Positions 1 to 53,487 of a stretch of 53,487 bases of DNA are shown one piece after another; position 1 is the first letter of the stretch, and the number at the start of each line of letters is the position of its first letter. The stretch is from positions 1 to 53,487 of the forward strand of contig CANQQE010000024.1 in NCBI GenBank assembly GCA_947625935.1, read 5' to 3'. This DNA comes from an uncultured Muribaculaceae bacterium. GTDB taxonomy: Bacteria > Bacteroidota > Bacteroidia > Bacteroidales > Muribaculaceae. The position numbers and the translations under genes are program-made. The notes below the pieces were generated by a model, which saw only the letters and a program-made list of their open reading frames with translations, did no database searches and was not told the DNA's origin.

Positions 1-43
1 TTGTGAAAGTCAGGGCTTTGTTTTGTGTTTTACAACAGGTTGT

Positions 44-77
44 AAAAAAGAGGGCGCGTCTATTTTGACACACCCTC
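44..77 (-). terminator. Rho-independent terminator of the 104-349 gene
   Basis: Read on the minus strand, GAGGGTGTGTC pairs with GACGCGCCCTC (11 bp, two G-U wobbles), followed by a run of six T. The pairing is good only on the minus-strand RNA, which fixes its direction. It lies 27 bases past the stop of the small minus-strand gene. Confidence 0.8.
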
Positions 78-103
78 CGACACCTCAACGGAGGCTGTAA
101 ATA

Positions 104-349
104 TCATTTCCTCATGTTCCGGCAATGCTGCAAGACTTGCGCCGCATTGCAGAACCATTTGCCGTTTTGCACATTGTTAGGCTTATGTGCTTCAATCTTC
201 CCGGCGGCAATTAGGTCCTCCAATTTTTTAACACCGCCGACAATCTTTGCCGATAGATCTTTGCCGAAATATTCATTGGCCATAACGGCGAGAATATTCT
301 CCAATAGAATTTCTTTGGGGTTGACCGATGTAATCTGAAACTTTCCCAC
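104..349 (-). CDS. Small hypothetical protein, possible helix-turn-helix/DUF3853-like
   Basis: 81 residues, no signal peptide or membrane segment. The second half (KKLEDLIAAGKI, then NGKWFCNAAQVLQH) has the look of a small winged-helix excisionase-type or DUF3853-like protein, in which a helix and a short strand end with a residue pattern similar to FCNAAQVL; this is a weak resemblance and I do not assign a function. It starts 9 bases after the stop of the XRE regulator gene, so the two probably share one transcript, which ends at the terminator at 44-77. Such two-gene units next to a divergent cargo operon are common in Bacteroidales integrative elements. Confidence 0.6.
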   Translation of the reverse strand: MGKFQITSVNPKEILLENILAVMANEYFGKDLSAKIVGGVKKLEDLIAAGKIEAHKPNNVQNGKWFCNAAQVLQHCRNMRK

Positions 350-358
350 TTTGGCCGG

Positions 359-601
359 TTAATCAACGTGCAGATGAATGGGTCTGCCGCAATGGGGACA
401 TGTGATTGTTGTTCCGTCGGCTTTAGGAGCCTCGAACAGTTCTGCCACAGACACGCCAAGAGCAGAGGCGATTTGATTAAGCCTCTCTAATGTAGGATTG
501 CCGTTAAGAGATTGCGATAATGCGCCCTCACTCAGATTCAAACGGGCAGCAAGCTCTTTCGCCGTCACTCCCTTTTCTTTTAATAAGTCTTTTACTCTCA
601 T
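359..601 (-). CDS. XRE-family transcriptional regulator
   Basis: 80 residues from the start chosen here (MRVKDLLKEKG). A longer reading frame begins at 709, but its first 36 residues are not HTH-like and would read through the likely promoter. Residues about 3-58 form a classical HTH_3/XRE domain: AKELAARLNLSEGALSQSLN is the helix-turn-helix and LERLNQIASALGVSVAELF the supporting helices. The C-terminus holds a CPHCG motif that may be half of a metal site. It is transcribed away from the 797-1977 genes, and a palindrome overlapping their promoter (724-743) is a natural target, so it is probably the repressor of the divergent operon. Repressor function is inference from layout. Confidence 0.85.
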   Translation of the reverse strand: MRVKDLLKEKGVTAKELAARLNLSEGALSQSLNGNPTLERLNQIASALGVSVAELFEAPKADGTTITCPHCGRPIHLHVD

Positions 602-713
602 AGTTTCGATATAGTTAAACTCCGTTTTAAGTGCAAAAATAGGGTAAAATTTAGATGTGATGAAATAATGAGTGTTAAAAATTGGGTTAAACCTAAATTT
701 TAAGGGCATTTTA

Positions 714-745
714 TTTGGTAGATAATTTAGGGATAACTAAATTTG
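714..745 (+). promoter_or_regulatory. Bacteroidales-type promoter of the 797-1977 operon
   Basis: TTTG at 714-717, a 20 bp spacer, and TAAATTTG at 738-745. Transcription would start near 752, about 45 bases before the ATG at 797. Confidence 0.7.
724..743. promoter_or_regulatory. Candidate operator of the XRE regulator
   Basis: AATTTAG at 724-730 and CTAAATT at 737-743 form a perfect 7+7 inverted repeat with a 6-base spacer that covers the -7 box of the plus-strand promoter. Related words (TAAAATTTAG near 645-654, CCTAAATTTTA near 691-701) lie nearer the regulator gene. Position and symmetry suggest repressor binding; no binding data. Confidence 0.45.
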
Positions 746-796
746 CAACATCAAAATAAAGATAAACCGAAATTAACCCTCTAAAACCCCGGAACA

Positions 797-1129
797 ATGA
801 GCAACGAAAGAAAATCAACCCTCCGCAACGTGATGAGCCTCGCATGGCAGTTTGTAAAACGCAACGGCCTCTCGCTCTCAGAAGCCCTCACAATCGCATG
901 GCGCAATATCAAACTCCGCGCCGCTATGAGCAGCCGCATTGTACGCTTCTACTTCCGCAAAATAGACGGCACAATCCGCGAGGCTTACGGCACACTTGCC
1001 GAGCGTCTGACCCCGGCCACCGCCGGAAACTCAACCCGCCGGAACAATGACACGGTGCAGACCTACTTCGACACCGAGAAACAGGAATGGCGTTGCTTCA
1101 AGAAAGCCAACCTCCACGCCCTGAATTAA
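797..1129 (+). CDS. SH3-like beta-barrel protein of mobile elements (DUF2693-like)
   Basis: 110 residues. The N-terminal half is helical and basic (MSLAWQFVKRNGLSLSEAL). The second half has the strand pattern of the short 'SH3 beta-barrel fold-containing' proteins (DUF2693-like) often found in Bacteroidales phages and integrative elements: VRFYFRKIDGTIREAYGTL, a linker, then QTYFDTEKQEWRCFKKANL. Function in that family is not known to me. It is the first gene after the promoter at 714-745 and sits opposite the XRE regulator. The family call rests on pattern memory and should be checked against Pfam. Confidence 0.65.
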   Translation: MSNERKSTLRNVMSLAWQFVKRNGLSLSEALTIAWRNIKLRAAMSSRIVRFYFRKIDGTIREAYGTLAERLTPATAGNSTRRNNDTVQTYFDTEKQEWRCFKKANLHALN

Positions 1130-1211
1130 CAAATCCGGCAAGGATGGAACGGAGGGGGCAACCCCTCCGGCCATTCCGGCCACCTCATCAATACCGACCA
1201 ATCAAAACCAC

Positions 1212-1469
1212 ATGGATATGAAACAGAACAATCACCGCCGACCCAACGGCATAACCCGCAGACTCCGCCGCATGGAGGACAAGTTGGACGTAATCCTCTC
1301 CGACCTCAACCGCATACACGCACGATTGCTGACTATTGAACGACAGCAGCGGGAGGAGTTTGCAGACGAAGCGATTAACAAGCTCCAAGCCGCCGCGCAC
1401 TGCATGAATGCCATGGCCGACAAGGAACTACAATCAGTGAATAAACGCTATGGAACGCCCGGCATTTGA
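1212..1469 (+). CDS. Hypothetical small coiled-coil protein
   Basis: 85 residues starting MDMKQNN; an ATG two codons later is also possible. Residues about 15-50 have a heptad-like pattern (LRRMEDKLDVILSDLNRIH, then ARLLTIERQQREEF), predicting one long helix or coiled coil. No recognised domain. It follows the SH3-like gene by 82 bases and overlaps the sigma-like gene by 20 bases, which suggests translational coupling with it. A partner or anti-sigma role is conceivable from the overlap alone and is not supported by any motif. Confidence 0.6.
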   Translation: MDMKQNNHRRPNGITRRLRRMEDKLDVILSDLNRIHARLLTIERQQREEFADEAINKLQAAAHCMNAMADKELQSVNKRYGTPGI

Positions 1470-1977
1470 CAGATTGTTAACGGCTGCGCTTCCTGAGATA
1501 CAGCAGGCCGTCCAAAAATACGCTATCCTGTACAGACGAGCGCATGAGTGGGAGGATGTGGCGCAAACCGTGCTACTGAAGATGCTCCGGTTTGCCGACC
1601 AGTACGACCCCTACAAAGGGGATTTGGTGCCGTGGGCTTGCGTGATTATCATAAACACGATTAAAACGAGCGTCGCCCAAAAATCGGTCTGGCCGGTCAG
1701 GGAGGAGTTCAACGACCTCATCATAGACCGCACGCCGGCGCACGCCGACAGCAACCCGGAGGAACTGGCGCAGGCGGCTTTCATCCTCTCTAATCTCAAT
1801 GAGGAGGCGCGTTTGTTTGTCGAGGGCTACAACTATCCTGAAATAGCGGCCCGGCGTGGATTCAGGAGCAGGTCTACCGCAAGGGCGAGGATTGACAATT
1901 GCGGGGAACGCCTCAGCCGGATATTGGGCATAACCGCAAACAAGGGGAGAAGGACTAGGATGTATGCCAAAGTTTAG
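1450..1977 (+). CDS. Sigma-70/ECF-like RNA polymerase sigma factor of a mobile element
   Basis: 175 residues. Residues about 20-70 resemble sigma region 2 (RRAHEWEDVAQTVLLKMLRF, then VPWACVIIINTIKT), and residues about 105-155 resemble region 4, with a helix-turn-helix around EEARLFVEGYNYPEIAARRGF. Length fits the ECF group. The C-terminus is basic. The ATG at 1450 lies inside the upstream coiled-coil gene in another frame, so they are coupled. Family knowledge: ECF factors direct RNA polymerase to special promoters. Within a mobile-element module it probably controls element genes. No obvious anti-sigma membrane protein is next to it. A terminator follows at 2082-2120. Confidence 0.75.
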   Translation: MERPAFDRLLTAALPEIQQAVQKYAILYRRAHEWEDVAQTVLLKMLRFADQYDPYKGDLVPWACVIIINTIKTSVAQKSVWPVREEFNDLIIDRTPAHADSNPEELAQAAFILSNLNEEARLFVEGYNYPEIAARRGFRSRSTARARIDNCGERLSRILGITANKGRRTRMYAKV

Positions 1978-2081
1978 GATAATTATTGCCAACAAAATGA
2001 ACATTCAGCGATGTCGATAGTAACAATAGTGTCAGCCGTTCATCATCGAAACATCATCAGCGGTTGACGATGTGATGAAGT

Positions 2082-2120
2082 GAGCCTATTCCGTTCCGGG
2101 GGTAGGCTCTTTCTTTTTTT
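2082..2120 (+). terminator. Rho-independent terminator after the sigma-like gene
   Basis: GAGCCTA (2082-2088) pairs with TAGGCTC (2103-2109) and is followed by TTTCTTTTTTT. It separates the sigma-like gene from the alpha-CTD-like gene. Confidence 0.8.
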
Positions 2121-2152
2121 GCCGTGTGCCGGAATCTAGCTAACTTAGGGGT

Positions 2153-2431
2153 ATGATAACAGAATCGACCGACCCAAGGCAAGCATACATAGATAAGTAC
2201 GAGGGGCCGACTCACCACATTGCGGCGTTGCTGGGGGCCTCTGTTACCATGTTAGACATACGCCCCCGGCTGTTATACCCGTTGGCCAACGCTGGAGTTA
2301 AGACTGTGGCTGATCTGTTACGGCTCTATCGTTCGGATTTGATGAGAATCCGCAATATTGGTGTGTCAGCAGCGGCCGAGATAGAGCAAATATTAGATAA
2401 TGCTGACTTAATGAATGTGTTCGCCAAATAA
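2153..2431 (+). CDS. Stand-alone RNA polymerase alpha-CTD-like protein
   Basis: 92 residues. From residue 33 on (MLDIRPRLLYPLANAGV, KTVADLLRLYRSDLMRIRNIG, SAAAEIEQIL) the sequence matches the helix-hairpin-helix layout of the C-terminal domain of the RNA polymerase alpha subunit: an LDIRPR-like start, 'AGVKTVADLL', 'L..IRNIG..AAAEI'. The rest of alpha (dimerisation domain) is absent. Such small proteins are seen in Bacteroidales elements. In alpha the domain contacts UP-element DNA, activators and sigma, so a free copy could compete with or bridge polymerase; that is inference. TTTG at 2118-2121 and TAACTTAG at 2141-2148 (19 bp apart) would put transcription start at about the ATG, so either translation is nearly leaderless or the true start is the in-frame ATG at 2249. 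Confidence 0.7.
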   Translation: MITESTDPRQAYIDKYEGPTHHIAALLGASVTMLDIRPRLLYPLANAGVKTVADLLRLYRSDLMRIRNIGVSAAAEIEQILDNADLMNVFAK

Positions 2432-2459
2432 TACTCTGCAAAGAGTGAGTGGTGTCGTT

Positions 2460-2481
2460 TGTTTATACCCTGTTTATACCC
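2460..2481. repeat. Two tandem 11-bp copies of TGTTTATACCC
   Basis: TGTTTATACCC occurs at 2460-2470 and again directly at 2471-2481, about 50 bases from the 3' end of tRNA-Leu and beyond the last element gene. Position and iteration resemble arm-type integrase or excisionase sites, but no integrase gene is in view. Confidence 0.6.
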
Positions 2482-2490
2482 AAGAAAGTA

Positions 2491-2528
2491 AATAAGGCTG
2501 AAACTCAATGAGCTAACAGCCTTATTTT
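2491..2528. terminator. Bidirectional terminator hairpin between element and tRNA-Leu
   Basis: AATAAGGCTG (2491-2500) pairs with CAGCCTTATT (2517-2526). T-rich tails follow on both strands (TTTTGT on plus; TTTACTTTC on minus). It probably ends the tRNA-Leu transcript, whose 3' end is at 2530. Confidence 0.65.
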
Positions 2529-2529
2529 G

Positions 2530-2611
2530 TACCCAGACCCGGGATCGAACCGGGATGGATTGCTCCACTGGTGTTTGAGACCAGCGCGTCTACCGATTCC
2601 GCCATCTGGGC
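2530..2611 (-). tRNA. tRNA-Leu (anticodon CAA)
   Basis: Minus-strand cloverleaf of 82 bases: acceptor arm GCCCAGA with TCTGGGT (one G-U at the end) and discriminator A; D-arm region GCGGAATCGGTAGACGC; anticodon stem CTGGT/ACCAG with loop CTCAAAC, giving CAA; long variable arm TGGAGCAATCCA typical of type II leucine tRNAs; T-arm CCCGGTTCGATCCCGGG. CCA is not encoded. Its 3' end points toward the mobile-element module at 1-2431, the usual orientation for tRNA-targeted integration. Confidence 0.97.
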
Positions 2612-2621
2612 ATTGCGGGGG

Positions 2622-2653
2622 CAAAGGTAGCGATTATTTTTTTATCGTGCAAC
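2622..2653 (-). promoter_or_regulatory. Promoter of tRNA-Leu
   Basis: On the minus strand GTTG (2653-2650), a 20 bp spacer, and TACCTTTG (2629-2622), 10 bases before the mature 5' end of the tRNA. Confidence 0.65.
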
Positions 2654-2778
2654 TATTTTTTCAGCCATGACTGATTCGCCCCCCGATATGGCCAATGATT
2701 TCCCGCTTGATACATGGCCTGCGGATGTCTGCGGGAACCTGTTTGTTGGACTGCTTGGTGAGATTTATTGACAATTAT

Positions 2779-2809
2779 TTTGCAGATAACGATAAATGGG
2801 CTATCTTTG
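2779..2809 (+). promoter_or_regulatory. Promoter of the first amylase gene
   Basis: TTTG at 2779-2782, 19 bp spacer, TATCTTTG at 2802-2809. The leader of about 70 bases ends in a stretch (2838-2890) that is nearly identical to the leader of the second amylase. Confidence 0.8.
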
Positions 2810-2887
2810 CGAAACCGATTGTTCAGATGTTAAAATCACTTACATTAAACTCTTTATAACTTTAAATCAATTCAAAACAAAGTGCAG

Positions 2888-5800
2888 ATGAAAAAAATTG
2901 CTAAGACGATTCTTGGCGGATTAGTCGCGCTTGCTTCTTTACAGGCGTCAGCGGCCACTTTTGTGGGTAACCGCTCTGATTTCCGTGACGAGACTATTTA
3001 TTTCGCCATGACGACCCGTTTTTATGACGGTGATCCCTCCAACAACTCTTACTGCTGGGACGGTTTGAAAAACGACGGCGACCCTGAGTGGCGAGGCGAT
3101 TTCAAAGGTCTTATTGAAAAACTTGACTACATCAAGGCTCTCGGGTTCACAGCCGTGTGGATTACGCCGGTAGTGGAAAACGCTTCGGGTCTTGACTACC
3201 ATGGCTATCATGCGTTTGACTTCTCGAAAGTAGATCCCCGCTATGAGAGCGAGGACGTAAAGTTCCAGAATGTCATCGACGAAGCCCATAGCCGAGGGAT
3301 GAAGGTGATTCTTGACGTTGTGCTGCAGCACACCGGCAACTTTGGCGAGGCTTATTTGTGCCCGATGTTCACGAAAAACTACAATGTGAACCAATCAAAC
3401 CACACCAAGACCATGAAAATCATCAAAAACGGCAAATTGCCCGATAATTACTGGTCGCTTCCCGCTGGTCGCCAGCACGACTCTCGCCTTAACAATATGA
3501 AAAATACACTCGGAAACGGTGGCGACCCGAATAACTACTGGCACCATGTCGGTCAGCAATGGGATTGGGACGACTATCGCCGTGTCTGGGGACAGATCGC
3601 CGGCGATTGTGTCGATCTTAACACCGAGAATCCCCACGTCTACAACTATATCATTGATTGCTACACCCGGTTTATAAATATGGGCGTCGACGGCTTCCGT
3701 ATCGACACCACCGGCCACATAGCCCGACTCACCTTTAACAAGGTGTTTATCCCGCGTCTGCACGCTGCCGCTGAGTCGGCGGCCGCAAAGGCAAAACGCG
3801 GCGGAACCCCGTTCTATATGTTTGGCGAATGTTGCGCCGTGTCTGAGGAGGCCATCTACCGCGGACAGCACTACAACTGCTCCCCTTGCTTCTATACATG
3901 GGCTGAGACCAAGGACTATGCTTGGGACGAGAATGAAGAATCGTGGAACGGCTTGACCTACTATGACTGCGACCCCAAGGCATACAACAATCACCCCAAC
4001 GGGGCGTCGGTCAACGCTCAGGGCACCGACTATGCCGAGCACCCCGCCTCGATCGTGGAGCAGTCAGACAACGCATGGCTTAACGGCAATGACTATCACA
4101 CCCCCGACTACTCAAAGTCATCCAATTTCAACGTGATTGATTTCCCTATGCACCAGCGTTTCCACGATGCTAAAAACGCTTTCACCGTGCGCAACGACGA
4201 CTACCTGTACAACGACGCCACATGGAATGTCACCTATGTTGACTCCCATGACTACGGCCCCAACGGATATAAGGTCGAGACTTTCTGCAAGGGTGAGGAT
4301 GTATGGGCCGAGAACCTCTCGTTGATGTTCACCTTCCGCGGCATCCCCTGTATATTCCAAGGCACCGAGTCACGTTTCCGCCGCGACCGCAACTACTGGA
4401 TTGACCAGGGTGCCAACCAGCCCCTCAAAGAGACATTGCGCGCCTACTATGGCGGTTACCTTACAGGCTCGGTAACCACTACCGATTTCGCTGAATATAC
4501 CGGTGCTACCGGAAACCTTGCCGCTACTCTGTCTCACCCGTTGGCTCAGCACCTGATGCGCCTCAATAAGATTCGTGCTGCCGTGCCCGCTCTCCGCAAA
4601 GGTCAGTACAGCGTCGACGGTTGCTCCGGCGAGATGGCTTTCAAGCGTCGCTATGTCGATTCCAACACTGATTCATATGCGCTTGTGGCCATTTCAGGCG
4701 ACGCCACATTCTCAGGCATCTTAAACGGTAAGTATGTCGATGCTGTGACCGGCGATGTCAAGAATGTCACCGACGGTTCTCTTTCCGTTTCTTGCCCGGG
4801 TAAAGCCAATATACGCGTATATGTGCTTGACACCGCGAAAACACCGGCTCCCGGTAAAATTGGCGAGGATGGCAAATACATCTACACATCGTCGCCCTCC
4901 GCTATCGAGCAGCCCGGCTATGACGGCAATGAGGAAGCTGACGACAACGTAACCGTCCGCGATACCGAGCCTTACAACCCGTCGGCCGGTGCTTCGGTTA
5001 AGTTCTCTCCTGCCGGTGGTAGCTTCCGTACCGAGACTCTTGAAGTTACGGCAACCCTCTCCGACGCTGTGAGCGGCTGGTATAAGGTGGCCGACGGGCC
5101 TCAGGTTTCACTCACCCCGGGCGATGCCAAGAAATTCACAATCGGTGGAGACATGGGCTATGGCGAGACGGTATCAGTTAGCTGGGGCGCAAAAGACTCC
5201 GACGGTCAGGATGCTTCAGGTACAGTAACTTACAAGAAAGTCGATCCCAATTCGATGATCACCGTCTATGTCACCGGCAAGAACGGCGCCGACATCTCAG
5301 GCACAAACCTTTACGCATGGAATGCCTCCGGGGCGCTTAACGGCGCATGGCCCGGCAAAGCGTTGACCGACGTCACCACCGTCGACGGCCGCGACTTCTA
5401 CTACGCCTCGTTCGACACCGAGAGCCTCAACGTCATCTTCAGCCGCGGCGGCGCGCAGACCGGCGACATCGAGGGCCTGACCGAGGACACCTACTTCGAG
5501 TACGACGGCGGTTCGAGCGCGACCAAGATTGACGTCCAGGTGTCTAAGAAGCCGAGCGTCAAAGCCAGCCCCGCGAGCGGCACCCGCTTCAACAACACGC
5601 TGACCGTCACCCTGACCCCCGTCAACGCGAGCGAGATCCGCTACACCCTCGACGGCTCGACCCCCAACGCATCGTCGCGCCTCTACAGCGCACCGATCGT
5701 GCTGACCGAGACCACCGACATCAAGACGTTCGTCACCAACTCCGATGGCAGCAACGTCCAGACGTTCAGCTACGTCAAGAGCGACACCCCCGCACCCCAG

Positions 5801-6298
5801 GGCTTCAACCTCTACTTTGACAACCGCAACAGCAACTGGAACGCCGTCTACTGCTACGTCTACGGCGGCACCGCCGGCAACGACTTCCTCGGCGGCTGGC
5901 CCGGCAAGCAGATGACCTACGACGCCACCATCGGCTACTGGCACTACTTCATCGACACCGACAAGGACATCACCGACGGCAACGTCATCTTCACCAACAA
6001 CAGCGGCGCGCAGACCGGCGACAATGTCAAGGTGGTCAACAACGGCATCTACAACGCCTCGGGCTACACCGGCCAGACCTACTCGACCGGCGTCAGCGAC
6101 ATAGCCACAGCGGGCGATGCTGTCAAGGTTTGGGTAAGCGGCGGAGTCGCCTACACCCAGTCGCCTGTCGACACCGTCATCACCATCATCCGTCTCGACG
6201 GCGTTATCATGACCCGCCCGGTTGCCGCAGGCATCCACGCCATCGACGACCTTCCCCACGGCTTCTATGTGATCAACCGCACAAAGGTTGTCATCTGA
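2888..6298 (+). CDS. Secreted multimodular GH13 alpha-amylase, copy 1
   Basis: 1136 residues from the ATG at 2888; a GTG two codons earlier is less likely. Residues 1-24 are a signal peptide (ends QASAA). Residues about 30-660 are a GH13 alpha-amylase barrel and C domain: DVVLQHTG (region I), GVDGFRIDTTGH with nucleophile D273, MFGEC with acid/base E314, and VDSHD with D455. All three catalytic acids are present. Then follow an Ig-like chitobiase-C-type domain (about 700-780), a CBM26-type starch-binding module (about 783-885, NLYAWN...GAWPGK), another chitobiase-C-like domain (890-960), a second CBM26-like module (970-1060, GGWPGK) and a type A sorting-like tail ending KVVI. From residue 781 on the protein is identical to copy 2. 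Likely role: hydrolysis of starch or glycogen outside the cell, perhaps surface anchored. Confidence 0.92.
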   Translation: MKKIAKTILGGLVALASLQASAATFVGNRSDFRDETIYFAMTTRFYDGDPSNNSYCWDGLKNDGDPEWRGDFKGLIEKLDYIKALGFTAVWITPVVENASGLDYHGYHAFDFSKVDPRYESEDVKFQNVIDEAHSRGMKVILDVVLQHTGNFGEAYLCPMFTKNYNVNQSNHTKTMKIIKNGKLPDNYWSLPAGRQHDSRLNNMKNTLGNGGDPNNYWHHVGQQWDWDDYRRVWGQIAGDCVDLNTENPHVYNYIIDCYTRFINMGVDGFRIDTTGHIARLTFNKVFIPRLHAAAESAAAKAKRGGTPFYMFGECCAVSEEAIYRGQHYNCSPCFYTWAETKDYAWDENEESWNGLTYYDCDPKAYNNHPNGASVNAQGTDYAEHPASIVEQSDNAWLNGNDYHTPDYSKSSNFNVIDFPMHQRFHDAKNAFTVRNDDYLYNDATWNVTYVDSHDYGPNGYKVETFCKGEDVWAENLSLMFTFRGIPCIFQGTESRFRRDRNYWIDQGANQPLKETLRAYYGGYLTGSVTTTDFAEYTGATGNLAATLSHPLAQHLMRLNKIRAAVPALRKGQYSVDGCSGEMAFKRRYVDSNTDSYALVAISGDATFSGILNGKYVDAVTGDVKNVTDGSLSVSCPGKANIRVYVLDTAKTPAPGKIGEDGKYIYTSSPSAIEQPGYDGNEEADDNVTVRDTEPYNPSAGASVKFSPAGGSFRTETLEVTATLSDAVSGWYKVADGPQVSLTPGDAKKFTIGGDMGYGETVSVSWGAKDSDGQDASGTVTYKKVDPNSMITVYVTGKNGADISGTNLYAWNASGALNGAWPGKALTDVTTVDGRDFYYASFDTESLNVIFSRGGAQTGDIEGLTEDTYFEYDGGSSATKIDVQVSKKPSVKASPASGTRFNNTLTVTLTPVNASEIRYTLDGSTPNASSRLYSAPIVLTETTDIKTFVTNSDGSNVQTFSYVKSDTPAPQGFNLYFDNRNSNWNAVYCYVYGGTAGNDFLGGWPGKQMTYDATIGYWHYFIDTDKDITDGNVIFTNNSGAQTGDNVKVVNNGIYNASGYTGQTYSTGVSDIATAGDAVKVWVSGGVAYTQSPVDTVITIIRLDGVIMTRPVAAGIHAIDDLPHGFYVINRTKVVI

Positions 6299-6317
6299 TA
6301 GCCGCCCTCTGACGATA
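5228..6317 (+). repeat. Long direct repeat, copy 1 (pairs with 8837-9926)
   Basis: About 1,090 bases that I read as identical to 8837-9926 (constant offset 3609). It begins at the Ig-like/CBM26 domain boundary and ends 19 bases after the stop codon. Sequence outside differs at once. Supported also by identical translations on both strands of the two copies. Confidence 0.93.
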
Positions 6318-6340
6318 TCAAGTCATCTTCCATACATAAT

Positions 6341-6378
6341 AGATGCGTCCCCGCCATCGCGGCGGGGACGCATCTGCT
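6341..6378 (+). terminator. Terminator of amylase copy 1
   Basis: AGATGCGTCCCCGCC (6341-6355) pairs with GGCGGGGACGCATCT (6361-6375) across a short loop; the following T tract is weak. Confidence 0.75.
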
Positions 6379-6421
6379 ATTTGGCTGATTATGGAAAAAT
6401 TGAAACATATCTGCCTATATG

Positions 6422-6453
6422 TTTGGTTTATATCTTGAATAATCCTATATTTG
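6422..6453 (+). promoter_or_regulatory. Promoter of the second amylase gene
   Basis: TTTG at 6422-6425, 20 bp spacer, TATATTTG at 6446-6453. The leader from 6480 to the ATG repeats the leader of copy 1 with one 3-base insertion. Confidence 0.8.
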
Positions 6454-6532
6454 CAGAAGTTTTGTGAAACAGGACAAATACTTACATTAAACTCTTTATA
6501 ATAACTTTAAATCAATTCAAAACAAAGTGCAG

Positions 6533-9500
6533 ATGAAGAATTTTACCAAGTTCATTCTTGGCGGATTAGTATCGTTGTCATCGCTGCAGATGTCGGCTGC
6601 CGCTTTCGAAGGCGCCCGTAGCGATTTCCGCGACGAGACTATCTATTTCGCTATGACTACCCGTTTCTATGACGGTGACCCAACCAACAACGTGTGCTCC
6701 TGGGACAAGCAGGATGTGCAAATCTCTAAGAACGACCCCGACTGGCGCGGCGATTTCAAGGGCCTTATCGACAAGCTCGACTACATAAAGGCTCTCGGTT
6801 TCACCGCCGTGTGGATTACCCCGGTTGTTCAGAACGCCTCAGGTGAAGACTATCACGGCTACCACGCCATGGACTTCACTTCGGTCGACCTCCGCTATGA
6901 GAGCCGCAAGGAGTGGGGCGCATCTCAGGATGTCAAATTCCAGGATCTTATTGACGCAGCCCACGCCAAAGGGATGAAGATTATCCTCGATATCGTGCTT
7001 CAGCACACCGGCAACTTCGGTGAAGTCAACCTCAACCCTCTGTTCACCCGCGACCAGGACATTCGCAACCAGGCTTCGCCCGCTGCATGTCTTATCCCGG
7101 ATCCCGACAAATTAAGTTCAAACTACTTCGACCAGACCCCAAAAGCTCAGTATGAGGAGCGTTGGAAATATTTTAAAAACCCCCAGTATGAACCTAACAA
7201 TTACTACCATCACTATGGAACAGGATGGAACTGGGACCTTCCCAACCGTTGGTGGGGTCAAATCGCCGGTGACTGTGTCGATTTGAACACCGAGAACGAT
7301 CACGTGGCTCAGTATATCGTTGATTGCTATGGTAAATTCATCGAAATGGGTGTGGACGGCTTCCGTATCGACACCACCGGCCACATCTCGCCGTTGACAT
7401 TCAACAAGCAGTTCATCCCGCAATTCATCGCCCTCGGCGAAAAATACAAAAACAAACGTCTCAACGGTTGCCCGTTCTACATGTTCGGTGAATGCTGTCA
7501 GCGTTTCCAGGGCAGCGTCGTTTACCGTGACCAGCCCAACCTGTCGAGCTACTTCTACACATGGAAGTCCGATCAGTCGCTTCTCGACCAGTTTGACGGC
7601 GACCCTGCGTGGTGGCGTCAGCAGGTGCTGCCTGAAGGTCATGACACCCCCGTAGGCCCTATGGCGATTTGCGAGATGGATACCAAAGATAAACCCCGCA
7701 GCGAAAACGTGTGGCTCAAGGACGGCCAGTGGCATGAACCCGACTATTCTCAGGCTTCAGGCTTCAATGTCATCGACTTCCCGATGCACTACAGCTTCAG
7801 CAGCGCCGCATCGGCCATAGCCTACGCCAGCCAGGACAACTACTACAACGATGCCTCGTTCAATGTGGTCTATGTGGATTCCCACGACTACTCTCCCGGT
7901 CCCAACGATGGAATACGCTTCAATGGCGGCGCTGCCCAGTGGGCCGAGAACCTCTCGTTGATGTTCACCTTCCGCGGCATCCCCTGTATCTACTACGGTT
8001 CTGAAGTTGAGTTCAAAGCCGGCAAACCCATCGACGTGGGTGGCGATACCAACAAGACTCCGCGCTCTGAATCGGGTCGCGCTTACTATGGCGCATACCT
8101 TGAGGGAACAGTTACCGCTTCCGACTTCGGTCAGTACACAGCTTCGGGCAACGTGGCTTCGACCCTCGACGGCGACCTCGCACAGCATGTGCGCCGCCTC
8201 AACCAGATCCGTGCCGCTGTTCCCGCCCTGCGCAAAGGCCAGTATACATTCGACGGATGTGAAGCAAATGGCGGCTGGGCGTTCAAACGCGCTTACAAGA
8301 ACGAGTCGTACGCTCTCGTAGCAATCAACGGCGGTGCTACATTCACCAATGTGCCTGCCGGTACCTATACCGACATCGTCACAGGAGAGACCTACAATGG
8401 CGGCGGCACAATCACTGTCGATGCTCCCTCCACTCAGGGTCAGCTTCGTGTGCTTGTCAAAGACTGGACTAAAGGTAAAGTCGGCGAGGATGGCAAATTC
8501 ATGTATTCTACTTCTCCCGTGGATCACGGCGGCAAACCTTCATTCGACGACCCCGGTACAACCCAATACTATACTTCCGACGATGTCGTTAAGAAACCGG
8601 ACGTTTCTCTAAGTCCTTCAGGCGGCTCGTTCAAGACCGAGACTATCTCAGTGACAGCTTCACTTTCAGCTAACGCCAAATCAGGATGGTATAAGGTTGG
8701 TGATGGTGCGCAGACTTCCCTCACCCCCGGCGGCTCGGCATCCTTTACCATCGGTAACGGCATGAGCTACGGCGATCAGGTGACAGTGTCGTGGGGCGCG
8801 ACCGACGACAAAGGCACCCTCTATACCGGTAAGGCCACTTACAAGAAAGTCGATCCCAATTCGATGATCACCGTCTATGTCACCGGCAAGAACGGCGCCG
8901 ACATCTCAGGCACAAACCTTTACGCATGGAATGCCTCCGGGGCGCTTAACGGCGCATGGCCCGGCAAAGCGTTGACCGACGTCACCACCGTCGACGGCCG
9001 CGACTTCTACTACGCCTCGTTCGACACCGAGAGCCTCAACGTCATCTTCAGCCGCGGCGGCGCGCAGACCGGCGACATCGAGGGCCTGACCGAGGACACC
9101 TACTTCGAGTACGACGGCGGTTCGAGCGCGACCAAGATTGACGTCCAGGTGTCTAAGAAGCCGAGCGTCAAAGCCAGCCCCGCGAGCGGCACCCGCTTCA
9201 ACAACACGCTGACCGTCACCCTGACCCCCGTCAACGCGAGCGAGATCCGCTACACCCTCGACGGCTCGACCCCCAACGCATCGTCGCGCCTCTACAGCGC
9301 ACCGATCGTGCTGACCGAGACCACCGACATCAAGACGTTCGTCACCAACTCCGATGGCAGCAACGTCCAGACGTTCAGCTACGTCAAGAGCGACACCCCC
9401 GCACCCCAGGGCTTCAACCTCTACTTTGACAACCGCAACAGCAACTGGAACGCCGTCTACTGCTACGTCTACGGCGGCACCGCCGGCAACGACTTCCTCG

Positions 9501-9907
9501 GCGGCTGGCCCGGCAAGCAGATGACCTACGACGCCACCATCGGCTACTGGCACTACTTCATCGACACCGACAAGGACATCACCGACGGCAACGTCATCTT
9601 CACCAACAACAGCGGCGCGCAGACCGGCGACAATGTCAAGGTGGTCAACAACGGCATCTACAACGCCTCGGGCTACACCGGCCAGACCTACTCGACCGGC
9701 GTCAGCGACATAGCCACAGCGGGCGATGCTGTCAAGGTTTGGGTAAGCGGCGGAGTCGCCTACACCCAGTCGCCTGTCGACACCGTCATCACCATCATCC
9801 GTCTCGACGGCGTTATCATGACCCGCCCGGTTGCCGCAGGCATCCACGCCATCGACGACCTTCCCCACGGCTTCTATGTGATCAACCGCACAAAGGTTGT
9901 CATCTGA
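6533..9907 (+). CDS. Secreted multimodular GH13 alpha-amylase, copy 2
   Basis: 1124 residues from the ATG at 6533. Signal peptide in residues 1-25 (ends MSAAAFE). GH13 barrel with DIVLQHTG, GVDGFRIDTTGH (nucleophile D280), MFGECC (E320) and VDSHD (D452), so it should be active. Module order equals copy 1: C domain, Ig-like domain, CBM26, chitobiase-C-like domain, CBM26, sorting-like tail. The barrel differs from copy 1 in many loops (for example an insertion KEWGASQ near the first catalytic strands and other sequence around residues 180-225), so substrate preference may differ, while residues from about 769 onward are identical to copy 1. Own promoter and terminator mean independent expression is possible. 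Confidence 0.92.
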   Translation: MKNFTKFILGGLVSLSSLQMSAAAFEGARSDFRDETIYFAMTTRFYDGDPTNNVCSWDKQDVQISKNDPDWRGDFKGLIDKLDYIKALGFTAVWITPVVQNASGEDYHGYHAMDFTSVDLRYESRKEWGASQDVKFQDLIDAAHAKGMKIILDIVLQHTGNFGEVNLNPLFTRDQDIRNQASPAACLIPDPDKLSSNYFDQTPKAQYEERWKYFKNPQYEPNNYYHHYGTGWNWDLPNRWWGQIAGDCVDLNTENDHVAQYIVDCYGKFIEMGVDGFRIDTTGHISPLTFNKQFIPQFIALGEKYKNKRLNGCPFYMFGECCQRFQGSVVYRDQPNLSSYFYTWKSDQSLLDQFDGDPAWWRQQVLPEGHDTPVGPMAICEMDTKDKPRSENVWLKDGQWHEPDYSQASGFNVIDFPMHYSFSSAASAIAYASQDNYYNDASFNVVYVDSHDYSPGPNDGIRFNGGAAQWAENLSLMFTFRGIPCIYYGSEVEFKAGKPIDVGGDTNKTPRSESGRAYYGAYLEGTVTASDFGQYTASGNVASTLDGDLAQHVRRLNQIRAAVPALRKGQYTFDGCEANGGWAFKRAYKNESYALVAINGGATFTNVPAGTYTDIVTGETYNGGGTITVDAPSTQGQLRVLVKDWTKGKVGEDGKFMYSTSPVDHGGKPSFDDPGTTQYYTSDDVVKKPDVSLSPSGGSFKTETISVTASLSANAKSGWYKVGDGAQTSLTPGGSASFTIGNGMSYGDQVTVSWGATDDKGTLYTGKATYKKVDPNSMITVYVTGKNGADISGTNLYAWNASGALNGAWPGKALTDVTTVDGRDFYYASFDTESLNVIFSRGGAQTGDIEGLTEDTYFEYDGGSSATKIDVQVSKKPSVKASPASGTRFNNTLTVTLTPVNASEIRYTLDGSTPNASSRLYSAPIVLTETTDIKTFVTNSDGSNVQTFSYVKSDTPAPQGFNLYFDNRNSNWNAVYCYVYGGTAGNDFLGGWPGKQMTYDATIGYWHYFIDTDKDITDGNVIFTNNSGAQTGDNVKVVNNGIYNASGYTGQTYSTGVSDIATAGDAVKVWVSGGVAYTQSPVDTVITIIRLDGVIMTRPVAAGIHAIDDLPHGFYVINRTKVVI

Positions 9908-9926
9908 TAGCCGCCCTCTGACGATA
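8837..9926 (+). repeat. Long direct repeat, copy 2 (pairs with 5228-6317)
   Basis: Second copy of the ~1,090 base identical block. Codons in this block are almost all C-ending (GAC, GTC, ACC, TTC), which differs from the more mixed codons just upstream in both genes. Confidence 0.93.
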
Positions 9927-9948
9927 ACAAGTCATTTTCCATAACATA

Positions 9949-9986
9949 AGTGCGTCCCCGCCGAGATGGCAGGGACGCACTTTTTG
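9949..9986 (+). terminator. Terminator of amylase copy 2
   Basis: AGTGCGTCCC (9949-9958) pairs with GGGACGCACT (9972-9981), followed by TTTTG. Related in sequence to the terminator of copy 1 but already diverged. Confidence 0.85.
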
Positions 9987-10011
9987 TAGTGCCGCCTCCC
10001 GATGTCCTCCC

Positions 10012-10235
10012 GCCCTGTCAGTAGGGCCAGGCCATGGGGGCTGGCCGCAATTACGCCTCGGGAATCCCGACAGGTATTCATTCATGATTAGCCGGGTATT
10101 GCCGTCAGGCAATGCCCGGGACGGACGGCGCAAACGTTTTTCAATCTGAAAGATTGATTCTTTTGGATTAACCAATCCTTGCGGATTGGGTTCGCTGCGT
10201 GTCGCTGTCACCGGCGGCTTGCTCATGAGCAAGCC
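10012..10235. repeat. Palindrome-rich intergenic array (seven short hairpins)
   Basis: No gene is seen between 9990 and 10255. The stretch holds seven consecutive small inverted repeats: GCCCT/AGGGC (10012-10027), GGCCAG/CTGGCC (10025-10046), TCGGG/CCCGA (10058-10070), CGGGTATTGCC/GGCAATGCCCG (10093-10118), TCAATCT/AGATTGA (10141-10157), CCAATCC/GGATTGG (10172-10189) and GGCTTGCTCATGAGCAAGCC (10216-10235). A fragment with the GCGGCCAGCCC..ATGG core recurs inverted at 41583-41598. It looks like a dispersed intergenic repeat or structured RNA; identity unknown. Confidence 0.6.
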
Positions 10236-10259
10236 TTACGAGTAGGGAGTGGGGGCTGT

Positions 10260-10300
10260 GAAAACAACCGCGGGGCCGGTAATTTCCGACCCCGCGGTTG
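10260..10300 (-). terminator. Terminator of rho
   Basis: Minus-strand stem CAACCGCGGGGTCGG with CCGGCCCCGCGGTTG (15 bp, one wobble) followed by TTTT, 24 bases past the rho stop. Confidence 0.9.
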
Positions 10301-10323
10301 CTTATCTGAAACGGTTCTATTTC

Positions 10324-12360
10324 TCAATCACCCATGGTGCGCAGCAGCTCGTCGTTGTCTGACGTGCGTTCCATGCGGTCTTTGATGAACTCCATAGACT
10401 CGATTGAATTGCGGTCTGACAGGAAGCGGCGCAGAATCCACATACGGTTGAGCGTCTCCTTGCGCAGCAACAAGTCGTCGCGGCGCGTGCTTGAAGCCAT
10501 GATGTCGACGGCGGGGAATATGCGCTTGTTTGACAGCTTGCGGTCGAGCTGCAGCTCCATGTTGCCCGTGCCCTTGAACTCCTCGAAAATCACTTCGTCC
10601 ATCTTCGAGCTCGTCTCGGTCAGGGCAGTGGCGATTATTGTCAGAGAGCCGCCGTTCTCGATGTTGCGCGCTGCGCCAAAGAAGCGTTTGGGCTTCTGAA
10701 GGGCGTTGGCGTCGACGCCACCCGACAGAATCTTGCCCGATGCCGGCTGAGCCGTGTTGTAGGCGCGTGCGAGGCGTGTGATCGAGTCGAGAAGGATTAC
10801 CACGTCATGGCCGCACTCGACCATTCGCTTGGCCTTCTCAAGTACAATGCTCGCTATCTTCACATGGCGGTCGGCGGGTTCGTCGAAAGTCGATGCGATG
10901 ACTTCGGCGTTGACGCTGCGGCTCATGTCGGTCACCTCCTCGGGACGCTCGTCGATGAGCAATATCATGATATATGTCTCGGGGTGGTTCTCGGCGATGG
11001 CGTTGGCTATATCTTTGAGCAATATGGTCTTACCTGTCTTTGGCGGCGCCACGATCAGTCCGCGCTGCCCTTTGCCTATGGGGGAGAACATATCGACCAC
11101 GCGTGTCGACAGGTTGCAGGTGCGGCCGCTTGTGAGGTCAAATTTCTCGTCGGGGAAAAGCGGGGTGAGATGCTCAAACGGCACTCGGTCGCGGATGAAC
11201 TCGGGAGAGCGGCCGTTGACCTTGGTCACGGTGCTCATCGGGAAATATTTGTCGCCCTCTTTCGGAGGCCTGATGGTGCATTCCACCACGTCGCCCGTGC
11301 GCAGGCCGTTGGCCTTGATCTGCGACTGGGTGACATAGATGTCGTCGGGCGACGGAAGATAGTTGTAGTCGCTCGAACGCAGGAACCCATACCCCTCGGG
11401 CATTATCTCAAGCACGCCCGACGCTTCAAGCAGGCCGTCGAAGTTATATTGCGGGGTGGCCGGCTGAGGCTGGCGTTGGGGTTGCTGCTGTTGCTGGTTT
11501 TTGTTTTTCTTTTTCTTCCCTTGCTGTTGTTGCTGCGGAATCTGCGGCTGCTGTTTTTCCGCTCCCGGTTCACCTATGATTATAGGAGCAGTCGCGGCTG
11601 CAATCGCGGCTGCTGCCGCGGCCTCCTCCTTCTCGCGTTGCGAGCGGGGCACAAACCGTTGTCCGCCGCTGCGGGGGAAGAACATACCCAATGATGAATC
11701 TTTGCTTGGACGGAAGTCCCGCTTTTGAGGCGCAGGCGGGCCGTCGGGCAAATTTTCGCGGCCCTTCTCTGCGGGAGCCTCGGCGGTGAGGTCGGCCTCG
11801 TTTCGCAGAGGGGGGAGAAGCGTCATTTCATCGCCGGGGTGCGGTTGCTCTGCCTGAGTGTCGTTTGTCGCGCTTGGTGCCGTATGGTCGACGGGAGTCT
11901 CAGCCTCGGCGGGTGTGCCGGCGGCTTGTTGCTCTTGTTCGGCTGTGCGCTTTGGCGGCCGTCCCCGACGGGTGGCCGGTTTTGCCGGTGCGGCCGGCGC
12001 ATTCTCGTCGGCGGGTGCTTCAGCTTCGGCGGGTTTTGTTGTCTCGCCCGCTTCCTGTGGCGTTTGATCCTGAGCGGCTGTGCGTTTTGACGGACGGCCG
12101 CGGCGAGGTTGAGCGGGGGTTTCCTCCTGTTGTGGCTGTTGCTGTGGAGCCTCGGCTTGTTTTTCGCGCTTGGCTCGCGGCTGACGGACATTAGCTTTCT
12201 TCTCGGCTGCTGATGCCGCATGGTCTATCGCCTGTTGATCAAGTATGCGATAGATGAGTTCATCTTTTTGAGTGGGATCGACTTTCTTCAATCCCATGGA
12301 TTCCGCAATCGTTTTGAGCTCTGTGTCGCTCATTGCGTTGAGGTCAGAAATGTTGTACAT
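10324..12360 (-). CDS. rho: Transcription termination factor Rho
   Basis: 678 residues. Residues 1-45 are the Rho N-terminal SAP-like domain ([20 protein letters not shown]). Residues about 50-300 are low-complexity, rich in Pro, Ala, Gln and basic residues, with repeated GRP(S/P)KRTA motifs and long Gln runs; this insertion is usual for Bacteroidota Rho and makes the protein much longer than the 419 residues of E. coli Rho. Residues about 305-385 are the cold-shock RNA-binding domain ([13 protein letters not shown]). The ATPase core follows, with Walker A APPKTGKT (K444), Walker [11 protein letters not shown] and the Q/R loop region. Hexameric RNA helicase that ends transcription in the cytoplasm. 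It has a long leader (about 210 bases), so own-transcript attenuation is possible. Confidence 0.98.
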
Positions 12361-12576
12361 AGAGTAAATGGGGTGGGCGATTATAAACCCGTTATAATCA
12401 TAATATTTTGTTGACCTGCGCTACCGTAAAGACATAATTTTATCGGTTTTTGCGGTTCGGTCGCTTTCTGTTGTGATTAATTGTTTTTTGAAAATAAAAT
12501 GGGAGAACTTAATGCCTTGACAGTCTGTCGGTCGTCCGGCTGTCTATCCTTGGCTTGCGATAAGTTGAAAGTGATG

Positions 12577-12607
12577 CAAAGTTACTACCATTTATTAGAA
12601 TAACAAA
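12577..12607 (-). promoter_or_regulatory. Promoter of rho; long leader 12361-12570
   Basis: Minus strand TTTG (12607-12604), 19 bp spacer, TAACTTTG (12584-12577). The start near 12570 leaves about 210 bases of leader, in which I see a GACAG/CTGTC-rich stretch near 12520-12545 but no terminator. No gene in 12361-12664. Confidence 0.7.
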
Positions 12608-12664
12608 CGTTGCGATTAAAAAAATGGTTGAGGCCTTTATATTTTTTATAGATGTATGGCTGGT

Positions 12665-14122
12665 TTATACAGCTTTGGGGAGGGTAAACATAAATTCGAG
12701 GCCGCCCCCCTTGCGATTGTCGACTGTTATGCTGCCTCCGAGCGTGATGATGGTGTTCTTGACAATGGGCAGACCCAGCCCGGTCCCCCCCGCCTTACGC
12801 GAGCGGCCGGCATCGACGCGGAAGAAGCGGTCAAACAGATGGGGCAGATAACGGTCTTCGACTCCGATGCCGTTGTCGTAGAACGAGAATGTGTAGAAAC
12901 GGTCTGATTCTTTAACTAATTTTATCCCCACTTCTGTGCCTTGTGAGTATGCGGCGGCGTTTTTAGTGAGGTTGAGCAGTGCGCCGCTCAGTAGTGAGGC
13001 GTTGCCCCTGATTTCGCAATCGGCCGGTATGTCATAGACGAATCTCATTTTTCCTGATGCGCCTGATTCTTTGATTTCGTCGGCAAGCGTGAAGATAAAT
13101 TCGTGGAAGTCGATGTTTTCCACCGGGATGCTCTCGTGGGCTTCCTCAAGGCGCGTTATGGTTGAGAGGTCGTTCATCATCAAGCACAGACGGTCTACGT
13201 TGGCCTGGGCTTTGGTCAGGAAGTGGATGCGCTGCTCCTCGGGCATATCGGGGTTTTCGATTACGGAATCGAGATAGCCTTTGATTATCCCTATGGGCGT
13301 TTTAAGTTCGTGGTTGATGTTGTTGGTCAGCACTTTTTTCAACTCGGCCTTGTCTTTTGTCGCTTTCAGGGCCAGACGGTGTTCGCATTCCAGCTTGTTT
13401 TGGTCATGGATGCTCTTGTTGAATATGTTGACGAGGTGTGTGGCTATTTCGCCAAGCTCATCGTTAGGGAATCGTTTCCACGGGGTGAACTCGGTGTTGC
13501 TGGCCGCGTGTTTGGCTAAGTCGCGTAGCTGTCTTATCGTGTATCCGAGATAACGTGTCGAGAAATATGCTATGAAAGTCATAGCCACAGCTATACCCAG
13601 AAATATCAGGAGCATGTCTGAGTCAGTCTTCAGCGCGTCGACGATTGTTACGTTATAGGGCAATGCCGTCATGACCTTCACACTCCCGTCATCGCTCATC
13701 TTGGCCGAATAGAAAAACAGGTCTTCGTTGCTCACGCTGTTCAGGTTGTTGTCGGAGTGGATTTCGCGGCTTATCCCCTGTTTGTTGTCGCGGGTTATGT
13801 CGATGTTCGGCAAAGGCAGACCTATGTTATATAGGAGCTTGCCGGTGCTGGTGTCGTAGACTGACAGACGGATGTCATCATAGAAATCGCTGCCGAAATA
13901 ATCGCGCACGAATCCCATGAACGGCATCGGGTAAAAGTCAGTTGAATAAGCCTTGATTATGCGGGCGTTGATCAGTTCAAGCTGCGTACGGAGGATGTCG
14001 GCGCGGATAGCTTTCTCGCGCCTGACCTGAAAGTAAAACAGTGAAATGACAAGTATCCACAGCAGGGCGGCGAGAGGTATGAACAACCGCCACTGGTAAC
14101 TAAGTCGTCTCTTTAAAACCAT
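12665..14122 (-). CDS. Membrane sensor histidine kinase
   Basis: 485 residues. Transmembrane segment 1 at about residues 12-30, a periplasmic sensor region to about 170, transmembrane segment 2 at about 172-192, then a HAMP-like linker (LGYTIRQLRDLAKHA) and a HisKA domain with NINHELKTP, phospho-acceptor H271. The HATPase domain has the N box (LLNLTKNAAAY), G1 (YDNGIGV), F box (LFDRFFRVD) and G2 (GGTGLGLPI). Class I kinase. It overlaps the response-regulator gene by 23 bases, so the two are coupled. The arrangement and sequence type resemble RprX/RprY of Bacteroides; this naming is a guess from family resemblance. Signal sensed is unknown. Confidence 0.93.
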   Translation of the reverse strand: MVLKRRLSYQWRLFIPLAALLWILVISLFYFQVRREKAIRADILRTQLELINARIIKAYSTDFYPMPFMGFVRDYFGSDFYDDIRLSVYDTSTGKLLYNIGLPLPNIDITRDNKQGISREIHSDNNLNSVSNEDLFFYSAKMSDDGSVKVMTALPYNVTIVDALKTDSDMLLIFLGIAVAMTFIAYFSTRYLGYTIRQLRDLAKHAASNTEFTPWKRFPNDELGEIATHLVNIFNKSIHDQNKLECEHRLALKATKDKAELKKVLTNNINHELKTPIGIIKGYLDSVIENPDMPEEQRIHFLTKAQANVDRLCLMMNDLSTITRLEEAHESIPVENIDFHEFIFTLADEIKESGASGKMRFVYDIPADCEIRGNASLLSGALLNLTKNAAAYSQGTEVGIKLVKESDRFYTFSFYDNGIGVEDRYLPHLFDRFFRVDAGRSRKAGGTGLGLPIVKNTIITLGGSITVDNRKGGGLEFMFTLPKAV

Positions 14123-14810
14123 AACCGAAACCTAAACGAGTGACGATGTTGGCTCCGTATTCTCCCAATTTCTTGCGAAGCCGGGTGATGTTGGTGTCGA
14201 TTGTCCGGTTGGTGACAACCACGTCGCCCGACCACACTTGGCGTATGATTTCCTCGCGGGAGTAGATGCGGTTGCGGTGGGTTAGGAAAAACAGCAGTAT
14301 GTCAAATTCGGTGCGTGTCAGGCCGACAGGCTCCCCTTTGAGGTAGCAAGCCTTGCCGTTGCGGTCTATGCGCAGGGTCTTGAATGTGATGTCCGGTTCG
14401 TATGAGCCAATCGACTTGTTGTATTCGATTTGTTGGGCTGCCTGTGAGCGGCGGAGCACGGCGCGCACGCGAGCGAGCACCACGCCGATTACGAACGGCT
14501 TGGTTATATAGTCGTCGCTACCCATGTTCAGGCCCATGACCATGTCATCCTCGTCGCTTAGAGCGGAACAGAATATAATCGGGGTGTTCTCTGTCGCAGC
14601 CTCGTTTTTAACGCGCTTGGCAAAATCGAAGCCACTCAGGCGGTCCATCATTATATCGACGATGAACAGCGAGTAAATGGCCAGATCCATTGTCAGAGCC
14701 TCTTCGGCACTGTAGGCGCAATCGACTTCGTAGCCCTCTTTTTCGAGATTATATTTGAGTATCTCGCATACCGATTCTTCGTCGTCGATAACTAAAATCT
14801 TGATTCTCAT
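14100..14810 (-). CDS. OmpR/PhoB-family response regulator
   Basis: 236 residues. Receiver domain (1-120) with acidic pair D9/D10, phospho-acceptor D52 in FIVDIMMD, conserved Ser/Thr (FCSAL) and Lys (YITKPF). C-terminal winged-helix Trans_reg_C domain (about 135-232): LTRTEFDILLFFLTHRNRIY, SREEIIRQVW, NRTIDTNITRLRKKLGE. It is transcribed first and overlaps the kinase gene, forming a two-gene unit. The promoter is probably the TAATTTTG at 14852-14845. RprY-like by general resemblance; target genes cannot be told from this window. Confidence 0.93.
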   Translation of the reverse strand: MRIKILVIDDEESVCEILKYNLEKEGYEVDCAYSAEEALTMDLAIYSLFIVDIMMDRLSGFDFAKRVKNEAATENTPIIFCSALSDEDDMVMGLNMGSDDYITKPFVIGVVLARVRAVLRRSQAAQQIEYNKSIGSYEPDITFKTLRIDRNGKACYLKGEPVGLTRTEFDILLFFLTHRNRIYSREEIIRQVWSGDVVVTNRTIDTNITRLRKKLGEYGANIVTRLGFGYGFKETT

Positions 14811-14844
14811 ATATGGTATTATGATGGTTCTTTTTTAGAGTACC

Positions 14845-14852
14845 CAAAATTA
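14845..14852 (-). promoter_or_regulatory. -7 box of the two-component operon
   Basis: Minus-strand TAATTTTG, 35 bases before the regulator ATG. No clear TTTG at -33 is seen, so the promoter may need an activator. Confidence 0.45.
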
Positions 14853-14945
14853 ATAATAAATGACGGGATATTGGGTTAAAGAATGTTAATAACCACGGGC
14901 GGCGTGAACTATTGACGCCGCGCCATGTTCTAAAGCTATAATTAC

Positions 14946-14953
14946 TATATTTG
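14946..14953 (+). promoter_or_regulatory. -7 box of small-RNA copy A
   Basis: TATATTTG followed after about 7 bases by the conserved start of the short RNA. The -33 region is not a good match. Confidence 0.55.
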
Positions 14954-14959
14954 CACTGT

Positions 14960-15025
14960 GTTTTTCATGGTATTAGATTTAAGGTTAAAACAAACTGGCT
15001 GTCGTGAGACAGCCAGTTGTTTTTT
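14960..15025 (+). ncRNA. Putative short RNA, copy A (convergent pair)
   Basis: A promoter-like box, then a leader TGTGTTTTTCATGGTATTAG followed by ATTTAAGG, then a strong terminator (stem AACTGGCTGTC/GACAGCCAGTT, loop GTGA, T6). The same order and nearly the same leader occur on the opposite strand at 15168-15097. No open reading frame of note lies inside. Two independent copies sharing promoter, leader and the core GCTGTCGTGAGACAGC argue for a real small RNA of about 65 bases. It may belong to a known Bacteroidales RNA family such as the Bacteroidales-1 motif; I cannot verify that. Confidence 0.6.
14993..15025 (+). terminator. Terminator of small-RNA copy A
   Basis: 11-bp perfect stem 14993-15003 with 15008-15018, GTGA tetraloop, then GTTTTTT. 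Confidence 0.9.
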
Positions 15026-15096
15026 ATCCTTTTTGAAAAATGGTGGCCGTCGTCGGGCGCGCGTCGATTGACATCAGGAGAAATAATAAAAAGATA

Positions 15097-15128
15097 TAAA
15101 AAGAGAGCTGTCTCACGACAGCTCTCTT
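15097..15128 (-). terminator. Terminator of small-RNA copy B
   Basis: 12-bp perfect stem 15128-15117 with 15112-15101, loop of four, then TTTTT on the minus strand. Confidence 0.88.
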
Positions 15129-15168
15129 TCCTTTAAACCTTTATCTTAATCTAATACTATGAAAAACA
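15097..15168 (-). ncRNA. Putative short RNA, copy B (convergent pair)
   Basis: On the minus strand TACCTTTG (15182-15175) is followed by TGTGTTTTTCATAGTATTAG and ATTAAG, matching copy A with few changes, then an A/G-rich spacer and the stem AAGAGAGCTGTC/GACAGCTCTCTT with loop GTGA and TTTTT. The outer stem differs from copy A while the core CTGTCGTGAGACAG is kept, so the stem has changed with compensating bases. That is what a conserved structured RNA would show. Copies A and B face each other, with 71 bases between their 3' ends. Confidence 0.6.
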
Positions 15169-15174
15169 CACATG

Positions 15175-15182
15175 CAAAGGTA
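15175..15182 (-). promoter_or_regulatory. -7 box of small-RNA copy B
   Basis: Minus-strand TACCTTTG, a full match to TAnnTTTG; a CTTG 22 bases upstream (15208-15205) could serve as -33. Confidence 0.6.
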
Positions 15183-15208
15183 AGAATTATTCCCGAATCA
15201 TAAACAAG

Positions 15209-15457
15209 TTTTCGAGGGCAATTATATATAATTAAATATTATATCTCCGTTCATGCTTTGCTCTTGGAGCCGCCTGCCGGTATTAAATTGCTGTAAACCA
15301 AGCCTTATTCTGATGATTCGATATTTCATGCTTAGATGGGTTGAATTTCCGTATTTTGCATTTGTTAATATATTTTTAGCATGAGAAACAAATCAGCTTT
15401 TCTTGATTTTTTATGACGCTAATTGGCGGTGATACAACATAGTTAGGTCGATAATAT
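15209..15457. other. AT-rich intergenic stretch without visible gene
   Basis: Between small-RNA copy B and the nifJ promoter I see no reading frame, repeat or strong hairpin; the sequence is AT-rich with short TATATA runs. Confidence 0.5.
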
Positions 15458-15488
15458 TTTGCCGTTAACGATTAAATTAGTAATTTCG
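15458..15488 (+). promoter_or_regulatory. Promoter of nifJ
   Basis: TTTG at 15458-15461, 19 bp spacer, TAATTTCG at 15481-15488. The leader of about 140 bases contains CCGCGG repeats around 15503-15520. Confidence 0.65.
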
Positions 15489-15636
15489 CAGAGCGATTTT
15501 AGCCGCGGTATAGCCGCGGTGACAGAAGCTGTGGAGTCGACCGCCCAAATCATGTTTTCCGGCACGAAATCCGTTGCTTCGCACGCATATCCAGAGATTA
15601 TTAACTTTAAGTTTTTATAAAACAGATTACAACGCT

Positions 15637-18600
15637 ATGAGTAAAGAAAAGAAATTCTTGACCTGTGACGGTAATCAGGCTGCTGCGCATATTTCATATA
15701 TGTTTTCGGAGGTGGCTGCGATTTACCCCATCACACCCTCATCGACTATGGCTGAATATGTCGACGAATGGGCTGCCGCAGGACGCAAAAACATCTTCGG
15801 TGAGACCGTAATGGTGCAGGAAATGCAGTCGGAAGGCGGTGCCGCGGGTGCTGTCCACGGGTCCCTTCAGGCCGGTGCGCTGACTACCACCTACACCGCT
15901 TCGCAGGGTCTTCTCCTCATGATCCCCAATATGTATAAAATCGCGGGCGAGTTGCTCCCCTGCGTGTTCCATGTTTCGGCCCGTACGATTGCCTCTCACG
16001 CACTCAGCATCTTCGGCGATCATCAGGACGTGATGTCAGTCCGTCAGACAGGTTTCGCCATGCTGGCCGAAGGCTCTGTGCAGGAAGTCATGGATCTGGC
16101 CGGTGTCGCTCATTTGGCTACCATTAAATCGCGCGTGCCTTTTGTCAATTTCTTCGACGGATTCCGCACATCTCACGAAATCCAGAAAATCGAGACTGTC
16201 GAGGCCGATGACCTCGCTCCGCTCCTCGACCGCGAGGCTCTCGCCGACTTCCGCAACCGCGCTCTCAATCCCGAGAAACCTGTGGCCCGCGGCATGGCTG
16301 AGAACGGCGACGTATTCTTCCAGCACCGCGAGTCATGCAACGAATACTACAATGCTGTTCCCGCTATCGTCGAGGAATACATGAACAAAATCTCGGAAAT
16401 CACCGGTCGCAAATACGGCTTGTTCAACTACTACGGCGCTCCCGATGCCGACCGCGTGATTATCGCCATGGGCTCTGTGACACAAGCCGCTCAAGAGGCG
16501 ATTGACCATCTCACCGAAAAAGGTGAGAAAGTCGGTCTTGTGTCGGTTCATCTCTACCGCCCGTTCTCAGCAAAACATTTCCTCGCTGCCGTTCCCGCGA
16601 CTGCGAAACGTATCGCGGTGCTTGACCGCACAAAGGAACCGGGTGCAAACGGCGAACCGTTGTACCTTGATGTCAAAGAGTGCTTCTATGGTAAGGAAAA
16701 CGCCCCCGTCATCGTCGGTGGACGCTATGGCCTCGCTTCAAAGGATACCACTCCCGCCCAGATTCTCGCCGTTTATGAGAACCTTGCGCTTCCGATGCCG
16801 AAAGACCATTTCACCGTGGGTATCATCGACGATGTGACATTCACTTCGCTTCCTCCGAAAGAGGAGATTGCCCTTGGCGACAAGAGCACGTTTGAGGCTA
16901 AATTCTTCGGCCTCGGTGCCGACGGTACTGTGGGCGCCAACAAGAACTCTGTCAAGATTATCGGTGACAACACTAATAAATACTGTCAGGCTTACTTCGC
17001 CTACGACTCAAAGAAATCGGGCGGTTTCACCTGCTCTCACCTCCGTTTTGGCGACGCTCCCATACGTTCGACCTATCTGGTGACAACCCCCAATTTCGTG
17101 GCTTGCCACGTTCAGGCTTACCTCCATATGTACGACGTGACCCGCGGTCTGCGCGACGGCGGCACATTCCTTCTCAACACAATCTGGGAGGGTGAGGAGC
17201 TGGCCAAAAACCTGCCTGCCAAGGTTAAGAAGTACTTCGCTGACCACAACATCACCGTCTACTACATTAACGCTACCAAAATAGCTCAGGAAATCGGACT
17301 TGGCAATCGCACCAACACCATCCTGCAAAGCGCGTTCTTCCGCATCACTGAGGTTATCCCCGTTGATCTCGCTATCGAGCAGATGAAGAAATTCATCGTC
17401 AAGAGCTACGGTAAGAAAGGTCAGGATGTGGTCGACAAGAACTATGCCGCTGTTGACCGCGGCGGTGAATACCACCGTCTCGATGTTGACCCCGCATGGG
17501 CCCAGCTTACTCCCGAGGCTCCCGCCGCCAACGATGACCCCGCTTTCGTCAACAACATCGTGCGCCCCATTAACGCTCAGGACGGTGACCTTCTCAAGGT
17601 TTCCGACTTCAAGGGCATCGAGGACGGTACCTGGGAACAGGGCACTGCCGCTTATGAAAAACGCGGTGTGGCTGCATTCGTTCCACAGTGGCTCGAAGAA
17701 AACTGTATCCAGTGTAACAAGTGCGCCTACGTCTGTCCTCACGCCTCAATCCGTCCCTTCGTGCTCGATGCCGACGAAATGGCAAAAGCTCCGTTTGGCG
17801 AAGCTGACACTATCCCGGCTATCGGTAAGACTTTCGCGGGAATGCGTTTCATCCAGTCGGTTGACGTCCTTGACTGTCTCGGTTGCGGCAACTGCGTGGA
17901 TGTATGCCCCGGCAAGAAAGGCGTTAAGGCTCTTGAGATGAAGCCGCTCGAATCCCAGCTTGATGTACAGAAAGAGTGGAACTATTGTGTTAAAGAGGTC
18001 GCTTCAAAACAAGACCTCGTCGATATCAAAGCCAACGTCAAGAACAGCCAGTTCGCCACTCCGTTGTTTGAATTCTCCGGCGCTTGCTCCGGTTGCGGTG
18101 AGACTCCCTATGTCAAACTGATTACTCAGCTCTATGGCGACCACGAGATGGTAGCCAACGCCACAGGTTGCTCATCAATCTACTCCGGCTCTGTACCTTC
18201 AACTCCCTATACGACCAACCGCCGCGGTCACGGTCCCGCATGGGCCAACTCTCTGTTCGAGGACTTCTGTGAGTTCGGTTTGGGCATGACTCTCGCCAAC
18301 GACAAAATGCGCAGTCGTCTCGAGGGGTATATGAAGGCTACCCAGGAGTGCCCCAAATGCAGCGATGAAATCAAGGCTCTTGCCGCTGAATGGCTCGCTA
18401 ACAAAGATGACGCTGCCAAGACCCGCGAAATCGCCGACAAGCTCACCCCGCTTTGCGAGGCTTGCGGTTGCGACACCTGCAAGAACATCCTGTCGTTGAA
18501 ACATTACATCGTGAAACGCTCGCAATGGATTATCGGTGGCGACGGTGCGTCCTACGACATCGGTTTCGGCGGTCTCGACCATGTGCTTGCATCGGGCAAG

Positions 18601-19206
18601 AATGTCAACATCCTTGTACTCGATACCGAGGTCTACTCCAACACCGGCGGTCAGGCTTCAAAAGCTACCCCCCTCGGTGCTATAGCCAAGTTCGCGGCTT
18701 CGGGTAAACGCATCCGCAAGAAGGACCTTGGCCTTATTGCAACCACCTATGGTTACGTTTACGCCGCTCAGGTGGCCATGGGCGCCGACCAGGCACAGAC
18801 CCTCAAAGCCATCCGCGAGGCCGAGGCTTACGACGGCCCCTCGATTATCATAGCCTACGCCCCCTGTATCAACCACGGATTGAAAGCCGGCATGGGCAAG
18901 GCTCAGCAAGAGGAGGCCAACGCCGTGGCTTGCGGTTACTGGCACCTCTGGCGTTACAATCCCGCTCTCGAGGAGGAAGGCAAGAACCCGTTCTCGCTCG
19001 ATAGCAAAGAGCCTAACTGGGATGAGTTCGAGAACTTCCTCAAAGGCGAGGTGCGTTACGCCTCAGTGATGAAGCAGTATCCCGCCGAGGCTGCCGACTT
19101 GTTCGCCGCTGCCAAAGCTAACGCTAAGTGGCGTTACAACAACTATCGCCGTCTCGCTCAGCAGCAATGGGGCGTGGATCCCGAGGTCGGTAAACTTCCC
19201 GAATAA
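15637..19206 (+). CDS. nifJ: Pyruvate:ferredoxin (flavodoxin) oxidoreductase
   Basis: 1189 residues from the ATG at 15637 (MSKEKKFLTCDGN); the longer frame from 15574 adds 21 residues not found in the family. Single-chain PFOR: N-terminal pyrimidine-binding domain (AAIYPITPSSTMAE), transketolase-C-like domain, gamma domain and EKR linker, a 2x[4Fe-4S] ferredoxin domain with CIQCNKCAYVCPH and CLGCGNCVDVCPG, and a C-terminal thiamine diphosphate domain with CSGCGETPY and GDGASYDIGFGGLDH. The length is standard (about 1,170-1,200). It oxidises pyruvate to acetyl-CoA and CO2 and reduces ferredoxin in the cytoplasm; oxygen-sensitive and central to anaerobic energy metabolism. A terminator separates it from rubrerythrin. 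Confidence 0.98.
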   Translation: MSKEKKFLTCDGNQAAAHISYMFSEVAAIYPITPSSTMAEYVDEWAAAGRKNIFGETVMVQEMQSEGGAAGAVHGSLQAGALTTTYTASQGLLLMIPNMYKIAGELLPCVFHVSARTIASHALSIFGDHQDVMSVRQTGFAMLAEGSVQEVMDLAGVAHLATIKSRVPFVNFFDGFRTSHEIQKIETVEADDLAPLLDREALADFRNRALNPEKPVARGMAENGDVFFQHRESCNEYYNAVPAIVEEYMNKISEITGRKYGLFNYYGAPDADRVIIAMGSVTQAAQEAIDHLTEKGEKVGLVSVHLYRPFSAKHFLAAVPATAKRIAVLDRTKEPGANGEPLYLDVKECFYGKENAPVIVGGRYGLASKDTTPAQILAVYENLALPMPKDHFTVGIIDDVTFTSLPPKEEIALGDKSTFEAKFFGLGADGTVGANKNSVKIIGDNTNKYCQAYFAYDSKKSGGFTCSHLRFGDAPIRSTYLVTTPNFVACHVQAYLHMYDVTRGLRDGGTFLLNTIWEGEELAKNLPAKVKKYFADHNITVYYINATKIAQEIGLGNRTNTILQSAFFRITEVIPVDLAIEQMKKFIVKSYGKKGQDVVDKNYAAVDRGGEYHRLDVDPAWAQLTPEAPAANDDPAFVNNIVRPINAQDGDLLKVSDFKGIEDGTWEQGTAAYEKRGVAAFVPQWLEENCIQCNKCAYVCPHASIRPFVLDADEMAKAPFGEADTIPAIGKTFAGMRFIQSVDVLDCLGCGNCVDVCPGKKGVKALEMKPLESQLDVQKEWNYCVKEVASKQDLVDIKANVKNSQFATPLFEFSGACSGCGETPYVKLITQLYGDHEMVANATGCSSIYSGSVPSTPYTTNRRGHGPAWANSLFEDFCEFGLGMTLANDKMRSRLEGYMKATQECPKCSDEIKALAAEWLANKDDAAKTREIADKLTPLCEACGCDTCKNILSLKHYIVKRSQWIIGGDGASYDIGFGGLDHVLASGKNVNILVLDTEVYSNTGGQASKATPLGAIAKFAASGKRIRKKDLGLIATTYGYVYAAQVAMGADQAQTLKAIREAEAYDGPSIIIAYAPCINHGLKAGMGKAQQEEANAVACGYWHLWRYNPALEEEGKNPFSLDSKEPNWDEFENFLKGEVRYASVMKQYPAEAADLFAAAKANAKWRYNNYRRLAQQQWGVDPEVGKLPE

Positions 19207-19232
19207 CGCTGAAATTATCCTTGTGTAATATG

Positions 19233-19266
19233 ACGGAGCTGGTGTGGGCATCAGCTCCGTTTTTTG
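19233..19266 (+). terminator. Terminator of nifJ
   Basis: ACGGAGCTG (19233-19241) pairs with CAGCTCCGT (19252-19260), followed by six T. Confidence 0.9.
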
Positions 19267-19364
19267 TTACCCGGACAAATTGAGTTAATGTGGATTTTGC
19301 TGTGAACATTGTCGTTGCGATTATGTTTTTAATAATAAACTTATAACGACTAAATCCAATAGCA

Positions 19365-19949
19365 ATGGACTCGACAAAGAAAAGCATTAAAGGCACGCGA
19401 ACCGAGAATAATCTGGTCAAAGCCTATATGAGTGAGTCAGCGGCCTATTCCCGCTATACCTATTATGCCTCTCAGGCCAACAAAGAGGGCTATTACCCGA
19501 TCGAGCAGGTCTTCACCGAGACTGCGGCAAACGAGCTGCGCCACGGTAAAGTATTCTTCAAATTTCTTGAAGGCGGCTCGGTAGACTGCGCTCTCGATGT
19601 TGACGCCGGCGTTATAGGCGACACCGCCTCCAATCTTGCCACAGCGGCGCATGAGGAGGAAGTTGAGGGAGTAGAGCAGTATCAGGCATCGGCTAAAGTT
19701 GCCGATGAGGAAGGGTTCCCCGAAATCGCAGAGCATTTCCGGGCTATAGCCGAAATCGAGATGCACCACAAGGCGCGTTTCGAGCGTTATCTCAAACAGG
19801 TGCAGGACGGCACCGTATGGAAACGCGACCACGCTATTAAATGGAAGTGTCTTGTCTGCGGATATATCTATGAGGGTACCGAGCCGCCTGCCGTCTGCCC
19901 GGCCTGCGATCATCCCCGCAAGCATTATATGGCACTCGATATGGATTAG
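19365..19949 (+). CDS. rbr: Rubrerythrin
   Basis: 194 residues. N-terminal four-helix ferritin-like domain with diiron ligands in the usual motifs (SESAAYSRY, ETAANELRHG, AAHEEEVEG, IAEIEMHH), then a C-terminal rubredoxin-like domain with two cysteine pairs (CLVCGYIYEG and CPACDHP). Length is normal for a classical rubrerythrin. It reduces hydrogen peroxide to water in the cytoplasm of anaerobes, taking electrons from a rubredoxin-type donor. Its position after nifJ fits protection of oxygen-labile enzymes, but the terminator at 19233-19266 means it has its own transcript. A strong bidirectional terminator follows. No convincing promoter was found; TATGTTTT near 19323 is weak. Confidence 0.97.
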   Translation: MDSTKKSIKGTRTENNLVKAYMSESAAYSRYTYYASQANKEGYYPIEQVFTETAANELRHGKVFFKFLEGGSVDCALDVDAGVIGDTASNLATAAHEEEVEGVEQYQASAKVADEEGFPEIAEHFRAIAEIEMHHKARFERYLKQVQDGTVWKRDHAIKWKCLVCGYIYEGTEPPAVCPACDHPRKHYMALDMD

Positions 19950-19961
19950 ACTTAGTGAATT

Positions 19962-20016
19962 GATTACACAAAAAAGCGATGCGGCCGGTGAAGCCGCATC
20001 GCTTTTTTGTGTAATC
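19962..20016. terminator. Strong bidirectional terminator between convergent genes
   Basis: A perfect 24-bp inverted repeat (19962-19985 with 19993-20016) with a 7-base loop. It contains A6 on one side and T6 on the other, so it can end both the rubrerythrin transcript and the minus-strand operon ending at 20020. Confidence 0.95.
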
Positions 20017-20019
20017 GTT

Positions 20020-20526
20020 TTAGCGGGCGAACGAGGCCGGCTGGAGCACCCACGGGAATGGGTCGCGCAAAGGTAGCGGTGGTTGCGACCTTATTGCCTC
20101 AAGCCCGTGCAGAGCCGAGGCGGCATCTCCGTGGCCCGATGCTATGACATAGTAGAGCGGTTCTTTTGTTTCGGCTATCGACGCGTCGGCATAACCTGCC
20201 TCTTTAAGCCTGCCTACCATCGACTTGGCGTTAAACAGTTGTTTGAATTGCGCCACGACAATGTTGTAGCGGTCGAGAGGCTTGGCCGTGCCGTCGATTG
20301 CGGTGGGTTTCACATATTGTGTGGTCAGGGGCATTGTGTCGTTACCCACTTTCACCATTCCGGGACGTGCTTCCTGCCGTATGCGGGCATATACTGTCGA
20401 GTCAAGTCCGCCGGTATTGGTGCGTTCCTTAGCGGTTTCATATGCCGCCCGGTAGTTGGCTTCGGTCGTCTTGCAGCCCGTCAGGGCGATGAGCGCCAGC
20501 ACGGTCAATAATATAAACTTGTTCAT
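20020..20526 (-). CDS. SPOR-domain lipoprotein
   Basis: 168 residues. Lipoprotein signal with lipobox ALTGC (Cys18). Residues about 85-160 (YNIVVAQFKQLFNAKSMVGR, LKEAGYADASIAETKEPLYY) have the length and strand-helix order of a SPOR domain, which binds denuded peptidoglycan glycan strands at division sites. The middle section is unassigned. It is the last gene of a closely spaced minus-strand run (3 bases after the phosphoesterase gene). Probably an outer-membrane lipoprotein facing the periplasm and contacting the wall. SPOR assignment is by pattern. Confidence 0.8.
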   Translation of the reverse strand: MNKFILLTVLALIALTGCKTTEANYRAAYETAKERTNTGGLDSTVYARIRQEARPGMVKVGNDTMPLTTQYVKPTAIDGTAKPLDRYNIVVAQFKQLFNAKSMVGRLKEAGYADASIAETKEPLYYVIASGHGDAASALHGLEAIRSQPPLPLRDPFPWVLQPASFAR

Positions 20527-20529
20527 ATT

Positions 20530-21036
20530 CTAAATCTTATATTTTCCCAATTCTATCACTTCGAGGTCGCGAATGTTGCCTGCGTCAAGAGTCAGTCTGA
20601 TGAGCGTGCGCTCCTTTTGCCAGCCGTGGTAGCCGGCGGCTCCGGGATTGATGTGTAACACACCCCACTTTTCATCCCACATCACTTTCAGTATATGGGA
20701 GTGGCCGGTTACCATAAGTCTTATTTTGCCGTCGCGCAATATTCGCTCCACTCCGGGCTGGTATCGGCCCGGGTAGCCCCCTATGTGGGTCATGAACACG
20801 TTCACCCCCTCCACGGTAAATTCCTCGACTTCACGGAAGCGGCGGCACACGTCGCCGTGGTCTATGTTGCCGCTGACACCCCTCACAATCGGGGCGACAT
20901 CCTCCAGCCGGCGCACGACATCTATATCGCCTACGTCGCCTGCGTGCCATATCTCGTCACATTCGGCGAAATGCTTGGCGTAGCGGTCATCCCAGCATGA
21001 GTGGGTGTCAGAGAGTATACCTATGCGTTTGGCCAC
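20530..21036 (-). CDS. YfcE/MJ0936-type metallophosphoesterase
   Basis: 168 residues, cytoplasmic. All metal-binding motifs of the calcineurin-like family appear in order: SDTHSCWDD, HAGDVGD, SGNIDHGD, MTHIGGYPGR and TGHSH. This compact form is the MJ0936/YfcE subgroup, phosphodiesterases with broad in vitro activity and uncertain natural substrate. It lies 2 bases downstream of the SusA-type amylase gene and 3 bases before the SPOR lipoprotein gene, so it is part of that operon. A functional tie to glycan breakdown is not evident. Confidence 0.92.
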   Translation of the reverse strand: MAKRIGILSDTHSCWDDRYAKHFAECDEIWHAGDVGDIDVVRRLEDVAPIVRGVSGNIDHGDVCRRFREVEEFTVEGVNVFMTHIGGYPGRYQPGVERILRDGKIRLMVTGHSHILKVMWDEKWGVLHINPGAAGYHGWQKERTLIRLTLDAGNIRDLEVIELGKYKI

Positions 21037-21038
21037 AA

Positions 21039-22904
21039 TCAGAAGTTCTGGAGTATCAGTATTTCGCGCGGTGCGAAAGTCATGGTGTCGCCTATCTCCA
21101 CCTCGCGTCCCGTGAGCATATCGTGCATTTTTGTCCCGACGGGCAACACCTCGGCTGTCCGCTCGGTTGAAGTGGTCAGCGGCGTGTCATTGCCGTTCAT
21201 CATCACATGGATTTCTTTGTCGCCGAGTTTGCGCCGATAGGCATAGACTCCGTTTTGGGGCATGAAATGCTTCAATGACCCTTTGGCGATAACCTCGTTG
21301 GCCTCACCTTTGCGCCAGTTGAGCAGTTTAGTGAGGAAGTCATGGGCTTCATTCTGCTTCGGCGTGCGTCCCTCGCGGGTGAACACATTAATGGTGTCGC
21401 CGGGGAATCCCCCTTGCATATCGCGGCGCACATATCCGTCGCTTCCCTCCTTTGAGCCGTTCATCAACAGTTCGGTGCCATAGTAGATTTGCGGTATGCC
21501 GCGTGACGTAAGCAGGAATGTCAGGGCTTGTTTCCACCATCCCAGCGAGTCGGGTTCCTCAAGGAGGAAACGGTCGGTGTCGTGGTTGTCGAGGAATGTC
21601 AGTATGTTCTGAGGTTGCGGGAACAGGTAGTCCAGTGCGAGGTGGTCATAAATCAGGTTTAGCCCGTTCCAGGGGTCGGTCTGTTCGCTGAACGCTTTGC
21701 GGGCGTTGATTGACAGCACGAAATCCATCACGCTCGGCAGACGTGAGTCGCCGGGGTTGACTTTGCTGCCTCGCTGCCAGTATGCCTCGCCCCCCTCAGT
21801 GCCATACCAGCATTCGCCGACGATGTTATAGCCCGGGTATTCGCGTTGCACCGCATCGATCCATTCCCCCATTGGCTCCATGAAGGCATAGGGGTGGGTA
21901 TCCATGCGTATGCCGTCGATTTTCGACGATTCTATCCACCATATGGAGTTTTGGATCAGATACTTCATCAGGTGGGGGTTGTGCTGGTTCAAGTCGGGCA
22001 TCGACTCGACAAACCATCCCTCGACGGTGCGGCTGCGGTCGTAGTCGCTGACATAGGGGTCATGCACGGTCGACAGGCGGTAATTGGTCTGTACATACCC
22101 GTCGGGGAAGTTAAACCAGTCTTTCGACGGGCGGTCGGTAAACCAGCGGTGGTTGCTGCCCGAATGGTTGAAAATCATGTCCATCACCACTTTTATACCG
22201 CGTTGATGGCATTCCGCCACAAAGGCGTTCCATTCCTCATTTGAGCCGAAGCGCGGGTCGATGTTGTAGTAGTCGGTGGTCGCGTAGCCGTGGTAAGCGC
22301 CGCCTGGCATATCATTGGTGAGCACAGGGTTCACCCACACAGCCGTGACACCGAGAGAATCGATATAGCCAAGATGGTTGCGCATCCCCTGTATGTCGCC
22401 GCCGTGCCGGGCATTGGGGTCGTTGCGGTCAACGGGGGCTTTCTGGGTCAGACCCGGCTGGTTGTCGCCGTTGTTGGTCGGATTGCCGTCAGAAAAACGG
22501 TCGGGCATGATGAGATACAACACGTCTGAAGCGTCAAACGGCCTTATCTCGTCGGTGCGTTCACGCTTCTTGAGCTGATAGGGCACTTTGAGCGATTTTT
22601 TCCCGCGGGAGAATGTCAGCTCCATTGTGCCGGGTTTTGCCTCTTTGCCGATTAGCAGATATATGAACTGGTAGTTGGCTCCGTCAAGCCGGGCCACATC
22701 GAGCAGTTTCACTCCCGGATAATCAACCTTAAACTCCGCGTCGCGTATGTCGGGGCCCGCTACCATTATCTGCAAGGTATCGTTGGCCATTCCGGTCCAC
22801 CAGTAGGGTGGGTCGATTGTGGTTACCTGCGGCTTTGGCTGCTTGGCGGCCATCGCTGTAGCCGCGGCTAAAAGTGAGATGATTAGAAATGCTAATTTTT
22901 TCAT
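21039..22904 (-). CDS. SusA-type GH13 amylase (neopullulanase/cyclomaltodextrinase-like)
   Basis: 621 residues, close to the 617 of Bacteroides SusA. Signal peptide 1-19 (AAATAMAA). N-terminal cyclomaltodextrinase N domain (about 25-115, PPYWWTGMANDTLQ), then a GH13 barrel: DMIFNHSG (region I), IDGIRMDTHPY with the nucleophile Asp, NIVGECWYG with the acid/base Glu, and TFLDNHDTDR with the third Asp, then a C-terminal beta domain. Expected to cut maltooligosaccharides, cyclodextrins or pullulan in the periplasm. It is in an operon with a six-hairpin glycosidase-like lipoprotein 11 bases upstream; no SusC/SusD pair is present in the window, so uptake must be encoded elsewhere. Confidence 0.92.
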   Translation of the reverse strand: MKKLAFLIISLLAAATAMAAKQPKPQVTTIDPPYWWTGMANDTLQIMVAGPDIRDAEFKVDYPGVKLLDVARLDGANYQFIYLLIGKEAKPGTMELTFSRGKKSLKVPYQLKKRERTDEIRPFDASDVLYLIMPDRFSDGNPTNNGDNQPGLTQKAPVDRNDPNARHGGDIQGMRNHLGYIDSLGVTAVWVNPVLTNDMPGGAYHGYATTDYYNIDPRFGSNEEWNAFVAECHQRGIKVVMDMIFNHSGSNHRWFTDRPSKDWFNFPDGYVQTNYRLSTVHDPYVSDYDRSRTVEGWFVESMPDLNQHNPHLMKYLIQNSIWWIESSKIDGIRMDTHPYAFMEPMGEWIDAVQREYPGYNIVGECWYGTEGGEAYWQRGSKVNPGDSRLPSVMDFVLSINARKAFSEQTDPWNGLNLIYDHLALDYLFPQPQNILTFLDNHDTDRFLLEEPDSLGWWKQALTFLLTSRGIPQIYYGTELLMNGSKEGSDGYVRRDMQGGFPGDTINVFTREGRTPKQNEAHDFLTKLLNWRKGEANEVIAKGSLKHFMPQNGVYAYRRKLGDKEIHVMMNGNDTPLTTSTERTAEVLPVGTKMHDMLTGREVEIGDTMTFAPREILILQNF

Positions 22905-22915
22905 GGGGATAAAAC

Positions 22916-25630
22916 TTATTTTTTGATTATGCGTATGTAGTCGATAAGGGCAGTGTTGAACTCGCCGTTCATGTTCTCGTTATGTGGCAGATAGACAATC
23001 GACAGGCGGTTGCTGCCGGCTTTCAGCGATACGGTGAGCATATTTGAGTAGCCTGTGGAGAGCCATTCGCCTATGCCTCGCTGCGGCATGACTATTGGGC
23101 CGGCGGGTACGCCGTCGACAGCGAGGGTGCGTATGGCGCACTTGTTCTCGGTGTTGATCGGCCCGGCTCCGTTGGCATATCTGACATCAATGAAGTAGTC
23201 GCCTGACTGAGGCACTATAACGGAGAACTCCAGCGGCTGGCGTGTAAGCTCCACAAAGCGGGAGGCCTTGGCCGGGTCTGTGATATATTTGGTGCCGGGT
23301 TTCCCGAATTCCTCTGCCTGTACCATAATCATTGAGCCGGCCGGTATGTATTCGTGAGGACGAGGCGTAAAACCCGCTATATGATTCTTGTCGGTTGCGA
23401 CAAAATCGGCCACGGTGTATCGGTCGGTGTTTCCAAGGGTGTATTTGTCAGCTTTCAGGTCTTCGTCAAGCACTCCGTTGATATAGACGGAATAGGTGTT
23501 GTCTGCCGAGTAGTTGTCGATGACTGCGGCGGTCGGCGTGCCCCATGTCATGACGGGCGTGGCGGGCATCCATTTCTGTGATGTGAGGTTAAATGAGCTG
23601 TCCTCTTCCTCTTTGGACGCTTCAAGTGTGATCTCGACCGCATGGTTCCCTTTGATGTCGGCGGGAAGTACCGCCTCTTTGCTCTCCTTGCCGTCGATAG
23701 CGAAGCGGCTTATCTTGCTGCCGGTGCCGTTGATGGTGATGTCGATTGAGGCGTCACGGTATTTGAATCCCGTGATTTTTTTCTCGCCGGGGATGGTCGC
23801 CGGGACTGCCGGAGTGAAGTGGATTCCGTCGGCCTCGAAGTTCATTCCGGCAAACACGCGGTAGACCATAGCAACGTTTCCGGCGCAGCTCCACAACTGG
23901 CTGTCGGAGTTGATGGCGGTGCCTCGGTAGTCTCCGTTGGAAGCAACGAACAGCTCTTTGTTGGTAGCGAACATGGCTGCGGCGCGGTAGACGGCTGCAA
24001 GCCCTGCGGTCAACGCTTTCATGTTGCCGGTCTTTGCTGCCGCGAGATTCCAGTAGGTTTGCACAAACGGCCAGACGGCATCGTTATGATAAGGTTTGAT
24101 ATCGGGTTGCTGCGGATAGACCGATGATGTGCCGAATGCCACAACAGGTGTCTTGGTCACAATGGATTTGGCCATATCGGGAGTGGCTATTCCGAGTATG
24201 ACGCTCAATGCCTGGCCGAGGTTGTCAGTGGCCTGCGACTGGATTGGGTAGACCCCGCCGTAGAGGTACTCGCTGTAATATCCTGCCGATGGTAGCCACA
24301 GGCGGTTGTTGATTGATTGTTTCAGAGTGTCGGCTGTGGCGATAATCCGTGCGTCACCGGGGTTTTCCATTTCATAGCCGATTCGCTCCAATTCGGTGTG
24401 CATAAGTCCCGCGATTTCACACACGCGTGCGAATACTACGTTGGTGCCAAGACACATTGATTCATATATATCTTTTGGCTGCATCCAGCGGGGATAGGTC
24501 TGTTCGCGCCAGTCAAGGTAGCTTTGCTCGCCGTGCATGAGCTTGAAGTGCGGGTCATAGCACACGTCGAGGTCGGCCTGTAGGGTGTTGACCACAACGC
24601 TGAAGGCTTCGTTGAGCCAATCAGTGTCGCCTGTAACTAAGTAGATTTCCCATGCGGCGAGACCCCACACCACGCGGTCGCTTGATACCGGCCATGCTCC
24701 GCCGGTGCCTGTATCCTGGATTATGTGACCGTTCTTGACCTTGGCGCGCAGGCTGTTGATGGAGCGTTGCGGGTCGAGGTAGGCGAGTGACAGATAGATG
24801 GAGTAGGCGACATCGCGTGTCCACACCCCATCCCACTCTTTACCTGCGCGGAACGTGTCGTCGGGGCGTATGTTTGACGCTATGTCGGCGATTCCCATGT
24901 TGTAGAGTGCCGACAGAAGTTTTTGTTGCGCTTCAAAGCGTGGATAGCGTTCATCGGGAGCGTCGATTTTCCATCCCGTGGGATTGGCCGGACGGTCCAC
25001 TTTGGGGTTGACCGTCAGTGTAACCTCATAGATGCTGTCGCCGCGGTCGGTGAGTTTGCGGTCATCCTTGCCATAGAGGTTCTCGAAGTCCCAGCTCAGA
25101 GGATCGACACTGCCGGCCACCCAGATTCCCTTGAAGTCATCGCTGAAGATGGTGTCGCCAGTGGCGGTGGCATAGTAGCCGAGCTGCTTGAACGAGCGAA
25201 GGATGGGGCGCATATCGACGCGGACAGTCCAGCGGGTGTCGTTGGGGAGTGTAGCGCCTTCGCTATCGGCCGGCTCATCAGCCGACAGGCTTCCGAACGT
25301 ATAGATGCGGTTGTCGCTCGCTGTGTCGCCTATGAGCGCGGTGTGGCAGCGACCTAAAGGGAGCTCGTTGTCTCGGCTGTTGAGCGAGAAGCGAAATTCC
25401 ACTTTCGACGACGCTCCCGATAGTTCAGGACTTTCGTAGTTGGTCTTGATCTCAAGGGGGCTGACAGCCACGGCTGTGAATCGGCCCTGGACTACGCTGT
25501 CGGCGTAAACTGAATATTCATCGCACCCGTAGATTAATCCGTCGGGCTGTTTCTGCGAGCATGATGACGTGGCGGCTATCACGGCGGCCGCGGATGCCAG
25601 TGCGGCTAATTTTTTTCTTTTATCTGTCAT
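22916..25630 (-). CDS. Six-hairpin glycosidase-like lipoprotein with C-terminal CBM
   Basis: 904 residues. Lipoprotein signal with Cys24 (ATSSC). Residues 30-215 form a beta-rich N-terminal domain. Residues about 215-620 look like an (alpha/alpha)6 barrel of the glycogen-debranching/six-hairpin type: EWDGVWTRDVAYSIYLSLAY, GTGGAWPVSSDRVVWGLAAW, SYLDWREQTYPRWMQ, YHNDAVWPFVQTYW. The C-terminal part (about 760-904, MVQAEEFGKPGTKYI to LIDYIRIIKK) resembles a CBM6/CBM35 carbohydrate-binding module. I do not know its exact GH family; Bacteroidales relatives are often just named glycogen debranching protein. The operon with a SusA-type amylase favours an alpha-glucan substrate, acting in the periplasm or at the outer membrane. 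Confidence 0.8.
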   Translation of the reverse strand: MTDKRKKLAALASAAAVIAATSSCSQKQPDGLIYGCDEYSVYADSVVQGRFTAVAVSPLEIKTNYESPELSGASSKVEFRFSLNSRDNELPLGRCHTALIGDTASDNRIYTFGSLSADEPADSEGATLPNDTRWTVRVDMRPILRSFKQLGYYATATGDTIFSDDFKGIWVAGSVDPLSWDFENLYGKDDRKLTDRGDSIYEVTLTVNPKVDRPANPTGWKIDAPDERYPRFEAQQKLLSALYNMGIADIASNIRPDDTFRAGKEWDGVWTRDVAYSIYLSLAYLDPQRSINSLRAKVKNGHIIQDTGTGGAWPVSSDRVVWGLAAWEIYLVTGDTDWLNEAFSVVVNTLQADLDVCYDPHFKLMHGEQSYLDWREQTYPRWMQPKDIYESMCLGTNVVFARVCEIAGLMHTELERIGYEMENPGDARIIATADTLKQSINNRLWLPSAGYYSEYLYGGVYPIQSQATDNLGQALSVILGIATPDMAKSIVTKTPVVAFGTSSVYPQQPDIKPYHNDAVWPFVQTYWNLAAAKTGNMKALTAGLAAVYRAAAMFATNKELFVASNGDYRGTAINSDSQLWSCAGNVAMVYRVFAGMNFEADGIHFTPAVPATIPGEKKITGFKYRDASIDITINGTGSKISRFAIDGKESKEAVLPADIKGNHAVEITLEASKEEEDSSFNLTSQKWMPATPVMTWGTPTAAVIDNYSADNTYSVYINGVLDEDLKADKYTLGNTDRYTVADFVATDKNHIAGFTPRPHEYIPAGSMIMVQAEEFGKPGTKYITDPAKASRFVELTRQPLEFSVIVPQSGDYFIDVRYANGAGPINTENKCAIRTLAVDGVPAGPIVMPQRGIGEWLSTGYSNMLTVSLKAGSNRLSIVYLPHNENMNGEFNTALIDYIRIIKK

Positions 25631-25645
25631 GGTATGAGGGTTGTT

Positions 25646-26851
25646 TTATTTTTTCAACGGAAGTTTCCCGGCTATAGCCGACGGAATCGCATCGCGGTTG
25701 ACGAGGATGCTGACTGTTTTCGCAAGGAAATAAGGCTCTGACACATAAAAGTAACCGTCATAAAGCTGATTTGTGTCCCATGAATTTTTGACTTTGTAGT
25801 ATTTGTTGCCTTCCTGGTCAACAGCCTTGCCGACTATCACCATACCATGGTCGTCGGTAGTCTCCTGGCGGTCAAACATATCCTGGCGAACCTGTTGGGT
25901 AACTTCGATTTCAGGCACCGGCCCCTTGATGTCGTACATCGCTTCCTGACGGTCTTTGTCAGACAGTTGCACCCATCTCGACAGCTCCGAACCTTCCATA
26001 TCCTTGGCGGTTTTCTCCTTTGGCATAACGGCGTAGCCTTTGCGCCATTTGAAACCTCCCTCGCTCACGTCGGCTGCCCACACCACTGAGTAACCCTTGT
26101 CAATCGAATTGTCGACAATAGCCTTCAGCTCGTCGAGCGGCACATTGTGATATTGCGCCCATAGCCAGTTGTCGGGGACCTCAAGGGGAAATTGCGTGTA
26201 AAACGGGTGATGTGAGAACGATGTGACGGCCACATAGTCACCGGTGTTCAGTCCTAACGATTCGGCGTAGCTTCGCGGTGTATAGGTCTTGCCGTCGACT
26301 GTGAAATTTTCAGGCACCGGGCCGAGATATGCGTCAAGGATGGCCTCAAATCCTTTGCGCCACGATGTCGACAAACGTTTGTTGGGCTTGCTGACCACCC
26401 CGCGCAGATAGGCTTCGAGCACTGACTGAAGCTCGGCGTGGACGTGCTTATCCTCACCGTAGCCAAGCCCGCTGTAGGCTTCCTCGGGCATGGCGCCGAG
26501 GGTTTCCCAGACGTGGGGCACATCGATTATGCTGCCACCGGCGGCGAAGTTGGTCTCGCCGTAGAGCCTTACAAAGCGGTCGGCCTTGTCAAGATAGCAT
26601 TGGCGCACGACAAACATCTCTGACAGGTCAATCTCCTTGCCGCTTTTGCGCAACACTTCATCCTCAAAAAACGAATTTCCCGAAAAACACCAGCAAGTCC
26701 CTGACTTGTTCTGGTCTTTGACCGGGGTGGTCTTGATTACCTTGATGTCGGTGAATTTAAATCCCGTGCTGTCGGGAACCACTACCTTGTCGTCGGCGTT
26801 GGCCAGCAACGCTACAGCCCCCAGGGCCGCGATGATAAATCGATGCTTCAT
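25646..26851 (-). CDS. Secreted C1B cysteine peptidase (bleomycin hydrolase/PepC-like)
   Basis: 401 residues with a signal peptide (residues 1-19). The catalytic Cys is C53 in SGTCWCFS, the His is in DDHGMVIVG and the Asn in KVKNSWD, the papain-type triad in C1B order. Cytoplasmic PepC enzymes lack a signal peptide; the leader here makes it periplasmic, as in many Bacteroidales homologues. It would trim peptides as an aminopeptidase. First gene of the minus-strand run, driven by the promoter at 26922-26952 and followed after 15 bases by the six-hairpin lipoprotein. Co-transcription with glycan genes is visible; the reason is not. Confidence 0.92.
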   Translation of the reverse strand: MKHRFIIAALGAVALLANADDKVVVPDSTGFKFTDIKVIKTTPVKDQNKSGTCWCFSGNSFFEDEVLRKSGKEIDLSEMFVVRQCYLDKADRFVRLYGETNFAAGGSIIDVPHVWETLGAMPEEAYSGLGYGEDKHVHAELQSVLEAYLRGVVSKPNKRLSTSWRKGFEAILDAYLGPVPENFTVDGKTYTPRSYAESLGLNTGDYVAVTSFSHHPFYTQFPLEVPDNWLWAQYHNVPLDELKAIVDNSIDKGYSVVWAADVSEGGFKWRKGYAVMPKEKTAKDMEGSELSRWVQLSDKDRQEAMYDIKGPVPEIEVTQQVRQDMFDRQETTDDHGMVIVGKAVDQEGNKYYKVKNSWDTNQLYDGYFYVSEPYFLAKTVSILVNRDAIPSAIAGKLPLKK

Positions 26852-26921
26852 CTCTATGCTTTAAGTTGTAAATTTTAGAATCGGTTAATTTTCAGGCAGG
26901 CTGTTCCTGACAGCCGATTCA

Positions 26922-26952
26922 CAAATTTACGACAATCCCCGCAATCCACAAA
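26922..26952 (-). promoter_or_regulatory. Promoter of the peptidase-amylase operon
   Basis: Minus strand TTTG (26952-26949), 19 bp spacer, TAAATTTG (26929-26922); the leader is about 64 bases and holds a GGCTGT/ACAGCC hairpin (26899-26915). Confidence 0.75.
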
Positions 26953-26991
26953 ATCGCTTTCACCACCGATTTACTGCATTTGCTGACACTC

Positions 26992-28773
26992 CTATCTGTA
27001 CATGGCGTCGATTTGGGGCGCGTAGCGTTCGGCCACGACTTTGCGGCGCAGTTTGAGCGTGTTGGTCAGTTCGCCCGATTCCATGGTGAACTCTTTGGGC
27101 AGCAGCGTGAACCGTTTGATATGTTCAAATGGTGCGAGCCCCTTCTGCAACGGCGTGATGCGGTTTTCCACATATTTGATTATATCGGGATTTTGCAGAA
27201 GTTCCTCGCGGGAACCAAATTTGATCCCTTTTTGTAGTGCGTAATCCTCGATTTTGTCAAATGCGGGCACAATCAGTGCGGTCACGAATTTGCGTTTGTC
27301 GGCTATGACGGCCACCTGCTCGATGAGGCTATCCTCGCAAAGCCGGCTTTCGATGGCCTGCGGAGCGATATATTTGCCGTTTGAGGTCTTGAACAGATCT
27401 TTGAGACGTTCGGTCAGTATGAGCGCACCGTTATTGTTGATGTATCCTGCGTCGCCGGTGCAGAACCAGCCGTCGGCAGTGAAAGCCTCCCCGGTGGCCT
27501 TAGGCTTGTTGTAGTAGCCTTTCATCACCGTGGGCCCTTTTACGAGTATCTCCCCCTCTGCCCCGATTTTTATCTGTATGCGAGGCAGCACCGTCCCAAC
27601 CGTGCCTATCTCGTAGCCGTATTGCGGGTAACAGGTGACGGTGGCCGTTGTCTCCGACAGCCCGTAGCCGACCACGATGTTGATGCCGCATCCGTGCATG
27701 AACTCAACGATTTTATCGCTGATGGGTGCGCCGGCGGTTGGGTATATGTTCCCGTTGTCTACCCCGATGACGCGGCGCAGGGGCCCGAATACCTGACGGT
27801 CATAGAACCGATAGCGGGCTTCAAGCCACAGCGGCGCGCGGCGTCCGTTGCGCAGGTAGCCGAGATTGCGTTTGATTCCGACCTTCAGGGCGCGGTTGAG
27901 CAGCATCCGCCTGAATGCGCTCATGGCCGACATCTTGTCCTGAATCACGGTGTAGACCTTTTCCCAAAACCGCGGCACGCTGCACATACAGGTGGGGCTT
28001 ACACGGCGCAGGGTCGCCTGTATCTCTTTGGGGTCAAGATTCACGAATATTTTCATGCCGGTGTAAAGGCAGAAATAGGTCCAGGCTTTCTCAAATATGT
28101 GGCTCAATGGGAGGAATGAGACCGACGAGTCGCGGTCGCTCAACATCGTCAGGCGTTCGCGGTGTATTTCCATCGCGGCGTTGAAGCAACTGTGGGTCAG
28201 CACCGCACCCTTAGGCTCGCCTGTCGTGCCCGAGGTGTAGATGAGTGTGGCTATATCGTCGGGGGTGGCTGATTCGCGGCGGTGTTCCACTTCGGTGCGG
28301 TCGCTGTCCGACGGCTGCGTAAGGAAGTCGGCGAAATAACCTTCCTCGCTCTCGACGTCGGTGTATGGTATAACCCGGCGCAGCGAGGGACAATGGGCTT
28401 TGGCGGCTATGGCGGTATCATATTGCTCCTTGGTGCCTGTGAATATGATGGAAGCCTTGGAGTCGTTGACTATATATTCCACCTGCTCCCGGGAACTTGT
28501 CGAATAGATTGACACCGGGATTGCCCTTACGGCGAAAGCGGCGAAGTCGGTAATGATTATTTCGGGCCGGTTGGGGGAGAAGACGGCCACGCTGTCGCCC
28601 TCGGCGATGCCCATGGCAATGAATGCGGCGGCCAGACGATCGACCTTGTCGCTTAGTTGCTGCCACGACAAAACGGAGTCGTGACTGTCGCCGGCTTCTC
28701 GGAATGCGATGGCCTCGCGGTCACCGTACTTATGGGCCTGGTCGCTGATCAGGTCGGTTAATATGTTTGCCAT
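26992..28773 (-). CDS. Long-chain fatty acyl-CoA ligase (AMP-forming)
   Basis: 593 residues, normal for the FadD/AMP-binding family. Adenylate-forming motifs are visible: P-loop YTSGTTGEPKG at about 179-189, GYGLSETT at about 375, DGWFCTGDAGYI with the ribose-binding Asp, and the hinge LTERLKDLFKTSNGKYIAPQ with the following C-terminal domain. It activates fatty acids with ATP and CoA at the cytoplasmic side of the membrane; which chain length cannot be told. It has no close operon partner downstream, as the peptidase operon promoter lies between. A -7 box TAATTTTG is at 28812-28805. Confidence 0.93.
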   Translation of the reverse strand: MANILTDLISDQAHKYGDREAIAFREAGDSHDSVLSWQQLSDKVDRLAAAFIAMGIAEGDSVAVFSPNRPEIIITDFAAFAVRAIPVSIYSTSSREQVEYIVNDSKASIIFTGTKEQYDTAIAAKAHCPSLRRVIPYTDVESEEGYFADFLTQPSDSDRTEVEHRRESATPDDIATLIYTSGTTGEPKGAVLTHSCFNAAMEIHRERLTMLSDRDSSVSFLPLSHIFEKAWTYFCLYTGMKIFVNLDPKEIQATLRRVSPTCMCSVPRFWEKVYTVIQDKMSAMSAFRRMLLNRALKVGIKRNLGYLRNGRRAPLWLEARYRFYDRQVFGPLRRVIGVDNGNIYPTAGAPISDKIVEFMHGCGINIVVGYGLSETTATVTCYPQYGYEIGTVGTVLPRIQIKIGAEGEILVKGPTVMKGYYNKPKATGEAFTADGWFCTGDAGYINNNGALILTERLKDLFKTSNGKYIAPQAIESRLCEDSLIEQVAVIADKRKFVTALIVPAFDKIEDYALQKGIKFGSREELLQNPDIIKYVENRITPLQKGLAPFEHIKRFTLLPKEFTMESGELTNTLKLRRKVVAERYAPQIDAMYR

Positions 28774-28804
28774 ACTCTTTTTTTACTTTTGTCAAAAAAC
28801 GGTG

Positions 28805-28812
28805 CAAAATTA
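28805..28812 (-). promoter_or_regulatory. -7 box of the acyl-CoA ligase gene
   Basis: Minus-strand TAATTTTG, 32 bases before the ATG; no good -33 TTTG. Confidence 0.45.
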
Positions 28813-28965
28813 AGGAGATTATCCATTAATGATAACATCGCAAGCTCTGGAAATGGGCTGACGTTAACATTCATTTCCATCCCGTGCACCAAATGTTAAT
28901 TTGCGTACCCCTCCCCATTCCCCCGGCATTCATCCCATCGAATCTTGCGTACTGCGAAGTAAGCC

Positions 28966-28996
28966 TTTGATATATCACTGAAAATCCATAAATTTG
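28966..28996 (+). promoter_or_regulatory. Promoter of the restriction-modification operon
   Basis: TTTG at 28966-28969, 19 bp spacer, TAAATTTG at 28989-28996. The leader of about 160 bases (29003-29166) has no reading frame but several short dyads (CTTGC/GCAAG at 29092-29106, CGGG/CCCG at 29107-29120) and could be structured. The rest of 28774-28965 shows nothing else. Confidence 0.75.
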
Positions 28997-29166
28997 CATC
29001 CTAAAGCGCCCGCTGACTAAAGACCGCCAAACGTAAGTATAACTTATATACAACATATTAAGGAACTTCCTTGTAGCCGCATAAAGGATTCTTGCCTAAC
29101 GCAAGCGGGACTTACGCCCGATAAGGTCGCCTGTCAGCCTACCCGGAAGGTCCCTCTCTTGTTAAT

Positions 29167-31050
29167 ATGGCAGAAAAGAAATCTTTTCTTAAAGGGAAAA
29201 AGCCGGTCACATTTCTCGATCTCTTTGCGGGTGCTGGAGGCATAAGTGAAGGGTTTCTTCAGGCATATACCTCCGATAGATATTTCAAGTTTATTCTTGC
29301 CAGCGATATTAACGAGAATTGTGAGTTGACACACATTGTCCGATATAATCACCAGTTCGGACTTGACACTAAGTTCCTTACTGCTGATATTATGGCACCG
29401 GATTTTATGCCGCGCCTGCTTGCTCAACTCGGCGATGTGAAAATAGACGTAGTGACTGGGGGCCCCAGTTGTCAGTCTTTCAGCTTGTCTGGGCGTCGCA
29501 AACGCTTTGACAAAAGAGATAATCTTTTTCTCCACTATCTGACTGTCATCCGCAAATTACGTCCTAAATACTTTGTCATGGAGAATGTCAAAGGGCTTCT
29601 AACTAAAGACAAAGGAAAATTCAAGGAGGCAATACTTCGTGAAATCCGCTCAATAATTGACGATAAAAATATACCGTCATTTATTATGTTCCTTACGCGG
29701 CTTCTTGACAAGAACGCATCTGCGTTTGTCAAAAATTGCATCCTTACGAAAATAAAAATGGAGGTTGCAGATGACGAAGCGGCATGTGCTGAACGTGATA
29801 GCTATTTTGCTATACTTGATACCCAATTCAAGGCAATTACACGCAAAATAGATTACCGCCTCAGTAAATCAAACATCAACATTGCGACGATTCGACACGG
29901 TCTTAACCTACTCCGTCGCACTGATGAAAGAAACGCTATCTCCGCTGCCATCATCAATGAAAAATCACAAGCTGATATTGACAATGATTTCTTTGTCAAT
30001 CAATTCAACAATTTCATATCTTTCATTGATGATTCGACTATAACTAACACCATTCTTTCGGCCATCAATACTTTCGAAGAGTTCGATAAATCCTCAAACG
30101 ATGTCGAGGAGTTCCGAGAAATGATAAAGTTGTATTCCTATACGCTCGATGAGACATTCTCTCTTGTAAAGAAATTCGCTAAAGGCAAAAAGGAAACAGA
30201 GGAGCTTGACAGGCACCTCGAAGATATAAGGCTCTATCGGGTCGCTAAGCCCATCGTCGCTATCGCTGCTGACTACGGAGTACCGCAAAATCGTGAGAGA
30301 GTTCTATTTATCGGGTGCCGCAAGGATCAAGACCTTATTGATGCCGTTCCTCCCACCGTTACCGAAGAAGAAAGGGTAACGGTTTATGAGGCAATACACG
30401 ACCTTGACTTCTTAGGTAACGGTTCCGTTGCTGAGACCTATGGTACACAGCGTATCATACCTGAATTTGAGCCTCTTATTCGCCGACGCGAAGTGCAGGG
30501 CCATATTTCGGATGCTGATGAAACACATACCTTCTCCGAGTGGTCTAAAATAGGTCGCTTCGCTCATAGATTTGATTTCAGCTGTGAACCATTTTATGTA
30601 CGTTCTCTCGAAGATCTGAACAACAATCTGTTCTGTGAAGCTCCAGTTTTGTACAATCATCAGACGAGTTCACAAAGTGACGATGTGAAAGAACGTCTTT
30701 CTATCATAGCCAAACACGGAGTGTATGATGAAGATTGTAAGGTTGAGCTTACGCAATTAGGGTTGGAATCCAACAAGCGTAACTATACCGTCTTGAACCC
30801 AAGAGGTCAAAGTCCTACGGTCGTTACGATGCCCGATGACTTTATTCATTACGCTGCACATAGGGCAATGACAGTTCGCGAAATGGCACGTCTCCAATCT
30901 TTCGATGACTCTTTCGTATTTCAAGGTAAACGTCAGACCGGAGGCTCCAAAAGAAAGTCAGAAATCCCGCAATACACTCTTGTGGGCAATGCTGTGCCTC
31001 CGCTTATGGCAAGAGCCATCGCCAATACTATTCTTAAACACATAAAATAG
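29167..31050 (+). CDS. DNA (cytosine-5) methyltransferase of a type II R-M system
   Basis: 627 residues. Motif I DLFAGAGGISEGF (18-30), motif IV GGPSCQSFS with catalytic C102 (Ser replaces the usual second Pro), motif VI FVMENVKGL (139-141 ENV), motif VIII YGVPQNRERVLFIG (370-383), and motif IX/X QYTLVGNAVPPLMARAIA near the end. The gap between motifs VI and VIII is about 230 residues, far more than the few tens usual in M.HhaI-like enzymes; the extra part is helical and charged. The target-recognition region should lie between about 390 and 560. It modifies cytosine at C5 to protect host DNA. The endonuclease gene follows 6 bases later. The operon is more AT-rich than its neighbours, which suggests transfer. 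Confidence 0.95.
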   Translation: MAEKKSFLKGKKPVTFLDLFAGAGGISEGFLQAYTSDRYFKFILASDINENCELTHIVRYNHQFGLDTKFLTADIMAPDFMPRLLAQLGDVKIDVVTGGPSCQSFSLSGRRKRFDKRDNLFLHYLTVIRKLRPKYFVMENVKGLLTKDKGKFKEAILREIRSIIDDKNIPSFIMFLTRLLDKNASAFVKNCILTKIKMEVADDEAACAERDSYFAILDTQFKAITRKIDYRLSKSNINIATIRHGLNLLRRTDERNAISAAIINEKSQADIDNDFFVNQFNNFISFIDDSTITNTILSAINTFEEFDKSSNDVEEFREMIKLYSYTLDETFSLVKKFAKGKKETEELDRHLEDIRLYRVAKPIVAIAADYGVPQNRERVLFIGCRKDQDLIDAVPPTVTEEERVTVYEAIHDLDFLGNGSVAETYGTQRIIPEFEPLIRRREVQGHISDADETHTFSEWSKIGRFAHRFDFSCEPFYVRSLEDLNNNLFCEAPVLYNHQTSSQSDDVKERLSIIAKHGVYDEDCKVELTQLGLESNKRNYTVLNPRGQSPTVVTMPDDFIHYAAHRAMTVREMARLQSFDDSFVFQGKRQTGGSKRKSEIPQYTLVGNAVPPLMARAIANTILKHIK

Positions 31051-31056
31051 CCGAAC

Positions 31057-32274
31057 ATGATACATATGCGCCCATACAATGCTTTTGAGACCAAAAATGT
31101 AAGATTTTTGGTTGACAAGCAGGTGGAATTTACTACCATACAGATCACCGAAACAGGCTTAAAGAAAAGCATATTGGATGCTACCGCTCCTGTTCGTGCT
31201 TATTTTAAGGAAAAGAATGTTCATGATTACGAATCTCAACTTCAGGGGCCGGAGCACAAGCGTGTCATCGATACATATATATTGACGGAAGGTGCACAAT
31301 ACCTTACCAAAACTTCTCTGTATCGCCCCATGACTAAAAAGGGAGACCCTCGACTCTGGGTTAATAAAGTCCGTGATGTTGAGTTTCTTCGTGCTAATGA
31401 TATTTTTGCCATAATTGCGCACCGAGGCATCCTTTTCGCTGTAAATCTTACAACTGTTAACATTGAAAAAGTTTGTGCGTCGCCGATTGACACTCCGCTT
31501 AAAGATTTAATCTTTGAAGTATCACGCGAAAAGAACTCTGTAAGTGAAGAATTGCTCGGCTTGATTAAGGATAGAATGACAGATTGGATGCCCGCAGAAA
31601 TCTTAGCCGATACAGGTATTGGCCGTACTGTCGAGACTATTCTTGGCATCGATATGAATCCGTCTAAAGTGCCGGACTATAAAGGAATTGAACTTAAAAG
31701 CCATCGCGAGGCTTCACGTGTTCGCAATGCGCTTTTTACACAGGCGCCGGAATGGGCTATTAGCCGACTGAAAAGCGGAAAAGCAATAGTTGAAGAATAT
31801 GGATATACCCCGGAGGGCTATACTCACAAATCTTTACATGTTACTCTTGCAGCCAATAGGCCAAATCCACAGGGACTTGGGCTCCTTGTGCAACCTCAAC
31901 TTGGACTGCTCGAAGCTGACGAATTTTCACATGTTGCATTAGAAGATGGTTCATTCAGAAAAATTAATGATGTTGCCGCTTGGCAACTCATGAATTTGCA
32001 TGAACGTCTCCTCACAAAACATCACGAAACATTTTGGATTGATGCGGAAACCAAAAAAGAGGGCGGTCGAGAATTATTCAGAGTGACCGAAATTCTTCAC
32101 ACAAAAAATCCGATTCCATCACAGTTTGACATTTTACTTGATCAAGGCCAAATTACTGTTGACTTCTTGCTGTGTCGAGATTCGGGAGGCGATACATATA
32201 GCTTCAAAATTAAGGGTAAGGCAAGGCCTCTCTTATTTCCTCAAAGCGACACATATAATCTAAGAGCCATTTAA
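31057..32274 (+). CDS. MvaI/BcnI-family type II restriction endonuclease
   Basis: 405 residues; the start could also be the ATG three codons later. The C-terminal part (about 195-400) matches the MvaI/BcnI family: PDYKGIELKSHR gives D207-X4-E212-X-K214, the D-X4-E-X-K catalytic arrangement described for MvaI, with further conserved-looking stretches (LHVTLAANRPNPQGLGLLVQ, FDILLDQGQITVDFLL). MvaI and BcnI are about 240 residues and cut CCWGG or CCSGG; the extra 190 N-terminal residues here form an additional domain I cannot name. Translation is coupled to the methyltransferase gene. The exact target site is inferred only from the family. Confidence 0.85.
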   Translation: MIHMRPYNAFETKNVRFLVDKQVEFTTIQITETGLKKSILDATAPVRAYFKEKNVHDYESQLQGPEHKRVIDTYILTEGAQYLTKTSLYRPMTKKGDPRLWVNKVRDVEFLRANDIFAIIAHRGILFAVNLTTVNIEKVCASPIDTPLKDLIFEVSREKNSVSEELLGLIKDRMTDWMPAEILADTGIGRTVETILGIDMNPSKVPDYKGIELKSHREASRVRNALFTQAPEWAISRLKSGKAIVEEYGYTPEGYTHKSLHVTLAANRPNPQGLGLLVQPQLGLLEADEFSHVALEDGSFRKINDVAAWQLMNLHERLLTKHHETFWIDAETKKEGGRELFRVTEILHTKNPIPSQFDILLDQGQITVDFLLCRDSGGDTYSFKIKGKARPLLFPQSDTYNLRAI

Positions 32275-32280
32275 CTCTAA

Positions 32281-32436
32281 ATGGACGAATACGACGACAT
32301 AGACACCTACAATGGTGATGCAGCCCACGACATGAACGTGGACTTTGACCGCTATATGAACACCGACGAGGATGCAGAGCTTTTCGACGATACCGACCTC
32401 GACGAATACATCGACAACTTAAACTGCAGGGACTAA
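32281..32436 (+). CDS. 51-residue highly acidic small protein
   Basis: An open frame ATG...TAA of 51 residues that begins 6 bases after the endonuclease stop. By my count 20 of 51 residues are Asp or Glu and only two are Lys or Arg; Tyr and Asn are also common (MDEYDDIDTYNG at the start, FDDTDLDEYIDNLN near the end). No signal peptide or Cys pair. Its position suggests it is the third gene of the restriction operon. Acidic small proteins can mimic DNA and inhibit or tune DNA enzymes, but that role is inference; it may also be an unrelated conserved acidic peptide. A coding gene is supported by the tight spacing and even codon use. Confidence 0.6.
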   Translation: MDEYDDIDTYNGDAAHDMNVDFDRYMNTDEDAELFDDTDLDEYIDNLNCRD

Positions 32437-32459
32437 CTCTAACACTTTATAATATAATC

Positions 32460-33026
32460 ATGAAGAAATTTCTAATCTCCCTTATCTTTGGCGCATTTGC
32501 CATATGTGGCTTTGCTCAGGAACACTTATCCTTCAAAGGTATTCCTATTGGGGGTAGTATGTCTGCGTTTTGTCAAAAGCTAAAAGCCAAAGGCTTCACA
32601 CAAATTGGCAGAGATAATAACATTACGATGTTTACCGGGAATTTCACGGGGCGCAAGGCTTCAGTCGGGGTTGCTGCTACTGACGATGGCGAAAATGTTC
32701 ATTCAGTTATCGTACTGTTTGATGAATCTCGAGAGTGGAACACGCTCGTTAGCACATACGATTACTACAAGGATCTTTATACGCGCAAATACGGCAAGCC
32801 TTCTGCTTGTAGAGAGTATAATCCGAGCCATAACGATAGTAATACAATGCTTATGTTCGAACTTTCACAAGGAACTGTTACATATGCAAGCGAATGGAAT
32901 GTTACTGGAGGAACTATTGTGATGTCAATAGAAAAATCCGGATATTCTAATGGCATGGTCGTCATTAAATATCGTGATGCACAAAATGTTGAAGCTAAAA
33001 TCCAAAATGATTTAGATGATATATGA
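32460..33026 (+). CDS. Secreted hypothetical protein
   Basis: 188 residues with a clear signal peptide (MKKFLISLIFGAFAICGFAQ). The mature part begins HLSFKGIPIGGSMSAFCQKL, then alternates strands and helices (SVIVLFDESREWNTLVSTYD, YKDLYTRKYGKP). Proteins of this type, with an opening 'L.FKGIPI.G....F...L..KGF', are common single genes in Bacteroidales and are unnamed. It lies 23 bases after the acidic small protein, so it may ride on the same transcript, and it shares the AT-rich composition of the restriction genes. Periplasmic; function unknown. Confidence 0.75.
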   Translation: MKKFLISLIFGAFAICGFAQEHLSFKGIPIGGSMSAFCQKLKAKGFTQIGRDNNITMFTGNFTGRKASVGVAATDDGENVHSVIVLFDESREWNTLVSTYDYYKDLYTRKYGKPSACREYNPSHNDSNTMLMFELSQGTVTYASEWNVTGGTIVMSIEKSGYSNGMVVIKYRDAQNVEAKIQNDLDDI

Positions 33027-33137
33027 TAGTGGTGTTGCGGTAACCCCGCCGCGCTTTTATTTATCGGCTTGCCGCTTGGTTCTACAAGAAATCAAGCCTG
33101 TGGTCTTGACCGTCCGGCTTCAATCGCATAACGCATT

Positions 33138-33845
33138 ATGAAAATAATAAGTTGGAACGCTAACGGAAAGTTCCGCGAAAAATATAAGGCAATTCTTGAA
33201 CTTGATGCGGATATTTACGTCATTCAAGAGTGCGAAAATCCCGAAATCTACCAGGATCCGGGATACCGCTCTTTCTTCAAGAATTATCATTGGGCCGGGG
33301 TCTATTCCTATAAAGGATTAATGGTATTCTCTACACGCCCTGATATCGTTCTCGACCGCCTCGATTGGGGTGCTTAGGATAAGCGTGTGTTTATCCCTGT
33401 TAGAGTAAACGGCTCTTTCAATCTCGTAGCAGCCTGGGCCTGTGACCCTTATTGTGAAGAATTACAAGATTGGGTCGAGGCTGTATCAGACAATCTCAAT
33501 AATGAATCCATTATTATCGGTGACTTAAACAGCAACGTGACTTTGGACCCGAAGCACATTCGCAAATCGGGCAAAAGTTTCGGCCACGTTATAGAACTGC
33601 TTGAACCGAAAGGGCTGCTCCCTATGTGGCACTATCACCATAAACAGGAGCAAGGTAAAGAGTCAACGCCCACGTTCTATCTTTACCGACATCTTGACAA
33701 GCCTTTGCATCTCGACCATTGTTTCGCAAGCCCGGATCTAGTCAAGTCAATCACTATTCACGCAAGATGGCAATGGCTCTCATTGAGCGACCATCTGCCA
33801 CTTGAAATTGAAACAGTATCAGAATATGGCTCTCTATCGTGTTGA
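33138..33845 (+). pseudogene. Endonuclease/exonuclease/phosphatase-family gene split by an in-frame TAG
   Basis: Two open frames (33138-33377 and 33378-33845) are in the same frame and separated only by one TAG at 33375-33377. Together they give about 235 residues of an endonuclease/exonuclease/phosphatase (DNase I-like) protein: MKIISWNANGKFREKY (Asn motif), IYVIQECENPE (metal Glu), GDLNSNVT (D-x-N), and SLSDHLPLEIE (catalytic D-H). All catalytic motifs survive on the two halves, so the stop looks recent. It may be a true nonsense mutation, a sequencing error, or readthrough. The gene ends the AT-rich insert. Restart at the GTG at 33387 would lack the first catalytic motifs. Confidence 0.8.
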
Positions 33846-33893
33846 TTTTGCATTTGCCTATTTAACCTGCGATTTAGAATTGTAGCGGATATT

Positions 33894-33925
33894 CTTGGCT
33901 GAAATTGGAATTTGTTTTAATTTTG
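33894..33925 (+). promoter_or_regulatory. Promoter of asd
   Basis: CTTG at 33894-33897, 20 bp spacer, TAATTTTG at 33918-33925, 42 bases before the ATG. Confidence 0.65.
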
Positions 33926-33967
33926 CGCACCAAAACGAGTATATTGTAATTTTAAAGATAAAAAGTT

Positions 33968-34975
33968 ATGAAAATAGCCATCGTCGGAGCCAGCGGTGCC
34001 GTTGGCCAGGAATTTTTAAGAGTGCTTCAGGAGCAGAATTTCCCTGTGACCGAGCTGTTGCTGTTCGGATCCAGCCGCAGTGCGGGTCGCACATATCGGT
34101 TTCAGGATAAGGATGTTGTAGTCAAAGAACTGAAACATGGCGATGACTTCAAGGGCGTCGATATCGCCTTCACTTCGGCCGGTGCGGGCACATCCAAGGA
34201 GTTTGCCGAGACAATCACCCGTCACGGCGCGATTATGATAGACAATTCAAGTGCGTTCCGCATGGACGACGATGTGCCTTTGGTTGTCCCCGAAGTCAAC
34301 GGCGACGATGCGTTCAACACCCCCCGCAACATAATAGCCAACCCCAATTGCACCACCATACAGATGGTCGTCGCGCTCAAGCCCATCAACGACATCTCGC
34401 CGATACGCCGCGTTCATGTGGCGACCTATCAGGCTGCCAGTGGTGCGGGAGCGGCTGCGATGGATGAGCTTGTGGCGCAGCACGGACAGCTCGCCCGCGG
34501 CGAGAAGCCCACTATCGAGAAGTTCGCTTACCAGCTCGCCTACAACGTTATCCCCCATGTCGATGTGTTCCTCGACAACGGATATACCAAAGAGGAGATG
34601 AAGATGTACAACGAGACCAAGAAAATCATGCACGCCCCCGGCCTCGATGTCAGTGCCACCTGTGTGCGTGTGCCTGTGATGCGCGCCCACTCCGAGGCTG
34701 TTTGGGTCGAGACAGAGCAACCCGTCAGCATCGAACAGGCGCGCGAGGCGTTCGCCGCCGCTCAGGGGCTTGTGGTGGTTGATGAACCCGCTGCGAAACG
34801 TTACCCGATGCCGCTCGATATCGCAGGTAAGGATCCCGTCTATGTCGGCCGTCTGCGCAAGGACCTCACCAACCCCAACGGCTTGTCGTTCTGGGTGGTT
34901 GGCGACCAGATTAAAAAAGGCGCAGCGCTCAACGCCGTTCAGATCGCCCAATATATGCTCGCGCATAAAAAATAA
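33968..34975 (+). CDS. asd: Aspartate-semialdehyde dehydrogenase
   Basis: 335 residues, standard length. N-terminal Rossmann motif [15 protein letters not shown] binds NADP; catalytic Cys is C128 in [10 protein letters not shown]; the substrate-binding part follows ([16 protein letters not shown], and [14 protein letters not shown] with the active-site His). It makes aspartate semialdehyde from aspartyl phosphate for lysine, diaminopimelate, threonine and methionine synthesis in the cytoplasm. metH further along the window belongs to the same amino-acid family but is not in an operon with it. Rubredoxin follows by 58 bases, perhaps by read-through. Confidence 0.98.
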
Positions 34976-35033
34976 TTGCGAACATTGCCGCCGCATATCT
35001 GTTATCTTATTAAGACACAAAAAACAGTTGATT

Positions 35034-35198
35034 ATGAAAAAGTATGTATGCGATGTATGCGGTTGGATATATGACCCCGCTATTGGCGACCCCGACGGAG
35101 GTGTTGCCCCCGGAACTCCCTTTGAGGATATTCCTGATGATTGGGTATGCCCGCTGTGTGGCGTTGGCAAAGACCAGTTCAGTCCCGTTGAAGAATAA
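35034..35198 (+). CDS. Rubredoxin
   Basis: 54 residues: [14 protein letters not shown] and [15 protein letters not shown] give the two Cys-X2-Cys pairs that bind one iron, with the conserved aromatic core and a [17 protein letters not shown] middle. Standard length for a small rubredoxin. It is an electron carrier in the cytoplasm and a natural partner of the rubrerythrin encoded at 19365-19949, though not linked to it here. It lies 58 bases after asd and ends with a Rho-independent terminator at 35207-35251. Confidence 0.97.
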
Positions 35199-35206
35199 AT
35201 AAGGAA

Positions 35207-35251
35207 GGCCGTGCGCATCCCGTGTTATCGCGTGTGTACGGCCCTCTTTTT
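35207..35251 (+). terminator. Terminator of rubredoxin
   Basis: GGCCGTGCGCA (35207-35217) pairs with TGTGTACGGCC (35233-35243), two wobbles, then CTCTTTTTG. Confidence 0.85.
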
Positions 35252-35257
35252 GTCCCT

Positions 35258-36118
35258 TTACTTCTCGACTATTGCCTCGACCGCAAACGAGGTGCCGGTG
35301 GGGATTGATTCCCATTTGTTGTTTTCATGCCATATGAAATGCCCCGCCATGATGTTTGATTTGATATATATGGTGCGCCCCTTCATAGGCTCCAGAAACT
35401 CGAACTCTACCATTGTGTCGCCGCTGAACATCATCGGTTCCGGCAACTTATAGACAAACCGCCCTTCCTCGTTTAGGTCTTCTTTTCGATAGGTGAATGT
35501 CACCGACCGTTGGGTGACGTTTACCCATCGGCCGTCCTTTTTGTTATAGATGTTAAGCCTGAACGGCATCTTCTCCACAGTCCCTTTGCGTTGTATCCAG
35601 CCCATGCTGACCGATGTTATCCACGCGCGCTTCTTGACTTTGCAATGCACGGCCGGCCCGCAGCCTTCGCTGTGTTCGCTGCCGATCTGGACTTCAAAAC
35701 TTCCTCCCATCGATGTGCGTCCGAATGTTTTTTTCTTGGTTTTGGGCGGTATCACCGACACCTCATGTAGCTGATATGGTTTTGACTTGAGAATGATTGT
35801 ATACGTCCCGTCGGCTGAGTTTATATCCTTAGCCGTTGTAGCGCGCGGCTCATATCCTATTGATGAGAAACGTATGGTGTCGGTAGGGAGTACCGATCCG
35901 AATCCGGCGTTGAAAACTCCGGCTGAATCGGTCAAAGTCCCCCTGTCGCGTGTCGGTATAGAGATGGTAGCATAGGGTATGGGTGTCCCGTTTTCATCCG
36001 TCACCCTCCCCTTGATTCTTATCTCTGACATTGCCGTCAGGCTTTGGCAACAAAAGACGATTAAAATAACGATACTTCTGATTATTACGGATCGCTGATT
36101 TGAAAATAGCTGAAACAT
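35258..36118 (-). CDS. Secreted protein with carboxypeptidase-regulatory-like domain
   Basis: 286 residues from the start chosen at 36118, where a signal peptide follows directly (MFQLFSNQRS, then VIIRSIVILIVFCC). A start at 36169 would add 17 residues. Residues about 32-110 are a CarboxypepD_reg-like beta-sandwich (IKGRVTDENGTPIPYATISI, FSSIGYEP), the plug-proximal module familiar from TonB receptors and sensors. The remaining 170 residues (SEGCGPAVHCKVKKRAWI, FRLNIYNKK, VEFEFLEPMKGRTIY) form an unassigned beta-rich domain. No TonB barrel follows. Probably periplasmic or outer-membrane; function unknown. It converges on rubredoxin. Confidence 0.78.
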   Translation of the reverse strand: MFQLFSNQRSVIIRSIVILIVFCCQSLTAMSEIRIKGRVTDENGTPIPYATISIPTRDRGTLTDSAGVFNAGFGSVLPTDTIRFSSIGYEPRATTAKDINSADGTYTIILKSKPYQLHEVSVIPPKTKKKTFGRTSMGGSFEVQIGSEHSEGCGPAVHCKVKKRAWITSVSMGWIQRKGTVEKMPFRLNIYNKKDGRWVNVTQRSVTFTYRKEDLNEEGRFVYKLPEPMMFSGDTMVEFEFLEPMKGRTIYIKSNIMAGHFIWHENNKWESIPTGTSFAVEAIVEK

Positions 36119-36256
36119 CTGATTGGCAATAAGGACTATATATGTGATTATGTGGCGCGAAATTATCATGTCGGCTGTGAATAATCACTGCGGGTTTGGT
36201 TAAATATCGAAAAATGCGGTTTAAATTTTCATAACATTGCCGGGCGGGTTGGCCGA

Positions 36257-36288
36257 TTTGAGGGTTTCACGAAAAAGTTGTAACTTTG
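36257..36288 (+). promoter_or_regulatory. Promoter of the parE-coaD-ctpA operon
   Basis: TTTG at 36257-36260, 20 bp spacer, TAACTTTG at 36281-36288. The -7 box ends just before the ATG at 36290, so transcription would begin past that ATG, which makes the ATG at 36320 the likely start of parE. Confidence 0.75.
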
Positions 36289-36319
36289 TATGGAGATAAA
36301 TCCCCCGTCCAACCGTACC

Positions 36320-38248
36320 ATGATTGAAGAAGAATTTCCCACATTTGAAGATGTGACGCCGCCAGATCAGAATTATGGCGACGACGCCATTATTACACTC
36401 GACTGGAAAGAACACATACGCCGCCGCCCCGGAATGTACATCGGAAAACTCGGCGACGGCTCAAACTCCGACGACGGCATATATGTGTTGCTCAAGGAGG
36501 TGCTCGATAATGCCATCGACGAATATATGATGGGGTTTGGCAAGCAGATAACCGTCGATGTTGTGGATGGCGCCGTGTCGGTGCGCGACTATGGCCGCGG
36601 CGTGCCCCTCGGCAAGGTAGTCGAGGTGGCCTCCAGGATGAACACCGGCGGAAAATACGATTCAAAGGCATTTAAAAAGTCTGTGGGGCTGAACGGTGTG
36701 GGTATCAAAGCGGTCAACGCCCTGTCGACGCGCTTCGAGATAGTGAGCGTCCGCGAGGGACGCCGCAAGGCCGCCGTGTTTGCCGCCGGCGAGCTTTTGA
36801 GCGAGAGTGAGATTACTCCCACTGATGAGCCGGGTGGCACATATGTCAGCTTCACTCCCGACCCGACAATCTTCCGCGACTATCGTTATCGCGAGGAGTT
36901 CATCGTGCCGCTGCTCAAAAACTACACTTTCCTGAACACCGGGCTGTCAATCTACTTCAACGGAAAACGCTTCATCTCGCGCAACGGGTTGCTCGACCTG
37001 CTGAAAGAAAACATGACCAAGGACCCCCTCTATGCCCCGATTCATCTCAAAGGTGAGGATATAGAGATTGCACTGACCCACGCAAACCAGTATGGCGAGG
37101 AATACTACTCGTTTGTCAACGGCCAGCACACCACGCAGGGAGGCACACACCTGACCGCGTTTAAGGAGGCTGTGTCGCGCACGCTCAAAGACTATTTCGG
37201 GCGCAACTTCGAGTATTCCGACATACGCAACGGCATGATCGCCGCTGTATCGATCAAGGTGGAGGAGCCGGTGTTTGAGTCGCAGACCAAAACCAAACTC
37301 GGTTCGCGCGACATAGGACCCGACGGCCCCACCGTGGCAAAGTTCATCGGCGATTTCATAAAGAAAGAGCTTGACAACTATCTGCATAAAGACCTGGAGA
37401 CAGCCGACATAATACTTCGCAAGGTGCAGGAGAGCGAGAAAGAGCGCAAGGCGATGGCCGGGGTGACCAAGCTGGCACGCGAGCGCGCTAAAAAAGTTAA
37501 CCTCCACAATCGCAAGCTGTTGGACTGCCGGGTGCACCTCAATGATGCAAAAGGCGACGAGGAGAAGAAAAACGCATCGTCGATATTTATCACCGAGGGT
37601 GACTCTGCCGCCGGGTCAATCACCAAGATACGCAATGTCGAGACACAGGCTGTGTTCTCGCTCCGCGGCAAGCCTCTGAACACCTATGGCGAGACGCAGG
37701 CTGTGGTGTATAAGAACGAGGAGTTCAACCTGTTGCAGGCTGCGCTCAACATCGAGGAGGGTATCGACGGGTTGCGCTATAACAACGTCATCATAGCCAC
37801 TGATGCCGATGTCGACGGTATGCACATCAGGCTGTTGCTGCTGACATTTTTCCTGCAATTTTTCCCCGATCTCATCAAAAAAGGGCACGTCTATGTGTTG
37901 CAGACGCCGCTTTTCAGAGTGCGTGATAAGCGCACATCAAAGCGAAAAAATGTTAAAAAAACTTCACCGGCTGAAATTTACTATTGCTATAATGATGAAG
38001 AAAGGGTGTCGGCGATAGAGCGTCTGGGGCAAAACGCCGAAATAACGCGGTTCAAAGGTCTCGGCGAAATATCTCCCGAGGAGTTCCGCGGGTTTATAGG
38101 CCCCGACATGAGGGCCGATTGCGTGAGCCTGCGCAAGGAGGACGGCGTGGCCGAGCTGCTTGAATTTTACATGGGGAAAAACACCCTTGAGCGTCAGAAT
38201 TTCATCATTGATAATCTTGTGATAGAAGATGACTCACAAATCTCATAA
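36320..38248 (+). CDS. parE: DNA topoisomerase IV subunit B
   Basis: 642 residues from the ATG at 36320 ([12 protein letters not shown]); the upstream ATG at 36290 overlaps the promoter. GHKL ATPase: [33 protein letters not shown]; transducer domain with [10 protein letters not shown]; Toprim domain with [11 protein letters not shown] and [12 protein letters not shown]-terminal gyraseB motif [14 protein letters not shown]. The [30 protein letters not shown] form is that of Bacteroidota ParE and not GyrB. With ParC (not in the window) it forms topoisomerase IV for decatenation. It overlaps coaD by 20 bases. Confidence 0.92.
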
Positions 38249-38711
38249 TCCACAGGTCTGCCGTCCCGAACGGGTGGCTCTGTTTCCCGGGACGTTCGAC
38301 CCGTTCACAACGGGGCATCTGTCGATAGTGACCCGCGGTCTGGAACTTTTCGACCGCATCGTCGTCGCCGTCGGGGTCAACGACGGCAAGCGTTCGGGAA
38401 ACTCCGCGGAGATGAGGGTCGATGCCATCAGGGAGATATTCGCCGATGAGCCGAGAGTTAAGGCCGTGGCCTATGCCGGCCTGACCGTTGAGGCCGCCGA
38501 GGCCGAGGGCGCGCGTTTTCTGCTCAGGGGTGTGCGCTCGGTGGCCGATTACGAGTATGAGCGCGCGTTGGCCGACGTCAACCGCAATATTTCTGACATC
38601 GAAACCGTTATATTATATGCGCTTCCCGAGTTGGCCGTGGTCAGCTCGTCGATGGTGAGGGAGCTGGCGCGCTATGGCCGCGACGTCTCCCGGTTCATTC
38701 CAAAGAGATAG
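38229..38711 (+). CDS. coaD: Phosphopantetheine adenylyltransferase
   Basis: 160 residues. Nucleotidyltransferase motifs: [17 protein letters not shown] (HxGH-type T-x-G-H) near residue 18, [14 protein letters not shown], and [20 protein letters not shown] for the ISS-x-x-R signature. It makes dephospho-CoA from 4'-phosphopantetheine and ATP, the penultimate CoA step, in the cytoplasm. The start at 38229 lies inside the end of parE in another frame, indicating coupling, and ctpA starts 4 bases after its stop. The same order parE-coaD-ctpA is familiar from Bacteroides. Confidence 0.97.
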
Positions 38712-38715
38712 ATTT

Positions 38716-40326
38716 ATGAAAAAAATATTCCTGATAGTTGCGGCTATGGCCGCAATCGCTGTTTCGGGCGTTACCGCCCAGCACCGTGAATTTACCCCTG
38801 CCGACAAGCTGCGTTACGCCTTCGCCATCATCGAGGGGTTCTATGTCGATTCGGTCGACTCAAACAAGATTGTGGAGGAGGGTATCGTGTCGATGCTCAA
38901 GGAGCTTGACCCCCATTCGGCCTATTCCAATCCTGAGGAGACAAAGGAGATGACCGCCCCGTTGCAGGGTAACTTCAGCGGAATCGGCATACAGTTCAAT
39001 ATGCTCAACGACACCCTGTTTGTCATCCAAACCACAGTCGGCGGCCCGTCGGAGCAGGTGGGCATTCTCGCCGGCGACCGCATACTCAGTGCCAACGACA
39101 CCCTGATATCGGGTGTCAGCAAGAAAAACACCGATGTCATCAAACTGCTCCGCGGCCCAAAGGGGACGAGGGTCGATGTAAAGGTGCTGCGCCGCAGGGT
39201 GAAAGAGCCGCTTGAGTTCCGCATAGTCCGCGATGACATACCCATCTATAGCGTCGACGCCTCTTACATGGCCGACCCGACGACCGGCTACATACGCCTG
39301 TCGAGATTCTCGGAGACCTCGGTCAAAGAGATTAACGAGGCCATGGCAAAGTTGCGCAAGCAAGGGATGAAAAATCTGATTCTCGACCTTCAGGACAATG
39401 GTGGCGGCCTTATGGGCCCGGCGAGCGAGCTGTCAGAGAAATTCTTGCGCCGCGGCGACATGATTGTGTTCACCAAAGGCCGCGTGCATCGCCCCAACGA
39501 GTTCTTGGCCGAGGTTGACGGCGATTTTCAGGATGGCCGCGTGGTGGTTCTCGTTAACCAGTACTCGGCTTCGGCGAGCGAGATTCTGTCGGGTGCGTTG
39601 CAGGACAATGACCGCGGCGTGATTGTGGGTCGCCGCACGTTTGGCAAGGGTCTGGTGCAGCGGCCTATGCCGTTTCCCGACGGGTCGATGATCAAGCTCA
39701 CATACTCCCGCTACTACACCCCCTCGGGCCGTTGCATACAAAAACCATATGCCAACGGTCATCCCGACGACTACAACGATGATATGCTCAAACGTTATGA
39801 GTCGGGAGAGCTGATGCACGCCGACAGCATACATCTCGATAAATCAGAGAAATACTATACTCTCCGCAACAAGCGTGTGGTCTATGGCGGAGGTGGCATC
39901 ATGCCCGACCTTTTTGTGCCGTTAGACACTGCGAGCTATTCACCCTACTACCGCGACCTCGTCGCGAAGGGCGCACTCAACCAGTTCTGTATAAACTATG
40001 TCGACGCGCATCGAAAAGAGTTGAAAAAGCAGTATCCCACCGAGGACGCTTTCATCAGCGGATTCAAGGTCACCCCTGAACTTATGCGTGGTCTTGTGGA
40101 ATGGGGCGCCAAGGAGGGTGTGGAGTATGTAGATAAGGACTATTCGACCTCCAAGGCGATGATGGAGACCATCGTTAAGGCCATGATAGGCCGCGACCTC
40201 TATGACGTGTCGACCTATTACCGCATAGCCAATACCCTTAATCCGGTCTATACCGAAGGGTTGCGTCTGATCAACGACCCCGCGGCCTACGACAGCCTGC
40301 TTGCCCCTCCCTCAAAGCCGGAATAG
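38716..40326 (+). CDS. S41 carboxy-terminal processing protease
   Basis: 536 residues from the ATG at 38716, which begins a signal peptide (MKKIFLIVAAMAAIAVSGVT); the frame open from 38674 adds 14 residues inside coaD. PDZ domain at about 80-165 (GNFSGIGIQFNM, GPSEQVGILAGDRI). S41 catalytic core with S286 in SASASEIL and K311 in TFGKG, the Ser-Lys dyad spaced 25 as in CtpA. C-terminal extension of about 150 residues as in Bacteroidales homologues. Periplasmic endoprotease acting on C-terminal tails. Third gene of the parE operon. Confidence 0.94.
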   Translation: MKKIFLIVAAMAAIAVSGVTAQHREFTPADKLRYAFAIIEGFYVDSVDSNKIVEEGIVSMLKELDPHSAYSNPEETKEMTAPLQGNFSGIGIQFNMLNDTLFVIQTTVGGPSEQVGILAGDRILSANDTLISGVSKKNTDVIKLLRGPKGTRVDVKVLRRRVKEPLEFRIVRDDIPIYSVDASYMADPTTGYIRLSRFSETSVKEINEAMAKLRKQGMKNLILDLQDNGGGLMGPASELSEKFLRRGDMIVFTKGRVHRPNEFLAEVDGDFQDGRVVVLVNQYSASASEILSGALQDNDRGVIVGRRTFGKGLVQRPMPFPDGSMIKLTYSRYYTPSGRCIQKPYANGHPDDYNDDMLKRYESGELMHADSIHLDKSEKYYTLRNKRVVYGGGGIMPDLFVPLDTASYSPYYRDLVAKGALNQFCINYVDAHRKELKKQYPTEDAFISGFKVTPELMRGLVEWGAKEGVEYVDKDYSTSKAMMETIVKAMIGRDLYDVSTYYRIANTLNPVYTEGLRLINDPAAYDSLLAPPSKPE

Positions 40327-40347
40327 CGGCGCGTCGTTCCCGGGCCG

Positions 40348-40605
40348 TCAGGCGTAGCGGCCAATCAGGTATAGCGTCACGATAAATACCACATATAATA
40401 CGGCCTCCGTTACAGCGCGGCCGTAGCATTCTTGCTTTGCAGCGACCCATCCGCGGTAGACGAACGGTGTGGCGATACCTGCCACCGTTAACCAGACCCA
40501 TGGGCCTAATAGCTCATGGTAGAATGTCATAGTCAGAATCGATACACCCATAATCAACAAGGTGATTATCGGCAACAGGCGGTTTCGGAATACGGGTTTT
40601 TTCAT
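40348..40605 (-). CDS. Small membrane protein, CYG type (1)
   Basis: 85 residues from the ATG at 40605 (MKKPVFRNRLL); a longer frame from 40842 overlaps the neighbour and is not used. Three hydrophobic segments at about 10-28, 33-50 and 63-82 (LLPIITLLIMGVSILTM, WVWLTVAGIATPFVY, TEAVLYVVFIVTLYLIG). A KQECYG motif stands before the last segment, similar to QKCYG in the upstream gene, so the two may be distant paralogues. Unknown function; an inner-membrane location is likely. Confidence 0.65.
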   Translation of the reverse strand: MKKPVFRNRLLPIITLLIMGVSILTMTFYHELLGPWVWLTVAGIATPFVYRGWVAAKQECYGRAVTEAVLYVVFIVTLYLIGRYA

Positions 40606-40619
40606 TTCGCTTTTATGGA

Positions 40620-40901
40620 TTAGTGGTAGCCGAGGCCCCAGGCGTACGATAACGTTGCGGTGATCGCTATGAATAAAAGCACGGCTATAATCATCAATGT
40701 CATGTAGCCATAACATTTCTGTCTGTGGGCTTGAATCACAAAGTATCCGATTGACACTGCTATTATCGCGCATCCGATCCATTTCGCCCAAGGCGGCAGA
40801 AAGAGTATCGGTTGCAGCCCTAAGAGTATCCCTATTGAGCAAAGGCGCCTCGAGCCTTTCGCATTCGATAAATCAGGCTGTTTCATCGTAATTTCACTCA
40901 T
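40620..40901 (-). CDS. Small membrane protein, CYG type (2)
   Basis: 93 residues. Hydrophobic segments at about 20-36, 38-55 and 66-86 (LCSIGILLGLQPILFL, WIGCAIIAVSIGYFVIQ, TLMIIAVLLFIAITATL), with HRQKCYGY between the second and third. It begins the pair, 14 bases before the next gene. A second ATG (MKQPDLSN) five codons in is an equally good start. No recognised family. A CATATTTG near 40919-40912 may be its -7 box. Confidence 0.65.
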   Translation of the reverse strand: MSEITMKQPDLSNAKGSRRLCSIGILLGLQPILFLPPWAKWIGCAIIAVSIGYFVIQAHRQKCYGYMTLMIIAVLLFIAITATLSYAWGLGYH

Positions 40902-40974
40902 TTAGTTTGAGCAAATATGGGTAATTCCATCAGACCTTATTTTTATTTATAACGCCCGGCATCTTTTACGGTTC

Positions 40975-41109
40975 TTTGGTAATGGAAGTTGGCCAAATTT
41001 GGTAATGAAAACTGGCCAAATTTGGTAATGGAAGTTGGCCAAGTTTGGTAATGGAAGTTGGCCAAGTTTGGTAATGGAAGTTGGCCAAGTTTGGTAATGG
41101 AAATTGTGG
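40975..41109. repeat. 23-bp tandem repeat, five full units and one partial
   Basis: Unit TTTGGTAATGGAAGTTGGCC plus AAG/AAA (23 bases) begins at 40975, 40998, 41021, 41044 and 41067; a partial unit starts at 41090. Units 3-5 are identical; units 1-2 differ at one and at several bases. Each unit holds the 8-base palindrome TTGGCCAA (or CTGGCCAA). It lies between divergent genes and is not a CRISPR, as there are no spacers. The rest of 40902-41245 holds nothing else clear. Confidence 0.95.
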
Positions 41110-41245
41110 GGTTAGGCTCATTCGTTATAAATCAGACGGTTATAGGTTCGTTCTGCTGTCTTTGGTTTGTTTGGAGTGGCATTATTGGGGGAATAGTTGG
41201 TAGATTAGCCAAAAACAATTAATTTTGGCCAATAAATCTATTCTG

Positions 41246-41575
41246 ATGCGACGTTTCATCCCGTTGATACTGTTCTGCATTACCGCCATGGCGACGGCTG
41301 TGGCAGCCAATGGCTGGGAAGCTACCGACAAGACTATGCCGGCGGCTGAGCGTGCCGCCGCTGAACGCACCGATGCGGATACCCCTGATGTATGGGTGAA
41401 GGACGGGTATATCTATATCGCGTCGCAACGCCCTGTGACGGTCAAGATTTTTTCTATTCTCGGCCAGCAGATTTCGCAAGAGTCAGTCCCGGCGGGAACT
41501 TACCGCCTGCATCTTGCGTCGCGCGGCATTTACATCCTCCGCGCCGGCACTCTCACACGCCGCATCACCCTCTAA
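41246..41575 (+). CDS. Small secreted protein with only a sorting-like C-terminal domain
   Basis: 109 residues from the ATG at 41246 (MRRFIPLILF); a TTG seven codons upstream is less likely. Signal peptide 1-20, then an Ala/Asp/Thr-rich linker (about 22-47), then about 60 residues (VWVKDGYIYIASQRPVTVKI, FSILGQQISQE, PAGTYRLHLASRGIYILRAG) ending RRITL. This tail has the pattern of the type A (Por secretion) C-terminal sorting domain seen in Bacteroidota, without any cargo domain. It could be a remnant of a larger protein or a functional short protein. Confidence 0.7.
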   Translation: MRRFIPLILFCITAMATAVAANGWEATDKTMPAAERAAAERTDADTPDVWVKDGYIYIASQRPVTVKIFSILGQQISQESVPAGTYRLHLASRGIYILRAGTLTRRITL

Positions 41576-41632
41576 TTTTACAGCGGCCAGCCCATGGGCA
41601 TACCCGCATCCTTCAGGCGGGGTGAGGGGATG

Positions 41633-41663
41633 TTTGGGGTTTGGTTGTAATGTTGTATCTTTG
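41633..41663 (+). promoter_or_regulatory. Promoter of metH
   Basis: TTTG at 41633-41636, 19 bp spacer, TATCTTTG at 41656-41663, 25 bases before the ATG; leaves no room for a cobalamin riboswitch. Confidence 0.78.
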
Positions 41664-41688
41664 TGGGGTGAAATAATTACAGTTTGTC

Positions 41689-44600
41689 ATGAGCATTGAT
41701 TTGAATAACGATATTTGTATAGGTTTTCCTGCCGGGGAGAGATTGGTGACCGATTTGCCGATGAGTGAGACAGGGGTGTCGCTTGCCGACGCTTTGCGCC
41801 GCCGTGTGGTGGTGCTCGACGGTGCGATGGGTACTATGATCCAACGGCTTGGTCTGACGGAGGCTGATTTCCGCGGGGAGCTTTTCGCTGATTGGCCTGT
41901 AGCCTTGGCGGGGTGTAACGATATTCTTTGCCTGACTTGCCGTGAACATATCCTGAAAATACATTCCGATTATATCGCGGCCGGTGCTGACGTGATCGAG
42001 ACCAATTCGTTCAACGCCAACGCTGTTTCGATGGCGGACTATGACCTTGCCGACCGCGTCAGGGAAATCAATCTCGCCGCGGCCGCCGTTGCCCGCGAAG
42101 CCGCCGATGGAGCTATGTCGCGTGAGCCTGGCCGAGTGTGCTGGGTGGCCGGCAGCGTAGGCCCGACGAGCAAGTCGCTTTCGATGTCGCAAGGGCTTGA
42201 AGAGACCGCCGGCGACGCATTGACATGGGACGGCTTGGTAGCCGCTTATTTCACTCAGATGCTGGCGTTGATAGAGGGTGGAGTGGATCTGCTGCTGATT
42301 GAGACCGTTTTCGACGGGCTCAATGCGAAGGCGGCTGTCTACGCGGCCCGGCGGGCTATGGAGGCCGCCGGACGGCGTTTGCCGCTGATGGTGTCGGTCA
42401 CCCTCACCGAGAGCGGCCGCACGCTGTCGGGGCAGACTCTCGACGCTTTCCTGACCACAATATCTCACGCCGAGCCGGTGGCTGTGGCCTTGAACTGCGG
42501 CTTCGGTGCCGACGGCATGATCCGCTATGTCGAGGCGTTGCAGAACTACCCGGCACCGTTGGCAATATACCCCAACGCCGGTCTGCCCAACCAATTCGGA
42601 GAGTATGACGAGACCCCGTCGACGATGGCCGCGAAACTTGAGCCGCTGCTCGAGGGGGGGATGCTGAACATGGTAGGGGGGTGTTGCGGAACGACCCCCG
42701 AGCATATCAAAGCGATAGCAACGATAGCGGGCAAGTCGCCCGCAAGGGTCGTGCCGCAGCCGAGCCGTCAGATGATACTGGCCGGACTGGAGTCGGTCAC
42801 CGTGTCGCCCGACCGCAACTTCATGAACATAGGGGAGCGTTGCAATGTGGCCGGAAGCCGTAAGTTCCTGAGACTCATCAAGGAGAAAAACATGGAGGAG
42901 GCTATCGGCATAGCCCGCGGCCAGGTAGAGGCAGGCGCGCAGGTCGTTGATGTCAACATGGACGACGCTATGCTCGACGCTTCCGCCGAGATTGCCGCTT
43001 TCATCAGCAGAGTGGGGATGGATCCCGACGTGGCGAGAGTGCCGCTGATGATCGACTCGTCGTCGTGGGACGCCGTTCTCGCCGGGTTGAGACGTGTGCA
43101 GGGCCGTCCTATAGTCAATTCTATCAGCCTGAAAGAGGGTGAGGCTAAGTTTGTGGAGCGTGCCATGGCGGTCCGCGAGATGGGTGCCGCCGTTGTGGTG
43201 ATGGCTTTCGACGAAAAGGGGCAGGCCGACAGCCTCGAACGCAAAATCGAGGTGTGCCGTCGGGCTTACGGGCTGTTGACCGATGCCGGTTTCCCCGCTG
43301 AAGATATAATATTTGACCCCAACGTGCTCGCTGTCGCCACAGGCATAGAGTCGCATGACAACTACGCCCTCGATTTTCTCGACGCATTGTCGTGGATCAA
43401 AGGGAATCTGCCGCTTGCCAAGGTAAGCGGGGGGCTCAGCAACCTGTCGTTCTCCTTCCGCGGCAACAACTATGTGCGCGAGGCGATGCACTCCGTATTC
43501 CTCTATCACGCAATTGCCCGCGGGATGGATATGGCCATCGTCAACGCCGCGGCCATAGTCCCGGTCGACGACATACCGGCCGATTTGCGCAAAGCGGTCG
43601 AGGATGTGCTTTTTAACACCGATGCCGGCGCGACCGAACGTCTCATAGATATAGCCGAACGGATAAAAAACGAGCGTGCCGGCGAAGCTGCACCGACACA
43701 AAGTGACGCAGCCGCGGGTGAGGCCAAATCGGCTTCGGAACGTCTCGAACTAATGGTGCGCCGCGGGGTCACGGAGGGTATCGAGCCTTTGCTCTCGGAG
43801 GTCATGGCCGAACTCGGGAGCGCGGTGAAGGTTATCGACGGCCCCTTGATGGCCGGGATGAACACCGTGGGCCGTCTGTTTGGCGACGGGAAGATGTTTC
43901 TGCCGCAGGTGGTCAAGAGCGCGCACACCATGAAACAGGCCGTGGCGTGGCTTACGCCCCATATCGAGCGCGAGAAGGCCGCATCGGGGGGCGGGGCTTC
44001 GGCGGGTAAGATGGTGATTGCCACCGTGAAGGGCGATGTGCACGACATCGGCAAAAACATAGTCGATGTTATCATGAGATGCAACGGGTTTGAGATGATT
44101 GACCTCGGGGTGATGGTTCCCGGGGAGAATATTGTCGACAGGGCGCAGCGGGAGAACGCCGATTTCGTGGGCCTGAGCGGACTTATAACTCCATCGCTTG
44201 AGGAGATGTGCCGCGTGGCCCGGCTTATGGAACGCCGCGGTATGAGAATACCGCTTATGATCGGCGGCGCTACCACCTCGGCACTTCACACTGCTGTCAA
44301 GATAGCCCCCTGCTATGGGGGGCCGGTGATATATACCCGCGATGCAGCGATGATGCCTGTGGTGGCGCAACGACTGATGAACCCGTCGGCTCGCGATGAG
44401 GCTCTTGCCGAGGTGGCCGATGAGCAGCGGCGGCTGAGGGCGAGCCATGAGCGTCGGCAGTCGCTCTACACCGTTGCCGAGGCCCGGGCCATGGCTCCCA
44501 AACTGCGATATGCCCCTGAATCGCTGACGCCCGCCCGCCCGGGACTTCATGACATCAGTATCCCTGTGGCCGAGGCTCGCGAGCTGATCAACTGGCGCGC

Positions 44601-45471
44601 GTTTTTCGCCGCCTGGAAACTTGACGCCTCGATTGCCGAGGTGGCCGAGATAGGCGGTTGCGACCATTGCAGGGCGCAATGGTTGGCTTCCAAGCCGGTG
44701 GAACGCCGCGCCCATGCCGCCGAGGGTATGCAGCTATGGAAAGAGGCGCGCAGGGCACTCGATTACATTGGCCGCAAAGCCAAGGATATGAGAGCGAGGG
44801 TAATCCTTTGCCCGGCGGGAAGCCGCGGTGACGACATCATATATGAGTATGACGGCGCGCGCCACACGCTCCCCACGCTGCGCCAGCAGTCGCGCGACGG
44901 GGAAAAACCGCGCGCGGCGTTGGCCGATTTCATTGCCCCGGTTGAGGCTGACGGCTCGTTGCGCGACCATATCGGCCTTTTCGCCGTCACGGTCGGCCCT
45001 GACATACTGGCGATAATCGACCGCCGCAAGGAGATTGGCGACGACTATGGCGCGCTGCTCTATCAGAGTGTGGCCGACAGGCTTGTCGAGGCTGCGACCG
45101 AATTGATGCACAAACGCGTCAGGCGTGAGCTGTGGGGGTATGCCCCGGAAGGAAGCGAGGATGACAACCCTCGAAACCTGTTGAGGCAATATTATCAAGG
45201 TATAAGACCGGCGATAGGTTACCCATCGCTTCCTGACCAGTCATTGATTTTTGAAGCTGACAGATCGTTGCATTACGGTGAATTGGGAATAAGTCTGACT
45301 GAGAACGGGGCCATGAGTCCCGCGGCTTCGACAACAGGGTTTATGTTCGCGCATCCCGACAGCCGCTATTTTCATCTCGGCGATGTGGGCGATGACCAGC
45401 GCGACGACTACGCCGCCCGCCGCGGCCTCAGCCGCTCCGCCGTCGACCGCTTCCTCCCCCCGCAGCTTTGA
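41689..45471 (+). CDS. metH: Cobalamin-dependent methionine synthase
   Basis: 1260 residues, all four modules present. Homocysteine domain (about 35-350) with VLDGAMGTMIQ and zinc cysteines in NCGFG and GGCCGTTPEH; pterin (methyl-tetrahydrofolate) domain (about 365-630) beginning NFMNIGERCNVAGS; cobalamin cap and B12 domain (about 680-920) with VHDIGKNI, axial ligand H785; AdoMet reactivation domain (about 940-1250) with RPAIGYPSLPDQS. About 24 residues longer at the N-terminus than E. coli MetH; an internal ATG at 41761 is possible. It transfers the methyl group of methyl-tetrahydrofolate to homocysteine in the cytoplasm and needs imported or made B12. Confidence 0.98.
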   Translation: MSIDLNNDICIGFPAGERLVTDLPMSETGVSLADALRRRVVVLDGAMGTMIQRLGLTEADFRGELFADWPVALAGCNDILCLTCREHILKIHSDYIAAGADVIETNSFNANAVSMADYDLADRVREINLAAAAVAREAADGAMSREPGRVCWVAGSVGPTSKSLSMSQGLEETAGDALTWDGLVAAYFTQMLALIEGGVDLLLIETVFDGLNAKAAVYAARRAMEAAGRRLPLMVSVTLTESGRTLSGQTLDAFLTTISHAEPVAVALNCGFGADGMIRYVEALQNYPAPLAIYPNAGLPNQFGEYDETPSTMAAKLEPLLEGGMLNMVGGCCGTTPEHIKAIATIAGKSPARVVPQPSRQMILAGLESVTVSPDRNFMNIGERCNVAGSRKFLRLIKEKNMEEAIGIARGQVEAGAQVVDVNMDDAMLDASAEIAAFISRVGMDPDVARVPLMIDSSSWDAVLAGLRRVQGRPIVNSISLKEGEAKFVERAMAVREMGAAVVVMAFDEKGQADSLERKIEVCRRAYGLLTDAGFPAEDIIFDPNVLAVATGIESHDNYALDFLDALSWIKGNLPLAKVSGGLSNLSFSFRGNNYVREAMHSVFLYHAIARGMDMAIVNAAAIVPVDDIPADLRKAVEDVLFNTDAGATERLIDIAERIKNERAGEAAPTQSDAAAGEAKSASERLELMVRRGVTEGIEPLLSEVMAELGSAVKVIDGPLMAGMNTVGRLFGDGKMFLPQVVKSAHTMKQAVAWLTPHIEREKAASGGGASAGKMVIATVKGDVHDIGKNIVDVIMRCNGFEMIDLGVMVPGENIVDRAQRENADFVGLSGLITPSLEEMCRVARLMERRGMRIPLMIGGATTSALHTAVKIAPCYGGPVIYTRDAAMMPVVAQRLMNPSARDEALAEVADEQRRLRASHERRQSLYTVAEARAMAPKLRYAPESLTPARPGLHDISIPVAEARELINWRAFFAAWKLDASIAEVAEIGGCDHCRAQWLASKPVERRAHAAEGMQLWKEARRALDYIGRKAKDMRARVILCPAGSRGDDIIYEYDGARHTLPTLRQQSRDGEKPRAALADFIAPVEADGSLRDHIGLFAVTVGPDILAIIDRRKEIGDDYGALLYQSVADRLVEAATELMHKRVRRELWGYAPEGSEDDNPRNLLRQYYQGIRPAIGYPSLPDQSLIFEADRSLHYGELGISLTENGAMSPAASTTGFMFAHPDSRYFHLGDVGDDQRDDYAARRGLSRSAVDRFLPPQL

Positions 45472-45572
45472 CATTTTCGCAGTATAAGGGGGTGGGTCGT
45501 ATGAGTTTCATAAGACTTTTAGCCGGGTGAGGATGATTTTTCAGAAAAAGTGGTGTGCCAACGATGAAAAGT

Positions 45573-45603
45573 GTTGATAAATAGAAAAATATGTGTAACT
45601 TCG
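45573..45603 (+). promoter_or_regulatory. Promoter of rpsA
   Basis: GTTG at 45573-45576, 19 bp spacer, TAACTTCG at 45596-45603; leader about 60 bases. Confidence 0.65.
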
Positions 45604-45611
45604 CGTGCGAA

Positions 45612-45637
45612 AGCCCGGGTGCGCTATGTGCCCGGCT
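45612..45637 (+). promoter_or_regulatory. Leader hairpin of rpsA
   Basis: In the leader, AGCCCGGG and CCCGGCT can pair around GTGCGCTATGTG with slight offset. The remaining leader is AT-rich (ATTAATTAACCC). It may be an S1 autoregulatory site by analogy with other ribosomal-protein leaders. Confidence 0.35.
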
Positions 45638-45668
45638 CATTAATTAACCCAATTTATTAACCAATTAA

Positions 45669-47447
45669 ATGACTGAAGAAGTAAAAAATTCTCCAATCGA
45701 AGATTTCGATTGGGACGCCTACGAGAAGGGCGAAACCAACGGTGAAAAGTCTCGCGAGGAACTCACCAAAACTTATGACGAATCGCTCAACACCGTCAAG
45801 GACAAGGAGGTAATCGAAGGTACCATCATCGCCCTCAACAAGCGTGAGGCAGTGGTTAACATCGGCTACAAGAGCGACGGCATCATCCCTGTAAGCGAGT
45901 TCCGCTACAACCCCGACATCAAGGTCGGCGACGTAGTTGAGGTTTTCATCGAAAACCAGGAAGACAGCAAGGGTCAGCTCATCCTCTCTCACCGCAAGGC
46001 TCGCGCGTCGCGCTCATGGGAACGCGTCAACGAGGCTCTTGAAAAAGATGAAATCATCAAGGGTTACATCAAATGCCGCACCAAAGGCGGCATGATCGTC
46101 GATGTGTTCGGCATCGAGGCATTCCTCCCCGGCTCACAGATCGACGTCAAACCCATCCGCGACTACGACATCTTTGTCGGCAAGACAATGGAATTCAAGG
46201 TCGTTAAGATCAATCAGGAATTCAAGAACGTTGTCGTTTCACATAAAGCCCTCATCGAGGCTGAGCTTGAGCAGCAGAAGCGCGAGATTATCGCCAAGCT
46301 CGAAAAAGGTCAGGTGCTCGAGGGTACAGTCAAGAACATCACCTCTTACGGCGTGTTCATCGACCTTGGCGGTGTGGACGGTCTTATCCACATCACCGAC
46401 CTCTCATGGGGCCGCGTAAGCCACCCCGAGGAAGTGGTTTCGCTCGACCAGAAGCTCAATGTCGTTATCCTCGACTTCGACGACGAGAAGAAGCGTATAG
46501 CTCTCGGCTTGAAGCAGCTCCAGCCCCATCCCTGGGATGCTCTCAGCGCAGACCTCAAAGTCGGCGACAAGGTCAAGGGCCGCGTAGTTGTGATGGCCGA
46601 TTACGGCGCATTTGTGGAAATCGCTCCCGGTGTGGAAGGTCTCATCCACGTTTCAGAAATGTCATGGTCGCAGCATCTCCGCTCGGCTCAGGACTTCATG
46701 AAAGTCGGCGACGAAATCGAGGCAGTCATCCTCACCCTCGACCGCGACGAGCGCAAGATGTCGCTTGGCTTGAAGCAGCTCAAGAAAGATCCCTGGGAAG
46801 ATATCGAAATCAAATATCCCGTCGGAAGCCAGCACACCGCCAAGGTGCGCAATTTCACCAACTTCGGCGTGTTTGTCGAGATTGAGGAAGGTGTTGACGG
46901 TCTTATCCACATCAGCGACCTCTCTTGGACCAAGAAAATCAAACACCCCAGCGAGTTCACCCAGATCGGCGCCGACATTCAGGTGCAGGTTCTCGAAATC
47001 GACAAGGACAACCGCCGCTTGAGCCTCGGCCACAAGCAGCTTGAGGAAAATCCCTGGGATGTATTTGAGACAGTGTTCACTCTCGGCAGCATCCACGAAG
47101 GCACCATCATCGAGATGCTCGACAAGGGTGCGGTGATCGCTCTCCCCTATGGCGTCGAAGGTTTCGCTACCCCCAAACACCTTGTTAAGGAAGATGGCTC
47201 ACAGGCACAGGTTGACGAGAAACTCAACTTCAAGGTTATCGAGTTCAACAAGGATTCCAAGAGAATCATCCTTTCTCACAGCCGCATCTTCGAGGATGAA
47301 GCAAAGGCTGAGAAGGCTGAGGCTCGCAAGGCAAAACGTCAGAACTCAAAGAAGGAGGAAGCTCCCATGCTTTCCACCCCCATCGAGAAGACCACTCTCG
47401 GTGACCTCGAAGCTCTCGCTGCCCTGAAAGAGAAGCTCTCGAAGTAA
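45669..47447 (+). CDS. rpsA: 30S ribosomal protein S1
   Basis: 592 residues. Six S1/OB domains can be counted: VIEGTIIALNKREAVVNIG, IIKGYIKCRTKGGMIVDV, VLEGTVKNITSYGVFIDLGG, KVKGRVVVMADYGAFVEI, HTAKVRNFTNFGVFVEIEEG and IHEGTIIEMLDKGAVIALP. Domains 3-5 have the classic GLIH(I/V)S(D/E)(L/M)SW. The C-terminal 50 residues are Lys/Glu/Ala-rich. It binds mRNA on the 30S subunit and helps initiation on leaders without Shine-Dalgarno sites, which is relevant in Bacteroidota. Single gene with own promoter and terminator; codons look like those of a highly expressed gene. Confidence 0.97.
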   Translation: MTEEVKNSPIEDFDWDAYEKGETNGEKSREELTKTYDESLNTVKDKEVIEGTIIALNKREAVVNIGYKSDGIIPVSEFRYNPDIKVGDVVEVFIENQEDSKGQLILSHRKARASRSWERVNEALEKDEIIKGYIKCRTKGGMIVDVFGIEAFLPGSQIDVKPIRDYDIFVGKTMEFKVVKINQEFKNVVVSHKALIEAELEQQKREIIAKLEKGQVLEGTVKNITSYGVFIDLGGVDGLIHITDLSWGRVSHPEEVVSLDQKLNVVILDFDDEKKRIALGLKQLQPHPWDALSADLKVGDKVKGRVVVMADYGAFVEIAPGVEGLIHVSEMSWSQHLRSAQDFMKVGDEIEAVILTLDRDERKMSLGLKQLKKDPWEDIEIKYPVGSQHTAKVRNFTNFGVFVEIEEGVDGLIHISDLSWTKKIKHPSEFTQIGADIQVQVLEIDKDNRRLSLGHKQLEENPWDVFETVFTLGSIHEGTIIEMLDKGAVIALPYGVEGFATPKHLVKEDGSQAQVDEKLNFKVIEFNKDSKRIILSHSRIFEDEAKAEKAEARKAKRQNSKKEEAPMLSTPIEKTTLGDLEALAALKEKLSK

Positions 47448-47483
47448 ACCCCTAAAATCGACACAACAGTTGATAAGATAGAC

Positions 47484-47520
47484 GACGCGGCATCCTTCCA
47501 GGAGGCCGCGTCTCTTTTTA
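47484..47520 (+). terminator. Terminator of rpsA
   Basis: GACGCGGC (47484-47491) pairs with GCCGCGTC (47505-47512); inner TCCT/AGGA extends the stem; then TCTTTTTAT. Confidence 0.9.
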
Positions 47521-47576
47521 TGTATTAATCAAATTATTTTTTTCATGGCACATGGTGCCACCGCTTATTATTCTCC

Positions 47577-47837
47577 GTGAAATCGAGATTTACCCATATA
47601 AAGAATTGGATTAGCTCCCTGTCGTTCCGCACAGGATGTATCGTAGCGGCCATATGCGCTGTGTGCTATGCCGTCTCGTTCTTGCAGATGCTGTTGCCAT
47701 TGTCGGTGAGTGCCAAAGGGGTATTGTGGGTTCTGTTCTTCGGACTTGCCAAGACTTCGCAGTACACCGCACTGCTTATCCTCGGGAAAGCGGGAGTCGA
47801 GAGGGTTAAGCGGCTGCTTGTTTCGCGCCGCCCATAG
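47577..47837 (+). CDS. Small membrane protein, unknown
   Basis: 86 residues from a GTG start (KSRFTHIKNWISSLSFRTG). Two hydrophobic segments at about 20-42 and 46-70 (GCIVAAICAVCYAVSFLQML, GVLWVLFFGLAKTSQYTALL), with a short positively charged tail (ERVKRLLVSRR). Looks like a two-pass inner-membrane protein; similar short proteins recur in Bacteroidales without a name. It converges on the DUF4491 gene, with 13 bases between stops. Confidence 0.65.
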   Translation: MKSRFTHIKNWISSLSFRTGCIVAAICAVCYAVSFLQMLLPLSVSAKGVLWVLFFGLAKTSQYTALLILGKAGVERVKRLLVSRRP

Positions 47838-47850
47838 GGACGCTATTCGT

Positions 47851-48162
47851 CTAATCTTTTTTGCGGTTGGGGTTGCGCGGGAACCATCCGCGTTCCACCC
47901 GTTTGCGTTGCTCAAAAATCTCGCCTATAGTCCAGAACGATGAGAATGCGAAGACTCCGAGCAGTGACGACCACACGACGTCGTTGATCCACACCGAGAG
48001 CGCTATGCCGGCTATGCCGAGCAGCAGAAACCACCACCAGCAGCGGGTGCCGAAATAGTATTCACATTTTATCACGACCGGGTGGAACAACCCGATTATC
48101 AGGAACGTGCATATCCCTATGAACAGTCCGAGCAGGTGGTAATCTTGTAGCAGTGATGTCAT
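47851..48162 (-). CDS. DUF4491-family membrane protein
   Basis: 103 residues. Three hydrophobic segments (LLGLFIGICTFLIIGLFHPV, WWWFLLLGIAGIALSVWIN, WSSLLGVFAFSSFWTIGE) and the motifs FHPVVIKCEYYFGTRCWW and IGEIFEQRKRVERGWFPRNP, which I recognise as the DUF4491 pattern of Bacteroidales and relatives. Integral inner-membrane protein of unknown function. Its start overlaps the stop of the muramidase gene by 4 bases (ATGA-type), so the two are translated together, which hints at a wall-related job. Confidence 0.85.
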   Translation of the reverse strand: MTSLLQDYHLLGLFIGICTFLIIGLFHPVVIKCEYYFGTRCWWWFLLLGIAGIALSVWINDVVWSSLLGVFAFSSFWTIGEIFEQRKRVERGWFPRNPNRKKD

Positions 48163-48896
48163 TTTGTGGAATCCTTGAGGTGTTTGGCGTAAGATTTAGC
48201 GAGGCGGGTGTGATAGCCGCGCTTGCGGTAGCTGGGTCCGTTGTAGCGCAGTGCGAAGCCGGCCCAGTCTTTGTTTTTGAGATAGCGGGTCATGCCGCTG
48301 TTTTCGATGAACTTGGCGAAAAGTTCAAGCTGTTCGCGCTCGGAATAACTCATTCTGTCGACGAAATCGTCGATACTCTCAGTTCCGCATTTCTTCCAAT
48401 TGAATCCACCGATCTGGAACATTCCCCAGAAAGTCCCCTCGATGGCGGCTTCGTTGCTGATGCGGCGTGCGGCTTCGAGCCGGGCGTGCTGCGCGTTCTG
48501 GTGTGAGCCGTAGCGGCGCGCGTTGGGGGTTGAGAACACCACGGCGTGGCTGTTTCGGAATTTCGACAGATTGATGCCTCGTTTCTGTGCGAAACGCCTG
48601 AACATCGCGAGGTCAAAGTTTATCAGCGGTTGGCCGGGGGACGCAAACCCCTGGTGGGTGCGTCCGGCTTCGATGTCGACAACCGCCTTGATGGCTGCGA
48701 CCTCTATGCCGAGCTGTTCGGCGACGGTGCGGTAATCGTCCTCGGTCAGCTGCGAATAGCGTGCGGTGTCGATGCTGTCGGCCACGGTCTCGACCGCTTC
48801 TACGCCTGCTTTTGCCACGTTGTCCTGGGGCATTGCTGCGGCCGGTATCGCAGCCGATGCGGCGATGATGCCGATTGAAAGTAAATGTCGTTTCAT
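48159..48896 (-). CDS. Secreted N-acetylmuramidase-like protein (DUF3380)
   Basis: 245 residues, signal peptide 1-21 (AASAAIPAAA). Residues about 48-240 match the N-acetylmuramidase/DUF3380 fold known from phage endolysins and Bacteroidales proteins: LTEDDYRTVAEQLGIEVAAI, KAVVDIEAG with the likely catalytic Glu in VDIEAG, GQPLINFDLAMFRRF, EGTFWGMFQIGGFNWKKCG, and ALRYNGPSYRKRGYHTRLA. Expected to cut peptidoglycan glycan strands in the periplasm. Upstream lies the pepD terminator, so either it has an unseen promoter or it depends on read-through. Coupled to the DUF4491 gene. Confidence 0.85.
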   Translation of the reverse strand: MKRHLLSIGIIAASAAIPAAAMPQDNVAKAGVEAVETVADSIDTARYSQLTEDDYRTVAEQLGIEVAAIKAVVDIEAGRTHQGFASPGQPLINFDLAMFRRFAQKRGINLSKFRNSHAVVFSTPNARRYGSHQNAQHARLEAARRISNEAAIEGTFWGMFQIGGFNWKKCGTESIDDFVDRMSYSEREQLELFAKFIENSGMTRYLKNKDWAGFALRYNGPSYRKRGYHTRLAKSYAKHLKDSTK

Positions 48897-48907
48897 GGCG
48901 CGGAATT

Positions 48908-48940
48908 TATAAAGGGGCGTGGACTGAGAGCCACGCCCCT
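48908..48940 (-). terminator. Terminator of pepD
   Basis: Minus-strand AGGGGCGTGG (48940-48931) pairs with CCACGCCCCT (48922-48913), then TTATAAAT. Confidence 0.75.
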
Positions 48941-48961
48941 GTTGTTGGATCGGTTTAAGAG

Positions 48962-50422
48962 TTAATCCTTGAGGTCGGCGACCTTCTTCAGTATCTGGGT
49001 CAGTTGGCCCCAGAAACGCTCGACGGCGGGAATGTGCATACGTTCCGACGGCGAGTGCACTCCTTGGAGTGTCGGGCCGAACGATACCATGTCGAGGTGC
49101 GGGTATTTCTCAAGGAACAGTCCGCATTCCAGTCCGGCGTGGATGGCCTTGATCGCGGGAGTGACGCCGTATAGTTCTTTGTAGGCGTCGCGTGCTATCT
49201 CCATGATGCGTGAGTTCATGTTGGGGGTCCATCCCGGATATCCGTCGCCGTGGGTCACTTTCGCTCCTGCCATAGTGAAAAGGGCTTCGACCTGGTTGGC
49301 GATGTCCCATTTGCGCGAGTCGACGTCGCTGCGCTGGCTTGTGGTGACGAGAATTTTGTTGTCGGGGAGCATTTTGACCGATGCGAGGTTGGTCGATGTC
49401 TCGACCAGCCCGGGCAGTGAACGGCTCATGGAAATGACACCGTGGGGCGCGCTGTAGAGAGCTGCCACGAGGTTGGCGGTGGTGGTTGAGTCAACGCAGT
49501 ATTCGGGGCGATCCACACTTTCCATCTCGATTTTGAGCGTGGGTTCGAGGCCGGCGTATTCTGCTTCGATCGCTGCCACATAGTTGTTGAGCGCCACGCG
49601 CACTTCCTCCTTGTGCGAGGTGTGTACACCGACGATAGCGTGCGCTGCGCGGGGGATGGCGTTGCGCAGATTTCCGCCGTCAATTTCTGACAGAGATATC
49701 TCGTGAGATTTGCTCAGGTTCCAGAGAAAACGGGCGAGCAGCTTGTTGGCGTTGGCACGGCCAAGATGTATGTCGCCGCCTGAGTGACCTCCGAGGCCGC
49801 CTGAAATGTTGATGCGGAAGTAGCAGAAATCGGTTGGGGCGACTGAGCGGTGATAGTTGAAGGTGCAGGTGGTGTCGACGCCTCCGGCGCATCCCACGAA
49901 AATCTCGGCGTCATCTTCCGAGTCGAGGTTGATGAGCATTTTGCCTGAAATCATCCCTTCGCCGAGGTTGTTGGCACCTGTTAGTCCGGTTTCTTCATCG
50001 ACGGTGAACAGGGCTTCCAGCGGGCCGTGAACCAGTGAATCGTCGACCATCGCGGCAAGAGCCGCGGCCATTCCGATGCCGTTGTCTGCGCCGAGGGTTG
50101 TTCCGTCGGCGTGCACCCATTCGCCGTCAATTATGGTTGTGATGGGGTTATTCTCGAAGTCGAAGCTCTTGTCGTTTGACTCGCAGACCATGTCCATGTG
50201 GGCCTGCATGATGACGGTCGGTGCCTGTTCGTGGCCTTTTGTCGCGGGTTTTGTCATTACCACGTTGCCGATGGCGTCGGTCTTGACTGCTATGTTGTGC
50301 TCGGCGGCGAAGTCGAGCAGGAACTGACGTATTTTTTCCTCCTTTTTCGACGGGCGGGGCACCTTGGTGATCCGGTCGAAAATAGACCATACGAGTGCCG
50401 GTTTTAGATCCTTGATAGTCAT
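48962..50422 (-). CDS. pepD: Aminoacyl-histidine dipeptidase (M20)
   Basis: 486 residues from the ATG at 50422; a TTG two codons earlier is less likely. M20 metallopeptidase with MQAHMDMV (metal His), DGTTLGADNGIGMA (bridging Asp), FTVDEETGLTGA (general base Glu), LINLDSED and GGHSGGDIHLGRAN (lid-domain His), and IHAGLECG near the end with the last metal ligand. Length is usual for PepD (about 485). It cleaves Xaa-His and related dipeptides in the cytoplasm. Divergent from a 52-residue membrane protein gene. A -7 box TAATTTTG lies at 50522-50515. Confidence 0.96.
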   Translation of the reverse strand: MTIKDLKPALVWSIFDRITKVPRPSKKEEKIRQFLLDFAAEHNIAVKTDAIGNVVMTKPATKGHEQAPTVIMQAHMDMVCESNDKSFDFENNPITTIIDGEWVHADGTTLGADNGIGMAAALAAMVDDSLVHGPLEALFTVDEETGLTGANNLGEGMISGKMLINLDSEDDAEIFVGCAGGVDTTCTFNYHRSVAPTDFCYFRINISGGLGGHSGGDIHLGRANANKLLARFLWNLSKSHEISLSEIDGGNLRNAIPRAAHAIVGVHTSHKEEVRVALNNYVAAIEAEYAGLEPTLKIEMESVDRPEYCVDSTTTANLVAALYSAPHGVISMSRSLPGLVETSTNLASVKMLPDNKILVTTSQRSDVDSRKWDIANQVEALFTMAGAKVTHGDGYPGWTPNMNSRIMEIARDAYKELYGVTPAIKAIHAGLECGLFLEKYPHLDMVSFGPTLQGVHSPSERMHIPAVERFWGQLTQILKKVADLKD

Positions 50423-50514
50423 AATCAAATTGATTTAGAGTGTTATATGTGGGTTATAAATTATTTCATAAATGGAAATAATGTTAAATAACAATTAATT
50501 ACTCCACTAAGTTA

Positions 50515-50522
50515 CAAAATTA
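50515..50522 (-). promoter_or_regulatory. -7 box of pepD
   Basis: Minus-strand TAATTTTG, 93 bases before the ATG; -33 region is only a partial match. Confidence 0.45.
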
Positions 50523-50557
50523 AATTTAGTTATGGCTAAAAATTTAGATACGTTTCA

Positions 50558-50565
50558 TATATTTG
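50558..50565 (+). promoter_or_regulatory. -7 box of the 50588-51397 genes
   Basis: TATATTTG, 22 bases before the GTG at 50588; no clear -33 TTTG. Confidence 0.5.
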
Positions 50566-50587
50566 CACTGTAAAAACACGTTTTGAA

Positions 50588-50746
50588 GTGAAAACGTTGG
50601 CTCTATCTATCCTGATTTTAGGCTTGGCCGTGCTTGCGCTTGGGGTCAAAGTCTTTTTTGTGAAAGGGGGTCGGTTTCCGTCGGGCCATGTCCACGACAT
50701 AGAGGCCCTGAAACGTCGACACGACAAAAACGATGGCAAAAAGTGA
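50588..50746 (+). CDS. 52-residue single-pass membrane protein
   Basis: GTG start, 52 residues. Residues 2-22 form one membrane helix (KTLALSILILGLAVLALGVK), followed by VFFVKGGRFPSGHVHDIEAL and a basic tail (KRRHDKND). Short proteins with this 'KVFFVKGG.FP..H' pattern are common in Bacteroidales; the role is unknown. It lies 42 bases upstream of the Skp-like lipoprotein gene and probably shares its transcript. Confidence 0.7.
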   Translation: MKTLALSILILGLAVLALGVKVFFVKGGRFPSGHVHDIEALKRRHDKNDGKK

Positions 50747-50788
50747 ACATAGAAACATATAATATAGTAATTAAAACTATTGCTGAAA

Positions 50789-51397
50789 ATGAATTACTTA
50801 GCTTGCTCAGTCAAAGCTGTTTTAATCGGGTTGGCCCTGACGGCCGCCTCTTGTTCGGGCGACTCCGGCACAGCGCCAAAAGACGCTAAAACCCCGGCGG
50901 CTAAGGCCGACGCCAAGTCTCAGGCCCCTTCAATCAACATCCGTTATATCGACGGTGACTCGATCGCCGAACACTATAACCTCGCAAAAGATTTCAAAGA
51001 GTTCTCACTGAGAGCCTACAGCAACCTTGAGAACGCGCAGCGTTCGCGTGCCGCCGAGATTCAGAAATTCGGCTCGGCTATCGAGGAAAAGATGCGCAGC
51101 AACGGCTATCTCTCCGAGGCCAGCTATAACGGCGACGTGCAGAAACTGAATAAGATGCAGTCTGACGCTCAAAACTATCTCGCTTCGCTGCAACGCAAAG
51201 CCGAGGCTGAGATGATGCAGCAGCAGCAGCAGCTCAATGATTCGATACAGTCGTTCATCAACGACTACAACAAAAAGCATGGCTACGACGCTATCCTGTT
51301 CCGCACGGCAGGCGTTTATTTCAACCCCGCTCTCGATATCACCAAGGAGGTGATTGACGGTCTGAACGCCCGCTACACCAAGGTAAGCGACAAATAA
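50789..51397 (+). CDS. OmpH/Skp-like lipoprotein
   Basis: 202 residues from the ATG at 50789 (MNYLACSVKAV); a TTG three codons upstream is less likely. Lipobox LTAASC. Residues about 28-50 are an Ala/Lys/Asp linker, then INIRYIDGDSIAEHYNLAKD opens an OmpH/Skp-type domain: a long helical hairpin with Gln-rich tip (RKAEAEMMQQQQQLNDSIQ) and a C-terminal strand pattern YDAILFRTAGVYFNPALDIT. Skp proteins are periplasmic chaperones for outer-membrane proteins; a lipid anchor is less usual but seen in Bacteroidales. Confidence 0.85.
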   Translation: MNYLACSVKAVLIGLALTAASCSGDSGTAPKDAKTPAAKADAKSQAPSINIRYIDGDSIAEHYNLAKDFKEFSLRAYSNLENAQRSRAAEIQKFGSAIEEKMRSNGYLSEASYNGDVQKLNKMQSDAQNYLASLQRKAEAEMMQQQQQLNDSIQSFINDYNKKHGYDAILFRTAGVYFNPALDITKEVIDGLNARYTKVSDK

Positions 51398-51536
51398 ACA
51401 GCCCCCGCCGTCGGCAAGTATTGTCGTCGGCCAGCCTCTCCTACCCAATCATTCACATTATTTTGAATTTTCATTGTATGTTGGATTTGAATCCAATCCC
51501 TTAGGGGGATATTGACAGCATCCCTTAAATACTTAC

Positions 51537-51571
51537 AAAGAGGTCGTCCGCGAGGATAACCTCTTTTTTTT
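51537..51571 (+). terminator. Terminator after the Skp-like gene region
   Basis: AGAGGT (51539-51544) pairs with ACCTCT (51559-51564), followed by seven or eight T. It is 140 bases past the lipoprotein stop. Confidence 0.65.
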
Positions 51572-51648
51572 GCAGTATGTCGAAGACTGCCTGAGACGGG
51601 GGCTTTTAAAGGGCAGCAATTGTTTTTATTATAATCTAGGTTTAAACA

Positions 51649-51679
51649 TTTGATTTCATGTAAAAATTTAATAAATTTG
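51649..51679 (+). promoter_or_regulatory. Promoter of the leucine-rich repeat gene or of a leader RNA
   Basis: TTTG at 51649-51652, 19 bp spacer, TAAATTTG at 51672-51679, a full consensus match. The next gene is 330 bases downstream, so the leader is unusually long. Confidence 0.75.
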
Positions 51680-51870
51680 CAATTGGTTGACAATACGTCC
51701 ATAGAGTTGGATGTGTCGACCGATTTTTATTGTACAAGGTGTTATTGATATTTTTATCTTCAATCATCAAATCTCGCAAATTTGAACTCCACGAAGATGA
51801 AGCTAACAATAGCACCTGCATTGGTTGCCTGTATGTCACTGCAAAAACAGTGAATCATATAGCAATATCG

Positions 51871-51950
51871 GTGTGGGGCTATTGTTTTATCCGTGGAAAG
51901 GGCAATGCGAGAGCCTGATGATTGGATAAAACAAGATACATTCCTCACAC
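51871..51950. repeat. Imperfect long inverted repeat in the leader
   Basis: TTGTTTTATCC (51882-51892) and GGATAAAACAA (51924-51934) are a perfect 11-bp inverted repeat; the flanks GTGTGGGG (51871-51878) and CCTCACAC (51943-51950) pair with one G-T wobble, giving a long interrupted stem with a 31-base loop. Confidence 0.7.
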
Positions 51951-52014
51951 CTTGTTATTTATTTATGTTATAAACTATCTCAATGGAGGATGAGAGATGT
52001 GAAATAAATTGGTT

Positions 52015-53382
52015 ATGAAACACTTTTTTTTGAGGGGAATCGTTTTAGTGGGTTTAATGTTCATCATTCCTGAGATTTGTTCGGCTGTAACATTTGAAGT
52101 TGATAATCTAAGTTATGAGGTTATTTGGGAAGAAAACGGATATGGTGCTGTTTCCGTCGCGGATTACCGTGACATCTCCGGCAATATAGAAATTCCTGCG
52201 TCTGTTAGCTATAACGAAGTTCAGTACGCCGTAACATCTATAGGCAATGGAGCTTTTGAATTTTGCTCAGGCTTGACCGGCATAACCATCCCGGAGTCAG
52301 TAACATCCATTGGCCGCAGTGCGTTTAGCAATTGTACGAATTTAAATTCGATAACAATCCCGGAATCGGTTATCACGCTTGGCGATTGGGCGTTTAACGG
52401 TTGTATATCTTTGAAATCAGCGACAATCGGTAATTCGGTCACATCTATCGGGCAAGAGATGTTTGACCACTGCACAAGTTTGACATCGGTTGAAATCGGC
52501 CGCTCAGTCAGTTCAATTGGATACCATGCTTTTTGGTATTGCCGGAATCTGGCAGATATAATAGTAAGTGAAGATAATTATCACTACTGTTCAATCGATG
52601 GTGTGCTTTACTCTAAGGATGTCACTCGCTTGATTCAATGTGGAGGTGCGCAAACCTCAGTGACAATTCCTGAATCAGTTATGTATATAGACCATAGCGC
52701 ATTTTCTTATTGCGATAGATTGACATCCATTATAATCCCCAATTCAGTTACTCAAATTGGAAGCTGGGCTTTTCTTGGTTGCAGTAATCTTGCGGCATTG
52801 ACAATCGGCGAGTCGGTTACCTCAATTGGGGAGGAGGCATTTAATGGCTGTGCTAACTTGACTTCAGTCGTAATCCCCGATTTGGTAACATACATATACC
52901 AAATGGCATTCGCCTTTTGTGACAAACTATCGTCAGTGACCATCGGTAGCTCGGTTTTATCAGTTGGCGCAGGCGCTTTTTCGGACTGCAATAATATTAC
53001 GGATGTGCATTGCAGAGCTATTAATCCTCCGCGTGCTCTTCCCTATTCATTCCTTACTTCAACCTATCAGAATGCAAAATTATATGTTCCGAAGGGTACG
53101 AAAAATGATTATGAGAATACAGATCCGTGGAAAAGATTTTTATCCATTGAAGAATTTGATCTTTCAGGAATTGGCTCTGTAAGGGCGGATGATGAAGGCG
53201 TTAGTGTTAATGTGAATGGAAACACCCTGATAATTGAGGGGATTAGATGCGGTGAACCTATCATGGTTTATGATGTTCAGGGCCGTGCGATTTATAGTGG
53301 AGAATCTCATGTGATAAGTAGCCTTCCCGGTGGAGTATATATAGTTCGGGTTATGGATAGAATTGTTAAGGTCAAAATATAG
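52015..53382 (+). CDS. BspA-like leucine-rich repeat (LRR_5) secreted protein
   Basis: 455 residues from the ATG at 52015 (MKHFFLRGIVLV). Signal peptide 1-24 (ends EICSA). Residues about 70-345 are a run of BspA-type LRR_5 repeats of about 23 residues (VTSIGNGAFEFCSGLTGITI, VTSIGRSAFSNCTNLNSITI and so on), interrupted once by an insert around 'YHYCSIDGVLYSKD'. Then PKGTKNDYENTDPWKRF, and a tail of about 60 residues (PIMVYDVQGRAIY, LPGGVYIVRV, KVKI) with the type A sorting-like pattern. BspA proteins are surface proteins that bind host or partner cells in other Bacteroidales. The gene is AT-rich relative to neighbours. A terminator follows. Confidence 0.9.
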   Translation: MKHFFLRGIVLVGLMFIIPEICSAVTFEVDNLSYEVIWEENGYGAVSVADYRDISGNIEIPASVSYNEVQYAVTSIGNGAFEFCSGLTGITIPESVTSIGRSAFSNCTNLNSITIPESVITLGDWAFNGCISLKSATIGNSVTSIGQEMFDHCTSLTSVEIGRSVSSIGYHAFWYCRNLADIIVSEDNYHYCSIDGVLYSKDVTRLIQCGGAQTSVTIPESVMYIDHSAFSYCDRLTSIIIPNSVTQIGSWAFLGCSNLAALTIGESVTSIGEEAFNGCANLTSVVIPDLVTYIYQMAFAFCDKLSSVTIGSSVLSVGAGAFSDCNNITDVHCRAINPPRALPYSFLTSTYQNAKLYVPKGTKNDYENTDPWKRFLSIEEFDLSGIGSVRADDEGVSVNVNGNTLIIEGIRCGEPIMVYDVQGRAIYSGESHVISSLPGGVYIVRVMDRIVKVKI

Positions 53383-53410
53383 GGACAAGACTATCGGTGA
53401 ATGCAAAAGG

Positions 53411-53454
53411 GAGGGTGTGTCGTAATAAAGGTTTACGGCGCACCCTCTCATTTT
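53411..53454 (+). terminator. Terminator of the leucine-rich repeat gene
   Basis: GAGGGTGTGTCGTAA (53411-53425) pairs with TTACGGCGCACCCTC (53433-53447), 15 bp with two wobbles, then TCATTTT. The arm GAGGGTGTGTC is the same as in the minus-strand terminator at 44-77. Confidence 0.85.
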
Positions 53455-53487
53455 AGGGTGCTGAGATATGGATATATTTCAGGCGAC

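Follow-up and report, generated by a model that had tools for sequence, protein, structure and literature searches.

The two RNA genes discussed here are copies of FopS, a small RNA that silences sugar-uptake genes in gut Bacteroides. Its leader acts in Bacteroides thetaiotaomicron as a seed that pairs near susC start codons and blocks the translation of SusC mRNA, and positions 1-21 of FopS formed the query for target prediction (Ruttiger et al. 2025, PMC11697453). In the same organism, FopS is bound by RbpB, an RRM protein, which lifts the repression that FopS exerts. Conservation of FopS is described there within the Bacteroidaceae (section 8), and a phage copy has already been noted (PMC11697453).

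In the window, by which we mean the whole stretch of 53,487 nucleotides that was analysed, direct reading reveals two short units in convergent orientation, flanked by a two-component system on one side and by nifJ on the other. The response regulator (14100-14810, Pfam Response_reg and Trans_reg_C) and the histidine kinase (12665-14122, HATPase_c and HisKA) are encoded on the minus strand, and nifJ, the gene of a pyruvate:ferredoxin oxidoreductase, is found on the plus strand at 15637-19206 (TIGR02176, 1934.9 bits, cut-off 911); its mechanically called reading frame starts upstream at TTG 15574, with the ATG at 15637. The gap between the response regulator and this ATG (14810 to 15637) measures 826 bases and no ORF of at least 90 aa lies wholly within it. 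The NifJ protein of the window is 90% identical to that of one Muribaculaceae-labelled MAG (the genome of L042) and 87% to that of another (L087), as compared to 80-81% for Bacteroides ihuae, Mediterranea, Barnesiella and a MAG of Parabacteroides. An uncultured "Porphyromonadaceae", however, reaches 88% and a MAG labelled "Odoribacter" 84%, while other MAGs under the label "Muribaculaceae" give 83% and 80%, and a Paramuribaculum record matches at 48% only. The host thus probably, though not with certainty, belongs to the Muribaculaceae.

Each unit begins with a Bacteroidota-type -7 promoter box, TATATTTG at 14946..14953 on the plus strand and TACCTTTG at 15175..15182 on the minus strand, which is followed by the leader TGTGTTTTTCATGGTATTAG (14957-14976, plus) or TGTGTTTTTCATAGTATTAG (15170-15151, minus). 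Both leaders begin GTGTTTTTCAT and share the form GTGTTTTTCAT(G/A)GTATTAGATT, and the start sequence expected at the transcript 5' end is GTGTTTTT. When up to three mismatches are allowed, the window contains the leader exactly two times, and none of 100 shuffles contains it. FopS positions 1-21 with the seed, whose role is described in PMC11697453, correspond to 14958..14978 in the plus copy, where they are near-invariant in alignments and unpaired in the predicted fold, and to 15149..15169 in the minus copy, where position 12 is A and not G and weak local pairing is predicted. Downstream of the leader stands an intrinsic terminator, the hairpin of which has a GTGA loop, at 14993-15018 with a T run to 15025 in the plus copy (terminator scan, fold and covariation) and at 15131-15098 with a subsequent T run in the minus copy (terminator scan and fold). 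The hairpin arms are complementary to 88% over 17 nt and to 100% over 13 nt, respectively, and both units fold into structures more stable than those of 200 out of 200 shuffles (z -4.6 and -5.4). The terminator scan, with a total of three hits against 0.7 expected in shuffles, recovered both hairpins and found the one of the plus copy terminator-like on the minus strand as well. Facing units with box, leader, hairpin and T run, as claimed by the sequence-only reading, are indeed present on both strands.

A covariance search of Rfam, which that reading had proposed with Bacteroidales-1 RNA among the candidates, identifies the family as FopS (RF04319). The plus copy (14958..15026, 74.7 bits, gathering threshold 56) is the only gathering-level match to Rfam across the whole window; Bacteroidales-1 RNA has no match of this level anywhere in it. 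The minus copy (15094..15169) remains 4.2 bits under gathering with 51.8 bits, at E-values of 1.4e-6 in an 801-base search and 1.5e-6 in the whole genome. This shortfall accompanies about five extra bases, a difference that the sequence-only reading had overlooked and that the alignment of the genome's own copies places between the leader and the AAGG block, and despite its score the minus copy shares the architecture of the plus copy: in both, the seed leader stands at the 5' end, a single terminator hairpin follows, and the -7 element TAnnTTTG, the one promoter element considered, is at the expected place. A whole-genome search with RF04319 gave seven matches at E<=1, four of them above gathering. 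The leaders of the seven copies align closely, with differences that affect the first bases (C33 copy), position 12 (window minus copy and C31), position 14 (C31) and the number of T residues (C53 and C31). The C53 copy has a diverged hairpin. It is located at 11322-11397 of its contig, after a DUF4494 gene that matches the phage family phrog_19572 and with a tRNA-Met gene and a C5 DNA methylase directly downstream, surroundings that resemble those of a mobile element.

The same place in the window is also matched by other Bacteroides small RNAs, GibS (RF04182; 59.1 and 52.1 bits) and BTnc231 (RF04180; 46.2 and 44.3 bits), but these scores are far under the respective gathering thresholds of 115 and 80.4. 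Moreover, each of these matches spans both units, the GibS alignments omitting 63 bases, and therefore rests mainly on the shared leader. GibS indeed carries the same R1 seed at its 5' end as FopS according to PMC11697453, but unlike the units of the window it is 145 nt long and has an R2 seed (PMC11697453 and PMC7366714). That the units are GibS, BTnc231 or another such RNA and not FopS is therefore hardly credible, and we regard them with high confidence as paralogous trans-acting FopS genes in convergent orientation.

The conservation of the unit was followed with a family model that was built from 22 copies and run over 100 loci, 80 of which had been chosen by an exact leader match and the rest as best-scoring matches, so that the conservation of the leader is partly given by construction. 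The model found 109 matches, at least one per locus, which agrees with the many copies with conserved leader and covarying stem that had been anticipated, the leader again being partly selected for. In 107 distinct rows, 92.3% of the hairpin cells are paired as compared to 63.9% after shuffling, both sides have changed in 209 cells (52.6 after shuffling), and covariation scores 0.735 as compared to 0.186, with slid controls reaching 0.212 at most. For none of these three measures did any of 500 shuffles reach the value of the real hairpin; the alignment was fitted to the tested structure, and related sequences inflate this test. Changes on both sides are seen in all eight hairpin pairs, but also in 128 of the 500 shuffles, and the outermost pair is weak, being unpaired in 46 of 106 rows. 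A mechanical search that makes no use of the model recovered the hairpin in 98 of 105 copies. Of these 105 copies, 101 have the box TAnnTTTG no more than 22 nt ahead of their leader, as compared to 0.9% in random stretches of the same loci, and all 109 matches start at model position 1 and thus in the leader. The outcome that the sequence-only reading had named as refuting, copies that are nothing but terminators lacking the leader, is therefore not what was observed, although this argument is partly circular owing to the 80 loci fetched by the leader.

These data also bear on the view that the units are plain bidirectional terminators, which would shield the response regulator and nifJ and have no RNA function. 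Their hairpins are good intrinsic terminators, and that of the plus copy resembles one on the minus strand too, but both neighbours are transcribed away from them, the response regulator on the minus strand from 14810 downward and nifJ on the plus strand from 15637. The promoter box and the leader, needless for a terminator, accompany the hairpins in many Bacteroidales records, even if leader conservation partly reflects how the loci were selected, and we think that this view is very improbable. Judged from sequence, the identification as functional small RNAs is supported, but such RNAs have been described before (PMC11697453). The sequence-only reading had proposed a functional small RNA or a decoy transcript; the former agrees with the Rfam assignment, the seven genomic matches and the covarying hairpin with its conserved leader, while the latter has found no support.

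The leader pattern was found in at least 119 stretches of named genomes, and the titles among the matches listed include Bacteroides, Prevotella, Muribaculaceae, Paramuribaculum, Barnesiella, Dysgonomonas, Parabacteroides, Odoribacter and Paludibacteraceae. Two FopS copies are also present in a MAG record under the label Clostridium sp. (JAMPGY010000006.1), which may be mislabelled or contaminated. With the family model and strict filters, 28 out of 159 genomes from the order have a match at E<=1e-6, and FopS-like matches at E<=0.001 occur in 23 of 31 relatives including all 19 of the own family (the own genome plus G001-G018, where G004 is without a match above the cut-off). As leader matches are found outside the Bacteroidaceae, of which the available parts of PMC11697453 speak, FopS is more widely distributed than stated there, and this recently described family is extended beyond the group named. 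The text of that paper does not contain the string "Muribac", a term search of PMC12632263 gave no relevant passage, and among the papers listed by searches of an open-access library, none was seen to treat FopS in Muribaculaceae or hosts that lack RRM proteins.

The position next to nifJ is not conserved in a sample of eight nifJ regions from relatives. The response regulator was found in none of the eight (six extend about 1.5 kb upstream, two end at the contig border after less than 200 bases), and only one (G015) has a FopS-like leader upstream of the gene, at a distance of about 1 kb. A further leader match in such a region (L190), with three edits, was taken as noise. FopS-like stretches or leaders are also present on mobile records, comprising five phages, 19 records of a plasmid collection (one of 1.77 Mb) and 19 viral contigs. 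The induced Bacteroides phage BX-TP2 (PQ571285.1), for example, has an unannotated FopS-like stretch at 962-1042, close to the end of the genome. Phages can use SusC-type proteins as receptors, so that a phage-borne FopS could act on the supply of the receptor.

As to the control of FopS, RRM_1 (PF00076) has no match in the own genome, which is 99.99% complete. As RRM_1 covers RRM proteins in general, its absence implies that there is no RbpB; judged in this way, the known class of antagonists, RRM_1 proteins such as RbpB, appears absent in the host, and the control of FopS there probably differs from that in B. thetaiotaomicron. Within the family, RRM_1 was detected in two of 80 genomes and in none of those 65 with a completeness of 90% or more; the two positive genomes, G007 (86% complete) and G041 (82%), may have real matches or contamination. 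Of the 19 genomes of the family in which FopS-like matches were found, 18 lack RRM_1 matches and one (G007) has one, and Bacteroides ihuae as positive control gives the match. In the order, RRM_1 was found in 110 of 159 genomes. The order-wide scans for FopS and RRM_1 requested the same draw of 159, and the genomes are identical among the rows listed. The 28 FopS-positive genomes comprise 16 with and 12 without RRM_1, as compared to 94 with and 37 without among the 131 FopS-negative ones, so that FopS and RRM_1 are not positively associated (Fisher two-sided p 0.17, n=159, with genomes within a family not being independent). The 12 genomes that have FopS and no RRM_1 match fall in eight families (f1, f22, f41, f68, f87, f108, f109 and f111). 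A tentative and rather doubtful idea is that FopS has become uncoupled from RRM proteins in this family, such that another RNA-binding protein or an RNA-based antagonist sets its activity and its targets have maybe shifted away from SusC. In the own genome, such an RNA-based antagonist could possibly be the antisense read-through of the convergent pair. The near-complete family genomes that contain FopS-like copies and in which no RRM_1 was found offer a natural experiment on whether FopS depends on an RRM protein or has one as its opponent in every case.

For transcription, repression and targets of the window copies, we infer the following course. Each copy would be transcribed from its own sigma-ABfr-type promoter to an RNA of about 70 nt, whose 5' end would be a single-stranded seed complementary to ...CUAAUACCAUGAAAAACAC, a start-codon context; 3' of the seed, the intrinsic terminator hairpin would then end the RNA, and the several similar copies may add dosage. 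The own genome encodes four SusC proteins above the TIGR04056 cut-off among 18 matches in all. Pairing with the leader was calculated for 318 gene starts, which were taken as the first ATG of each long ORF and came from the window, from 20 sampled stretches and from the four SusC loci, with mRNA accessibility ignored. The four SusC starts ranked 9th, 53rd, 105th and 137th. A rank sum as low as this has a chance of 0.03 when all genes are considered and of 0.11 within the 71 that start with MK, which is at most a hint of targeting. At -16 kcal/mol or below, the real leader pairs with 11 genes, 30 shuffled leaders with 6.6 on average and 21 at maximum, and one reversed leader with two, so that the real leader exceeds the reversed one but stays within the range of the shuffled ones. 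The anti-seed pattern with up to two mismatches has 12 matches, seven of which are the FopS copies, and the remaining five compare with three for the reversed control.

The best of the 318 starts, C3:52190 (-22.3 kcal/mol), is the closest start-codon complement outside FopS and belongs to a secreted protein of about 375 aa (C3:52198-53322), which has a weak Reg_prop match below cut-off and whose start region would make it a candidate target. Its duplex lies within the range of the best matches of 30 shuffled leaders (-16.3 to -23.8), and neither this gene nor any other is claimed as a target. The own genome has two paralogs of the protein, of which one (C9, -6.9) lacks the site and the second is located at C3:108133; in relatives, the protein has weak matches only, in 14 of 40 (best E 1.6e-8).

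The convergent arrangement with a spacing of 67 nt is an unusual addition to what is known of FopS. With an exact leader allowing one free position, a pair of this spacing was found in one of 298 family genomes, the own genome only, and in no stretch of genome_contigs, a set to which the own genome perhaps does not belong. In a partial set of 46 match rows, mostly from contigs with more than one match, 13 of 15 pairs of FopS neighbours less than 2.5 kb apart are in tandem, and only one further pair is convergent, with 1.5 kb between its copies. In Dysgonomonas sp. 521, four copies follow each other in tandem within 2 kb (L053, 3330-5181), and one locus (L084) has a divergent pair about 1 kb apart. 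We think that the convergence probably arose as an accident of copy movement. Alternatively, the pair could be a self-limiting module, in which leaky terminators permit read-through and the extended RNA acts as a sponge against the other leader, an idea close to the earlier decoy proposal. An RNA extended in this way would pair with the whole 31-nt leader without a mismatch (-43.3 and -45.5 kcal/mol), but terminators stand between the copies, one of them terminator-like in both directions, and the rarity of the spacing in the family genomes and in genome_contigs shows that the arrangement is not conserved, so that such a module is very improbable. The two RNAs themselves are predicted to pair with each other not much more strongly than alone, with -54.3 kcal/mol for the plus-minus duplex as compared to about -48 for the two separately, and with -51.2 (plus) and -58.2 kcal/mol (minus) for pairing of each with itself.

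As compared to FopS of B. thetaiotaomicron (RF04319, BTncRNA_FopS), the units of the window thus have the same 5' seed leader, the same TAnnTTTG box, a single terminator hairpin and a length of about 70 nt; as there, several paralogs occur per genome, and both copies of the window are intergenic. Relative to the literature found, the additions are the occurrence of FopS in a broader set of bacteria, family genomes that mostly have no detected RRM partner, and the unusual convergent pair. Unlike in B. thetaiotaomicron, the two copies converge, the minus copy has additional bases after its leader, and the host, probably a member of the Muribaculaceae, in which RRM_1 was not detected, has four SusC genes above cut-off for seven FopS matches.
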